Assembly: GCA_903902895.1 (NCBI GenBank)
Contig: CAIUWO010000631.1
Location: forward strand, 1 to 49,287
From: Candidatus Hydrogenedentota bacterium
Lineage (GTDB): Bacteria; Hydrogenedentota; Hydrogenedentia; Hydrogenedentales; CAITNO01
DNA: 49,287 nucleotides
Reading direction: 5' to 3'
Shown: one piece after another, positions 1-49,287 of the stretch
How positions within the stretch are numbered: position 1 is the stretch's first letter
Layout: the number at the start of each line of letters is the position of its first letter
Notes under the pieces: generated by a model
The model's input: the letters and a program-made list of their open reading frames with translations, nothing else
Databases searched by the model: none
What the model was told of the DNA's origin: nothing
Made by a program: the position numbers and the translations under genes

Positions 1-377
1 ATCTCGGGTATCGTGCGCAGCGCGCGAAACACGCCGCCCGGTCCGAGCGTGTCGCCGATGCACTGGTCCACGCCGTGCTTGAGCGGAATCTCGTAGTCCA
101 TGCCAAACGCCTCGACGCCGCCGATCTGCAGCATGACGATAACGTAGTCCGCATCCTTGAGCGCCTCGCGCCGGTCGGTGGTGATCATGGCCGTGGCGGG
201 AAGGTTGTTCTCCTTGATGACGCGGTCGGCAAAGCGCTTGATGCGCTCCAGTTTGGGCGCCGTCCGGCTCATAAAGCGGAACTCGCTGCCGCGCAGCGAC
301 GGCGTGGCCAGAATGTCCATCATCAGGGTCTTGCAGAACACAATGCTTCCTGCGCCTATCATTGCAATCTTGGGCAT
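1..377 (-). CDS. GH4-family alpha-galactosidase/glucosidase-like glycosidase, N-terminal part
   Basis: This gene runs off the left edge, so only about 125 N-terminal residues are visible. The protein begins MPKIAMIGAGSIVF, a Rossmann nucleotide-binding loop (GAGS) at residues 7-11, and further on shows DADYVIVMLQIGG and CIGDTLGPGGVFRALRT, which match the NAD- and metal-dependent glycoside hydrolase family 4 (MelA-like). Members hydrolyse alpha-glycosides in the cytoplasm by a redox-elimination mechanism using NAD+ and a divalent metal; the Cys in the CIGD segment is the usual metal-ligand position. The ATG at 377 is preceded by GGAGG eight bases upstream, so the start is well supported. Exact substrate cannot be told from the fragment. 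The carbohydrate-related SGNH-DUF1080 gene lies upstream on the same strand, but 724 bases away, so the two need not be cotranscribed. Confidence 0.85.
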   Translation of the reverse strand, partial: MPKIAMIGAGSIVFCKTLMMDILATPSLRGSEFRFMSRTAPKLERIKRFADRVIKENNLPATAMITTDRREALKDADYVIVMLQIGGVEAFGMDYEIPLKHGVDQCIGDTLGPGGVFRALRTIPE

Positions 378-461
378 GATCTCATCCTCCGTCGGGTTGG
401 TTGTCTCCGCATCCAGCGGGGTTCGGTGCTTCTGTTCGTGGAACCGATGATGTGTCTTCGT

Positions 462-497
462 TCTTGCTCTTCATCTTGCTCTTCATCTTGCTCTTAT
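462..497. repeat. Tandem 12-mer TCTTGCTCTTCA, about three copies
   Basis: Two perfect copies of TCTTGCTCTTCA at 462-473 and 474-485 are followed by a diverged third copy. A purine-rich complementary stretch at 532-561 could pair with it, giving a long imperfect stem upstream of the GH4 gene. Confidence 0.7.
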
Positions 498-826
498 GCT
501 TCCTCTTGAGCTTTGCCCCTTACAGGATTTAGCGCAAGAGCAAGATAAAGAGCAGGAAGAATTGTTGCCTTATCTCACAAATACGACCCTCAGCCTTCGC
601 TGTAAAAGACACAGAGCCCGTCCTTGCCGGGCGCGACAAAGTCAAAACGGCCCTTGCCGGTAATGATTGCCCTGCAGCCCAAAGACCGCGCACAAGCCCT
701 GCGCGCGCGGGAAAATTATTATCTTCGCCTGACCAGCGTGAAGCAAATGTCAGGAATTGCCCCATCACGGAACGCCCAGGGGTGGCACAAAGCAGAAGAG
801 GCTTCCAGCCTCTTTTCTTTCCGGCG

Positions 827-847
827 CTTGCGCGCGTCGCGCGCAAG
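827..847. repeat. GC-rich palindrome with 9-bp arms
   Basis: CTTGCGCGC and GCGCGCAAG form a 9-bp inverted repeat around a 3-base centre. Thirty bases upstream is a second hairpin (796-814, AAGAGGCT/AGCCTCTT) followed by TTCTTT, which could act as a terminator for plus-strand transcription. Confidence 0.55.
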
Positions 848-1101
848 CAAACGCGGCTGGAAGCTGCGTCTACTTTCCCCGTACCGCAGGCGCTTGTCTC
901 GCCGAAGCCCTTGGGCAAAGGCAGGTCCCGCCATGTGTCCCTGTTCGCCATCATGGCGCGAGAGCCGAAGCACGCCGCAGGGATGGCGCATCCACTTTGA
1001 TCGCACCCCACAATCGAACGGGCGGCGCATCGCCCAAAAGCTGATGCGCCGCCAGTATCGGTTCGTCGCTGGCCAAGGCGGCCGCGCTCCTTCGCCCGCG
1101 C

Positions 1102-2397
1102 TTACTTGATTTCGCGGATCAGGATGTTGCGGTAGTCAAGCCGGCTGCTGTGGTCCTGCAGTCCGATGAAGCCGGATGTGCGCTTGAGACCGGGATGGTC
1201 CTTGACAAGGTCCATGTGCTCGCTCAGGTCGCCGTCGACAACCTTCGTGCCGTTCACCGTGACGGTGATCTTCTGGCCCTGAATGTGGATTTCCATCTTC
1301 TGCCACTGGCCAAAAGGCTTGGTCACGCGCGGCGTCGCCGCGATGGTCGAGTAGACGCTGCCGGTAAACTGGTAGGGCTTGAGGTCTTTGTACTGCTCGT
1401 CGGCGTCGTCAAGCACCTGAATTTCCGAGCCCTCAAAGGCCGGGTTGCCGCTGCGCGGGGCGCGGATGAACACGCCGCTGTTGCCGCCCTTGGGGATTTT
1501 GAATTCAAGGGAAAGGTCGAAGTCGCCGTATTCCTTGGTCGTGGAGAGCCATGCGCCGCCGGCGCCTTCGGTGAAGAGAATGCCGTCCTTCGCCTGCCAA
1601 CTGGACTTGCCGCCGACGGCTTCCCAGCCGCTCAGGTCTTTGCCGTTAAAGAGCGGCGTCCATCCACCCGCCGCTGCGAGAAGGCGGCTAATGACGGGCT
1701 CAAGTACTTTGGCTTCAATTTCATAGCCCTTTGCGTTGGGATGCAGCAGGTCGGGCATGACATCCTTGGGCAGCTCGCCCTTTTCGTTCAGGAAGGCGGG
1801 GCCGATGTCCATGAACTCAACCATCGGGTCGGCGGCCACGGCCGCGGCAAACTGGGCGGTGGCGTCTTTGATCTTTTGCTGGGTCTCGGCATCAACATCG
1901 GTGCGCGGGAAAATGGCCAGCAGCAGGATGCGCATCTCGGGCAGCTTGGTCCGCAGCTTCTTCACGATGGCTTCTACGCCCTCGGCGATCTCTGCGGCAG
2001 AGTTGCCCCTGCAGTTGTTCGTGCCAATCATGATCACGGCCAGCTTCGGCGTGATGTTGTCAATGTTGCCGTTGTCCAAACGCCAAAGCACGTGCTGCGT
2101 CTGGTCCCCGCCGATTCCAAGGTTCACGGCGTTCCGGTTGGGGTAGTATTCGTTCCAAACCTCTTTGCCCGCGCCTTCCCAGCCGTGGGTTATGGAGTCG
2201 CCGATGAACAGAAGGTCAACATTGCCCTGCTTCACCCGATCATTCATGCTCTGGTGGCGCGCCATCCATCCGTTATCCTCACGGGGAACCGGAACGATGG
2301 CAGAATTTTCCGCATAGGCAACGGACGCTGACAGTCCGGAAAGCAGGACGGCAAGCGCCAATAAACCGGCACGACGCAGACAGACACGACTAAACAT
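1102..2397 (-). CDS. Secreted SGNH/GDSL hydrolase fused to a DUF1080 (3-keto-disaccharide hydrolase-like) domain
   Basis: The 431-residue protein has a signal peptide (hydrophobic 10-25, likely cleavage after AYA at 29). Residues about 35-242 form an SGNH hydrolase of the PAF-acetylhydrolase type: GDS with nucleophile Ser68, block II Gly in GIGGDQ (95-98), block III GTNN (125-128) and DLLHP with Asp216/His219. Residues about 246-431 are a DUF1080 domain (TPLFNGKDLSGW opening, FIGLQDH near the end), a concanavalin-like fold common in Planctomycetota and relatives and linked to processing of oxidised disaccharides. It probably removes esters from polysaccharide and binds or cuts the sugar outside the cytoplasm. 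The length and motif set look complete. The start is followed directly by a signal peptide; no strong ribosome site was needed to choose it. Confidence 0.88.
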   Translation of the reverse strand: MFSRVCLRRAGLLALAVLLSGLSASVAYAENSAIVPVPREDNGWMARHQSMNDRVKQGNVDLLFIGDSITHGWEGAGKEVWNEYYPNRNAVNLGIGGDQTQHVLWRLDNGNIDNITPKLAVIMIGTNNCRGNSAAEIAEGVEAIVKKLRTKLPEMRILLLAIFPRTDVDAETQQKIKDATAQFAAAVAADPMVEFMDIGPAFLNEKGELPKDVMPDLLHPNAKGYEIEAKVLEPVISRLLAAAGGWTPLFNGKDLSGWEAVGGKSSWQAKDGILFTEGAGGAWLSTTKEYGDFDLSLEFKIPKGGNSGVFIRAPRSGNPAFEGSEIQVLDDADEQYKDLKPYQFTGSVYSTIAATPRVTKPFGQWQKMEIHIQGQKITVTVNGTKVVDGDLSEHMDLVKDHPGLKRTSGFIGLQDHSSRLDYRNILIREIK

Positions 2398-2523
2398 GGC
2401 AATTCCCTTTCGTTGGTGACTTGGGTGGGAGTGTAATCCTTTCCGCGGCCATTTTCCAGCGAAAAAATAGCCACGGGCTCCAGGTCCGCGATAATCGACA
2501 CAAATTCCGCAAGCACATGCGCG

Positions 2524-2574
2524 GAAAAAGAAAATGCCGCACCTCCAAGGGAAGCTATCCCTGAAAGTGCGGCA
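2524..2574 (-). terminator. Rho-independent terminator downstream of the DUF1858 gene
   Basis: On the minus strand TGCCGCAC (2567-2574) pairs with GTGCGGCA (2535-2542), with a further AGGGA/TCCCT pairing inside the loop, followed by TTTTCTTTTT. It lies 31 bases after the stop of the minus-strand DUF1858 gene, the right place to end its transcript. Confidence 0.8.
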
Positions 2575-2604
2575 GTGGCTAACCGAAGTGTCCGGGCCCC
2601 GCGG

Positions 2605-2856
2605 TTACGCGGTTGTCGTCGTCTCGTCGTCAATGGGATGCTTTTCCAAAACGCCTTCAAGCACCTCCAGCAAAACCTCAATATCCACGCCATAGGCCAT
2701 GCAGACTTGCTCGATGGTCTCAAACTGGCTGATGCCGCAATGGGCGCAGCCGCCCAGATGAAACGCGGCAAAGACCTCGGGCACGCGGGGATGAATGGCC
2801 ATCGCCTCGGCCACGGCCATTTCAGGGTGGAAATGTTTCTCTTTTGTATCGGACAT
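2605..2856 (-). CDS. DUF1858 redox-disulfide domain protein
   Basis: An 83-residue protein matching the DUF1858 / hybrid-cluster-protein-associated redox disulfide family (TIGR03980 type). The family hallmark is a short helical domain with a CxxC pair, here GGCAHCG at about residues 36-42, preceded by AIHPRVPEVFAAFHLG. Members are thought to carry redox-active thiols or bind a ligand; the exact function is unknown. I chose ATG 2856 over an upstream in-frame start because AAGGA lies eight bases before it and the family domain starts just after. The gene is divergent from the Rieske gene and ends at a clear terminator. Confidence 0.85.
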   Translation of the reverse strand: MSDTKEKHFHPEMAVAEAMAIHPRVPEVFAAFHLGGCAHCGISQFETIEQVCMAYGVDIEVLLEVLEGVLEKHPIDDETTTTA

Positions 2857-2896
2857 GTCAGGTATCCTTAAGGTTGAGGGCCGCCAATAGCTTTGT

Positions 2897-2924
2897 TTGT
2901 CAAAGAACGTGCCATAACTATAAA
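2897..2924 (+). promoter_or_regulatory. Sigma70-type promoter for the Rieske gene
   Basis: TTGTCA (2897-2902) and TATAAA (2919-2924) are separated by 16 bases, each one base off consensus. It lies about 85 bases upstream of the Rieske start in an AT-rich pocket of a GC-rich region. Confidence 0.55.
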
Positions 2925-3008
2925 CTATTCCAAGATAAAGCGTCTTGGACGGTGTTATTGTACCGGCAAACGGGCCGCGCAGCAAAGCGCACCCTTATGG
3001 AACAAATC

Positions 3009-3368
3009 ATGAACCCCATTAAACTGACCCGTGTGGAAGATTTTGGCGAGAGGAACCTGCGCTCTTTTCGTATTCTTGGCAGGCATGTGGGGGTGTTTCG
3101 CTCGGAAGACGGGTCTTTTCGGGCAATGGAAATCGGTTGTCGCCACCAAAACGCCGATCTGAGCAAAGGACTCATCAAGGACCACATTGTCACCTGCACC
3201 TGGCATGGCTGGCAGTATGACCTCCGGACAGGCGAATGCCTGCGCGGCGGCACGTCGCGGCTGCGGCATTATGACTGCACAGTGGAGAATGGGTTTATCT
3301 ATATTTCTGCCCAGCCTGTTGAAAGCGCGCAGCCGAAGGCGGCGCTGGAAGACGCGGACCTTTTCTAG
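3009..3368 (+). CDS. Small Rieske [2Fe-2S] ferredoxin-like protein
   Basis: A 119-residue stand-alone Rieske domain. The cluster ligands are visible as C44-R-H46 and C63-T-W-H66, spaced by 16 residues, in the pattern GCRHQNADL and CTWHGWQYD. Such proteins act as soluble electron carriers for oxygenases or nitrite-reductase-like systems; no partner oxygenase is in the window. The start is uncertain: ATG 3009 has a weak GGA seven bases upstream, ATG 2997 is in frame but has no ribosome site. It is divergent from the DUF1858 thiol protein, so both may serve the same redox response. No transmembrane segment is present. Confidence 0.85.
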   Translation: MNPIKLTRVEDFGERNLRSFRILGRHVGVFRSEDGSFRAMEIGCRHQNADLSKGLIKDHIVTCTWHGWQYDLRTGECLRGGTSRLRHYDCTVENGFIYISAQPVESAQPKAALEDADLF

Positions 3369-3917
3369 GGCAGTGCCGATTCCCGTAGCGCCAGCCCTTG
3401 TGGCTACCAAGTAGAACTATTTTCTTCTCTGCCGGGAGCCTCCCCAGTCTGCATGGGTGGGTCCGCCTGCGCGCTTCCCGTAATGCGGGGGTGCGTCCGG
3501 AAGGGTTCACCCGTCCCTGCAAGGGACCAATGTGAATAGCCGGAGCGTGCCCAAAGGGCACCTCCGGAAAACGAGCCCACCGTGTGCCCAACCCCGAATG
3601 GGGTTGAATGTGAAAGACCCGTGACTCGGTTCGCCCCCCGGACACATTCAACCCCGTTCGGGGTTGAGCCTTTGCCATTCTTCCGGAGGTGCCCTTCGGG
3701 CACGCTCCGGCTATTCGCATTCTTCCCCTTACGGGGAAGGGAACGCCCGCGAACGCGGGCTTGCCCGCCTTTGGCGGGCACCCACGCCTGGCACAAAGCC
3801 GGGCGCCACTTCCCTGGCATCGGGTCATGAGTTGGGTCAAGTGGGACTCGTTAATGAGAATACAGGGGGCATAGGGCAGGCGGGACGCCTGCGGTACGGG
3901 GCGCCGCCGCCCATTGG
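3369..3917. other. Gene-free stretch filled with short palindromes
   Basis: About 550 bases between the Rieske gene and the CPBP gene contain no supported gene. Several open frames cross it, but they only reflect its symmetric GC-rich repeats. It holds a nested inverted repeat (3529-3721), a TTCCCC/GGGGAA hairpin with a TTAC loop at 3723-3740 and two GC hairpins at about 3746-3780 (GCCCGCGAACGCGGGC and TGCCCGCCTTTGGCGGGCA). Confidence 0.7.
3529..3721. repeat. Nested inverted repeat of REP-like palindromic units
   Basis: Outer arms 3529-3569 and 3681-3721 are reverse complements over 41 bases with two mismatches, and each arm contains its own hairpin (GTGCCC..GGGCAC). Inner arms 3589-3612 and 3643-3666 pair over 24 bases with one mismatch and each contains CAACCCCG..GGGGTTG. 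Mismatches fall in the small hairpin loops or at one arm position. The layout resembles paired REP units or a miniature mobile element. Confidence 0.85.
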
Positions 3918-4898
3918 CTACCAGATCATCATGCCGACAATTAGAAATAGTTCCACGGCCAGATGGGCCAGGAAGGGGATGACCAGATTCTTCCGGCGCA
4001 ATGCATACTGCGTCATGACCACGGAAAACGCGACCATGGCCAGCGTTTCAGGCCATGGCTTGAGAAGGTGGTAGGACCCCTCGGCCAAGGGTACCAGCAA
4101 CCAGCCGAAACGGGGAAAATCCATGGAAACGCGGCGCAGCAGGAAGTAGCGGTGCATAAATTCCCAGCCGAGCAACCAGGACAGCACCCAGAGGACCTGC
4201 CGGATTAGAAATGCAAGCTGCCCTGAGAAGGTGGTCTGTCCGGAAGTGCCGTAAATCTGCGCCAGCGCCGGGATGAACTTCACGGAAATGATTGCCACCA
4301 CCGCAAGAACACAGATACCGCCAAGAAACCACCAATCCGAATGCTTTACGCGCCGGGTGGTGAAATAATCCCAGTCCATGCGCCAGAGGCAAATGGCAAC
4401 AGGTATGGCGAGCCACAACAGCAGTTTGAAGAGGTCCACCTGCGCAAAGAGCGAGCCCGACATCCAGCCCACCAAAAAATGGGGACATTGCAGGGATTCA
4501 AGCAAGGCCTGAAGATTGACCGGGCGCCATTGAAAGACCGACCAGTTTACGGTGCGGTTGTCGTTGATGGTGACAAAGGCATCCCACGCCAGTACCAATG
4601 CGACGTATGCTGCGACCAGAACGCTTAGATATGGAACTGTCTGTATGTATTGCTTTGTGGTTGTCGCGGCCGTTGCCGGTTTTCGAACTGCTGCCGCCGG
4701 GGGGGCTTTGGTGGTTCTGGTGCGGGGCTTGGCCGTCTTACTGGCAACGGGCGGCTTGGCCGTCTTGGGCGACTCCACAAGCGACTGGTCTTCGAAGAGG
4801 TCCCTCTGTTCAGGACCCGACATCTTGGCCACACGTCGGGACGCGGGGGCGCGCTTCGGTTTTTCCGATGGCGCGGTATCACTTTTCTTCCTAGGCAT
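3918..4898 (-). CDS. CPBP-family (CAAX protease/bacteriocin-processing-like) intramembrane protease
   Basis: A 326-residue membrane protein. Residues 1-82 are a Lys/Ala/Pro/Thr-rich, probably disordered cytoplasmic extension; membrane segments follow at about 88-110, 155-172, 190-210, 228-246, 264-275 and 303-325. The CPBP metalloprotease residues appear in reduced form: E246-F-M-H-R250 (family EExxxR), H277 in GSYH and H312 in FLAHLAVELF. Members cleave membrane peptides; the substrate here is unknown. The start ATG overlaps the end of nth by eight bases, so translation is coupled in a polX-nth-CPBP operon. The long charged N-terminal tail is unusual for the family. Loss of one Glu of the EE pair leaves activity open. 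Confidence 0.7.
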   Translation of the reverse strand: MPRKKSDTAPSEKPKRAPASRRVAKMSGPEQRDLFEDQSLVESPKTAKPPVASKTAKPRTRTTKAPPAAAVRKPATAATTTKQYIQTVPYLSVLVAAYVALVLAWDAFVTINDNRTVNWSVFQWRPVNLQALLESLQCPHFLVGWMSGSLFAQVDLFKLLLWLAIPVAICLWRMDWDYFTTRRVKHSDWWFLGGICVLAVVAIISVKFIPALAQIYGTSGQTTFSGQLAFLIRQVLWVLSWLLGWEFMHRYFLLRRVSMDFPRFGWLLVPLAEGSYHLLKPWPETLAMVAFSVVMTQYALRRKNLVIPFLAHLAVELFLIVGMMIW

Positions 4899-5568
4899 TT
4901 TTCGCTACCAAACCCGCCTTCCTGCGGGGATAAGGACACAAGTCAACCACACAGCAGGCCGTGCACTTGGGGCTTCTCGCCGTGCAGACAGCCCGTCCGT
5001 GGAAGACCATAAAATGGGAATACAGGGTCCAGCGGTCCGGGGGCCAGAGTTTCCGCAGGTCTCTTTCGATGCGGGTGGGGTCGGTATTCTTGGTAAATCC
5101 CAAACGTCCGGTCACCCGTCGGCAATGGGTGTCCACGATAACTCCCTGCATGCCAAAGCATTCACCCAACACGGCGTTGGCGATTTTTCGGCCAACTCCC
5201 GGCAGGGCCAGCAGTTCCTCCATCGTACCCGGCACCCCGCCTCCGTGTTGTTCCAGAAGAATGCGGCTCGATTCCTGAATGGACTTGGCCTTCTGCCGAA
5301 AGAACCCGCAGGTCCGGACTGCGTCTTCCAACTCCTGCCGGTCGGATTCCGCAAAGTCCTTGGGGTGTTTATACTTGCAAAAAAGGTCCCTGCAAACAAT
5401 ATTGACCCTCACATCCGTGCACTGCGCGGCCAGAATGGTCATGACGAGCAATTGAAATGGACTTTTGTAGTCCAGCGTGCAACGGACATCGGGATAGGCG
5501 GCGGCCAACCGTTCATAGACCAGCACGGCCCGTTCTCGCTCTTTGGCGCTTATCGCTTTCGCAGGCAC
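4891..5568 (-). CDS. nth: Endonuclease III (DNA glycosylase/AP lyase)
   Basis: The 225-residue protein is a complete Nth. The helix-hairpin-helix LPGVGRKIANAV carries the catalytic Lys128, VDTHCRRV carries the catalytic Asp146, and the C-terminal [4Fe-4S] loop has C195-x6-C202-x2-C205-x5-C211. It excises oxidised pyrimidines and cuts the AP site in base-excision repair. Its start overlaps the end of polX by 19 bases and its end overlaps the CPBP gene, so the repair genes polX and nth are translated from one message. All key residues are intact. Confidence 0.95.
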   Translation of the reverse strand: MPAKAISAKERERAVLVYERLAAAYPDVRCTLDYKSPFQLLVMTILAAQCTDVRVNIVCRDLFCKYKHPKDFAESDRQELEDAVRTCGFFRQKAKSIQESSRILLEQHGGGVPGTMEELLALPGVGRKIANAVLGECFGMQGVIVDTHCRRVTGRLGFTKNTDPTRIERDLRKLWPPDRWTLYSHFMVFHGRAVCTARSPKCTACCVVDLCPYPRRKAGLVAKNA

Positions 5569-7256
5569 GCTAAGAATGCTCCCAAGGGTTGGCAGTTAAG
5601 CACGTCCTCGCTCCGCAACCAGCCTTTTCTTGCCACACCCACCCCGTAGGGGATGTTGTTCAGCCCGCGAATGCGGTGGGCGTCGGGTCCAATCACAAAT
5701 TTCGCGCCCCTGTCCCGGGCCTGGCGCATATGGCGCCAATCCAAATCCAAGCGCCCGGGATTGACGTTGATTTCAAGTGCGACACTGTTGGCCACGGCCG
5801 CATCAACGACCTTGTCCATATCAAGCGGATAGCCGGTCCTCGACAGAAGCATGCGGCCCGTGGGATGGCCAAGAATCATGGTGTGCCGGTTTTCGAGCGC
5901 CTTGACCACGCGCCGGGTCGCCTCCTCCTCGTTCATTTCGGCCGCGTTGTGAATGGAGGCGATGACCACATCAAAGCAGTTGAGCAATTCATCGTCATAG
6001 TCGAGGGAACCATCGGGAAGTATGTCCACTTCCGCGCCCTTGACGATGCTGAACCCGCCGAAAGCCCTGTTTAGCGCGTCAATTTCCGCATGTTGCCGGA
6101 GAATCCGCCCGGGCGGCATGCCGTTGGCGAGTACAGAGGAACTGCTGTGGTCGGTGATGACAAGATAGTCGTAACCGAGGCCTACGGCCGCCTCGGCAAG
6201 TTCCAGGAGCGTGCTCTTTCCGTCGCTCCAAGTCGAGTGACAGTGGACCACCCCCCGGATGTCGGCGGGTTCAATCAACTTGGGAATAATGGCTGTGTCG
6301 AATTCGCCGGCATTCTCGCGCAATTCGGGGGGCACATAAGCCATGCCAAGGGCGGCATAGAGGGCGGACTCATCGGCGCAGTCCACACAATCGCCGTTGT
6401 TGCCGAACAGCCCTCGCTCAGACAGGCTATGGCCGCGCTCGACCGCGCGCCGCCGGAGAAGGGTGTTGTGCGCGCGAGACCCGGTGAAATGGGCCAGGGC
6501 AAAGGGAAAACTGACGGCGCTGCATATCCGCAAGTCGACCGGGATGCCGTTCCTCAGCAGGACCGAGGCGCTGTCCGCACCACGCGCGGTCAGCGTAACC
6601 ACCTCGGGAAATGATGCAAATCGGTCAATTACCGCCTCTGCCCAGGTGCTGGACACCACGATATTGACGTTCTTCACGACCTCCTTGCGCCGGCGAAGGC
6701 TTCCGGCAATCTCTATGCGTTCGGCTTCTGGCGCCCCAAGGAGCCATTTGTGCATCTGGCGGGCCGCCAGCACTGCGTCGTTAACGCGAAACAGCCGACG
6801 TTTTTCCTCTGCCTGCCCCACAGCGTCCAGCAAACCTTGCTGCATGGTGACGCCAAATCCCTCAATCACCGCCAGTTCGCCCGTCTCGCAGGCGCTGCGG
6901 AGTCGCTCAAGAGAACTGATGCCGTGCTGCTCGTGAAGCAGGCGCACCCTGGCGGCCCCCAAGCCGGGCACCTGAAGCAAATCCAGCACCTCTTCCGGAA
7001 AACGCAGCCGCAGGTTTTCGTGATACTCGTTTCGCCCGGTGGCAACAAATTCACCTATTTCCTTGCCCAGCGTGGCCCCGATCCCGTCGAGCGTGCAAAG
7101 GCGGCCCGTGACCACAAGTTCCCCCACCGGCTCCGCAATGCCCTCAAGGACACGCGCGCCGTTTGCGTAAGCGCTAATCTCGAGCGGGTCCCCACCTGCC
7201 ATTTCAAGCAGGAGGGCGATCTCGTCCAATATTTCGACGACTTGGGTATTGGTCAT
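5550..7256 (-). CDS. polX: PolX-family protein: HhH/polymerase beta-like domain plus PHP nuclease, polymerase site degenerate
   Basis: 568 residues in the bacterial PolX order: N-terminal 8-kDa-like and helix-hairpin-helix regions (1-150), a pol beta-type palm (155-320) and a C-terminal PHP domain (334-568). The palm keeps GSLRRRKE (185-192), but the metal-binding DxD that normally follows reads N196-V-N198; only the third Asp (D241 in PVDLR) remains. The PHP site is complete: H338, H340, D345, H370, E409, H436, H464, D525, H527. Known PolX enzymes fill gaps in base-excision repair and use PHP as a 3'-5' exonuclease or AP endonuclease. Here I infer nuclease without polymerase activity. It is first in the operon with nth. 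ATG 7256 has only a weak GGA upstream. Confidence 0.9.
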   Translation of the reverse strand: MTNTQVVEILDEIALLLEMAGGDPLEISAYANGARVLEGIAEPVGELVVTGRLCTLDGIGATLGKEIGEFVATGRNEYHENLRLRFPEEVLDLLQVPGLGAARVRLLHEQHGISSLERLRSACETGELAVIEGFGVTMQQGLLDAVGQAEEKRRLFRVNDAVLAARQMHKWLLGAPEAERIEIAGSLRRRKEVVKNVNIVVSSTWAEAVIDRFASFPEVVTLTARGADSASVLLRNGIPVDLRICSAVSFPFALAHFTGSRAHNTLLRRRAVERGHSLSERGLFGNNGDCVDCADESALYAALGMAYVPPELRENAGEFDTAIIPKLIEPADIRGVVHCHSTWSDGKSTLLELAEAAVGLGYDYLVITDHSSSSVLANGMPPGRILRQHAEIDALNRAFGGFSIVKGAEVDILPDGSLDYDDELLNCFDVVIASIHNAAEMNEEEATRRVVKALENRHTMILGHPTGRMLLSRTGYPLDMDKVVDAAVANSVALEINVNPGRLDLDWRHMRQARDRGAKFVIGPDAHRIRGLNNIPYGVGVARKGWLRSEDVLNCQPLGAFLACLRKR

Positions 7257-7491
7257 TAAAATCCGCCACTATCCGACTTGTCGGGGAACTTTTGGCCACG
7301 GGAATGGTCAGATTGTATCCTATTCGATGCGGCGGGGTCACACGGCGTTCGGGGTATGCCCCGACTGTGGGAGAGGTTCATATGGTGTCGGAGATTCCCG
7401 AGAAGGAGCATTTACAATCGTGGATACTTCGGCTATGATGGGCCCTGGGGATGGCAAGTGGGCTCTGTGCGGCAACGATGAGGTGACAGTG

Positions 7492-8274
7492 ATGACGGAA
7501 GTAGTCTCAGCTCTGGTTCCGGTTACGTTGGACGGAAACGTTCTCACGGTTAGGATGCAGCGTCCTGAAAAGCGCAACGCATTGAATGTGGAAATGTATG
7601 CGGCGCTGGCAACAGCGCTGCGGCGGGCCAACAGCGACCCGGCCGTCCGGGTGGTCGTGATTACGGGGGGGCCGGACTGTTTCACTGCCGGCAATGACAT
7701 TCTGGATTTCGTGGGCAATCCGCCCGCTGACGACACCCACCCGGTCATGCAGTTTCTGTTTGCGCTGACCGATTTTGAAAAGCCGCTGATTGCGGCGGTC
7801 AACGGCGCGGCGGTGGGCATCGGCACGACTTTGCTGCTGCACTGTGACCTTGCCTATGCGGCCGAGGATGCCCGTTTTCACCTGCCTTTTGTCAATCTCG
7901 GCCTGTGCCCGGAGGCCGGATCGAGCCTGCTGCTGCCCATGCGCGCGGGCAGTCACCGGGCGGCGGAGGCGATCCTGCTCGGACAGCCGTTCGACGCGGC
8001 CACAGCGCTTTCCTGGGGACTGGTCAACCGGCTGACCGCCCCCGGACAGGCGGACGCCGCCGCTTTGGAAGCGGCGCAACGGGTTGCCAAGCAACCACCG
8101 GCGGCCATACGCGCCGCGCGCCAATTGCTCCGCGAGCCGCTGCGGTTGCCGCTGCACGATGCGCTTCGCCGCGAGGCGGAGGCCTTTGTGGCGCGCCTGT
8201 CCTCGCCTGAGGCCGCCGAGTCATTTCAGGCGTTTATGGAGCGCCGACCGCCGGACTTCTCCCCGTTCAGTTAG
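7492..8274 (+). CDS. Enoyl-CoA hydratase/isomerase (crotonase) family protein
   Basis: A 260-residue crotonase. The oxyanion-hole segments are visible: CFTAGNDILDF (about 60-70) and NGAAVGIGTTLLLHCDLAYA-type loop (about 104-120). FVNLGLCPEAGSSLLLP supplies Glu where peroxisomal-type enoyl-CoA isomerases (ECI2-like) have PE, so isomerase or hydratase activity on acyl-CoA is likely. I start at ATG 7492 because GAGG lies eight bases upstream and the fold begins there; the in-frame extension upstream to 7249 has no family similarity and overlaps the divergent polX start. The glycosidase gene follows by 20 bases, suggesting cotranscription, though the pathways are not obviously linked. Confidence 0.88.
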   Translation: MTEVVSALVPVTLDGNVLTVRMQRPEKRNALNVEMYAALATALRRANSDPAVRVVVITGGPDCFTAGNDILDFVGNPPADDTHPVMQFLFALTDFEKPLIAAVNGAAVGIGTTLLLHCDLAYAAEDARFHLPFVNLGLCPEAGSSLLLPMRAGSHRAAEAILLGQPFDAATALSWGLVNRLTAPGQADAAALEAAQRVAKQPPAAIRAARQLLREPLRLPLHDALRREAEAFVARLSSPEAAESFQAFMERRPPDFSPFS

Positions 8275-8294
8275 GCTGGTCTTGAGGTGATGCC

Positions 8295-11200
8295 ATGAGT
8301 TTTATGGAAGATTTCGCCAACCCGCCGGCCCCGTTTCGCGGCAAACCTTTCTGGGCCTGGAATGGCCGGCTTGACCCGGAAGAGTTGCGGCGCCAGGTGC
8401 GCATCTTCAAAGAGATGGGCATGGGCGGCGCCTTTCTGCACTCGCGGGTGGGCCTGGCCACGCCCTACCTGGGGCCTGAGTGGTTCGACGCGATACGCGC
8501 GGCGATTGACGAATGCCGGGCGGCCGGAATGGAAGCCTGGCTCTATGACGAGGACTGCTGGCCTTCGGGCTATGCCGGAGGGCTTGCCACCGCGGAACCG
8601 GCGCACCGCATGAAGTTCCTGGTCATGGAGATTGTGCCCGCCAGGAAGTACCGCGAAGCGGACTGGGACGGCGAGTTTCCGCTATGGGAGGCCGATGTCA
8701 GGGGGGACCGCGTGTTTAACCTTGCCTGGCTGCGCGGAGGCCAGCGGCCAAAGGCCGGCCATGTGCTGCTGTTCCATGTGGAGACGCAGCCGTGCAGCAG
8801 TTGGTTTAACGGGATGAGCTACCTTGACACCCTTTCCGACACGGCGGTGCGCGCCTTTATCGACTGCACCCACGAGCGCTACCGGCGCGAAATAGGGGAG
8901 GAGTTTGGCGGGGTGGTGCCGGGCATCTTCACGGACGAGCCCAATTATTGCGGCATTTTCGGAAATCAGATTCCACAGGGGCGCAAGGGAATCCCCTATG
9001 CCTTTGTTCCGTGGACCGACAAGCTTCAATCCACCTTTGAAACCATGTTTTCCTATTCCCTCCGGGGCCATCTGCCCGAACTGATGCTCGAAGTGGACGG
9101 GGTGAAGTTGTCCAGGGCGCGTTTGGACTACCGCAACTGCATCACAAACCTGTTCACCGTAAATTTCGCCAAGCAGATCGCTGACTGGTGCGAAGAGCAG
9201 GGCATCATGCTGACGGGCCACCTGCTGCTGGAGGAACTGCTGCACACCCAGACGCTCGTGGTGGGGTCGGCCATGCGCTTCTACGAGCACATGCAGGCGC
9301 CGGGCATCGACATGCTGGGCCAGTTTGGAAACAACTTCGACGTGGCCAAGCAGTGCCAGAGCGTGGCGAACCAAACCGGCCGCAAGTGGATGCTCTCCGA
9401 GCTGTATGGCTGCACGGGCTGGGACTTTGATTTTGAGGGGCACAAGGCCGTCGGCGACTGGCAGGCCGCGTTGGGCGTGAACCTGCGCTGCCACCATCTT
9501 GCCTGGTACACCATGAAGGGCGAGGCCAAGCGTGATTACCCGGCCTCAATCTTCTTCCAGTCCGCCTGGTGGGAACAGTACCACCATGTCGAGGATTACT
9601 TCTCGCGCATCAACGTGGCCATGTCCGAGGGGGAATGCGTCCAGCGTCTGCTGGTCATACACCCCATCGAAAGCATGTTTGCGCGCTTCCGTCCGCGGCT
9701 GCTCGAACACGGGCAGCCCGACCAGGTCATGATGTTCCATGAGGGGGAGGAAACTTCCGAATTGGACCGCCGCGCGGGTGTCACGCGGGACATCCTTCTC
9801 CAGAATCATCTTGACTACGCCTATGCCGATGAGGAAATGCTGGGACGCTTGGGAGCCGTGTCCGCCAGGGGATGCGCCCTCAACGTGGGCCGAGGCAGCT
9901 ACAACGCGGTGCTCGTGCCGCCGGTGGACACCCTTCGCGCGTCCACGGTCCGCCTGCTTGAATCCTTCCGGGCCGCCGGCGGCACCGTTGTCTTTGCGGG
10001 CGAGGCGCCGTTGCTTGTGGATGGTTTCCCGGATGATTCCGCCGCGTTGCTGGCGGAATACTCCCTTCGCGTTCCGCACGAGGAAAAACCCATCATTGGC
10101 GCGCTCGCGCCCGTAATTCGCGATGTTTCCGTCACAGACGCCAAGGGACGCGAAATACCCTCTGTGCTGTACCAGTTGCGGCGCACCGACTCCCGGCACT
10201 TGCTTTTTCTGTGCAACACGGACCGTTTCAATGGATTCGATCAAGTGACTGTCACCGTCAGATGCGCAGGCAAGGTGGTCGAGCACGACCCGGCCACGGG
10301 CGGTCTTTCGCTGATTCCATCGACGAAGAGAGATGGCTGGACGACCTTCCGCACAAAGCTTCCCGCCACCGGAAGCCGTCTTTTTGTATTCCACACCGCG
10401 CCGGTAAAAAATATCCCGCTGGAGGCGCAGTGGAAGACCGTGCGCAGGGCTTCGCTTAAGCGGTTCGATTGCGCGCAGTTGAGCGAGCCCAACGTGCTGG
10501 TGCTTGATTTTGCCGAGCACCGGATAGGCGAGAGGGGCGGATTTGCACCCGCACTTGAGATTCTTAAAGTGGACCGCAGGGTCCGCACATCAATGCGGCT
10601 GCCCTGTCGGGGCGGGGAGATGATGCAGCCTTGGGCGCGCGAGGTCAGTCCGGAGAGTCCGCGGCAGATGGTGATGCTGCGCTTTGCCTTCCAGGTGAAC
10701 AGTCTTCCCCAAGGGTCGCTTTCCTTGGCCATGGAAACCCCCGGGCGCTTTGTCACCACGCTGAATGGCCACTATGTGAATCCCGACAAAGACAGCGGAT
10801 GGTGGGTGGACCCCTGCCTGCGCCGCATCCCCATTGACAACGGTCATCTGCTCATTGGCGAGAACCTTCTTGAATGCGTGACCGATTTTCGCGAAGATGA
10901 CAACCTTGAGGCCCTGTATCTGCTGGGAGATTTTGGTGTGGAGTTGATTAACGGGCGGCCCGTCATGATGGGCCTGCGCCCGCCCGCAGGGGTCGGCGAC
11001 TGGCGTGACCAGCAGCTTCCCTTCTACGGCGGTGCTGTTTCCTACCGGTACCGGATTCGGACGGCAGCCAAACCGGGCGAGCGCGTGGTGCTCCAAGTGG
11101 CCCAACTGAAGGGGGCCATGGTCCGCGTCCTGGTCAACGGCCGCGAGGCGGGCGTTGCCGCTTGGCCACCCTACGAGGTCGATCTCACACCCCACCTGGA

Positions 11201-11402
11201 TGGTGACAGACATGATTTGACCCTCGAAGTTTTCGGCACGCGACGCAACACCTTCGGCCCCCTGCATTTTGCCGACCCCAATCCCCCCGCCATCGGACCG
11301 GAACATTTCGTTTCCGAGGGTGAGGATTGGACCGACAGCTACGTCCTCAAGCCCGCCGGGCTGCTGGACCATCCCGTACTGATGGTCCAGCGAAAGGGCT
11401 GA
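8295..11402 (+). CDS. Large glycoside hydrolase, GH106/alpha-L-rhamnosidase-like
   Basis: A 1035-residue protein with no signal peptide. It opens with PFRGKPFWAWNGRLDPEELR, a signature of the large GH106-type and related uncharacterised glycosyl hydrolases of plant and pectin polysaccharide users. Residues about 15-480 look like a TIM barrel with acidic candidates D214-E215 (FTDEPN) and E369 (LSELYGC); the middle (500-700) is a beta/flavodoxin-like region and the C-terminus (about 830-1030) has jelly-roll sugar-binding segments (VLVNGREAGVAAWPPYEVDLT). GAGG seven bases before ATG 8295 supports the start. Exact sugar specificity and even GH family are inferred from overall resemblance. The absence of a secretion signal suggests action on imported oligosaccharides. 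Confidence 0.75.
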   Translation: MSFMEDFANPPAPFRGKPFWAWNGRLDPEELRRQVRIFKEMGMGGAFLHSRVGLATPYLGPEWFDAIRAAIDECRAAGMEAWLYDEDCWPSGYAGGLATAEPAHRMKFLVMEIVPARKYREADWDGEFPLWEADVRGDRVFNLAWLRGGQRPKAGHVLLFHVETQPCSSWFNGMSYLDTLSDTAVRAFIDCTHERYRREIGEEFGGVVPGIFTDEPNYCGIFGNQIPQGRKGIPYAFVPWTDKLQSTFETMFSYSLRGHLPELMLEVDGVKLSRARLDYRNCITNLFTVNFAKQIADWCEEQGIMLTGHLLLEELLHTQTLVVGSAMRFYEHMQAPGIDMLGQFGNNFDVAKQCQSVANQTGRKWMLSELYGCTGWDFDFEGHKAVGDWQAALGVNLRCHHLAWYTMKGEAKRDYPASIFFQSAWWEQYHHVEDYFSRINVAMSEGECVQRLLVIHPIESMFARFRPRLLEHGQPDQVMMFHEGEETSELDRRAGVTRDILLQNHLDYAYADEEMLGRLGAVSARGCALNVGRGSYNAVLVPPVDTLRASTVRLLESFRAAGGTVVFAGEAPLLVDGFPDDSAALLAEYSLRVPHEEKPIIGALAPVIRDVSVTDAKGREIPSVLYQLRRTDSRHLLFLCNTDRFNGFDQVTVTVRCAGKVVEHDPATGGLSLIPSTKRDGWTTFRTKLPATGSRLFVFHTAPVKNIPLEAQWKTVRRASLKRFDCAQLSEPNVLVLDFAEHRIGERGGFAPALEILKVDRRVRTSMRLPCRGGEMMQPWAREVSPESPRQMVMLRFAFQVNSLPQGSLSLAMETPGRFVTTLNGHYVNPDKDSGWWVDPCLRRIPIDNGHLLIGENLLECVTDFREDDNLEALYLLGDFGVELINGRPVMMGLRPPAGVGDWRDQQLPFYGGAVSYRYRIRTAAKPGERVVLQVAQLKGAMVRVLVNGREAGVAAWPPYEVDLTPHLDGDRHDLTLEVFGTRRNTFGPLHFADPNPPAIGPEHFVSEGEDWTDSYVLKPAGLLDHPVLMVQRKG

Positions 11403-11474
11403 GGAAGCAGTTTCAGAAGGCTGTGCGGGCAGCCGTCATGCCCTTGGTATGGGCGGGTCAGGTGACTGTCCCGG

Positions 11475-13493
11475 TCACGGTGCCACCAGTTTGATGTAGT
11501 CACTGTAAACGGGCGAATAGTTTTCGGCACCGTCGATGTACTGTACGCGCACCGTGTGGAAGCCGTTCCCCACTGGCAACACGTGGTCATGAGTGGCCTT
11601 AGGCGACTCCCAGACCGTCCAAGTCGAGCCGTTGTCACTGAAACGCATGCGCGTCACCCCGGCGCCCGTGTCTGCCCACTTCAGATTGAGCGTCACCGAC
11701 CCTGTTGTCGTGGTTGCAGCTCCGTTGTTTATCAGGATGCCGCCGGTGGGCGGCGCAGTGTCGAGTAGGATATAGTCGTTGAACACGTCGGAACGGTTCT
11801 GCGCTTTGTCCATGAACTGTACTCGCACAGTCTTATAGCCATCCGCGCCGGGCAGTGTGTAGGCGCGTGTCACCGCCGACGCCTCCCACGCGGACCAGGT
11901 CGCCCCGTCATTGCTGAAACGCATGCGGGTAACCGCGCCACCGACCCCGCATGTCCAAGTCAGCGCCAGCGTGACATCGGTCGACTTGGTGGCGGTGCGG
12001 TTGTTGTTGATGACAATCGTGCCCGTCGGCGGCGGGCCGGAGAGTTTTGACACAAAGATATCATCGCCTCCCGCCGAAACCAGGGGATAGGCGTTCGCGC
12101 CCGGGTCACAATCCGCCGTGCCGTTGAACAACCCCGTAGTGTAAATGCTGCCTCCGCTGTCCACAGCTATCCCGTTCCCCCAGTCGTCGCCCGTCCCGCC
12201 CATGGCTTTGACCGTGACAAAGTTTCCCGCGCCATCGAGCTTCGACGCGAAGATGTCGCTCTTCCCCGCCGAACTCAGCGCAAAGGTCCCCGGTCCCGGG
12301 TCGAAATCCGCACTTCCCGAAAAATACCCTGTGGTGAAGACCCTCTGCGCACCGTCCACCGCAATGCGGAGGCCCCAGTCGCTGCCCGTGCCGCCCATCC
12401 GCCTGGCCCAGAGAAAGCTTCCCCCGCTGTCGAGCTTCGATACATAAATGTCCGTATAGCGACTGGCCGAAATCAATGTGTGGCTTCCGGCCCCGGGGTC
12501 ACAATCAACCGTGCCGCCAAAGCACCCCGTGGTGTGTACATTGCCCGCGCCGTCCACCGCGATGCCTTCACCGAGACTGTCGTCCGTCCCGCCCAGAGCT
12601 TTGGCCCAGAGGAAGTTTCCCGCATTATCGAGCTTCAACACGAAGGCGTCTGTCCGTCCCTGCGATGTCAGGTCGAAAGCGTCCGGCCCGGGGTTAAAAT
12701 CAACCGTGCCGTAGAAGTACCCTGTGGTGTGAACATTGCCAGCGCTGTCTATTGCTATGTCATTGCTCTCGACGGAGTCCGTACCGCCCATGGCCCCCGC
12801 CCAGAGGAAGTTTCCGGCGCTATCGAGCTTCGACACAAACCCGACGCGGCTGGACCCGGCGGTTGTCAGGGGGTAGTTTGCCGACCCCGGGTCAAAATCG
12901 GCCGTTTCCAGAAATTCCCCCGTGGTGTGAACGTTGCCCGCGCCGTCCACCGCGATACCGCGTCCATAGTCGTTGCCTTCGCCGCCCATGGCCTTGGCCC
13001 ATACGAAGTTCCCGGCACGGTCGAGTTTCGACACGAACACGTCATCGCCGCCCGCCGACGTCAGAGGACAGGTTCCCGGCCCCGGGTCAAAATCCGCCGC
13101 GCCTTTGAAAAACCCCGTGGTGTGGACATTGCCCGCGCTGTCCACCGCGATGTCGGAGCCCCAGTCGTCACCCTTCCCGCCCATGGCCCTGGCCCAGAGG
13201 AAACTTCCCAAAGTGTCCAGTTTCAGCACGAATATGTCCGTGCTTCCCGCCGAAGCCGAGCTTAGGCTAAGAGTCCCAAGACCCGGGTCAAAATCCACAG
13301 TACCCGAGAAATACCCTGTGATGTATACGTTGCCGGCGGCATCAACCGCCATATCGGACCCATGTTCGTAATCCCGCCCGCCCATGGCCTTGGCCCAGAG
13401 GAAATCGCCGTCGGCGGCGCGCGCGGCGCAGGCGGGCAACGCCATAATCCCCATCAACGTCCAGGCAAGCGCACGAGTCCACTTTATTGGCAT
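11475..13493 (-). CDS. Secreted SBBP beta-propeller repeat protein with two C-terminal Ig-like repeats
   Basis: The 672-residue protein starts at ATG 13493 (GGAG nine bases upstream), giving a clean signal peptide MPIKWTRALAWTLMGIM..ARA. Longer in-frame starts upstream add a sequence without signal character. Residues about 27-480 contain seven tandem copies of a 62-65-residue SBBP repeat of the form W-A-K-A-M-G-G ... IAVD-AGNVHTTG-F-G-ADFDPGPG ... DIFVSKLD, likely one propeller. Two about 90-residue repeats follow, each opening PPTG-I-INN and containing TRMRFS-DG-TW-WE. No anchoring or sorting tail is visible at the C-terminus. LPAC near the signal could be a weak lipobox. Function is probably extracellular binding or adhesion; no enzyme motif is seen. 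Confidence 0.85.
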   Translation of the reverse strand: MPIKWTRALAWTLMGIMALPACAARAADGDFLWAKAMGGRDYEHGSDMAVDAAGNVYITGYFSGTVDFDPGLGTLSLSSASAGSTDIFVLKLDTLGSFLWARAMGGKGDDWGSDIAVDSAGNVHTTGFFKGAADFDPGPGTCPLTSAGGDDVFVSKLDRAGNFVWAKAMGGEGNDYGRGIAVDGAGNVHTTGEFLETADFDPGSANYPLTTAGSSRVGFVSKLDSAGNFLWAGAMGGTDSVESNDIAIDSAGNVHTTGYFYGTVDFNPGPDAFDLTSQGRTDAFVLKLDNAGNFLWAKALGGTDDSLGEGIAVDGAGNVHTTGCFGGTVDCDPGAGSHTLISASRYTDIYVSKLDSGGSFLWARRMGGTGSDWGLRIAVDGAQRVFTTGYFSGSADFDPGPGTFALSSAGKSDIFASKLDGAGNFVTVKAMGGTGDDWGNGIAVDSGGSIYTTGLFNGTADCDPGANAYPLVSAGGDDIFVSKLSGPPPTGTIVINNNRTATKSTDVTLALTWTCGVGGAVTRMRFSNDGATWSAWEASAVTRAYTLPGADGYKTVRVQFMDKAQNRSDVFNDYILLDTAPPTGGILINNGAATTTTGSVTLNLKWADTGAGVTRMRFSDNGSTWTVWESPKATHDHVLPVGNGFHTVRVQYIDGAENYSPVYSDYIKLVAP

Positions 13494-13807
13494 TTCGGGC
13501 GACTCCTCAGTCCCGACCCGTCGGAATGGGGCGGTCACATTGTTCCAAGCAACTGCTCTTGGCCACAACGCCGCCGCGCCCGGAGGACCCGTCTGCGTGT
13601 TGGTAGGCGTATTAAGTCTGCCATATGAATCCTGGGAACGCAACCGGCATCGGCATTGTTACCTGTCCCATCGGTATATTTGGTAAACTTTCGTTGTTAC
13701 GATCCCAGTCTGGGCGCGTCTTGTTCATTCCGTTCCGGACGCCACGCAGGCGGATTCATTGCCGGCCGGGAAGGCCGCATTCACTTGATTCTTGGAGACT
13801 TAGGCAG
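13494..13807. other. Intergenic region between divergent SBBP and Ctp genes
   Basis: About 310 bases that must contain both promoters. I could not identify a convincing -35/-10 pair; TATATT at about 13675 is isolated. No RNA gene or repeat was recognised. Confidence 0.4.
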
Positions 13808-15403
13808 ATGCCACGACGCAATTCAAAATCTGAGTTTGTCAGCTTGCTGGGTTTTCTGCTGATTGCCGTGCTGCTCTTGACAAACGGTTTCGCGGCGCGC
13901 ATTTCGGCGGAGGAGAAATCTGTTGATGTTTACCGCGAGATAGAGCCCATCGGCGTGGTGCTGGACACCATATTGCGCGAATATGTCCGTGAAGTGGACA
14001 TGCCCAAGGTGGTGCAGGGCGCACTCATAGGCATGATGGGGTCACTCGACCGAAACAGTTCGTTTATCACCGCCGAAGACCTGGAGGCGATGCGCGAGGA
14101 CACCAAAGGCGAGTTTGAGGGTATTGGCGTGTCGATTCAGCCCGACGCCGACGGAAATATCATGGTGTTTCATCCCCTGCCCGGGTCGCCCGCCGCGGCA
14201 GCGGGCATCAGGCCATTCGATAAGATTATCGCGATTGACGGAAAATCAACCAAAGGCATGACCACAGCCGATGCGGCAAACCTGATCAAGGGACCGCGCG
14301 GCACCACGGTTAACCTCACCATTCACCGCAAGGAACGCAACGCGGCTCCCGAAGTTCAGCCCGAAGTGCTGAACTTCACGGTAAACCGGGCCAAGGTTCC
14401 GCTTGAGAGCATCAAGGAAGCGGCGTTGCTGAAGGGCGGCGTGGGCTACGTGCGGCTGAGCGATTTCAAGGACAATTCGGGCCGCGACCTTGCGAAAAAG
14501 CTCCAAGAGTTTCTGGACCAGGGAATGAAGGCGTTCATATTGGACCTGCGCTGGAATCCGGGCGGTCTCTTGACGGCGTCCAAAGACGCCTGCGAGCTTT
14601 TCCTTCCCAAGGGCGCACTGGTCACCTACACGAAGGGCCGGACCGCCATAGAAGGAGGCCCCAATAAGGATGACCTGCGTCTGCTGACCGAAAACGGCCC
14701 CGTGCTTCCCGACGGATTGCCTGTGATAATTCTGGTGAACCGAAACACGGCGAGCAGCGCGGAAATTGTGACCGGTTCCCTGCAATTCCACGAACGGGCG
14801 CTGGTACTTGGCGAAAAGACTTTTGGCAAGGGCAGTGTGCAGACCATCATCCCCATGAAGACCCCGCAGAACACGGCGCTGCGCCTTACCACCGCCCTGT
14901 ACTACACGCCCGCCGATGTGACCATTGATCATCAGGGCATTCTTCCCGACATCGAACTGGCCATGACGCAGGAACAGGAAGAATCCCTTGCGAAGCAGAT
15001 GTTTGAGTCGTTCAAGGAAAATCCCGAGAACCAGTACCATCAGAACCACGGCAGCATGACCGAGTATCCCGCCACGGACAAAACGGTGGAAGACATACAG
15101 TTGAAAAGGGCGGTGGAGGTGCTTGGCGAGGACGCGGTCTGGGGGAACCTAATCAAGAAATACCACCGCGACGTGCATGAGACGCAGATGACCGCCGAGG
15201 CCGCCGAGGCTGCCAAGACGAAGGAGCAGGCGGCCGCTGAGAAGTCCGAATCCGCGCCGGAGAAGACAGAACCGAGCTTGCCGGTTCCTGAGACAAAAGC
15301 CAATCCCGACGCCGCGCCGGTCCCCGAAAACACGCCCACGGACGCCCCCAAGGACGGGGGCGCCGAGAACACGGACAGCGATTTCAAAGAACCTGTGTGG
15401 TGA
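13808..15403 (+). CDS. S41 carboxy-terminal processing protease (CtpA/Prc type)
   Basis: The 531-residue protein has an N-terminal membrane anchor/signal (about 10-31), a PDZ domain (about 100-180) and an S41 tail-specific protease domain. The catalytic Ser316 lies in NTASSAE and Lys341 in GEKTFGKGS, with the family's 25-residue spacing. It degrades or trims periplasmic proteins from their C-termini. The C-terminal 75 residues are an Ala/Glu/Lys/Pro-rich tail with many short EAAEAAK-like and EPxxP-like runs, probably disordered. I chose ATG 13808 since it places the hydrophobic anchor at the N-terminus; GGAG is ten bases upstream. rph follows after 16 bases, so it may lead the rph-hslU gene cluster. 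Confidence 0.92.
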
Positions 15404-15419
15404 CCTTCGGGGATTTCTG

Positions 15420-16136
15420 ATGACCATTCGGCGAGACACCCGCGCAGTGGATGAACTGCGCTCAATCTCCTTTCAACGCGGGTTTACCCGCCATGCCGCC
15501 GGTTCGGTGCTGGTTGGCTTTGGCGACACGCGCGTGATTTGCACGGCCATGTTCGAGGACAAGGTTCCCGGGTGGCTCAAAGGCAGCGGCAGGGGCTGGG
15601 TAACGGCGGAATACGCCATGCTCCCCAGTTCCACGGCAACCCGTTCGGGAAGGGAAAAGAACGCCCGCGGCCGGGCACAGGAAATCAGCCGTCTCATAGG
15701 CCGTTCCCTGCGCGCCGCAACGGACCTTTCCGGGATGGGCGAGTGTCAGATCAGCATCGATTGCGACGTTATCCAGGCCGACGGCGGCACGCGCACCGCG
15801 GCCATTACCGGCGCCTGGCTGGCGCTTTATGACGCGCTGAACACTTCGGTGAAGGCTGGCCACCTTCCCGCAATGCCGCTCAAAGGCGGTTGTGCGGCGG
15901 TCAGTGTGGGCCTGGTGGACGGGGTGCCCCTGCTTGATTTGGACTACTCGGAGGACGTGCGGGCAGAGGTGGATTTGAATATTGTCATGGACGACCAAGG
16001 TCGTTTTATAGAAGTGCAGGGCTGTGCCGAGGGCGCTGCCTTTGACCGTTCGGCCCTGGATCAACTCCTGGACCTTGCTTCCGGCGGGGTGCGGTCGTTG
16101 ATTTTGCTACAACAGGAGGCTTTGGCGCATGGGTGA
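15420..16136 (+). CDS. rph: Ribonuclease PH
   Basis: A 238-residue phosphorolytic 3'-5' exoribonuclease that trims tRNA 3' ends. It starts with the typical [11 protein letters not shown], contains [19 protein letters not shown] (phosphate-binding Arg residues), [19 protein letters not shown] and [13 protein letters not shown], all family hallmarks and metal-binding acidic positions. Length is normal for the family. It overlaps rdgB by eight bases, the common rph-rdgB arrangement. Confidence 0.96.
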
Positions 16137-16725
16137 CGTTCTGCTTGTCGGTTCGGCGAACAAGAAGAAGGCGGCGGAGCTTTCCGCGCTGCTTCAGGGC
16201 ACGCGATGGGAAGTGCGCGGCCTGGGCGACTATCCGGCCGTGTCCGAGCCGGAGGAGACCGGGACGACCTTCGAAGAAAACGCCGTGTTGAAAGCGCGCT
16301 ACTACAGCGAGGCTTTCGGCGTGGCCTGTCTGGCCGATGATTCGGGCCTGGTGGTGGATGCACTCGGCGGTGCACCGGGCGTGTATTCGGCGCGCTACGC
16401 CGGGCCGGAGGCGACGGATTCGGACAACAACGAGAAGTTGCTGGCGGCAATGGAAGAGTACATGTGGCATGAACGCACGGCGCGTTTCGTGTGCCATGCG
16501 GCGTTCTGCCAGCCCGGCCAGCCCATCCATCTTGAGTATGGGGTGGTGGAAGGCCACATCAGCATGGAACCCTTTGGCCCAGGCGGCTTCGGCTACGATC
16601 CGCTCTTTGTGCCCCAGGGCTATGAGTGCACTTTCGGTGAAATGAGCGCCGCGGACAAGCACGGTCTGAGCCATCGCGGCCAGGCGATGGGCAAGATCCG
16701 GGCGTATTTGGAGTCCCTGGCATGA
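16129..16725 (+). CDS. rdgB: XTP/dITP pyrophosphatase (Ham1/RdgB)
   Basis: The 198-residue enzyme hydrolyses dITP, XTP and ITP to monophosphates, cleaning the nucleotide pool. Motifs include [11 protein letters not shown] near the N-terminus (substrate loop), [20 protein letters not shown] with catalytic acidic residues (about 68-87), [17 protein letters not shown] (about 147-163) and HGLSHRGQA near the end. Its start lies inside the end of rph and its stop overlaps the tsaC start as ATGA, so the three genes are translationally coupled. Confidence 0.95.
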
Positions 16726-17324
16726 TCGTGGTTCCGCCGGACGGGCCCGGACTGGCCCGGGCGGTGGAGACCCTGCGCGCCAACGGGGTGGTGGCCTGCC
16801 CCACCGAAACCGTCTATGGACTGGCCGTAAACCCCTTTTCCGAAGCGGCGCTGGAGGCGCTCTTTTCGGTGAAGGGGCGTGACCGCGGCAAGCCTGTACT
16901 CGTCATGGTGGCCGATGCCGGGCAGTTGCGGGGACTGGTATCGGCCGTATCCGAGCGCGCACAGCGCTGCATGGATGCCTTCTGGCCCGGGCCCCTGTCG
17001 CTGCTGCTCCCTGCGGAGCCGGGCCTCTCATCGCTGCTAACGGGCGGCAAAACTAAGATTTGCGTCCGGTGCACCTCAAGTCCCGTGGCGCAGCAATTGT
17101 GCCGGCAGTGGGAGGGGCCGTTGACATCCACCTCGGCCAATCTTTCCGGTGAAGCCGCAGCGCTCTCAGCCCGGTCGGCCGCGGTGGCGGGCGTGTCTTT
17201 GGTTATAGACGGGGGCACCTTGTCTCAATCCGCACCGTCCACGGTGTATGATCCGGACGAGGATTTGTTGCTTAGGGAAGGTCCTGTTGGCATAGAGGCG
17301 ATTCGCAACGCTTGCGCCCCCTGA
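16722..17324 (+). CDS. tsaC: L-threonylcarbamoyladenylate synthase (YrdC/Sua5 family)
   Basis: A 200-residue YrdC-domain protein that makes threonylcarbamoyl-AMP for the universal tRNA modification t6A37. Visible motifs are PTETVYGLA (about 27-35), KGRDRGKPVLVMV (about 50-62) and STSANLSGE (about 136-144), the nucleotide and threonine sites. It lacks the C-terminal Sua5 domain, so it is the short TsaC type. The ATGA overlap with rdgB indicates coupling. Confidence 0.93.
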   Translation: MIVVPPDGPGLARAVETLRANGVVACPTETVYGLAVNPFSEAALEALFSVKGRDRGKPVLVMVADAGQLRGLVSAVSERAQRCMDAFWPGPLSLLLPAEPGLSSLLTGGKTKICVRCTSSPVAQQLCRQWEGPLTSTSANLSGEAAALSARSAAVAGVSLVIDGGTLSQSAPSTVYDPDEDLLLREGPVGIEAIRNACAP

Positions 17325-17349
17325 CCGGGCGCGGCAGAAAGGGCATGTG

Positions 17350-17790
17350 ATGAAACTTGCCGTGGGCTGTGACCATGCGGGCTACGAGGCGCCGCACCCC
17401 TACATGCCGGCGATTATTGCGCACTTGGAACGGTTGGGACACGAGGTGATCCATATGGGCACCCACGGCTCCGAATCGGTGGACTATCCCGATTTTGCTA
17501 AATTGGTATGCGCGGCGGTGCTGGACGGCCGTGCTGAACGCGGCGTTCTGCTGTGCGGCACGGGCATCGGCATGAGCATCGCTGCGAACCGGCATCACGG
17601 CATCCGTGCGGCCGTCTGCGCCACGCCCGACATGGCACGGCTGTCGCGGGAACACAACGACGCGAACGTGCTTTGCCTGGGGCGTCGCATTCTGACCCTG
17701 GACCTTTGCCTGGAACTGGCGAACATTTGGCTTGAAACCCCCTTCAGCGGCGGTGAACGGCACTGCCGCCGCGTGGAAAAGATGGGCTGA
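17350..17790 (+). CDS. rpiB: Ribose-5-phosphate isomerase B
   Basis: The 146-residue RpiB/LacAB-type isomerase interconverts ribose-5-phosphate and ribulose-5-phosphate in the pentose-phosphate pathway. D8-H9 in GCDHAG, the catalytic Cys69 in LLCGTGIGMSIAANR and His102 in SREHNDAN are intact. ATG 17350 is immediately preceded by an in-frame GTG; either could be used, with AAGGG upstream. Next to hslU it is in the same cluster with short spacing (35 bases). Confidence 0.95.
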   Translation: MKLAVGCDHAGYEAPHPYMPAIIAHLERLGHEVIHMGTHGSESVDYPDFAKLVCAAVLDGRAERGVLLCGTGIGMSIAANRHHGIRAAVCATPDMARLSREHNDANVLCLGRRILTLDLCLELANIWLETPFSGGERHCRRVEKMG

Positions 17791-17824
17791 CCCCGCGTAG
17801 CCCGTCGCAATAAGGCACTCTTGC

Positions 17825-19222
17825 ATGAAAGACATGACCCCAAAGCAGATTGTTCACGAACTGGACCGCCACATCGTGGGCCAGACCGAGGCCAAACGGA
17901 AAGTGGCTATTGCGCTGCGCAACCGCTGGCGCCGTCAGCAGTTGCCCGATGAACTGCGCGACGAGGTGGCCCCGAAGAATATCCTCATGATAGGACCGAC
18001 AGGCGTGGGCAAGACCGAAATCGCACGCCGGCTCTCGAAGATGGCCGATGCCCCGTTTATCAAGGTGGAGGCCTCCAAATTCACCGAGGTAGGCTATGTG
18101 GGACGCGACTGCGAGTCCATGATCCGCGAATTAACCGAAACCTCTGTGAAAATGGTGCGCGCCGAAATGCGCGAGCAGTGCGAGGCCAAGGCCCGCGAAC
18201 GGGCCGAGAAACGGCTCTTGGACCTGCTTTATCCGGGTCGGAGGCCACAGTCCGCCGCCTCCCAGGCCTACAAGCCTCTCGACCCGACCTCTGGCGACGA
18301 ACCGGGCGTGAAGGAACTGGCGGGCGATGCCGCCGATGAACGGGTTCGCGAAATGTTCATGGCCCGCCTGAACGCGGGTGAGCTGGAGGACCGGGAGGTC
18401 GAACTGACCGTCAAGGAGTCCGGCGCGGATTCGATGATGCAGGTGTTCGCGGCCAGCGGTATGGAAGAGATGGGCATGAACATGCAAGAAATGCTTGGCC
18501 GCGTCATGCCACCGCGCAGCAAATCCCGCAAGATGCCCATCCGCGAGGCACGGGAACTGATGATTCAGGAGGAGCTTCAGGAACTGATCGACATGGACCT
18601 GGCTGCGCGCAAGGCCATTGAGCGCGTCGAGGATTCGGGTATCGTCTTCTTGGATGAAATTGACAAGATTGCCGGGCGCGGCAGCCCCGGCAACGGTCCC
18701 GATGTGTCCCGTGAGGGCGTCCAGCGGGACATTCTGCCCATCGTGGAGGGCAGCACGGTCATTACCAAATACGGCCCGGTGCGCACCGACCACATCCTGT
18801 TCATCGCCGCCGGGGCGTTCCATGTGAGCAAGGTGTCCGACCTCATCCCCGAACTGCAGGGGCGCTTTCCCATTCGGGTCGAACTGACCAGCCTGAAGGC
18901 CGCCGAATTCTCGCGCATTCTGCGGGAGACGGAATGTTCCCTCATCCGGCAGTATGAAGCCATGATGGCGACCGAGGGCGTGGTTATCCAATTCGAGGAT
19001 GAAGCCATCGAGGCCCTGGCGCATTTCTGCGAAAAGGTGAATGAAGAGTCGGAAAATATTGGCGCCCGTCGCCTGCACACCATCATGGAATACCTGCTGG
19101 AGGAAATCTCCTTCGACGCCCAGGACCGGGCCGGGCAGACGGTGACGGTTACCGCGGCCATGGTCCAGGAGCGGCTGGCGGGAACAGTCGAGAAACAGGA
19201 CCTGACCCGGTACATCCTGTAG
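17825..19222 (+). CDS. hslU: HslU, ATPase subunit of the HslUV protease
   Basis: The 465-residue AAA+ unfoldase has Walker A GPTGVGKT (57-64), the pore loop FTEVGYVGRD (about 86-95), a long I domain (about 110-240), Walker B FLDEID (about 274-279) and the conserved C-terminal tail ending TRYIL, which in the family docks into HslV to open it. AAGG nine bases before ATG 17825 supports the start. HslU feeds substrates to the HslV peptidase. In most genomes hslV lies directly upstream; here that position is taken by rpiB and no hslV occurs in the window. The intact docking tail suggests that HslV is encoded elsewhere. Confidence 0.96.
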   Translation: MKDMTPKQIVHELDRHIVGQTEAKRKVAIALRNRWRRQQLPDELRDEVAPKNILMIGPTGVGKTEIARRLSKMADAPFIKVEASKFTEVGYVGRDCESMIRELTETSVKMVRAEMREQCEAKARERAEKRLLDLLYPGRRPQSAASQAYKPLDPTSGDEPGVKELAGDAADERVREMFMARLNAGELEDREVELTVKESGADSMMQVFAASGMEEMGMNMQEMLGRVMPPRSKSRKMPIREARELMIQEELQELIDMDLAARKAIERVEDSGIVFLDEIDKIAGRGSPGNGPDVSREGVQRDILPIVEGSTVITKYGPVRTDHILFIAAGAFHVSKVSDLIPELQGRFPIRVELTSLKAAEFSRILRETECSLIRQYEAMMATEGVVIQFEDEAIEALAHFCEKVNEESENIGARRLHTIMEYLLEEISFDAQDRAGQTVTVTAAMVQERLAGTVEKQDLTRYIL

Positions 19223-19270
19223 GACAGGGAGGACAGAACGTGCGGTTGTGCATTGGCGCGGTGGTCAACA

Positions 19271-19306
19271 TCCCCCGGCCCTTCGGGCCACCCCCTTCGA
19301 AGGGGG
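19271..19306. repeat. Tandem GC palindromes after hslU
   Basis: GGCCCTTCGGGCC (about 19278-19289) is followed directly by the perfect palindrome CCCCCTTCGAAGGGGG (19291-19306). They lie 50-85 bases after the hslU stop without a T-tract, so they look like REP-type repeats that may also stabilise the hslU mRNA end. A further CCCCC..GGGGG pair flanks 19366-19386. Confidence 0.65.
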
Positions 19307-19394
19307 ACCTGAGGCAGGCGTGTGGTCTAGTCGTGGCGAAATGTGTTCCAACCCGGCGACTTCTGCCCCCCGCGTCCTGTAGGGGGAAGTGAGC

Positions 19395-20135
19395 GTGCTT
19401 CGTCTGGAGATACTGGAGCAGGCCGGGCTCAGCGTCGCGGCCATGTCAGGCGTGAGCGACGGCGACTGCGCGTCCAGGCCGGAAGCGGAAGCGTCGCGCA
19501 ATGCCTTCCTGGCAAAGTGCCGCATCGACCCGGCACGACTGGCCCGCGCCCGACAGGTCCACGGCACGGCCATTCACGTGGTGGACGAGGACTACCTTCG
19601 CGCATTCCCGGAAAACGCGCCGGCAACCTGGCCCGCGAGCGACGGGCTCATCACCAACATTCCCGGAATCGCCCTGGGCGTAAGCGTCGCCGATTGCGTT
19701 CCGCTGTGGATCTTCGACCCGGCACGCAGTGCACTGGGTGTGTTTCATGCGGGAAGAGAGGGGACAGTTTCAGCGATAGCGTCCATCGGCGTGAAGGCTC
19801 TGACCGACCAGTATGGGTCACGGTCCGAAGACCTGTTGGCGGTGATAGGGCCGTCAGCGGGGCCCTGCTGTTATGAAGTCTCCGAGGAGATGGCGCGCGA
19901 CCTGGCCTCCCTTGGCTTTCCAGTGTTCGGCAGAAAGCTTGACCTGTGGGAAAGCAACCGGCAACAGTTGGAGGAGGCGGGCGTGCCGACGGGGCAAATC
20001 TTCATCACCAGGCAGTGCACACTGTGCGGCGATGGATTTCACAGCTACCGTAAGTCAGGTTCGGCAAAGCGAAACCTGGCGGTGGGGATGCTGGGGGGAA
20101 ATCCTGCCAGCGCAGGTGAGAGGGAGGGAAATTAA
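19395..20135 (+). CDS. pgeF: PgeF/YfiH (laccase-domain, LACC1) family purine nucleoside enzyme
   Basis: A 246-residue protein of the multicopper-like polyphenol oxidase superfamily, now known mainly as zinc-dependent purine nucleoside phosphorylase/adenosine deaminase (LACC1/YlmD type). Metal ligands H56 (RQVHG), C101 (VADCVP) and H118 (FHAG) are present, with GPSAGPCCYEV and CTLCG..FHSYRKSG. The usual HAGWRG motif reads HAGREG, a local deviation. GTG 19395 is preferred because AGGGGG is eight bases upstream; GTG 19389 is too close to it. The C-terminal extension after AVGMLGG ends at a TAA lying inside a mobile-element end, so the original tail may have been altered by insertion. Confidence 0.85.
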   Translation: MLRLEILEQAGLSVAAMSGVSDGDCASRPEAEASRNAFLAKCRIDPARLARARQVHGTAIHVVDEDYLRAFPENAPATWPASDGLITNIPGIALGVSVADCVPLWIFDPARSALGVFHAGREGTVSAIASIGVKALTDQYGSRSEDLLAVIGPSAGPCCYEVSEEMARDLASLGFPVFGRKLDLWESNRQQLEEAGVPTGQIFITRQCTLCGDGFHSYRKSGSAKRNLAVGMLGGNPASAGEREGN

Positions 20136-20148
20136 GTATGGTGTCCCC
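20130..20148. repeat. Right-end-type terminus of the AATTAAG mobile element, copy A
   Basis: AATTAAGTATGGTGTCCC occurs here and again at 22858-22875, just after the transposase. Its TAA provides the stop codon for pgeF. It is followed by AGAATT, so it can fold into a short hairpin. No transposase gene accompanies this copy. Confidence 0.8.
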
Positions 20149-20404
20149 AGAATTCAATTATGTATGCAGCACCTACCCGGTCCGTTCAACATATCGCGTA
20201 TCGCAGCCCTACCTAACTGGAGGTGCGTCTCTATCACATGGCCCCATCAGCGTGGGTACCGCTGTCCGGCAAGGATTGCAATGACGTTGACGACTGCTGT
20301 CGTTACCTCCACACACAGCGCTGCGTCACGAAATACAGCGGTTCTGCGGTGTTGGAGCGCGTTTGCAAGCTCGATTGCAGAACGTGCATGTTTTCGCGCT
20401 TCGG

Positions 20405-20452
20405 AATTAAGGGGACACCTTACTTAATTATCGCCATATGCCCCCTTTCTGC
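20405..20452. repeat. Left-end-type terminus of the AATTAAG mobile element, copy A
   Basis: The 26-base terminus at 20405-20430 (AATTAAG/CTTAATT arms around GGGACACC) is identical to that at 22134-22159 upstream of the transposase. Similarity continues into the adjacent CCCTTTCTGC (20443-20452), which is the transposase leader in copy B. No transposase follows directly. Confidence 0.85.
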
Positions 20453-20723
20453 AAGCGGGTATACCAGCGATACCCTATTCGATTCCATCGACGGGCGCGT
20501 TAGGTCTGGCACGGGGCGGGAGGGTTGACGGGCGTCGGGGCGTGGGAGTGCGCTATTTTGTTGTTTTTGTGTTTTCTGTGGCCATAGAAGAAAGAAGAAA
20601 TAGCCACAAAGGGCACATAGGGCACAAAAGAGGACATGGGATTCCGCAATTGACAATCGACAATGTAGGGCGGACAACGGAGGGCGGACAACGGAGGGGC
20701 GGAAAGACGGAAGGGACGGGGGG

Positions 20724-20792
20724 GCGAAAAGCGGGGACAGACACGTCTTCGGTCCCTTCGGTCGCTTCGCTTGCATCAGTCCCCGTTTTCGC
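20724..20792. repeat. Inverted repeat with GGGGAC arms, second palindromic family
   Basis: GCGAAAAGCGGGGAC (20724-20738) and GTCCCCGTTTTCGC (20779-20792) are reverse complements with one extra base, around a 40-base loop containing GACACGTCTTCGGTCCC. This resembles end structures of IS200/RAYT-type elements, but of a different family from the AATTAAG ends. Confidence 0.65.
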
Positions 20793-20804
20793 TGGTGAAA
20801 CGGA

Positions 20805-21464
20805 CTATGGGCGACGGTGCTGGCTGTTGTCGCAGCCGTACGATGATGGTTTGGGGATATTCAGGGGGGGCTTGGGGGCGCAGACGAGGGGCTTGGGGGG
20901 CTGGAAGGGGCGGTGCTGGGGAAGGGGCTGGGAAGGAGGGGAATTATGGGAAGTCTGGGAGGAATGGGAGTCGGCAGCAGGAGGTACTGCTTTATTGGCT
21001 TCGGCGGAGGGGTTGCCGGGCGGGGTTGGCGATGGGGTGGTGTTGCATGGGGAAGGGTTGCCGGAGGAGGGTGCTGGTGGGGTGGTGTTGCCGGGCGCGG
21101 GGGGCGGGTTGTTGGGGAGCCGGGTGCCTTTGGGTGCAGGGTCAGCGCGGGGAACGAGCTTGTTGGCGGTCTGTTCGAGTTCCTTGAGGGCCCGGCGGTG
21201 GCGGTCCACGGCCTTGCCGATGTGTCCCGCAAGCAGCGGGGTGACGGCGGCGGGGGCATCAGGGTCGAGGGAAAGGTTGAGTTCCAAGCGGCGGCACAAG
21301 GTGAGGCTGACCAGAACATCGCGGACGCGCAGGACCAGGAAAGGGGTTTCGGGGATGGCGCGATCAGAGAAAGATTGCTGGAAGGATTGCACGAGGCCGA
21401 CAACGGTTTGGTGTTCTGCGGGGGTCATCCAGGGTTCGCCTTGGGCAATATTTTCGAGGTTCAT
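20805..21464 (-). CDS. Hypothetical protein with helical core and Pro/Ser/Thr-rich tail
   Basis: I do not recognise this 219-residue protein. Residues 1-105 read as a folded, mostly helical domain (MNLENIAQGEPWMTPAEHQ, FLVLRVRDVLVSLTLCRRL, AKAVDRHRRALKELEQTANK-like end with a coiled-coil feel). From about 110 to 219 the protein is almost entirely Pro, Ser, Thr, Asn and Gln with PPAPGN-like runs. The start at ATG 21464 has AGGAG eight bases upstream, whereas the longer in-frame extension covers a heptamer repeat and is unlikely. It lies between repeat clusters and between two left-end copies of the mobile element, so it could be a passenger gene. The low-complexity tail may have grown by slippage. 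Confidence 0.6.
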   Translation of the reverse strand: MNLENIAQGEPWMTPAEHQTVVGLVQSFQQSFSDRAIPETPFLVLRVRDVLVSLTLCRRLELNLSLDPDAPAAVTPLLAGHIGKAVDRHRRALKELEQTANKLVPRADPAPKGTRLPNNPPPAPGNTTPPAPSSGNPSPCNTTPSPTPPGNPSAEANKAVPPAADSHSSQTSHNSPPSQPLPQHRPFQPPKPLVCAPKPPLNIPKPSSYGCDNSQHRRP

Positions 21465-21510
21465 GGTGCGGTCTCCTGTGGGTTGGGAGGACGGGACTTG
21501 GGGTCTCAAA

Positions 21511-21531
21511 TTTGAGATTTCAGATTTGAGA
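21511..21531. repeat. Three tandem heptamers TTTSAGA
   Basis: TTTGAGA, TTTCAGA and TTTGAGA stand in tandem, preceded by CTCAAA so that CTCAAATTTGAG also forms a palindrome. It is 47 bases upstream of the hypothetical gene's start. Confidence 0.75.
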
Positions 21532-21651
21532 GGGGAACGGGAAACAGGGGTGCGGGCTCTTTTCGCAACAACAGCCCCTATTAGATCTGCACCAAGTGTT
21601 GCATTTCTTAAGAAAGTGTGCACCGATAGTGGTTAGGAAAGACGGGGGTTA

Positions 21652-21686
21652 ATGGACAATGGACAATGGACAATGGACAATTGACA
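21652..21686. repeat. Five tandem heptamers ATGGACA/ATTGACA
   Basis: Four perfect ATGGACA units at 21652-21679 are followed by one ATTGACA. Related GACAA-type units occur on the other side of the hypothetical gene at 20650-20700. Short tandemly repeated heptamers of this sort are known from cyanobacteria and other large genomes. Confidence 0.85.
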
Positions 21687-21969
21687 ACGGAGAACGGCAG
21701 GACGGAGGGAACGGAGTGCTCGGTGCGGCACACGGCCGCAACCAAGAAGAAGAATGTTAACTACAGAATACGTAGTGCGACTGCCAGCCGTAACCAAAGA
21801 AAAGCATTTTAACCACGGAAGGGCACGGAATTACAGGGAATAAGGCAGGAGACAAATTAACATGGATGAACGGGATGGACAGGACGAATCGGAAGAGCGG
21901 GGCGACTTCTTTTCCCTGTACTACTACCCGTCAGCTTCTTGTTTCCTTGCGGATAAGCTCGCGTCGTCG

Positions 21970-22087
21970 CCCGGGCATTACTGCCCGGGACGGTCAGTGC
22001 CGCGCATTCAGCGCTCGTATTGTTGGCGGCATTCGCGTACCCGGCCCTCACGGGCCGGGCTAATAAATGCCGCGCTTTCAGCGCTCG
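21970..22087. repeat. Two copies of a 48-base hairpin-plus-tag unit (REP/BIME-like)
   Basis: Unit 1 (21970-22017) and unit 2 (22040-22087) each consist of a perfect 8-bp GC hairpin with a TTAC or TCAC loop (CCCGGGCA..TGCCCGGG; CCCGGCCC..GGGCCGGG), a short spacer and the tag TGCCGCGCWTTCAGCGCTCG. The units start exactly 70 bases apart and sit immediately upstream of a REP-associated transposase. Confidence 0.8.
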
Positions 22088-22159
22088 AAACGGTGAGCAG
22101 GGCCTGTCCACTTACTGTGCCCACCGCTCGGGTAATTAAGGGGACACCTTACTTAATTA

Positions 22160-22188
22160 TTGCCGAAACACGCCCTTTCTGCTAGACT
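22160..22188 (+). promoter_or_regulatory. Candidate promoter in the element's left end driving the transposase
   Basis: TTGCCG (22160-22165) and TAGACT (22183-22188) are 17 bases apart. Transcription would begin at or next to the ATG (22195), and there is no ribosome site before the ATG, so the mRNA may be leaderless and poorly translated. Confidence 0.35.
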
Positions 22189-22194
22189 CTGCCC

Positions 22195-22863
22195 ATGGCA
22201 CGCATGGCAAGGATAGTGGTGCCGGGCTTCCCGCACCATGTCACGCAGCGGGGCAACCGGCGGATGCAGACGTTTTTCGGCGAAGATGACTACCGCCGGT
22301 ACGTGGCGTTGATGGGGGAGTGGTGTAGGAATTGCGGTGTGGCGGTGTGGGCGTATTGTCTGATGCCAAATCATGTGCATCTGGTACTGGTGCCGGAAAA
22401 AGCCGAGGAGTTGCACCGGGCCGTGGGCGAGGCGCACCGGCGCTACACGTTGCGGGTGAACTCCAGGCAGGAGTGGCAGGGGCACCTTTGGCAGGGGCGT
22501 TTCGCATCTTTTGTGATGGACGACGCGCATCTGCTGGCGGCGGTGCGTTATGTGGAGCTGAACCCGGTGAGGGCGGGGCTGGTGGAGCGGCCGGGGGACT
22601 ATCCGTGGAGCAGTGCGGCCGCGCATCTGTCGGGGCGCGATGACGGCCTGGTGCAGGCGGCGCCAATGCTGGGCATGGTGGATGACTGGGCATCCTATCT
22701 GGCACTGGATGTGGACGAGGCGGAAATGGCGGCACTGCGAAGGCACGAGCGGACGGGACGTCCGCTGGGCGATGCGGGGTTTATGGCGCGTCTGGAACAG
22801 GGGTTGGGCCGCCTTCTGAGAAAACACAAACCCGGCCCAAAGGGTCCAAGAACACCTAATTAA
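22195..22863 (+). CDS. REP-associated tyrosine transposase (RAYT, Y1/TnpA-REP family)
   Basis: The 222-residue protein opens MARMARIVVPGFPHHVTQRG, typical of the Y1_Tnp/IS200-like REP-associated transposases. The HUH pair is in NHVHLVLVP (about 59-67) and the catalytic Tyr is expected in the helix VRYVELNPVRAGL (about 120-132). The family cuts single-stranded REP hairpins and forms a 5'-phosphotyrosine link. The C-terminus carries WSSAAAHLSGRDDGL, also typical. The stop TAA belongs to the right terminus of its own element. All key residues are present, so it may be active. REP-like hairpins just upstream are the likely substrates. Confidence 0.92.
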   Translation: MARMARIVVPGFPHHVTQRGNRRMQTFFGEDDYRRYVALMGEWCRNCGVAVWAYCLMPNHVHLVLVPEKAEELHRAVGEAHRRYTLRVNSRQEWQGHLWQGRFASFVMDDAHLLAAVRYVELNPVRAGLVERPGDYPWSSAAAHLSGRDDGLVQAAPMLGMVDDWASYLALDVDEAEMAALRRHERTGRPLGDAGFMARLEQGLGRLLRKHKPGPKGPRTPN

Positions 22864-22896
22864 GTATGGTGTCCCTTTAATTCTCTATGGTGACCT

Positions 22897-22941
22897 TATA
22901 ATAAAGGTATGTTGCGCATTGGCGGGGGCTTGTGTTAGGAT
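22897..22941 (+). promoter_or_regulatory. Candidate promoters for the rimP-nusA-infB operon
   Basis: A perfect TATAAT lies at 22897-22902, 15 bases after TTTAAT (22876-22881) of the mobile element's right end. A second candidate is TTGCGC (22912-22917) and TAGGAT (22936-22941) with an 18-base spacer. Either would give a leader containing the hairpin at 22968-22995. Confidence 0.45.
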
Positions 22942-22967
22942 GATGCCTGTCAGATTGTGTCCCTGCG

Positions 22968-22995
22968 AAAAAGTGGGTTTTCGCCCACTTTTTTT
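22968..22995 (+). terminator. Terminator/attenuator hairpin in the rimP leader
   Basis: AAAAAGTGGG pairs with CCCACTTTTT around TTTTCG, followed by Ts, forming a strong rho-independent terminator. It lies between the candidate promoters and the rimP start, so it either ends readthrough from the transposase or attenuates the operon. A second stem TCCGGT/ACCGGA follows at about 23004-23023. Confidence 0.8.
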
Positions 22996-23039
22996 CATTG
23001 TAAGTCCGGTCTTATGGACCGGAACGTGGAGCGTTTTGT

Positions 23040-23498
23040 TTGACGGTAGACGAAATCATACGCACTGCCTGGTCGGTGTTTGACCCTGAACTCACAGAAC
23101 AGGGCTATGAACTGGTCGAAGTTGAGTATGGCCGGCAGGAGGGTGTGTTGATTCTGCGGGTGTACGTGGACAAAGAATCCGGCGGGATAACGCTGGATGA
23201 CTGTACAGCCGTCTCCCAGGTGCTCAGTCCGGTGCTTGACGCACGGGACTTTCTTGGCAGCGAATACATGCTTGAGGTTTCCTCGCCGGGCTTTGACCGC
23301 CCGTTGCGGAAACCGGAGCATTTCGTCCGTTTTGCGGGCGACCCGGTGAAAGTGGTGACACACGCCCTGGTGGGCGGGCGAAGCCGTTTTTCCGGTGTGC
23401 TCAAAGGATTCGAGGATGGTCTGATCCTTCTGGATGTGGATGGAGAGGCCGTTTCGATACACATTGAGAACTTGAAGAAAGCGAGACTGAACCGCTAG
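23040..23498 (+). CDS. rimP: Ribosome maturation factor RimP
   Basis: The 152-residue YlxS/DUF150 protein needed for 30S subunit assembly. It shows the N-terminal domain (GYELVEVEYGRQEGVLILRVYVD), the central LEVSSPGFDRPLRKPEHF motif (about 80-98) and the C-terminal SH3-like part. A TTG start at 23040 is chosen: GGAG stands eight bases upstream and the family begins there. It leads the canonical rimP-nusA-infB operon, with 24 bases to nusA. Confidence 0.93.
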   Translation: MTVDEIIRTAWSVFDPELTEQGYELVEVEYGRQEGVLILRVYVDKESGGITLDDCTAVSQVLSPVLDARDFLGSEYMLEVSSPGFDRPLRKPEHFVRFAGDPVKVVTHALVGGRSRFSGVLKGFEDGLILLDVDGEAVSIHIENLKKARLNR

Positions 23499-23522
23499 CA
23501 CCCAAAAGCGGAGGACCCAGCC

Positions 23523-24695
23523 TTGGCCGATGAACTAAAATTAGCCCTTGAGCAGATAGAGAAGCTCAAAAGCGTTGACCGCGAGACCCTTCTCGAGGCC
23601 ATCCGCGGCGCCATAGAAACGGCGGCGCGCAAGAGCATCACACGCTCCTCGAACATAACCGTGGAAGTGGACCCGCAAACGCTGGCGTTCAACGTGTTCG
23701 AAATTCGAATGGTGACCGAGCACGTCAAAGACCCGACCGCGGAGATATCCCTTGAGGAGGCGCTTGCGCTCAATGCGGACGTCGTGGTGGGCAACCGCCT
23801 GAAGCTGCCGGCCGAGCCCAGGGATTTCGGGCGCATCGCCGCGCAGACGGCGCGCCAGGTAATCATTCAGAAGCTTAAAGACGCCGAACGGGACCGGATA
23901 TACTGCGAATACAAGGAGCGCGAGGGCGACCTTGTGACCGGAACGGTGAAGCGCATCATGAGCAACAGCATCATCGTGAGCATAGGCCAGGTGGATGCGA
24001 TTGTGATGCCGAGCGAACAGTCGCCGCGTGAGAAATACAAGGTGGGCGACCGCATCCGTGCCCAGGTCATCAAGGTTGAAAAGCAGCCCAAAGGCACGTC
24101 CGTCAAGCTTTCCCGGACTTCCGTGGACCTGGTGAGAAGCCTCTTTGAGATGGAGGTGCCCGAGATATACGAGGGCATCGTGGTCATAAAGGCCATAGCG
24201 CGCGAGGCGGGCAACCGGACCAAGGTTGCCGTCATGTCCAAGGACTCGAATGTCGACCCGGTCGGCGCGTGCGTCGGACTGAAGGGATCACGTGTTCGTG
24301 CCGTGGTTGAAGAGCTGTCGGGTGAAAAGATTGACATTGTGCGGTGGAGCGAGGACCCGGTTCAACTGGCGATCAACGCGCTGAATCCGGCGGACATCCT
24401 GCGCATACACCTCAATCCCGACACAAAATCCATTCAGGTAATCGTTCCCCAGGACCAGTTGTCGCTGGCGATCGGCAAGCGCGGCCAAAACGCGCGTCTT
24501 GCCTCCCGGCTCCTGGGCTGGAACATAGACATACGGGGCGACAAGGACAATGAACCACCGGAGCAGGCCGCCGAAGCGCCCGTCTTCGAGGAGGATGCCG
24601 ACGGCGCTGTGAATGAAACCGAGAGTGAGGCGTTAACTGACGCCGTCAACGATGTTGTGACTGACGCAGAGAACGAAGCCGAAGAAGAGTCCTGA
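23523..24695 (+). CDS. nusA: Transcription termination/antitermination factor NusA
   Basis: The 390-residue protein has the RNA-polymerase-binding N-terminal domain (1-125, with AAQTARQVIIQKLKDAER), the S1 domain (about 133-198), KH1 and KH2 (about 225-345; VGLKGSRVRAVVEELSGE and IGKRGQNARLASRLLGW). It has no acidic repeat domains; instead an acidic Glu/Asp/Asn tail of about 40 residues. NusA modulates pausing, termination and antitermination. The start is TTG 23523, with GGAGG eight bases upstream. ylxR, often found between nusA and infB, is absent. Confidence 0.96.
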   Translation: MADELKLALEQIEKLKSVDRETLLEAIRGAIETAARKSITRSSNITVEVDPQTLAFNVFEIRMVTEHVKDPTAEISLEEALALNADVVVGNRLKLPAEPRDFGRIAAQTARQVIIQKLKDAERDRIYCEYKEREGDLVTGTVKRIMSNSIIVSIGQVDAIVMPSEQSPREKYKVGDRIRAQVIKVEKQPKGTSVKLSRTSVDLVRSLFEMEVPEIYEGIVVIKAIAREAGNRTKVAVMSKDSNVDPVGACVGLKGSRVRAVVEELSGEKIDIVRWSEDPVQLAINALNPADILRIHLNPDTKSIQVIVPQDQLSLAIGKRGQNARLASRLLGWNIDIRGDKDNEPPEQAAEAPVFEEDADGAVNETESEALTDAVNDVVTDAENEAEEES

Positions 24696-24785
24696 CCCAA
24701 TCCGATATATTTGGTTGCGCCGCGCCATTGCGCCGCGCAGCCCTGATGAGAGGCCTTGCATGTGATGTCTGGAGGTGGTGACTAG

Positions 24786-27700
24786 ATGCCGACAATTGCC
24801 AAACTGTCGCAGAAGCTGGATTTGTCCGCCGAAGAGGCGGTCGATATCCTGCGTAAACTGCACTATGAAATCGCGGGCGTTGACGCGGAAATCGACGATT
24901 ATCAGATGGACACTCTGATTGAGATCGACGAGGACCGCAGCGCCTTTGGTCGTTTGCTTGCCGCAGTCGAGAAGGATGAGGCCAACAAGGCCAAAAAGGC
25001 CAAGGCCGCCGCAAAGAAGACCGCGGCAGAGGCAAAGAAACAGACCGAGAAGATGGCCGCAGAGGTCGAAATTATTGTCGTTGCCGAACCGGTCGCGGAG
25101 CCGGTGGTTGAGCCGGCACCCGAGTCGGCCCCCATCACAGAGATAGCTGAGGCTGTCGCGCCGGAGTCCGTCGAGGCCGAGGCGGAGCCCGCAGGGGAAA
25201 CCGCGGTGCCGGAGGTCGTTTCGGAGCCTGTTGCCGAGCCCGATCCGCCTGAACTCCCGGTCGTTGAGCCCCCTGCTCCGGTCGAGGTGGCGGAAGCGCA
25301 GGTTGTTGAAGCGGCGCCAAAGCCGAAACCGCGCGCCGAGATCATGAAGGACGATCCGGTTCCTGTGCACGAACCCGGTTACGATGAGGAGCACCACGGT
25401 ACCGCCGAGGGTGACTTCTCCGATGAGTCCGGCATGCACGGGCACGTTGGAGAGGGTGTGTCCGCCGATGCCGCTGCCGACGAGGGGCCGCACGAACCCG
25501 AAGGCGCACTGGCGGCCGCGGAACGGCACCACGAAGAGGTTGAGCGCCGAAAGGCCGCAAGAAAGAACGAGCACCGAGACGAGAAGAGGGATGACCGCAC
25601 CGTCCCCGTGCCTGATCCGGATGTGGTGGCCCGGGTCATCGCCATGGACCAGAAACGCAAGGCGCAGCGCGCGGCGCAGCAGGCCGGCCCGCCCCAGCGC
25701 GCGGGACAGGGGTCGGGACCAGGAACCGGGGCTCCGGCACCCGGCGGCGGCAGCGCCCCCAGCGGGCCTAAATACAAAACACAGACGACCATCAGCTTCA
25801 CCGCGGGCGACGAGCGCGGCGAACGCAGCGGGCCGCGCGGCGAGAAACGCGGCGCGGGAAAGACTGCCAAGCAAAAACAGAAGAAGGCGGAGCGCCTGCG
25901 CCAGCTTGAGGACAATATCCGCCGCGAAGCGGCTGCGGCCGTGAAAGAGTACCAGTCCGGCGCAACAGCGGGCGGTGCAAAGAAACGCCGCCGCAAACGG
26001 CGTGACGAGGACGGGACCTCCGAGCACGAGACCCAGTCCGCCGGCACGATTCAGGTTGAGGAAAACATCACGGTCGAGCGCCTTGCCGCCATGATGGACA
26101 TCTCGGTGAGCGAGATTATCCTTGAACTGATGGAATCAGACATTCTGGCGACCAAGAACCAGACCCTCGATCTGGACCTCGTCAGGCAGATTGCGGACAG
26201 CCATGGGTTTGACGTGGAAATTTCGATTCCGGAGGAAGAGCAAATCTTCACAGAGGAACCGGACAATCCCGAAGATCTCGTGCGCCGCAATCCGGTCGTC
26301 ACCGTAATGGGCCACGTGGACCACGGCAAGACGACCCTCTTGGACAAAGTGCGCACGGCCAACGTTGCCGCGGGCGAGGCCGGCGGCATCACGCAGCACA
26401 TTGCCGCGTATCATGTCGAGCTCCCGACCGGCGGTGTGACCTTCCTGGACACGCCCGGCCACGAGGCGTTTACGCAGATGCGCGCCCGCGGCGCCCACGT
26501 CACAGACGTTGTGGTGCTGGTGGTTGCGGCCAACGACGGCGTGAAACCGCAGACAATCGAGGCCATAGACCACGCCAAGGCGGCCGAAGTGCCGATTGTG
26601 GTTGCGATCAACAAATGCGACCTCGGCAATGCCCAGCCCGACCGGGTGCGGCAGGAGCTGACCCAGTACGGTCTTCTGGACGAGCAGTGGGGCGGCAAGA
26701 CCGTGATGAAGGACATCTCGGCGAAGATGGGGGTGGGCGTCGAGGACCTGATGGAGCTGCTTGTGATCCAGGCGGAGATGCTGGACCTGAAAGCCAACCC
26801 GACGAAGCGCGCCAAAGGCGCGATTATCGAGTCGGAAATCACCATCGGTCTGGGCCCCGTGGCCTGGGTGCTGGTTCAGAACGGCACGCTGCGCGTCGGC
26901 GACGCGTTCCTTGCCGGCACCACCTACGGCCGCGTGCGCAGCATGACCAACTCCAAGGGCGAGGAAATCCAGGAGGCCGGCCCGTCCATGCCGGTCGTGG
27001 TCACCGGTTTCAACTCCCCCCCCGACGCGGGAGACGTGTTTATTGTGACCCAGGAGGAGCGCCTTGCGCGCAGCATCGCTGAAAAGCGCGCCGCCGCCCA
27101 ACGCCTGAAAAAGGGTCCGGCCGTCAAGCACATGACGCTGGAAGACTTCCATGCGCGCGTTGCCGGTTCGGCGCAGAAGACGCTGCAGGTGATCCTCAAG
27201 GCCGACGTGCAGGGTTCCGTGGACGTGCTTATGACGAGCCTTGCAAAAGTCGGCAACGATGAGGTGCGCGTTACTGTGGTTCATTCCGGCGTGGGTGCCG
27301 TGAGCGAATCGGACGTGCTGCTTGCCAGCGCGAGCGACGCCGTGGTCATCGGGTTCCACGTGACCGGCAACGCAAAGGTCAAGAAGCTTGCCGAGCAGGA
27401 GGGTGTGGACATCCGCACCTACCGCATCATCTATGAAATGCTGGAAGAGGTTCGCAAGTCTCTTGAGGGCCTGCTGACACCGGACAAGAAGGAAGTGGTC
27501 ACGGGCCACATCGAGGTGCGCCGCATATTCCACTCCTCCGCGCTGGGCAACATCGCCGGAAGCTACGTGCAGGACGGCGAGGTGACGCGCGGCGCAAGCG
27601 CGCGGCTGATCCGCGACGGGGTCATCGTCTACCAGGGCCGCATCGACTCGCTGCGCCGTGAAAAGGACGACGCGCGAAGCGTTTCCACCGGCTTTGAGTG

Positions 27701-27791
27701 CGGCCTCAAACTTGAGAAGTACGACGACATCCAGGTTGGTGACATCGTGGAAGTGTTCAAGATTGAGCAGGTTGCCAAGATACTGGCATAG
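24786..27791 (+). CDS. infB: Translation initiation factor IF-2
   Basis: 1001 residues. An IF2_N domain (1-60) is followed by a long Ala/Glu/Val/Pro then Arg/Lys/Gly-rich linker (65-410), a second IF2_N (about 420-470), the GTPase domain with [10 protein letters not shown] (about 509-518), DTPGH and NKCD, and the C-terminal domains that bind fMet-tRNA. Length and linker are at the long end for the family. It recruits initiator tRNA to the 30S subunit. The start ATG is preceded by GGAGGTG. The 90 bases before it hold no gene. Confidence 0.97.
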
Positions 27792-27805
27792 GCGAAGGCA
27801 CTTCC

Positions 27806-28087
27806 TTGACCATAGGTGTGCTTTATCTTGACCTGCTGGTGCCCGGCGCGCGTTCCCTGAAGGAGAAGCGCCGGGTGATCAAGGGCATGAAGGACAGGAT
27901 TCACGGGCAGTTCAACTGTTCCGTGGCTGAAACCGAGTTCCAGGATGTTTGGACCCGTTGCCGTCTTGTCGCCTGTGTCGTGAGCGGTGACAGCCGCCAC
28001 GCCAACACCCAACTGAACGAAATCGCCAGTTTTGCCGCGCGCCAGTTTGGCGCGGAACTGGCCGACTACCGGATAGAAATGCTATGA
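27806..28087 (+). CDS. ylxP: DUF503 (YlxP-like) small protein
   Basis: A 93-residue DUF503 protein, conserved in nusA-infB-rbfA operons of many bacteria and implicated with ribosome biogenesis, precise role unknown. Conserved features are the start GVLYLDLLVPGARSLKEKR and the segment FNCSVAETEFQDVWTR. It starts at TTG 27806 with AAGG seven bases upstream, and overlaps the following rbfA-nrnA start by four bases. Confidence 0.9.
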   Translation: MTIGVLYLDLLVPGARSLKEKRRVIKGMKDRIHGQFNCSVAETEFQDVWTRCRLVACVVSGDSRHANTQLNEIASFAARQFGAELADYRIEML

Positions 28088-29451
28088 GCCCTAAAGGTCG
28101 TTCCAATCGCGTCGGCGAACTGCTGCGTGAAGAAATCGCCAAGCTTATCTCGAGGGGTCTCAAAGACCCCCGCATCGGCTTTGTGTCTGTCATGGAAGTG
28201 CGCATGTCACCGGATTTGCACTACGCCAACGTCTATGTCAGCCTTTTCGGCAGCGAATCGGAGCGCAAGGGCTCGCTTATAGGGCTGCGCAACTCCGCGG
28301 GGTGGATACGCCGAGAGGTGGGGCAATTCCTGCGCATGCGCTACACGCCCGAGATTCGCTTCTTCCCCGACGAGACCCTGGACAACGTGTATCATCTGGA
28401 GGGGGTGCTGGACGAAATCCACACCGAACAGCGGCAGTCGCCCATGCTCGCGCTGACCCTGGAACAGGTGGTCGAGGAACTGCGCTCCGCCGAGTCGCTG
28501 CTGCTGACAACACACGTCAACGCCGACGGCGACGCGATTGGCAGCCTGCTCGGTCTTTGGCATATGCTGCGGGCCATGGGCAAAACCCGAAGCGCCATGG
28601 CCGTGGACGGCGGCGCGCCCCAGGCCTACAAGGCGCTTCCCGGCGCAAAGCGCATCCTTGGCGCCGATGCGGAGCCGCCCTCTTTTGACACTGCGGTGAT
28701 TCTGGACTGTTCCAGTTTCGAGCGCATCGGCGAAATTGCGCAATGGATTGGCCCGGCCACCAAGGTCATCGTCATCGACCATCACCGCGACCCGGGCCCC
28801 CCCGGAACGATGGGGCATATCGATCCGGCACAGGCCGCCACGGGCGAACTGCTCATGGACCTGTATGACACGGCCGGGGTTGAGATTCCCGCCGAGGCCG
28901 CGCTGAGCCTCTACATCGCCCAGATTACCGACACCGGCGGCTACCGCTTTTCCAACACCACCGCGGCATCCCATGAAAAAGCGGCCAGGCTTATCCGCAC
29001 CGGCATTGACGTCGCCTCCGTCAACAACGATATTTTCAACTCTCAATCACGGGCCAAGTTCGAGCTTGCGCGCCGGGTAATGGCGCACGCGGAGTTCCAT
29101 GTGAACGGCGTGCTTGCCGATTCCTGGCTTTCCCCCGGTGACTTCCACGAGGCGCTGGCCACGCGCGAGGACACTGAGGGAATCGTCAATCTTCTGAAAC
29201 ATACCGACGGCGTTCGCGTGGCCGCTTTATTCACCGCTTTCGAAGCCGGCACCTGCAAGGTCAGCCTTCGTTCACAGGGCGAATTCGACTGCGCGGCGTT
29301 TCTGCGCACCTATGGCGGCGGGGGCCATGTCGCCGCCGCCGGCGCAACGTTGGAGCTGTCCGTCGAGGACGCGCGCCGGACCGTTCTTCCGGCGCTTGAA
29401 AAGCTGCTTTCCACGCCTTCCGCGGACAACGACAGCGGGGTAAGTTCATGA
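28084..29451 (+). CDS. rbfA: Fusion of ribosome-binding factor A and NrnA-like DHH phosphoesterase
   Basis: 455 residues in one open frame. Residues 1-115 are RbfA (RSNRVGELLREEIAKLISRGLKDPRIGFVSV), the 30S maturation KH-domain protein. Residues about 122-450 are a DHH/DHHA1 phosphoesterase of the NrnA type that degrades nanoRNA/pAp: H144-x-N-x-D148-x-D150, D208, D232-H-H234, D283 and GGGGH (411-415). A Met at 121 has no ribosome site upstream, so a separate NrnA is unlikely to be started. In many genomes these two genes are neighbours in this operon; the fusion joins them with about a five-residue linker. Overlaps with ylxP and truB (ATGA) show tight coupling. Confidence 0.93.
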   Translation: MSPKGRSNRVGELLREEIAKLISRGLKDPRIGFVSVMEVRMSPDLHYANVYVSLFGSESERKGSLIGLRNSAGWIRREVGQFLRMRYTPEIRFFPDETLDNVYHLEGVLDEIHTEQRQSPMLALTLEQVVEELRSAESLLLTTHVNADGDAIGSLLGLWHMLRAMGKTRSAMAVDGGAPQAYKALPGAKRILGADAEPPSFDTAVILDCSSFERIGEIAQWIGPATKVIVIDHHRDPGPPGTMGHIDPAQAATGELLMDLYDTAGVEIPAEAALSLYIAQITDTGGYRFSNTTAASHEKAARLIRTGIDVASVNNDIFNSQSRAKFELARRVMAHAEFHVNGVLADSWLSPGDFHEALATREDTEGIVNLLKHTDGVRVAALFTAFEAGTCKVSLRSQGEFDCAAFLRTYGGGGHVAAAGATLELSVEDARRTVLPALEKLLSTPSADNDSGVSS

Positions 29452-30350
29452 GGAACGGGTTGCTCTTGGTGGACAAGCCGGCGGGCATCACGTCGCATGA
29501 TGTTGTGGACAGGATCCGCAGGGCCATCGGACAGCGCCGCATCGGCCACACCGGAACGCTTGACCCGAACGCGACGGGCCTGCTTGTGCTCTGCCTTGGC
29601 CAGGCAACCCGCCTTTCCGAATACCTCACCGGCCTGGACAAAGTCTACGAGGGCGTGATGCGTTTCGGCATTGAGACTTCCTCCTACGACCTCGACGGTG
29701 ATGTCATAGCAGAACATCCCGTTCCCACGCTGGACATGGCAGCCATACAGGACGTGTGCAACCGTTTTGTGGGGGACATCGAACAGGTCCCCCCGATGAT
29801 GAGCGCGGTGAAGGTGGGGGGGAAGCGTCTGTACAAGCTTGCGCGGCAGGGCGAGGTAGTGGAGCGCCAGCCAAGGCCGGTGAAGGTGTTCTCCTTCGAC
29901 GTTCTTTCCTGGACAACGCCGGACGCGGACATTCGCGTTCGGTGCGGCAGTGGAACCTATGTGCGAAGCCTGTGCCATGAAACCGGGCAGTTGCTGGGTT
30001 GCGGTGCGGCGCTCGCCGCGCTGCGACGCACGGCAGTGGGCCGGTACGCGGTCGCTGACGCCCTCCCTGTGGACGAACTGAACGAGCAGGAGCTTGTTGC
30101 TTCGCGTTTGATTCCCATGGACGACGCCCTTGACCTTCAGGTGGTGCGGGTTGACCGCGCGCGTGAGGCCATTGTCTCCACAGGCGGCGCCTTCGCGGCC
30201 GAAAGCCGCGAGGATGGAACGGCCCCGGTCCGTGAGGGTCTGGTTCAAATCAAGAACGCGGCGGGCAAACTGATCGCGCTTGGCACGGCCATGCCGTCCG
30301 CCATGGGCGTTCGCGTTCAGCCCAAGCGCGTGTTCCTGGAGCAGGACTAA
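29448..30350 (+). CDS. truB: tRNA pseudouridine-55 synthase
   Basis: The 300-residue TruB makes pseudouridine 55 in tRNA. The catalytic Asp39 lies in GHTGTLDPNATGLL, followed by KVYEGVMRFG (about 65-75) and CGSGTYVRSLCHETG (about 166-180). Length and motifs are complete; the C-terminus is a short PUA-like part. Its ATG overlaps the preceding stop, as usual for this operon. Confidence 0.96.
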   Translation: MRNGLLLVDKPAGITSHDVVDRIRRAIGQRRIGHTGTLDPNATGLLVLCLGQATRLSEYLTGLDKVYEGVMRFGIETSSYDLDGDVIAEHPVPTLDMAAIQDVCNRFVGDIEQVPPMMSAVKVGGKRLYKLARQGEVVERQPRPVKVFSFDVLSWTTPDADIRVRCGSGTYVRSLCHETGQLLGCGAALAALRRTAVGRYAVADALPVDELNEQELVASRLIPMDDALDLQVVRVDRAREAIVSTGGAFAAESREDGTAPVREGLVQIKNAAGKLIALGTAMPSAMGVRVQPKRVFLEQD

Positions 30351-30394
30351 ACGCCGCTGCGTGTGATTTGCCTGACCGCAGAGGGAACCCTTCG

Positions 30395-31330
30395 GTGCAG
30401 ATCATTGAAAACGTGCTGGACCACGCGCCTCATCCGGGCGGAGTGGTGCTGACCATCGGCAGTTTTGACGGGGTCCATCTTGGACACCGCGCACTGCTGG
30501 ACCGTCTTGCGGCCGAGGCGCGCGCGTCACGGTTGCCGGCGGCTGTAATGACCCTGCGCCCCCATCCCCGACAGTTCTTCAATCCAGAAAACGCCCCCAA
30601 CATTCTCACCAGCGACGGTCAGAAGGCCCGGCTCCTCGGCGGCATGGGGGTGGACACCCTCTTCTTTCTGCCCTTTGACGCGACCGTTGCCAACCTGGAC
30701 CGCGCGGCCTTCCTTGAGGATATAGTCGTGGGCCGCTGCGGTGCCCGAAAGATCGTCATCGGCCATGACTTTCGCTTCGGCCGGGGCGCACAGGGCACCT
30801 TTGAGTATCTTGCGGAGACGGCACCCGGACTGGGTATGGAAGTCTGCCAGATCGATCCGCTGTTTGCCGGCGGCCAGTGCGTGAGCAGCACCATCATCCG
30901 CGAGCGCATTCTTCAGGGCGAGCTGGAGTCCGTGCAGGGGCTTCTCGGGCGTCATTACGCAATTGAGGGCGAGGTGGTCCGCGGCCGGGGCATCGGAAAG
31001 CAGCTCGGTTTTCCCACAGCCAACGTGAGGCCGCACAATTCGGCCATACCGGCCCACGGCGTCTACGCCGCCGAGGCAATAGTGGACGGACGGCGCTGGA
31101 TGGCGGCGGTGAACGTGGGCATCGCGCCCACCATTCGGCAGGCGGAGATGACCATTGAGGCCCATCTTCTCGACTTCCACGGCGACCTGGTTGGCAAGGT
31201 CATCGAGGTGGTGTTCCACAAGCGCCTGCGGCCCGAAAAGAAATTCCCCTCGCTCAACGCGCTGATCGAGGGGATTGCCGCCGACGTCGCCGTCGTGCGC
31301 GAACACTTCCAACCCCGCGCTGGAGTCTAG
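30395..31330 (+). CDS. ribF: Bifunctional riboflavin kinase/FAD synthetase
   Basis: A 311-residue RibF that converts riboflavin to FMN and FAD. The nucleotidyltransferase domain has GSFDGVHLGH (22-31) and SSTIIRERI (about 168-176); the kinase domain has GKQLGFPTANV (about 199-209). I choose GTG 30395 with GAGGG nine bases upstream over TTG 30368, which gives the normal family length. It closes the rimP operon and is followed by a strong GC hairpin. Confidence 0.95.
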   Translation: MQIIENVLDHAPHPGGVVLTIGSFDGVHLGHRALLDRLAAEARASRLPAAVMTLRPHPRQFFNPENAPNILTSDGQKARLLGGMGVDTLFFLPFDATVANLDRAAFLEDIVVGRCGARKIVIGHDFRFGRGAQGTFEYLAETAPGLGMEVCQIDPLFAGGQCVSSTIIRERILQGELESVQGLLGRHYAIEGEVVRGRGIGKQLGFPTANVRPHNSAIPAHGVYAAEAIVDGRRWMAAVNVGIAPTIRQAEMTIEAHLLDFHGDLVGKVIEVVFHKRLRPEKKFPSLNALIEGIAADVAVVREHFQPRAGV

Positions 31331-31359
31331 CGGGCCGACCCCCGGGGGAGGCCGGCCCG
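31331..31359. terminator. GC hairpin between convergent ribF and sulfur-relay genes
   Basis: CGGGCCG and CGGCCCG arms enclose ACCCCCGGGGGAG, itself self-complementary. It lies directly after the ribF stop and 16 bases from the convergent gene's end. No long T-tract follows, so termination is likely rather than proven. Confidence 0.5.
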
Positions 31360-31374
31360 AATCTTGTCCGAACC

Positions 31375-33813
31375 TTAGATGAACAGTGTTGCGTTCGACT
31401 CGTTTGCCGCGCCGAGGAAAGCGCCCACCCCGCCTATTTCGATGCCGTCGATGAGTTCCTCCGGCTTGAGACCCATGACGTCCATCGACATGGAGCATGC
31501 AACCATTTTGATGCCAGCCGACTGCGCTGCGGCGATAAGTTCGGGCAACGACATGACCTTTTTGTCCTTCATGACCATCTTCATCATAACCGTGCCCATG
31601 CCGCCCATGTTCATCTTGGACAGTTTGAGGCGGTTGGCGCCGCGGGGCATCATCCAGCCGAACATGCGGTCCATGAAGCCCTTGCTCACACTTGGGGGAT
31701 TGTCCTTGCGCAGGGCGTTGAGCCCCCAGAAGGTGAAGAATATGGTCGTCTTGCTTCCCATGGCGGCAGCGCCGTTCGCAATAACGAAGGCTGCGAGAAC
31801 CTTGTCAAGGTCGCCGGAGAAGCACACGATAGTCTTGCCGGTCGCTGCCGGTGTGGAAACGGGGGAGGAGGCGGGGGATGGGGCCGCGCCGCGCTGAACG
31901 CGGGCGACATAGCGGCCGGCGGCGGATTTCACTTCGAGCAGGGTGTTACCGGTGCTGGCGCACCATGCGGGAATGTCCGCCGCGAATCCCGGGTCAGATG
32001 CGACCACCTCAAGAACCTCGCCGGAATGCATGGTGTCCATGCTCTTCTTGACCTGCACCATGGGGCCGGGGCATTGCAGCCCGCACACGTCAAGCTGGAC
32101 CGTCTTCTCGGACATGATAGCCTTCTCCTTTTTCGGCGCTTCCTGGAAGCATGTGCCCTTGTCGCAGCGGGGTGCGGCCACGTGGCCTGCCTTGTCCATG
32201 GCGTGGTACCAGCACCAGGTGCGGTACCCCCCGTTCAGATTGCGCACACGAAATCCTTTTTGTGTGAGCATGCGCTCGGCAATGTAGCCGCGCAGGCCGA
32301 CGGCGCAGTACAGGGCGATGTCCCTTTCCTGGGGCAGTTCGCCGAGACGGTCGCTCAACTCATCCAGGGGGATAATAACCGCGCCCGGCACCACACCGGC
32401 CTCGGCCTCGGCGGGCATGCGCACATCGAGCCAAAACACATCGCTGGCAACCTCATCGGGCTCTATCATCCTGGTGTCGCCGCGCAGCATGTTGGACGCG
32501 ACAAAGCCGAGCATGTTTATACCGTGCTTGGCGGCGCCCCACTGCGGCGAATAGGCCAGTTCGAGTTGTTCCAGATCATAGACCGAGAGGCCGCCCCGCA
32601 TGGCCGTGGCAATCACGTCGATACCCACCTCCACGCCGTCCGTGCCAACCATCTGCGCGCCAAAGATTCCGCCATCGTCGGAAAAGAGCATTTTCATGCC
32701 CACCATCTGGGCGTCGGGGTAATACTTGGCATGCTGCGTGGGGTGCGCATACACGCGTTTGTAGGCCATACCGGCGGCCTTGAGGCGTTTCTCCGTCCAG
32801 CCGGTTTGCGCGGCGGCAAGATTGAAAACCTTGACGATAGAGCTTCCCTGTATACCGGGGTACTTGCTGGCGCGGCCGCAGATGACGTCTGCCGCGATGC
32901 GTCCCTGGCGGTTCGCGGGACCGGCCAGCGGCACCGCCGTGGGAATATTGGTCACCACATCGCGCACCTCGACCGCATCGCCCACGGCGAAGATGTTGGG
33001 ATCGCTTGTCCGCATGGCCTCATCCACGGCAACGTGCCCACGGGCACCCAGTTTAAGTCCCGCCTGTTTTGCGAGATCAGACCTCGGGCGCACCCCCGCG
33101 CACATGCACACAAAGTCCGCGCGCAGCTGTCTTCCATCGCGCAGAACGACGTGGTCAATCCCGATGCGCTCCACCGCGTTGGACAGCTCCAGGTTCACGC
33201 CGTTCAGCCGGAGTTCCTGCGCGAGGGGGGCGGTCATCTCCCGGTCCATCGGTGCAAGCACTTGGTCCAAGACTTCAACCACATGCACCTTCAGGCCCCG
33301 TTCGCGCAGGTTTTCGGCCAGTTCGAGACCGATAAACCCGGCCCCGATGACGCAGACGGCCTTGGCCCTGCCTGCCGCTTCGGCAATGCTGTCCATGTCA
33401 GCCAGGTTGCTCAAAATGAAGACATGGGAAGCGTCGGCACCGGGGATAGGAAGGCGCACCGGCTCGGCACCGGTGGCTAGGACCAACTGGTCATATTCCT
33501 CTTCGCGCATCGCGCCGGTGTCGAGGTTCCTGACAGTCACTGTCCGCCCTGCAGCGTCCACTGACATGACTTCATGCCGCGTGAAAATATCCAGCCCGTA
33601 CCGAGAGCGCAGGCTTCCGGGGGTCTGCACCGCCATGCTGCCACGGTCGTTGATTATGCCGCCAATGTAATAGGGCATGCCGCAGTTCGCAAAGGAAACG
33701 TCCGGTCCCTTTTCGAACACCGTGACGTCCAGCGATGCGTCCAGCCGTTTCAGCCGGGCGGCGCAGCTCATGCCTCCCGCGACGCCACCCACAACGATAA
33801 TCCTCTTCGCCAT
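31375..33813 (-). CDS. Four-domain sulfur-trafficking protein: CoA-disulfide reductase, rhodanese, TusA, DsrE2
   Basis: 812 residues. Residues 1-440 are an FAD/NAD(P)H CoA-disulfide reductase with GGVAGG (9-14) and the redox Cys44 in SFANCGMPYY. Residues 455-545 are rhodanese with Cys503 in ALYCAVGLRG. Residues 568-643 are TusA with the CPGP Cys581. Residues 659-812 are DsrE2-like with a conserved Cys in VACSMSMDVMG. Together they would reduce persulfides or CoA-disulfide and pass sulfane sulfur along cysteines. ATG 33813 has GGAGA seven bases upstream; the longer start lacks one. It lies 44 bases after a CsoR-family regulator. A good ribosome site precedes Met567, so a TusA-DsrE2 protein may also be made. 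Confidence 0.9.
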   Translation of the reverse strand: MAKRIIVVGGVAGGMSCAARLKRLDASLDVTVFEKGPDVSFANCGMPYYIGGIINDRGSMAVQTPGSLRSRYGLDIFTRHEVMSVDAAGRTVTVRNLDTGAMREEEYDQLVLATGAEPVRLPIPGADASHVFILSNLADMDSIAEAAGRAKAVCVIGAGFIGLELAENLRERGLKVHVVEVLDQVLAPMDREMTAPLAQELRLNGVNLELSNAVERIGIDHVVLRDGRQLRADFVCMCAGVRPRSDLAKQAGLKLGARGHVAVDEAMRTSDPNIFAVGDAVEVRDVVTNIPTAVPLAGPANRQGRIAADVICGRASKYPGIQGSSIVKVFNLAAAQTGWTEKRLKAAGMAYKRVYAHPTQHAKYYPDAQMVGMKMLFSDDGGIFGAQMVGTDGVEVGIDVIATAMRGGLSVYDLEQLELAYSPQWGAAKHGINMLGFVASNMLRGDTRMIEPDEVASDVFWLDVRMPAEAEAGVVPGAVIIPLDELSDRLGELPQERDIALYCAVGLRGYIAERMLTQKGFRVRNLNGGYRTWCWYHAMDKAGHVAAPRCDKGTCFQEAPKKEKAIMSEKTVQLDVCGLQCPGPMVQVKKSMDTMHSGEVLEVVASDPGFAADIPAWCASTGNTLLEVKSAAGRYVARVQRGAAPSPASSPVSTPAATGKTIVCFSGDLDKVLAAFVIANGAAAMGSKTTIFFTFWGLNALRKDNPPSVSKGFMDRMFGWMMPRGANRLKLSKMNMGGMGTVMMKMVMKDKKVMSLPELIAAAQSAGIKMVACSMSMDVMGLKPEELIDGIEIGGVGAFLGAANESNATLFI
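32113..32130 (-). promoter_or_regulatory. Internal ribosome-binding site and ATG before the TusA domain
   Basis: Inside the fusion gene AAGGAG (32125-32130 on the minus strand) is nine bases upstream of an in-frame ATG (32115) that begins MSEKTVQLDVCGL, a normal TusA N-terminus. This would yield a 246-residue TusA-DsrE2 protein. It is either a used second start or a relic of once separate genes. Confidence 0.55.
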
Positions 33814-33857
33814 AATTAAATCTCCAACGATTGGGTCGTGTAACAAAGATTGCCGGA

Positions 33858-34133
33858 TTAGGAAAATCTCCCAAACATATCGCTAAGTTCCCGCATAATC
33901 CGCACCCGGTCCGCCTCCGACTCGGCCGCGCGGCCCAGGCAGGATTCAAGATGCCTGGCAACAATCATGCGGGCTGTCGCCCGAATGGCCCCGTCGATCG
34001 CGGCCAGTTGGCGCAGGATATCCACGCAGTCACGCTCCTCTTCCATCATCTTCCGAATCCCGCGCATCTGTCCCTCGGCGCGGCTCAGTCTGGCGGCGAT
34101 AGCCGCCCTGCATTTGTCGTCTTTGGTTGTCAT
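33858..34133 (-). CDS. csoR: CsoR/FrmR/CstR-family (DUF156) transcriptional repressor
   Basis: A 91-residue all-helical repressor. The sensing triad stands at C36 (RDCVDILRQLAA), H61 and C65 (RHLESCL), the exact positions of copper-sensing CsoR; an additional Cys8 is present. The start at ATG 34133 has AAGGA seven bases upstream; the longer frame covers the promoter and operator. Its neighbour is the CoADR-rhodanese-TusA-DsrE2 fusion, a typical target of the persulfide sensor CstR. The gene is preceded by a CsoR-type operator. So either copper or sulfane sulfur is sensed; context favours sulfur, ligands allow copper. Confidence 0.9.
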   Translation of the reverse strand: MTTKDDKCRAAIAARLSRAEGQMRGIRKMMEEERDCVDILRQLAAIDGAIRATARMIVARHLESCLGRAAESEADRVRIMRELSDMFGRFS

Positions 34134-34145
34134 CTCAGCATCCTT

Positions 34146-34162
34146 ATACCCCTTGGGGGTAT
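34146..34162. promoter_or_regulatory. CsoR-type operator
   Basis: ATACCCCTTGGGGGTAT is a nearly perfect palindrome with the C/G tracts and flanking ATA/TAT typical of CsoR/CstR operators. It sits immediately after the -10 of the minus-strand promoter, 12 bases from the csoR start codon, ideal for autorepression. Confidence 0.8.
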
Positions 34163-34163
34163 C

Positions 34164-34193
34164 TTTGTACACCGAAGAACCGTTGAAAGTCAA
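34164..34193 (-). promoter_or_regulatory. Promoter of the csoR-sulfur relay operon
   Basis: On the minus strand TTGACT (34188-34193) and TACAAA (34164-34169) have an 18-base spacer. The operator at 34146-34162 covers the expected start point. Confidence 0.6.
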
Positions 34194-34240
34194 CTTCAAT
34201 TCCCCCCAGGCACGTTCGAGCTTGGTCAATGATGGCGCAA

Positions 34241-34270
34241 TTGTTGCCCCATGCTTCCCAATGGTATGCT
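34241..34270 (+). promoter_or_regulatory. Candidate promoter of the TolC-MacAB-like operon
   Basis: TTGTTG (34241-34246) and TATGCT (34265-34270) are 18 bases apart, about 75 bases before the TolC-like gene. The match is moderate. Confidence 0.35.
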
Positions 34271-34346
34271 TAAAGGGGCTGTTGGGAAACCTTTTGCGCG
34301 GTATAAGGGTCCAATTCAGAACAGGCAGTACTATTTCTTGGTGGAT

Positions 34347-36218
34347 ATGCGAAAACTAGTCCCTACACATTTTTTTACACGCGGCACGGCCCTGCTTTGT
34401 GCCGTGTGCGCCTGCACTTTTGCCGGCGTTCCCGGCTGCGCGACGAGCTATTACAAACAAAAAGCCGATGAGGAGGTCTACTCCATCATCAAGGAAAAAT
34501 CGGCGGCCGTGGCGGGCATGGAGGAGCGCTTCTCCATCGACCAGGACGCGTCAGCCGATCCCCTTGCCGCTCTGCCGACCATTACCGAAATTGACGCCGC
34601 CCTCGGCGACGGAATTGCAAATGAGCAGGGTGCCGCGATTGTCAGCCTGGAGGAGGCGGTTAATCTGTCGGTCAGGCGCAACCGCACCTATCAGGGCAAC
34701 AAAGAGGCTGTTTACCTGAAGGCGCTCTCGCTAACGTTGGATCGCCATCTATTTGCGCCCATATTCGATGCAAAGGCCTCGGCCAACTACAACCGTTCGA
34801 GCCGGGATGTTGTGGTGCCCTCCAACTTCACCGACGCGGTAACCGCGGCGCGCGACGCGGTGGATGAACTTGAGGCAATCAGCGGCACGCCCGCGGAGCT
34901 CATCAGCCAGTATCTCGACGTGGTTGAGTCGGCGGGGCATGTGGCCGGTCTGGACGAACCGGAACTGGTGGTGGTCGACGAACGCAGTGTCACGGGGCAG
35001 GCCTCCGCCGGTGTGGCCCTGTTGCTGAAGGGCGGGGGGCGGCTTGCCGCGTCCATTACGTCCAACTTCCTGCGTTTTATTACCGGCTCTCCCCGGGACG
35101 CCGCATCATCGGTCCTTGACGCCTCCTTCACGCAACCGCTGCTTCGCGGGGCCGGCGCGGACGTGGTTACGGAAAATCTAACCCAGGGCGAGCGGGACGT
35201 CCTTTACGCGCTGCGCGATTTCACGCACTACCGAAAGACCTTTGCGGTGGAGATATGCGGCGCCTACTACAACGTGCTGCGCCAGCGCGACGCCGTGCGC
35301 AACGGCTGGTTTGGGCTCACGAACTCCCGCAAGAGCGTGGAGCGGGAACAGGCCTTCGCCGCCGAGGGGCTCAGCACCCAGGCGTCCCTGGGCCGCATGA
35401 AGCAGTTCGTTTTGGACAACGAAAACAGGTACAACGCGGCCGTCCGCAGTTATCAGAACTCCCTGGACCAGTTCAAAATCAGTCTTGGCCTCTCGACCGA
35501 CGCGCTCCTGGTGCTTAATGACAAAGACCTCGACGCGCTCCGTGAAAAGGGCATCATTCATCCCGAGATTTCTTCGGAGGATGCGATTCAGGTAGCCGTG
35601 GTCAGCCGCCTGGACTACCAGAACGACCTTGCCGTGGCGGATGACGCCGCCCGCAAGGTGAAGGTGGCTGAAAACTTCCTCAAGCCGCGGCTAGACCTTG
35701 TGGCCGGGGCGCGGGTCCAGAGTCAGGACAAGAACCAGTTCGAGCAGTTCGACTTCCAACGAATGACGTGGAATGCCGGACTGGATGTGGACCCCATTTT
35801 TGACCGCAAGTCGCTGCGCAACGCATACCGTTCAACCCTCATCTCCTACGAGGCCGCGCTGCGGCAACGCACTCTGGCCGAGGACCAGCTGAAGCTCCAG
35901 GTTCGCGACGCGTGGCGCAACCTCGACCAGGCCCGCCGCGCCTATGATGTCGCGGTGGAGAGTGTGCGGCTCAGCGAGCGCCGCGTCGAGGAGCAGAATC
36001 TTCTCGCCGAACTCGGCCAGGCCACGGCGCAGGACCAGGTGGACGCGCAAAACGACCTCATCACCTCGCAAAACAGCCTGACATCGGCCCTTGTTGGTCA
36101 CACCATCGCGCGGCTCGGATTCTGGCGTGACATGGGCCTGCTTTACATCAACGACGACGGACGTTGGAAGGAACTTGACTATGGCAACAAGCCACCCAGT
36201 CCAGCAGCCGGGCAATAG
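34347..36218 (+). CDS. TolC-family outer-membrane efflux lipoprotein
   Basis: A 623-residue outer-membrane factor. The N-terminus has a signal ending in a lipobox-like VPGC with Cys31, followed by ATSYYKQKADEEVY. The OEP repeats appear as two long helical segments (about 280-420 and 460-590, with LAVADDAARKVKVAENFLKPRLDL and LQVRDAWRNLDQARRAYDVA-like heptads). It would form the outer-membrane exit duct. It is longer than typical TolC because of an extra segment at about 60-240. The start ATG 34347 is chosen for the signal peptide, with only a GGTGG close by. The adaptor gene overlaps its end by 38 bases. Confidence 0.88.
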   Translation: MRKLVPTHFFTRGTALLCAVCACTFAGVPGCATSYYKQKADEEVYSIIKEKSAAVAGMEERFSIDQDASADPLAALPTITEIDAALGDGIANEQGAAIVSLEEAVNLSVRRNRTYQGNKEAVYLKALSLTLDRHLFAPIFDAKASANYNRSSRDVVVPSNFTDAVTAARDAVDELEAISGTPAELISQYLDVVESAGHVAGLDEPELVVVDERSVTGQASAGVALLLKGGGRLAASITSNFLRFITGSPRDAASSVLDASFTQPLLRGAGADVVTENLTQGERDVLYALRDFTHYRKTFAVEICGAYYNVLRQRDAVRNGWFGLTNSRKSVEREQAFAAEGLSTQASLGRMKQFVLDNENRYNAAVRSYQNSLDQFKISLGLSTDALLVLNDKDLDALREKGIIHPEISSEDAIQVAVVSRLDYQNDLAVADDAARKVKVAENFLKPRLDLVAGARVQSQDKNQFEQFDFQRMTWNAGLDVDPIFDRKSLRNAYRSTLISYEAALRQRTLAEDQLKLQVRDAWRNLDQARRAYDVAVESVRLSERRVEEQNLLAELGQATAQDQVDAQNDLITSQNSLTSALVGHTIARLGFWRDMGLLYINDDGRWKELDYGNKPPSPAAGQ

Positions 36219-38064
36219 AGGGCGCAAGCGCCGTCTGACCCTTCGCAGGACCCTGCTGCTGCTCGTGGTGATCGGCGCCGTTGCGGCGACGCTCTGGTAC
36301 CGCTGGGGCCGCGCGACTTCCGGCCCCTCAAACACCGCAACCTTTACCGTGACCCGCGGGCCGATGGAAATCACCGTGCTCGAAGGCGGCAGCGCAGAGG
36401 CGCGCGAGTCGCGCCAGATCAAGTGCGAAGTCCAGGGCGCGACAAAGATCCTGAAAATCGTCGATGAAGGCTACCTGGTGACGCAGGCGGACGTGGACAA
36501 GGGACTTGTGCTAATCGAGCTGGACTCCAAGCAGCTGGTGGACCTGCAGGTGAACCAGGAACTGGAATACCAGAACGCCATGGCCGCGGTGACGAGCGCG
36601 CGGGAGGCCTACGAGATCCAGCTGAACCAGAACGAGAGCGAGTTGAAGACGGCGAACCTCGCCATTCAGTTGAACCGGATGGACCTTGAAAAGTACCTCG
36701 GCGAGGAACTTGCCGGGCGCATCGTCACGGAGATAGAGAGTTCGCGCAAGACGCAGCAGGCCAAGCAGCATGAGGAACGGGAGGCGGAGCAGGCCGCCAA
36801 GGACGCCGCCAAGGCGGCGGCAGCCGCCTCGGGAACGCCGCTGGAGGACAAGCCGCTGGACGAGAAGGCGGCGTCCGAAGCGGGCGAAAACGTGGCCGCG
36901 ATCGCGGGCATCACCGACATGGCGCCGAGCATCAACCTGCTCGACCAGGCCAAGCCGGATGATCTGGGCGACGGCGACGCGCGCCAGCGCATGCGGGCGC
37001 TGGAGAACGATCTTGTCCTGTCCCAGCAGGATGTCGCGCTGGCCGCGACGGTGCTCGAAGGGACCAAGCGCCTTTTCGAGAAGGATTTCGTGACCAAGAA
37101 CAAGCTGGACAACGACCAGCTTGCCTACAACCGCAAGCAAATCGCCCAGCAGACCGCCACCACCAGCAAAGAGCTGTTTCTCAAGTATGAATTCCCCAAG
37201 TCCGCGCAGAAGCAGGCCTCGCAGTACGAGGACGCGCTGCGCAAGATGGAGCGCGCCGGCAAGGTGGCGATTTCGCAGCTGGCCACGGCCGAGGCGGCGC
37301 GCAACTCTGCGGAGGTGCGCTACGGCGTCCAGGCGCGCAAGCGCAAGGAACTGGCCGAACAGATACAGAAATGCACCGTGAAGGCCACGTACACGGGCAT
37401 GGTGGTGTACGGCACGGGCGAGCACAACTGGCATTCCGAGCCCATAGAGGAGGGCGCGAACGTGCGCGAGCAGCAGGTCATGCTCACCATACCCGACGCG
37501 TCCGCGATGGCGGTGAAGGTGCAGGTGCACGAGTCGTTTGTGCAGAAGATCAAGCCCGGCCAAAAGGCGCGCATCCGCCTCGACTCCAACCCGGGCGCGT
37601 TGCTTACGGGCGAGGTGCACCGGATCTCGGTGCTTCCGGACTCGCAGAACCGCTGGATGAACCCGGACCTCAAGGTGTACGCCACCATCATCTACATCGA
37701 CGGGAACAACGAGTGGCTCAAGCCCGGCATGAGCGCCGAGGCCGAAATTATCGTCGACAAGCTGGAGGATGTGGTTCAAGTGCCGCTTCAGGCCGTAACG
37801 CTGGAGAACAACCAGCAGGTCTGCTATGTGAGCACAGCCCTTGGCCACGAGCGCCGCGTCGTGGAAACGGCGGACTACAACACGGCCATGATTGTGGTCA
37901 CCAAGGGGGTTAATCCGGGAGAGAAGGTATTGCTGCGCTCGCCCAACACCTCCGGAAAGGAAACCCCCGACAGTCCCTCCACGGAAGGCAAGGGCGACAA
38001 GGAGAAGCAGCCCGACGAGAAGGGCAAGGCCGGCGACGCGCCCAAGGAAGGCAAGGGCGCGTGA
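36181..38064 (+). CDS. HlyD/MacA-like periplasmic adaptor with long coiled coil
   Basis: A 627-residue membrane-fusion protein. A short Arg-rich start precedes one transmembrane helix (about 25-41), then lipoyl and barrel parts (EGGSAEARESRQIKCEVQG; later VRATYTGMVVYGT-like) and a very long hairpin (about 115-400) interrupted by an Ala/Lys/Glu-rich stretch (about 195-260, KDAAKAAAAASGTP). The C-terminus (540-627) ends in a Lys/Glu/Gly-rich tail (KGDKEKQPDEKGK). It links the MacB-like pump to the TolC-like duct. ATG 36181 has AAGGA eight bases upstream. It is longer than common MacA (about 370 residues). Confidence 0.88.
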   Translation: MATSHPVQQPGNRGRKRRLTLRRTLLLLVVIGAVAATLWYRWGRATSGPSNTATFTVTRGPMEITVLEGGSAEARESRQIKCEVQGATKILKIVDEGYLVTQADVDKGLVLIELDSKQLVDLQVNQELEYQNAMAAVTSAREAYEIQLNQNESELKTANLAIQLNRMDLEKYLGEELAGRIVTEIESSRKTQQAKQHEEREAEQAAKDAAKAAAAASGTPLEDKPLDEKAASEAGENVAAIAGITDMAPSINLLDQAKPDDLGDGDARQRMRALENDLVLSQQDVALAATVLEGTKRLFEKDFVTKNKLDNDQLAYNRKQIAQQTATTSKELFLKYEFPKSAQKQASQYEDALRKMERAGKVAISQLATAEAARNSAEVRYGVQARKRKELAEQIQKCTVKATYTGMVVYGTGEHNWHSEPIEEGANVREQQVMLTIPDASAMAVKVQVHESFVQKIKPGQKARIRLDSNPGALLTGEVHRISVLPDSQNRWMNPDLKVYATIIYIDGNNEWLKPGMSAEAEIIVDKLEDVVQVPLQAVTLENNQQVCYVSTALGHERRVVETADYNTAMIVVTKGVNPGEKVLLRSPNTSGKETPDSPSTEGKGDKEKQPDEKGKAGDAPKEGKGA

Positions 38065-38756
38065 CGCAGGTGCAGCACATTGCCGCGCTTGAGGAGGTCA
38101 CCAAGACCTACCAGATGGGGACGGTGACACTGAACGCGCTCCAGGGCATCACGGTGCTCGTGGAACCGGGCGAGTACATCGCCATCATGGGCCCTTCCGG
38201 CTGCGGCAAGTCAACCCTGCTCAACGTGCTGGGGTGTCTGGACCGTCCGACTTCGGGCCGTTACCTGCTCGGCGGCGACGATGTGTCGCTGATGGACGAT
38301 GACGAGCTGTCCGAGATACGGGGGGCGCGCCTGGGCTTTATTTTCCAGTCGTACAACCTCATCCAGCAATTGAACGTGATCGAGAACATCGAGGTGCCGC
38401 TGTACTACCAGGGGCTTCCGGCAGAGGAAAGCCGGGCCATTGCCACGGTGTTCGCCGAGCGGGTTGGCCTTGGCGACCGGCTTTTCCACAAACCCTTCGA
38501 GCTTTCGGGCGGGCAGCAGCAGCGGGTGGGCATCGCGCGCGCGCTTGTCAACGACCCGCTGGTGATTCTGGCCGACGAGCCGACGGGCAACTTGGACTCC
38601 CATTCGGGCACGGAGATCCTGGCGCTCTTTGACGAACTGCACCACGCGGGCAAGACCATGATCATGGTGACCCACGACGACCACATCGGCCAGCGCGCCC
38701 AGCGCATCATCCGGCTCCGGGACGGCTTTGTCGAGGAGGACGTCCGCAATGGATGA
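38061..38756 (+). CDS. MacB/LolD-type ABC transporter ATPase
   Basis: A 231-residue ATPase. Walker A GPSGCGKST (about 44-52), Q-loop FQSYN, signature LSGGQQQR (about 143-150), Walker B VILADEP and the switch His in MVTHDD are all present. The GTG start overlaps the adaptor stop as GTGA. It pairs with the following FtsX/MacB-type permease to power export of a peptide, lipid or antibiotic; the cargo is unknown. Confidence 0.95.
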   Translation: MTQVQHIAALEEVTKTYQMGTVTLNALQGITVLVEPGEYIAIMGPSGCGKSTLLNVLGCLDRPTSGRYLLGGDDVSLMDDDELSEIRGARLGFIFQSYNLIQQLNVIENIEVPLYYQGLPAEESRAIATVFAERVGLGDRLFHKPFELSGGQQQRVGIARALVNDPLVILADEPTGNLDSHSGTEILALFDELHHAGKTMIMVTHDDHIGQRAQRIIRLRDGFVEEDVRNG

Positions 38757-40089
38757 CCTTTCACTGCGCCGCACGGCGCGCCGGAGCCGCTTCAGCCCCG
38801 CCGGGCTGTGGCGGACCATCAAAGTGGGTTTCAAGAGCCTCTGGCTGCACCGGCTGCGCTCGCTGCTCACGGTGCTGGGCATCGTTTTCGGCGTCTGCTC
38901 GGTCATCGCGATGCTTGCCGTGGGCGAGGGTGCCAGTCATGAGGCGCAGGAGCAGATCCGCCAGCTCGGAAGCAACAACATCATCGTGCGCAGCGTCAAG
39001 CCGACCGACGAGAAGCGCCTGAGCACGCAGCAAAGTTATGTCATCGAATACGGCATCACCTACCTTGACGTCGAACGCATCCGGCAAACCATCCCCGACG
39101 TGACCGTGGTGGTTCCGGGCCGGATCATCCGCGAACGGGTATGGAACGCAACGCGCTATGTGGACGCGGAGATCGCCGGCACGGTGCCCTGGTATCCGGA
39201 ACTGCGCAACCTGAGCCTGCTCGAGGGCCGCTATTTCACCGATCTGGAAATGCACAGCCGCAAGAACGTGTGCGTGCTCAGCGAACCCATGGCAAAACGG
39301 CTCTTTCCGCTAACCCCCCCCCTGGGCGGCAACGTCCGCGTGGGCAGCGACTATTACAACGTGATTGGCGTCATCTCGCAGGAGGCGGTCGCCTCGGGGG
39401 CGCTCGGCAACGCGGCCAAGCAGGAGAACAGCCGCTCCAACGCCCTGGCCACGCCGCGGCTGTACATTCCGCTCACAGCGGCCAAATCGCGTTTTGGCGA
39501 GATCCTGGTGCGCCGCAGCAGCGGCAGCATGGAGGCGGAGACGGTGGAGCTGCACGAATTGATTGTGCAGGTGCACAACCAGGATGCCGTGGAGGAGACT
39601 TCGAAAGTTGTCGAGGACCTTTTTGAGCGCAACCACAAAAAGCGGGACTACGAATTGATCGTGCCGCTCGAACTTCTCCGCCAGGCCGAGCGCACCAAGC
39701 AGATATTCAACACCGTGCTGGGCGCGATTGCCGCCATTTCGCTCATCGTCGGCGGCATCGGCATCATGAACATCATGCTGGCCAGCGTCACAGAACGCAC
39801 CCGCGAGATCGGCATCCGCAGGGCCCTCGGCGCAAAACGCCGCGACATCGTCATCCAGTTTCTTGTGGAGACGGTCATACTGTCCGGCTGCGGCGGCATC
39901 ATCGGCGTGGGCCTGGGCGTTCTGATTCCCTTCTTCATCACCCGCTTCGCCGAGATGGCGACCATCGTCACCTTCTGGTCACCCATCATCGCCTTTTCAA
40001 TCTCCGCCACCGTGGGCCTTGTCTTCGGCATCTACCCCGCCCTGCGCGCCGCAAACATGGACCCGGTGGAGGCCTTGCGCCACGAGTAA
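38749..40089 (+). CDS. MacB-like ABC transporter permease
   Basis: A 446-residue permease of the MacB/FtsX type: one transmembrane helix near the N-terminus (about 35-60), a periplasmic MacB_PCD domain (about 65-300), and three more helices near the C-terminus (about 325-440) with the conserved TREIGIRRALGAKRRDI segment and the ending NMDPVEALRHE. ATG 38749 has GGAGGA eight bases upstream; the start overlaps the ATPase gene by eight bases. Domain order and length fit a separate-subunit MacB. Confidence 0.94.
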   Translation: MDDLSLRRTARRSRFSPAGLWRTIKVGFKSLWLHRLRSLLTVLGIVFGVCSVIAMLAVGEGASHEAQEQIRQLGSNNIIVRSVKPTDEKRLSTQQSYVIEYGITYLDVERIRQTIPDVTVVVPGRIIRERVWNATRYVDAEIAGTVPWYPELRNLSLLEGRYFTDLEMHSRKNVCVLSEPMAKRLFPLTPPLGGNVRVGSDYYNVIGVISQEAVASGALGNAAKQENSRSNALATPRLYIPLTAAKSRFGEILVRRSSGSMEAETVELHELIVQVHNQDAVEETSKVVEDLFERNHKKRDYELIVPLELLRQAERTKQIFNTVLGAIAAISLIVGGIGIMNIMLASVTERTREIGIRRALGAKRRDIVIQFLVETVILSGCGGIIGVGLGVLIPFFITRFAEMATIVTFWSPIIAFSISATVGLVFGIYPALRAANMDPVEALRHE

Positions 40090-40190
40090 GCACCGCAGCG
40101 GCGGCGATCTGGATCAGTCCCCGCCACATTCCTCTGAGACAAGGACTTCTGATACCGTATCGGGTGTTACTTTCTGAAGAGGGTCCCCGA

Positions 40191-41405
40191 GTGAAGGATG
40201 TCATTGTCAGGTACGTTGAAAACGACGAGGAATTGCACCAGGCGAACAGCCTTATGGCCAGGTCGCGTGAGGAGAGCCATGCGGACGTGTCGGACTGGCT
40301 GAACTCTTTCGGCGCGGGGTATCCGGGCTATCGGCCTGAGCATACGCGCGTTGCACTTTTTGGCACCCAGGTGGTGGCAGCCCTGCGGCTTACGACGGAC
40401 ACAATTCGCATCGGCGAGGCCCGGCTCAAGATGGGGGGACTGGGCTGGGTGGCCACGGACGGGGCATGGGGGCGGCGGGGGATTGTCAGCCGTCTCGTGA
40501 CGGACACACTGCGCTACATGCGTGAGCACCGCTACCATGTGTCCATGCTCTTCGGTGTCTCCGAGCTTTACCGCCGCTGGGGTTTTGCCGCAACGATTTT
40601 CCAACACACGACCATTGTCGACCTCGCAGAGAGGGACCTCTCCCCGCCGGACCGGCCCTTCAAAATGCGTGCGGCAAAGCCGGGAGACATTCAGGCAATC
40701 CAGAAGATGCACGGACTCAACGACACTGAAACATCCTGCTCCCTCATCAGGTCGCAGGCGCATATGGCCAACAAATGGAAACACTGGGATTCCGTGCGTG
40801 TGCTTACGGACGGGCGGGGCAAACTGTCGGCCTATTTCCGCGGCGCGCCCGCCGATTTCGACTATGCCATCGATGAGGTGGGGGTCGCCGATGGGGATGC
40901 GTGCGCGGCGCTCCTGCATGCGGCCGCCGGGCTTGCCGGGGAGGCGGGTGCGCGCCGGCTAACTATTGCCGCGCCGCCCAACCACCCCCTAATCCGCCAT
41001 TTGTGCCCGTGCCATCCTTGCCAAGAGAGGAACACCCCCGGTAAAACCTGCGGGATGATGGCCTTCGCAAATCTGGGTGAGGCGCTGGAATCCATGATCC
41101 CGGAATGGGAGAACCGTCTGGTGAACTCCACCCTGACCGGGTGCCACGCGGAAGCAACCCTTATTGTTGGAAGAACCGCGTGGCGGGTGCGCGCCCATCA
41201 TTCAGCCGTCGATGTGACCCCTGGGACCGGACCAAACAAGCTGGTCCTTTCCCCGCAGGAATTGATCCAGTTGACCACCGGTTGCCTGGCCCTTGAAGAA
41301 TGCCTTGCCGCAAAACGGCGCATGCTCAATACCGGGGGACTGGCGTTGCTGCAGGCAATATTTCCAAGGCGCATGCCTTATGTGTGGGTGTTGGACAGGT
41401 TTTAG
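40191..41405 (+). CDS. Eis-like GNAT N-acetyltransferase
   Basis: A 404-residue protein with an N-terminal GNAT domain: VATDGAWGRRGIVSRLVTDTL (about 88-107) is the acetyl-CoA loop, followed by MLFGVSELYRRWGF. The middle (about 165-290) resembles a second acetyltransferase fold and the C-terminus (about 300-404) an SCP2-like module, the plan of the Eis family of broad-specificity amine acetyltransferases. The substrate is unknown. GTG 40191 has GAGGG seven bases upstream; an earlier in-frame start at 40164 lacks one. FAH-family gene follows after 25 bases. Confidence 0.75.
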   Translation: MKDVIVRYVENDEELHQANSLMARSREESHADVSDWLNSFGAGYPGYRPEHTRVALFGTQVVAALRLTTDTIRIGEARLKMGGLGWVATDGAWGRRGIVSRLVTDTLRYMREHRYHVSMLFGVSELYRRWGFAATIFQHTTIVDLAERDLSPPDRPFKMRAAKPGDIQAIQKMHGLNDTETSCSLIRSQAHMANKWKHWDSVRVLTDGRGKLSAYFRGAPADFDYAIDEVGVADGDACAALLHAAAGLAGEAGARRLTIAAPPNHPLIRHLCPCHPCQERNTPGKTCGMMAFANLGEALESMIPEWENRLVNSTLTGCHAEATLIVGRTAWRVRAHHSAVDVTPGTGPNKLVLSPQELIQLTTGCLALEECLAAKRRMLNTGGLALLQAIFPRRMPYVWVLDRF

Positions 41406-41430
41406 CGCCTCAAATCAAGGAGTAACTGTC

Positions 41431-42345
41431 ATGAAGTATGGCGTCTTGCTTGTTGACGGACAGCCGACACTGGGAACCCTAATCGGCGACCGATGGGTTG
41501 ACTTGGGACGGGCCACCGTGGACTACCACCGCATGGTCGAAGGCAATGACGTCGCCCGGCCCCGCGATGTGGGGGACCTCCTGCGCAACGGATGGATGAA
41601 CCGTTCCTCCTACCGGCGCATCGCCGAGTTTGTGCAGCGGCACGGGCGGCTGTCAGATTATGCACTGGCCGAAACAGAGCAGTCCTTTATGCTTCCGTGG
41701 CGACCGGGCAAGGTTATCGGCATCGGTCGCAACTTTCGGGCCCATGTCGCTGAATTCGACAACAAGCTTCCGCAGGAGCCCGTCTACTTCGCAAAGGCAC
41801 CCACCTCTTGCGTGGGACCCGGGGAGTCCATCATCATCGGCCCCGACTACGGGCGGGTGGACTACGAGGGAGAACTGGGCGTCGTCATTGGCGGCCGGGG
41901 CCGCCATGTCTCCGTCGAAGGGGCGCGGGCTCTTGTGGCCGGCTACACGCTGGTCAACGACGTCACCGCGCGCGATGTTCAGCGCCAGGACATGGCCGAC
42001 GGCAATCCCTGGTTCCGCTCCAAGAGCGCGGATACTTTCTGCCCCATGGGCCCTGTCGTGGTGATGGCGGAGGTCCTGGAATGGCCCGTGTTGACACCGC
42101 TGGAAACCCGTGTAAACGGCGCGGTTAAACAGCAGAGCGACACCGGCCGCTTCATCTTCTCCATCGCCGAGGTCATCGCCGCCATTACCCGGTTCATCAC
42201 CCTGGAACCGGGCGATTTGATTTCCATGGGAACCCCCGAGGGCGTTGGGCCGTTGCGCGACGGGGATGTGGTGGAAGTCGCCAATCCGCAGATAGGCGTG
42301 CTTCGCAATCCCGTCAGAAACAGTCACCCCGTCGCGCAGTCCTAA
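41431..42345 (+). CDS. Fumarylacetoacetate hydrolase (FAH) family protein
   Basis: A 304-residue FAH-superfamily enzyme that hydrolyses or decarboxylates 2,4-diketo/acylpyruvate-type compounds. The metal site is visible as the E-x-E pair in DYEGELGVVIG and Asp in VNDVTARD; GIGRNFRAHVAE and SMGTPEGVGPLRDGD are family signatures. ATG 41431 has AAGGAG eight bases upstream. Its end overlaps the convergent MshEN gene by four bases. Exact substrate cannot be inferred. Confidence 0.9.
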   Translation: MKYGVLLVDGQPTLGTLIGDRWVDLGRATVDYHRMVEGNDVARPRDVGDLLRNGWMNRSSYRRIAEFVQRHGRLSDYALAETEQSFMLPWRPGKVIGIGRNFRAHVAEFDNKLPQEPVYFAKAPTSCVGPGESIIIGPDYGRVDYEGELGVVIGGRGRHVSVEGARALVAGYTLVNDVTARDVQRQDMADGNPWFRSKSADTFCPMGPVVVMAEVLEWPVLTPLETRVNGAVKQQSDTGRFIFSIAEVIAAITRFITLEPGDLISMGTPEGVGPLRDGDVVEVANPQIGVLRNPVRNSHPVAQS

Positions 42346-43763
42346 AGCGACTGGGCCTTGCGCAGGCGGCTGCTAAGCGTGACCGTAATGTTCACCAGAA
42401 GCTGCACGGACGTGGCGCTGTCCAAGTCTTGTGTGATGTCGGCAAAACTGAGCATCAACAGCGAGGTCGACGCGACGGTCTGCGCCGTGGCGCTTCGCGG
42501 CGTGTTGGCGAGCAGTGCCATCTCGCCAAAATTCTGGCCCTGGTCGAGATGGGCCAGTATGCGATCCTCGTCTATGATGTCCACCGCGCCGCTGAGAATG
42601 ACGTACATAATACGCCCCTCATCGCCCTTGTGGAAGATGGTCAGTCCGGCCTCATATTCGACGGTCTTGCCCCGGGCAAACAGTTTCGCCACGGCTTCAG
42701 GGTCAAGTCCACGGAACAGGCTGACACGCCGTGCCAGCACGGCATAGGTGTTGCGCATGCTGTTCACCATGGCACTGGTCATTTTTCGGGTCATCTTGCC
42801 GACGATGACGCTGCCGTCGGGAGCCATGCCGTCTCCGGACTCCTCCTGCATGCCGTCCGAATTAAGCGCAAACACGCTGTCCAGAAGCGCCTCGTGGGCA
42901 TCCTTTTCAACGGGAGGCGGATCAAACACATCCGTCAGGTCATTGAATCCGCCCGCAGGAGGCAGTTCTTCCTCTGTGAAAGGCGCTGTGCCGACGGGAA
43001 GCCTGTTCAAGTCGGAAACCACCATGCCGGCTGCGTGTAAATCGAGCCCCGTAACCGGTAAGCTTTCCGGCGGTGCCGAGGCGGCAATAGGTTTCTTCTC
43101 CTCTGGAGACGCTTCGGTCTCGCGCGGGTAGTTCTGCTGCACCGATTTGCGGTCGAAGAGACGGCCTGTAACCGCGTCGAAATGCTTTGTGGTGCACAGT
43201 ATCGGCTTGATGCGCAGGTCGGGGCAGCGCTCCTGCAAACTGCCCATGGCCAGCGAATCCAAAGGATTCACCATTGCCACGGTCAGATTGCGACCCATCT
43301 TGTCGATGGGCACAAGCCGGTAACGCAGGCAGAATTCCGGCGGCACCAGTTCGAGCAATGATTCGTCAATCAGATAATCGAGCAGGCTCAGATGCGGAAT
43401 CTTGCAGTATTTGGCCAGAAAGGCCACCAGGGAGTTTTCGTCAAGCGCCCCCAGGTTGACCAAAATTTCGCCGATGAACTCGCCGCTCTTGCGCTGGACT
43501 TCCAGCGCCTGCTGCAATTGTTCCCGCGTCACATTCGCATGGGCTAGGAGCATCTCCGGCAGGTCCTGCACCGTAACAGGCCGGTTCATCTCCTGGCGAG
43601 GCGGTCTTACCGCATGACTTGCGGATGCGGGTTGCGTAACCGGCCTCGAAAGGGGCGCCCGCACCGGTTGTGCCGGTTTGGGAGTCTCCTGCTGTTTTTT
43701 ACCCCAAAACACCGCATACTCCTTAATCTTGCCAATCACAAGTGCCTTAAAATCGAATAACAC
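42342..43763 (-). CDS. MshEN (GspE N-terminal) domain plus cyclic-nucleotide-binding domain protein
   Basis: A 473-residue protein. Residues 20-60 are a Pro/Ala-rich linker. Residues about 65-200 form a GspE/MshEN N-terminal domain (LQQALEVQRKSGEFIGEILV, LVPIDKMGRNLTVAMVNPLD), a family that can bind c-di-GMP. Residues 205-330 are low-complexity Pro/Glu/Asp. Residues about 345-455 form a cNMP-binding domain with FGEMALLANTPRSATAQ, the phosphate-binding cassette including Arg. No ATPase or DNA-binding domain is present. It may integrate two nucleotide signals. The start is GTG 43763 without a strong ribosome site. The gene stands alone, convergent to the FAH gene. Confidence 0.85.
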   Translation of the reverse strand: MLFDFKALVIGKIKEYAVFWGKKQQETPKPAQPVRAPLSRPVTQPASASHAVRPPRQEMNRPVTVQDLPEMLLAHANVTREQLQQALEVQRKSGEFIGEILVNLGALDENSLVAFLAKYCKIPHLSLLDYLIDESLLELVPPEFCLRYRLVPIDKMGRNLTVAMVNPLDSLAMGSLQERCPDLRIKPILCTTKHFDAVTGRLFDRKSVQQNYPRETEASPEEKKPIAASAPPESLPVTGLDLHAAGMVVSDLNRLPVGTAPFTEEELPPAGGFNDLTDVFDPPPVEKDAHEALLDSVFALNSDGMQEESGDGMAPDGSVIVGKMTRKMTSAMVNSMRNTYAVLARRVSLFRGLDPEAVAKLFARGKTVEYEAGLTIFHKGDEGRIMYVILSGAVDIIDEDRILAHLDQGQNFGEMALLANTPRSATAQTVASTSLLMLSFADITQDLDSATSVQLLVNITVTLSSRLRKAQSL

Positions 43764-43971
43764 CTTATTGGCGTCTTCTTATTTCTTTTCCCTGTGTCTT
43801 GTGAGCCAGCAGTCAAATGTTCCTTAACAATAGTGGGTCCTAACGGCGGCGGGCGGTATGCTGCCCGTAGGCACCGATGCTATACTACCCGCCAACCGCA
43901 AACCTATTCTTATTGCGTCCATTTGCCGCACCGAGTTCCCCAGCGACCGGCCGCGGAGAGAGGAGACCTAT

Positions 43972-46173
43972 ATGCGTATTCTTGTGACCGGCGGGGGAGG
44001 GTATCTGGGCAGCATCGTGGCTGAGACGCTTGTGGGCCGGGGCCATTCAGTGCGGGTGTTCGACCGTTTCTGTTACCTGCCGAAAGGGGTGGGCCCGGAA
44101 TCGCTCTTCGGTTCAACGGCGGCTGGGGCCTCGGGCACGCTGGAACTGGTCACCGGGGATATCCGCCGGCTGCAGGAAACGGCAGGACTCCTGGACGGCA
44201 TAGAGGCCATCGTCCATCTCGCCAGTCTGTCCAACGACCCTTCCTGCGACCTTGACGAGGATATGGCCTATGACGTGAACACCGAAAGCACACGCGAGCT
44301 GGCCCGGTTGGCGGTGGAAAGGGGTGTCCGCCGTTTTGTGTTCTCCTCGAGTTGCGCGGTCTATGGACGCGGCGTTTTTGAACTCCTCGACGAGGAAAGC
44401 CCGGCCAATCCGGTGTCCACCTTCGGCAAGAGCAAACTTGCGGCGGAACAGGCTGTGCTGCGCATGGCCTCGCCGGCGTTTGAGCCCGTGGTGGCCCGAA
44501 TGGCCACCCTGTTCGGCTGGTCGCGCCGCATGCGTTTTGACCTTGCCATCAACCAGATGGTCGCCACGGCGCTCCGCCAGCACCGCATCACGGTCCGCGG
44601 CGGCGGCGGCCAGTGGCGGCCCTTTGTGCATGTGCGCGACGCGGCCGACGCGACGACGCTGCTGGTGGAGGGGCCAACCCATCTCGTGGCGGGCGAAACC
44701 TTCAACGTTGGGTCGGACATTCACAATATCCGCATCCGGGACCTGGCCGAGCGGGTGGCCCGCCGCATTCCGGGAACCGCCCTGGAGACGCTCAAGGACG
44801 ACGACGACCAGCGCAATTACCGTGTGCAGTTCGGCAAGGTCCGTGGACGTCTTAATTTCATATGCCAGTGGAGCATGGACGAGGGCGTTGAAGAAGTGCG
44901 CCGGGGAATCGAATCGAATCCGGACCTTGACCCCTTTGACGACCAGCACTTCAATGTGGCAAAGATGAAGACGCTCCTGGCCATGCCGGTCGACGAGGGC
45001 GGCGAACCCGTTGCCGCGCGGTTCATTCCCCTCAGCCGTCCGGCCATCGGCGTCGAGGAGGAGGGGGCCGTGCTGGACGCGCTGCGCAGCGGGTGGCTCA
45101 CCTCGGGACCGCAGGTGGGCACTTTTGAGCGGCTTTTTGCGGAGACCGTTCACGCCCCGCATGCCATCGGCGTCGTGTCCTGCACGGCGGCGCTGCACCT
45201 CTCGCTCGTTCAACTTGGCGTGGGCCCCGGCGACGAGGTGATTATGCCGCCCATCACCTGGGCCTCCACAGGCAACACCATCCTAAACATGGGCGCAAAG
45301 GTCCGTTTTGTCGATGTGGAACCGGACACGCTCAACATGAACCCCGAACTGGTCGAGGCGGCCATAAACGAGCGCACAAAGGCCATCATGCCGGTGCACA
45401 TGTCGGGGCATCCCTGCGACATGGACCGCATCAACGCCATCGCGCGGCGCCATGGCATTCCGGTCATTGAGGATGCGGCGCACGCCTTGGGCGCCTCCTA
45501 CAAGGGCGTGCCCATCGGCGCGCTCGGAACCCACAGCTGTTTCAGTTTCTACGCCATCAAGAACATCACAACCATGGAAGGCGGAATGATCACCCTCGCC
45601 GACCCCGACGCCGCCGCGCGCCTGCGCCTGCTGGCCGCCAACGGCATGACGGCCACCGCCTGGGACCGCTACGGCCGCAGCGCCGTGCCCACACCGGCGC
45701 AGGTGGTGACGCCCGGATACAAATACGCGCTGGGAAATGTTGGCGCGGCAATGGGCGTCGTGCAGCTCAAGAAGTTTGCCGCCTTCAAGGCGGCCCGGAC
45801 CCGCCTGGCCGGCATGTACCGAGCCGTCTTGTCCGAAGTTGACGAAATCACGCTGCCTGTGGAGCGCGAAGGGGTGGAGCATGCGTGGCATCTGTACATC
45901 GTGCGCCTCAATTTGAACAAACTGAGCCGCTCGCGCGACGAGATTGCCCAGGACCTGCGCAGGGAAAATATCGGGACCGGGGTCCATTTCTACGGACTGC
46001 ATCTGCATCCCTATTACCGGGAGACGCTTGGCCTGCGCCCCGAGGACTATCCCGAGGCGACCAGCGCCTCTGAGGACATTCTGTCGCTTCCCCTTCACCC
46101 GCAGATTACGGACAAGAATCTGCACGAGGTCGTCTTCGCCTTGAAGAAGGTGCTGGCGCACCGGAAGAAGTAG
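43972..46173 (+). CDS. Fused NAD-dependent epimerase/dehydratase and DegT/DnrJ/EryC1 aminotransferase
   Basis: 733 residues. Residues 1-320 are an extended SDR: GGGGYLG (7-13) binds NAD, SSSCAVYG follows, but the catalytic YxxxK reads F151-G-K-S-K155. Residues about 345-733 are a PLP-dependent sugar aminotransferase: Lys530 in FYAIKNITTMEGG is the Schiff-base residue, with EDAAHALGA and HPYYRE also typical. It would oxidise, dehydrate or epimerise a nucleotide-sugar and aminate it for surface glycan. ATG 43972 has AGGAG six bases upstream. Fusion of the two activities in one chain is uncommon. The Phe makes classic SDR catalysis doubtful. Confidence 0.93.
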   Translation: MRILVTGGGGYLGSIVAETLVGRGHSVRVFDRFCYLPKGVGPESLFGSTAAGASGTLELVTGDIRRLQETAGLLDGIEAIVHLASLSNDPSCDLDEDMAYDVNTESTRELARLAVERGVRRFVFSSSCAVYGRGVFELLDEESPANPVSTFGKSKLAAEQAVLRMASPAFEPVVARMATLFGWSRRMRFDLAINQMVATALRQHRITVRGGGGQWRPFVHVRDAADATTLLVEGPTHLVAGETFNVGSDIHNIRIRDLAERVARRIPGTALETLKDDDDQRNYRVQFGKVRGRLNFICQWSMDEGVEEVRRGIESNPDLDPFDDQHFNVAKMKTLLAMPVDEGGEPVAARFIPLSRPAIGVEEEGAVLDALRSGWLTSGPQVGTFERLFAETVHAPHAIGVVSCTAALHLSLVQLGVGPGDEVIMPPITWASTGNTILNMGAKVRFVDVEPDTLNMNPELVEAAINERTKAIMPVHMSGHPCDMDRINAIARRHGIPVIEDAAHALGASYKGVPIGALGTHSCFSFYAIKNITTMEGGMITLADPDAAARLRLLAANGMTATAWDRYGRSAVPTPAQVVTPGYKYALGNVGAAMGVVQLKKFAAFKAARTRLAGMYRAVLSEVDEITLPVEREGVEHAWHLYIVRLNLNKLSRSRDEIAQDLRRENIGTGVHFYGLHLHPYYRETLGLRPEDYPEATSASEDILSLPLHPQITDKNLHEVVFALKKVLAHRKK

Positions 46174-46219
46174 GCGCCCGATAAGGCGCGACAATTCTGG
46201 AATCCATGGAGTAAATACG

Positions 46220-46735
46220 ATGGAAGACCCCATTGTTCAGGATTTGCCGACCTCACCGCACTGCTTTGTGTGCGGCGAACATAATCCGGCCGGATTGAAC
46301 GCGCGTTTTCATGTGGCAAACGGATTTGTGAAGATGCCCCTCACCGCCGGGGACCGGCATTGCGGCTATCCGAATGTGGTGCATGGCGGAGTCCTTGCGG
46401 CGGCCCTCGACGAATGCATGGGCTGGGCCGCGGCACGGTCCATCCACCGCATGTGCGTCACCGGAGAACTGACCGTGCGCTATCTGAAACCGGTCGCGCC
46501 CGGTCCAGGCTTCACTGTCCACGCCGAGGTGGTGCGTTCGAGCCGACGCCTGGTCCACACGCGCGGCTGGATTGAAGGCCCCGACGGCGCGCGTCACGCC
46601 AGCGCCGAAGGGCGTTTCCTGCCCCTGAGCGAGCAGGAGACGCTGAGAGTGGACGACGGCCTGGTATACCGCGGCGGCGAAGAGCGCGTCTTCGATGTGC
46701 TCCGCCCGGCGGGAGACGGGACAAAAGGGGAGTAG
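46220..46735 (+). CDS. PaaI-like hotdog-fold thioesterase
   Basis: A 171-residue hotdog protein. HCFVCGEHNPAGL near the N-terminus and VVHGGVLAAALDECMGWA (about 53-70) are the PaaI/YiiD-type acyl-CoA thioesterase signature with the central helix and conserved Gly-Gly. Substrate is an acyl- or aryl-CoA, unknown. GGAG eight bases before ATG 46220 supports the start. It follows the sugar fusion gene by 46 bases without obvious functional link. Confidence 0.85.
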   Translation: MEDPIVQDLPTSPHCFVCGEHNPAGLNARFHVANGFVKMPLTAGDRHCGYPNVVHGGVLAAALDECMGWAAARSIHRMCVTGELTVRYLKPVAPGPGFTVHAEVVRSSRRLVHTRGWIEGPDGARHASAEGRFLPLSEQETLRVDDGLVYRGGEERVFDVLRPAGDGTKGE

Positions 46736-46763
46736 CAAACGCGAAAAACCGGCGGCCAAGCAC

Positions 46764-49229
46764 TTAAACGGCAGCCATTAACTGGTACAGGTACTTCTGG
46801 AACCCGGCGAACATCTTGCTGATCTCCTCAGGTCTGCCAAGGTCGGCGACGGCGTCGGAGATGCTGTTGTGGTAGCGGAGGCGCAGTAGCGGCGTCAGCT
46901 TCTCTTGGTCCAGTTCGTCCACGCCGACGCTGACGTAGTGCGCCAGCACGAAATCGACGAAGGTCTGCTGTTTGGGATTGAAGGTGGCACCCACCAGTAC
47001 CCTCGCCCGTGCGGCCCGTTCCTCACGGGTCAGCGGCGGCAGGGCATAGGCCACATGCGCCAGCACGTCGAACAGGTCGCTCTTCTCGGCGTCGATGATC
47101 CTCTGCATCTCGTCCAGCTGGTCGCGGCCAAACCCCTTGTCGGCAAGCCCCTGCAACAGCTTCCTGCGCGTGTCCGGGGTGCTCCAGAGGGTGCGCAGTT
47201 CCGCCTCATCCTTGAAGAACTCGGGCAACCTGCCGAAGAGCAGTTCCATGAACTGTTGCGCCGACATGGGGGTGCCGTCGGGGTGCCAGAACGTGGTGCA
47301 GGTCATGTGCTCGATGGTCCGGGCCTTGCCGTCGGCCAGCTTCACCTTCGCCCGTTTCCTCTTCTTGCACACGCAATGCACCTTGCCGCACACCGGGCAG
47401 GGGTCCTTACCGCAGACGCAGGGCCGTTCACCGCAATCCGGGCAGGGTGGTGGCGGCGGTCCGTCCACCTTCTCACAGGCGCAGGGGTAACAGCCGCACT
47501 TGAGGCAGTTCTCCGGGTTGTCCGGTTCGCCGTCCCATTCGGGGTCGGTGAAGTGGTGGTGCGCCTTCACGAAATCGTGGATCGTGAAGTAGTCCTTGCC
47601 GTCGTACAGCCGGGTGCCGCGCCCGATGATCTGCTTGAACTCGATCATTGAGTTGATGGGCCGCATCAGCACGATGTTGCGGATGTTCCGGGCGTCCACC
47701 CCGGTCGAGAGTTTTTGCGACGTAGTCAGGATGGTCGGGATGGTCTTCTCGTTGTCCTGAAAGGCGCGGAGGTGCTGCTCACCCAGTTCGCCGTCGTTGG
47801 CGGTGACCCGCTGGCAGTAGTTCGGGTCCTTGCTGGTCTTCATCTGGTTGATGAGGTCGCGCACCGCCAGCGCGTGGTCCTGCGTGGCGCAGAAGACCAG
47901 CGTCTTCTCGGTCTGCTCGATCATGTCCATGAACACCCTGACCCGGTGCGCCTCGCGCTCCCGGATCTCGATAATCTTGTTGAAGTCGGATTCCACGTAC
48001 CGCTTGCCCGTCTCAATCTCGCCCTCGACCAGTTGGTCGTCGGGGGTGTAGACGTACTCGTCCAGCGTCGTGGCGATCTGACGCACCCGGAACGGCGTCA
48101 GGAACCCGTCGTTGATGCCGTCCTTGAGCGAGTAGATGTACACCGGGTCGCCGAAATAGGCGTAGGTGTCCACGTTGTCCTTGCGCTTGGGCGTAGCGGT
48201 CAGGCCCAACTGCACGGCGGGCTCAAAGTACTCCATGATGCCGCGCCAGTTGCTCTCGTCGTTGGCACCGCCCCGGTGGCACTCGTCAATGATGATGAAA
48301 TCAAAGAAGTCCGGGGGATACTCGCCGAAGTAATTCCTGGTCTCGCCAATCTCCTGATTGGCATTCTTTACGGAGCCAATCGGGAGATTGGCGAGCCCAG
48401 GAGAGGCATTCCCAGCCGAAGCCTGACCTGCCATGAAGGTTTGGAAGATGGTGAAGAAGAGACTGCCGTTCTTGGGCACCTTGCCCTTCTTGCGGATGTC
48501 GCCGGGCGCAATGCGCACCATGGCGTCCTCCGGGAATGCCGAGAAGGCGTTGTACGCTTGGTCGGCAAGAATGTTCCGGTCCGCAAGGAACAGGATGCGC
48601 GGACGGCGCGACGGTTCACGGCTAAGATTCCAGCGGCTGTGGAACAGCTTCCATGCGATCTGGAACGCGATGAAGGTCTTGCCCGTGCCCGTCGCCAGCG
48701 TCAGCAGGATGCGTTCCTGCCCTTCCGCAATGGCCTCCATCACCCGCTCCACGGCAATGTCCTGATAGTAGCGGGTGAGGTGACTACCGCCCTTGTCCTC
48801 ATAGGGCACGGCGGCGAAGCGGTCCCACCATGCGTTCTGCTCCGCAAAGGTATGGTCCCACAGTTCCACGGGCGTTGGATAGGCCCCGACCTCGCCCTCG
48901 TGGCCCGTGTCCATGTCGACGCCGTAGATGGCCTGTCCGTTCGTGGCGTAGGTGAAACGGATGGCGAGTTTCCCCGCGTAGTTCTTCGCCTGTGCCACGC
49001 CCTCGGTCAGCGCCTCATCCCACGCCTTCGCCTCCACCACCGCCAGCTTGGTGTTGCGGTACTCCAGCACATAGTCCGCTGTGAGCGCCTTGCCCCGCTT
49101 TCCGTGCCCCTCGATACGCCCCGGCACAATGGCGTACTCCCGCCGGATGCGACTGCCGTCCACGACGCCCCATCCCGCCGCCGCAAGCGCCGGGTCGATG
49201 TGTTCGGCTCTGGTTTCCGCTTCGTTCAC
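46764..49229 (-). CDS. hsdR: Type I restriction enzyme R subunit (EcoEI-like)
   Basis: 821 residues. The nuclease domain has D52 and E66-A-K68 (PD-(D/E)xK). The SF2 motor shows ATGTGKT (179-185), IIDECHRG (313-320), LTATPKR, and IIGRGTRLY. The EcoEI-type C-terminal domain ends the protein. It would translocate DNA and cut it when HsdM/HsdS detect unmodified sites; those genes are not in the window, so they must be to the right or absent. Two insertions stand out: residues about 270-297 encoded by a palindrome, and a Cys-rich knuckle cluster at 575-625 with CxxC pairs and a PPPPP run. No frameshift is visible. Confidence 0.95.
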   Translation of the reverse strand: MNEAETRAEHIDPALAAAGWGVVDGSRIRREYAIVPGRIEGHGKRGKALTADYVLEYRNTKLAVVEAKAWDEALTEGVAQAKNYAGKLAIRFTYATNGQAIYGVDMDTGHEGEVGAYPTPVELWDHTFAEQNAWWDRFAAVPYEDKGGSHLTRYYQDIAVERVMEAIAEGQERILLTLATGTGKTFIAFQIAWKLFHSRWNLSREPSRRPRILFLADRNILADQAYNAFSAFPEDAMVRIAPGDIRKKGKVPKNGSLFFTIFQTFMAGQASAGNASPGLANLPIGSVKNANQEIGETRNYFGEYPPDFFDFIIIDECHRGGANDESNWRGIMEYFEPAVQLGLTATPKRKDNVDTYAYFGDPVYIYSLKDGINDGFLTPFRVRQIATTLDEYVYTPDDQLVEGEIETGKRYVESDFNKIIEIREREAHRVRVFMDMIEQTEKTLVFCATQDHALAVRDLINQMKTSKDPNYCQRVTANDGELGEQHLRAFQDNEKTIPTILTTSQKLSTGVDARNIRNIVLMRPINSMIEFKQIIGRGTRLYDGKDYFTIHDFVKAHHHFTDPEWDGEPDNPENCLKCGCYPCACEKVDGPPPPPCPDCGERPCVCGKDPCPVCGKVHCVCKKRKRAKVKLADGKARTIEHMTCTTFWHPDGTPMSAQQFMELLFGRLPEFFKDEAELRTLWSTPDTRRKLLQGLADKGFGRDQLDEMQRIIDAEKSDLFDVLAHVAYALPPLTREERAARARVLVGATFNPKQQTFVDFVLAHYVSVGVDELDQEKLTPLLRLRYHNSISDAVADLGRPEEISKMFAGFQKYLYQLMAAV
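48342..48395. repeat. In-frame palindrome within hsdR
   Basis: Arms 48342-48362 (starting CTCGCCAATCTCC) and 48375-48395 (ending GGAGATTGGCGAG) are reverse complements over 21 bases with one mismatch, around 12 bases. On the coding strand it encodes LANLPIGSVKNANQEIGE, residues about 279-296, between FMAG and YFGEYPPDF, where homologues normally have a short loop. Confidence 0.85.
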
Positions 49230-49287
49230 TGAAATCCCCCATCCGCCAAGTCAGTATTGCGCCCTACCGAAAAACCGCGTTGGAACC

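Follow-up and report, generated by a model that had tools for sequence, protein, structure and literature searches.

A phenylalanine at the catalytic tyrosine position of an SDR-aminotransferase fusion from Candidatus Hydrogenedentota, and the standalone SDRs that may act with it

What does the SDR half of an SDR-aminotransferase fusion contribute when the tyrosine of its catalytic YxxxK motif has become a phenylalanine, and which enzyme would then oxidise the sugar that the aminotransferase half may aminate? We addressed this question for a gene in the window, that is, the whole stretch of DNA that was analysed, 49,287 nucleotides from contig CAIUWO010000631.1 of a Candidatus Hydrogenedentota bacterium.

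The fusion gene and its two halves

The gene and its parts are located in the window as follows:

43972-46173, + strand: SDR-DegT fusion gene of 733 aa, a single open frame with ATG at 43972 and the TAG stop at 46171-46173
43972-44916, + strand: SDR half, residues 1-315, with the NAD motif GGGGYLG, D31, S126/S127, F151 in the place of Tyr, K155, RMRFDL and QWRPF
44422-44424, + strand: codon TTC within FGKSK, Phe151 at the catalytic Tyr position
44434-44436, + strand: codon AAA, Lys155, the lysine remaining from YxxxK
44917-45021, + strand: interdomain linker, residues 316-350, with P321, N328, L335, P339, G343, G344 and P346 nearly invariant
45022-46170, + strand: DegT aminotransferase half, residues 351-733, of the ArnB / GDP-perosamine synthase type
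45559-45561, + strand: Lys530, the lysine that forms the PLP Schiff base; 55 of 56 aligned rows have K here, all but the L077 remnant

Both halves of the protein are recognised by Pfam, the Epimerase family (PF01370) at residues 3-247 with 141 bits against a cut-off of 20.9, and the DegT_DnrJ_EryC1 family (PF01041) at residues 359-724 with 404 bits against a cut-off of 19.8, the latter with its PLP lysine, K530, present. A longer open reading frame starting at 43858, which would add 38 amino acids upstream of the Rossmann start, is probably not used; relatives of the fusion start at the equivalent Met. Since aminotransferases filled the list from a fold search with the whole protein, a separate search was run with an AlphaFold2 model of the SDR half (residues 1-345, pLDDT 90). 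This half belongs to the extended SDRs, with the Rossmann NAD motif GGxGYxG present as GGGGYLG and fold Z scores of 34-38 to SDRs, and its [ST]-xn-YxxxK triad is incomplete, Ser and Lys being in place and Tyr being Phe151. Its best profile match is Cj1427 (6.9e-56, the next match reaching 6.5e-40), which also comes first by fold (PDB 6VO6/6VO8; Z 37.7 over 300 residues at 27% identity, tied with the second rank at Z 37.4). The aminotransferase half aligns with ArnB (4OCA) at 44% identity and Z 49.2 over 361 residues, tied with GDP-perosamine synthase at Z 48.8, and scores below the NCBIfam equivalog cut-off for ArnB (389.6 vs 631 bits).

The original prediction had described an epimerase-aminotransferase fusion with Phe at the catalytic Tyr position of the SDR half (TTC at 44422, in FGKSK) and an intact aminotransferase lysine. 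The substitution and the lysine (K530 at 45559-45561) were both confirmed, and the fusion of an SDR with an aminotransferase is borne out by the two Pfam domains, but epimerase is a doubtful name, since the C4-dehydrogenase Cj1427 is the closest characterised relative. A sequencing error as the source of Phe151 was rejected, since Phe is found in 37 of 54 fusions, among them those of L040, with 89% identity across its 589 residues, and L063, with 80%.

Catalytic states and constraint across the phylum

With the full protein as query, matches at E<=1e-60 were obtained in 57 of 68 genomes of Candidatus Hydrogenedentota, and the fusions of 54 Hydrogenedentota genomes were aligned together with two from outside the phylum. 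One genome (G019), which has the aminotransferase end only, at a contig edge, was left out of the counts; the other 13 genomes are without a full fusion, and G037 has its fusion in two pieces, on contigs C35 and C562. The fused dyad is Phe/Lys in 37 of the 54 genomes and an intact Tyr/Lys in 12. Three others (G057, G060 and G067, which correspond to L128, L125 and L129) keep Tyr and have Ser or Asn for the catalytic Lys, a second way of losing the dyad, and in the remaining two (G015 and G016; L140 and L141) the whole catalytic loop is deleted and the QWRPF strand is also gone, with the aminotransferase half intact. The original prediction had looked to the conservation of Phe among homologous fusions and had named relatives with Tyr as evidence to the contrary; both were found, Phe in the 37 genomes above and Tyr in 15 of the 54.

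As reconstructed from sequence, Tyr is the ancestral state of the fused SDR. When the tree is rooted on outgroups that are all Tyr/Lys (a Streptomyces fusion together with SDRs from Nitrospinota), Tyr is the state of the deepest branches within Hydrogenedentota, those of family f4. At least three changes between Tyr and Phe, whose codons differ by a single base, are required on the rooted tree, and likewise three on the unrooted whole-protein tree, the exact number being uncertain, since Streptomyces sits on a very long branch and parts of the inner tree are weakly supported. The tree with both far outgroups had very long branches; it was rebuilt without them and then rooted on the Nitrospinota SDRs.

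Relatives outside the phylum show other arrangements. At three Nitrospinota loci (L077, at 397-2301, L153 and L157), a Tyr/Lys SDR of the fused-SDR family is joined to a shortened, degenerate DegT remnant, the opposite of what is seen in Hydrogenedentota; no PLP lysine was found in these three remnants, and that of L077 matches DegT with 30.7 bits over 77 residues. This mirror case indicates that either half of the fusion can be lost while the other is kept. In Streptomyces altiplanensis (L066, 5687-7870), a Tyr-type SDR-DegT fusion lies near glycosyltransferase and polyketide synthase genes, and strong matches are rare in the family of this organism: at E<=1e-90 they occur in 2 of 249 genomes, and one of the two is an aminotransferase only. 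A further locus titled Nitrospiraceae (L050, JAACEL010000107.1) carries a fusion identical to that of L026, from a genome placed in Hydrogenedentota (G045), and is probably a mislabelled metagenome bin.

Within the phylum, the SDR half is strongly constrained in its Phe form. For close pairs of Phe rows, the dN/dS of this half is 0.06-0.15 where computable, two further Phe pairs being saturated, and it is 0.09 for the genus pair L001-L040. Terminal branches are longer in the SDR half than in the aminotransferase half by a median factor of 1.26 in 34 Phe rows, against 1.24 in 10 rows with Tyr/Lys (p 0.26), and by factors of 3.1 and 4.8 in the loop-deleted rows G015 and G016. Phe rows, like Tyr rows, show little or no variation in the NAD motif, Asp31, Ser126, Lys155, Arg176, RMR-F-D at 186-190, Arg216 and Arg281, and the Tyr hydroxyl is the sole loss among these residues in Phe rows; 61 SDR columns are nearly invariant in the 52 in-group rows that exclude G015 and G016. 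Given that the NAD/substrate pocket is kept and that the Phe domains evolve no faster than the Tyr domains, the Phe domains are not decaying. Simple decay was rejected for the Phe rows on the basis of dN/dS and branch ratios and accepted for G015 and G016 only, where, as judged from codon substitutions, relaxed selection is confined to the SDR half (dN/dS 0.35 vs 0.09 in the aminotransferase half, with SDR-half branches 3-5 times longer).

Standalone SDRs and the state of the fused dyad

A standalone SDR of the fused-SDR family is present in most genomes, and Tyr and Lys are kept in all 55 of the fetched genes. Most of these standalone SDRs belong to two orthologous types, hereafter P1a (14 of 68 genomes) and P2 (32 of 68), which never occur together; the source genome has P2 (G000:C378), and the best sequence match of P2 is Cj1427. 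P1a or P2 is present in 40 of 42 broken-dyad genomes vs 1 of 12 intact-dyad genomes (Fisher p 9e-9, a value that ignores descent), the types having been defined after the dyad pattern was seen; when any standalone homolog at E<=1e-25 is counted, the figures are 40 of 42 vs 2 of 12. Among genomes with a completeness of at least 90%, they are 30 of 31 vs 0 of 5, and within family f11, which contains a 7-genome clade without P1a or P2 that holds Tyr/Lys, 8 of 8 vs 1 of 9. By type of break, a standalone gene of either type accompanies the fusion in 35 of the 37 genomes with Phe, in all three that lost Lys and in both with the loop deleted, and it is found in 4 of the 13 genomes without a full fusion. 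The association rests on about four independent changes, and an independent-pairs test yielded two pairs on well-supported (starred) branches and none to the contrary (p 0.5), with significance out of reach.

The exceptions are few. The sole intact-dyad genome with a standalone gene is G050, which has P2 and whose tree neighbour G049 has P2 with Phe; G050 would represent the expected intermediate, with P2 present and the dyad still intact. The broken-dyad genomes without P1a or P2 are G037 (94% complete) and G042 (63%), in which a more permissive search found no P2; a fragment in G037 was considered as a hidden P2 and rejected, as it proved to be the missing N-terminus of that genome's own fusion.

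The tree requires at least five replacements between P1a and P2, and the two types share genomic partners. RmlD follows P1a or P2 at a distance of 12-67 bp, on the same strand, in 14 of 46 genomes, RmlC adjoins in 10 of 46, and one or the other is present in 21 of 46, counts in which some loci have less than 1.5 kb of flank. Representative RmlD and RmlC proteins score above the NCBIfam equivalog cut-offs, and the RmlD type associated with the standalone genes is present, at E<=1e-70, in 30 genomes; P1a or P2 accompanies it in 29 of these, and G050 is the only intact-dyad genome that has it. The swapping and the common RmlC/RmlD partners suggest one role for P1a and P2. No such gene was seen beside the fusion, and near the 56 fusion loci there was no RmlC match and a single RmlD-like one (25%). 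Deriving a function from the neighbourhood of the fusion was rejected, since no neighbour family is common to more than 8 of the 56 loci.

Proposed role, alternatives and known enzymes

We propose, with a probability of about one half, that the fusion serves NDP-sugar amination: the 4-keto sugar would be produced by the Tyr fusions themselves, in cis, or by P1a or P2, in trans, where the Phe half is a binding pseudo-dehydrogenase, and would then be aminated. The SDR half would once have been a working NAD-dependent 4-dehydrogenase, a reaction suggested by its observed family and kinship with Cj1427. As Tyr is replaced by Phe in the source genome and 36 others, this half is expected to be a poor redox catalyst there, still holding NAD(H) and the NDP-sugar. 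The ketone would be supplied by a standalone Tyr/Lys SDR, P2 in the source genome and P1a in others, and this intermediate, presumably shared, would have two fates: amination by the fusion, or epimerisation and reduction by RmlC/RmlD. Transamination would fall to the ArnB-like half, which has the PLP lysine, and the Phe half would be kept as a binding and scaffold domain, perhaps capturing the 4-keto sugar for the aminotransferase site fused to it. A genome without P1a or P2 must, on this proposal, oxidise the sugar with the fusion itself and so keeps Tyr/Lys; where a standalone enzyme supplies the ketone, the fused dyad would be free to go, through Phe, a lost Lys or a lost loop, with the pocket usually kept. 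That P1a and P2 feed the fusion is something we infer, and they may serve just their RmlC/RmlD branch. A more specific version is possible but doubtful: that the Phe half is a natural pseudo-dehydrogenase which binds NAD and NDP-sugar without redox and captures or channels an unstable 4-keto sugar from P1a or P2 to the aminotransferase. In this version, the arrival of the standalone enzyme would have been followed by repeated losses of Tyr, and the step would have moved from cis to trans across the phylum.

Of the roles originally suggested for the SDR half, substrate binding or a changed reaction, binding instead of redox is the best-supported reading, in view of the retained pocket and the strong purifying selection, and the earlier interpretation is partly supported overall; the ancestral Tyr relatives, the loss of Lys or of the whole loop in other relatives, and the apparent move of oxidation to a separate gene were not foreseen in it.

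The constraint on the Phe domain, equal to that on the Tyr form, would also be expected if the Phe half were still a working oxidoreductase using another base (Ser/Thr127, Cys128, water or a 2'-OH network), a reading we regard as rather unlikely. The Phe rows retain K155 (37 of 37), S126 (37) and C128 (35), and there are precedents: PglF and WbpM are described as active 4,6-dehydratases, natural NDP-sugar SDRs with Mx3K for Yx3K (PMC8987622), and a Tyr to Phe change in UDP-GlcA 4-epimerase (Y149F) is reported to leave NAD+ bound and slow activity, about 1200-fold reduced, through an alternative base (PMC7984243). However, the substitute base of PglF is a Thr-Asp pair, whereas here Cys stands where Asp would be and the next base position is mostly Ala/Ser; at least three Tyr/Phe interchanges have occurred with no accompanying catalytic-site change fixed, and one lineage has dispensed with Lys and a different one with the loop, all in the presence of a standalone SDR.

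It is unlikely that the link to P1a and P2 is a phylogenetic coincidence, in which Phe/Tyr drift is near-neutral, the fused SDR has been non-catalytic since the phylum ancestor, and the standalone enzymes belong to an unrelated RmlC/RmlD pathway. The independent transitions are indeed few, Tyr and Phe codons toggle by one base, and P1a and P2 are linked to RmlC/RmlD and not to the fusion; yet a neutral site is not expected to keep Tyr/Lys in the f11 clade lacking the standalone genes and to lose it where they are present, and the replacement of P1a by P2 without loss suggests a needed function. Most improbable is that the whole SDR half is dispensable baggage, as the missing loop and strand, raised dN/dS and long branches of G015 and G016 might suggest, because this is true of those two only and conflicts with the low dN/dS of the Phe clade and the nearly invariant columns of the other 52 rows. 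If our preferred reading, amination with the ketone made in cis or in trans, is true, the phylum holds a natural series of one enzyme, from an active Tyr/Lys fusion, through a fusion with an added standalone SDR (G050), to fusions that lost Tyr, Lys or the loop, in which a catalytic domain can be traced while becoming a binding domain, its chemistry passing to another gene. It would also caution against calling such fusions bifunctional from their domains, and would point to a 4-amino sugar pathway in an uncultured phylum.

Among the titles and opening abstract lines of openly licensed literature, we found no description of an SDR-DegT fusion or of such a Phe SDR. The aminotransferase half, with its PLP lysine intact, resembles ArnB (UDP-4-amino-4-deoxy-L-arabinose aminotransferase) and GDP-perosamine synthase. 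To our knowledge, ArnB is not fused to an SDR, and WbpB is not an SDR. In WbpB/WbpE-type pairs, according to the available portion of the source, an NDP-sugar is oxidised and the ketone is aminated by a DegT enzyme, with NADH reoxidised by alpha-ketoglutarate in one organism; these are two separate proteins acting at C3, whereas here the halves form one chain (PMC10622841). The fusion shares with PglF and WbpM the character of an NDP-sugar SDR without the catalytic Tyr; these enzymes have Met and a TDK acid/base set, whereas here we find Phe and S/T127-C128-A/S129, with TDK absent, and the excerpted text does not mention an aminotransferase fusion (PMC8987622). Cj1427 is a single domain with the catalytic Tyr, in contrast to the Phe-bearing fusion described here, and its 3,5-epimerase and 4-reductase neighbours differ from the 56 fusion loci, which are without RmlC nearby. 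In the part of the source consulted, it is an NAD-dependent GDP-D-glycero-D-manno-heptose 4-dehydrogenase that oxidises C4 and holds NADH tightly, the NADH being reoxidised by alpha-ketoglutarate, with an epimerase and a reductase acting next (PMC10680097). As in this pathway, P1a and P2 often sit with 3,5-epimerase and 4-reductase genes.
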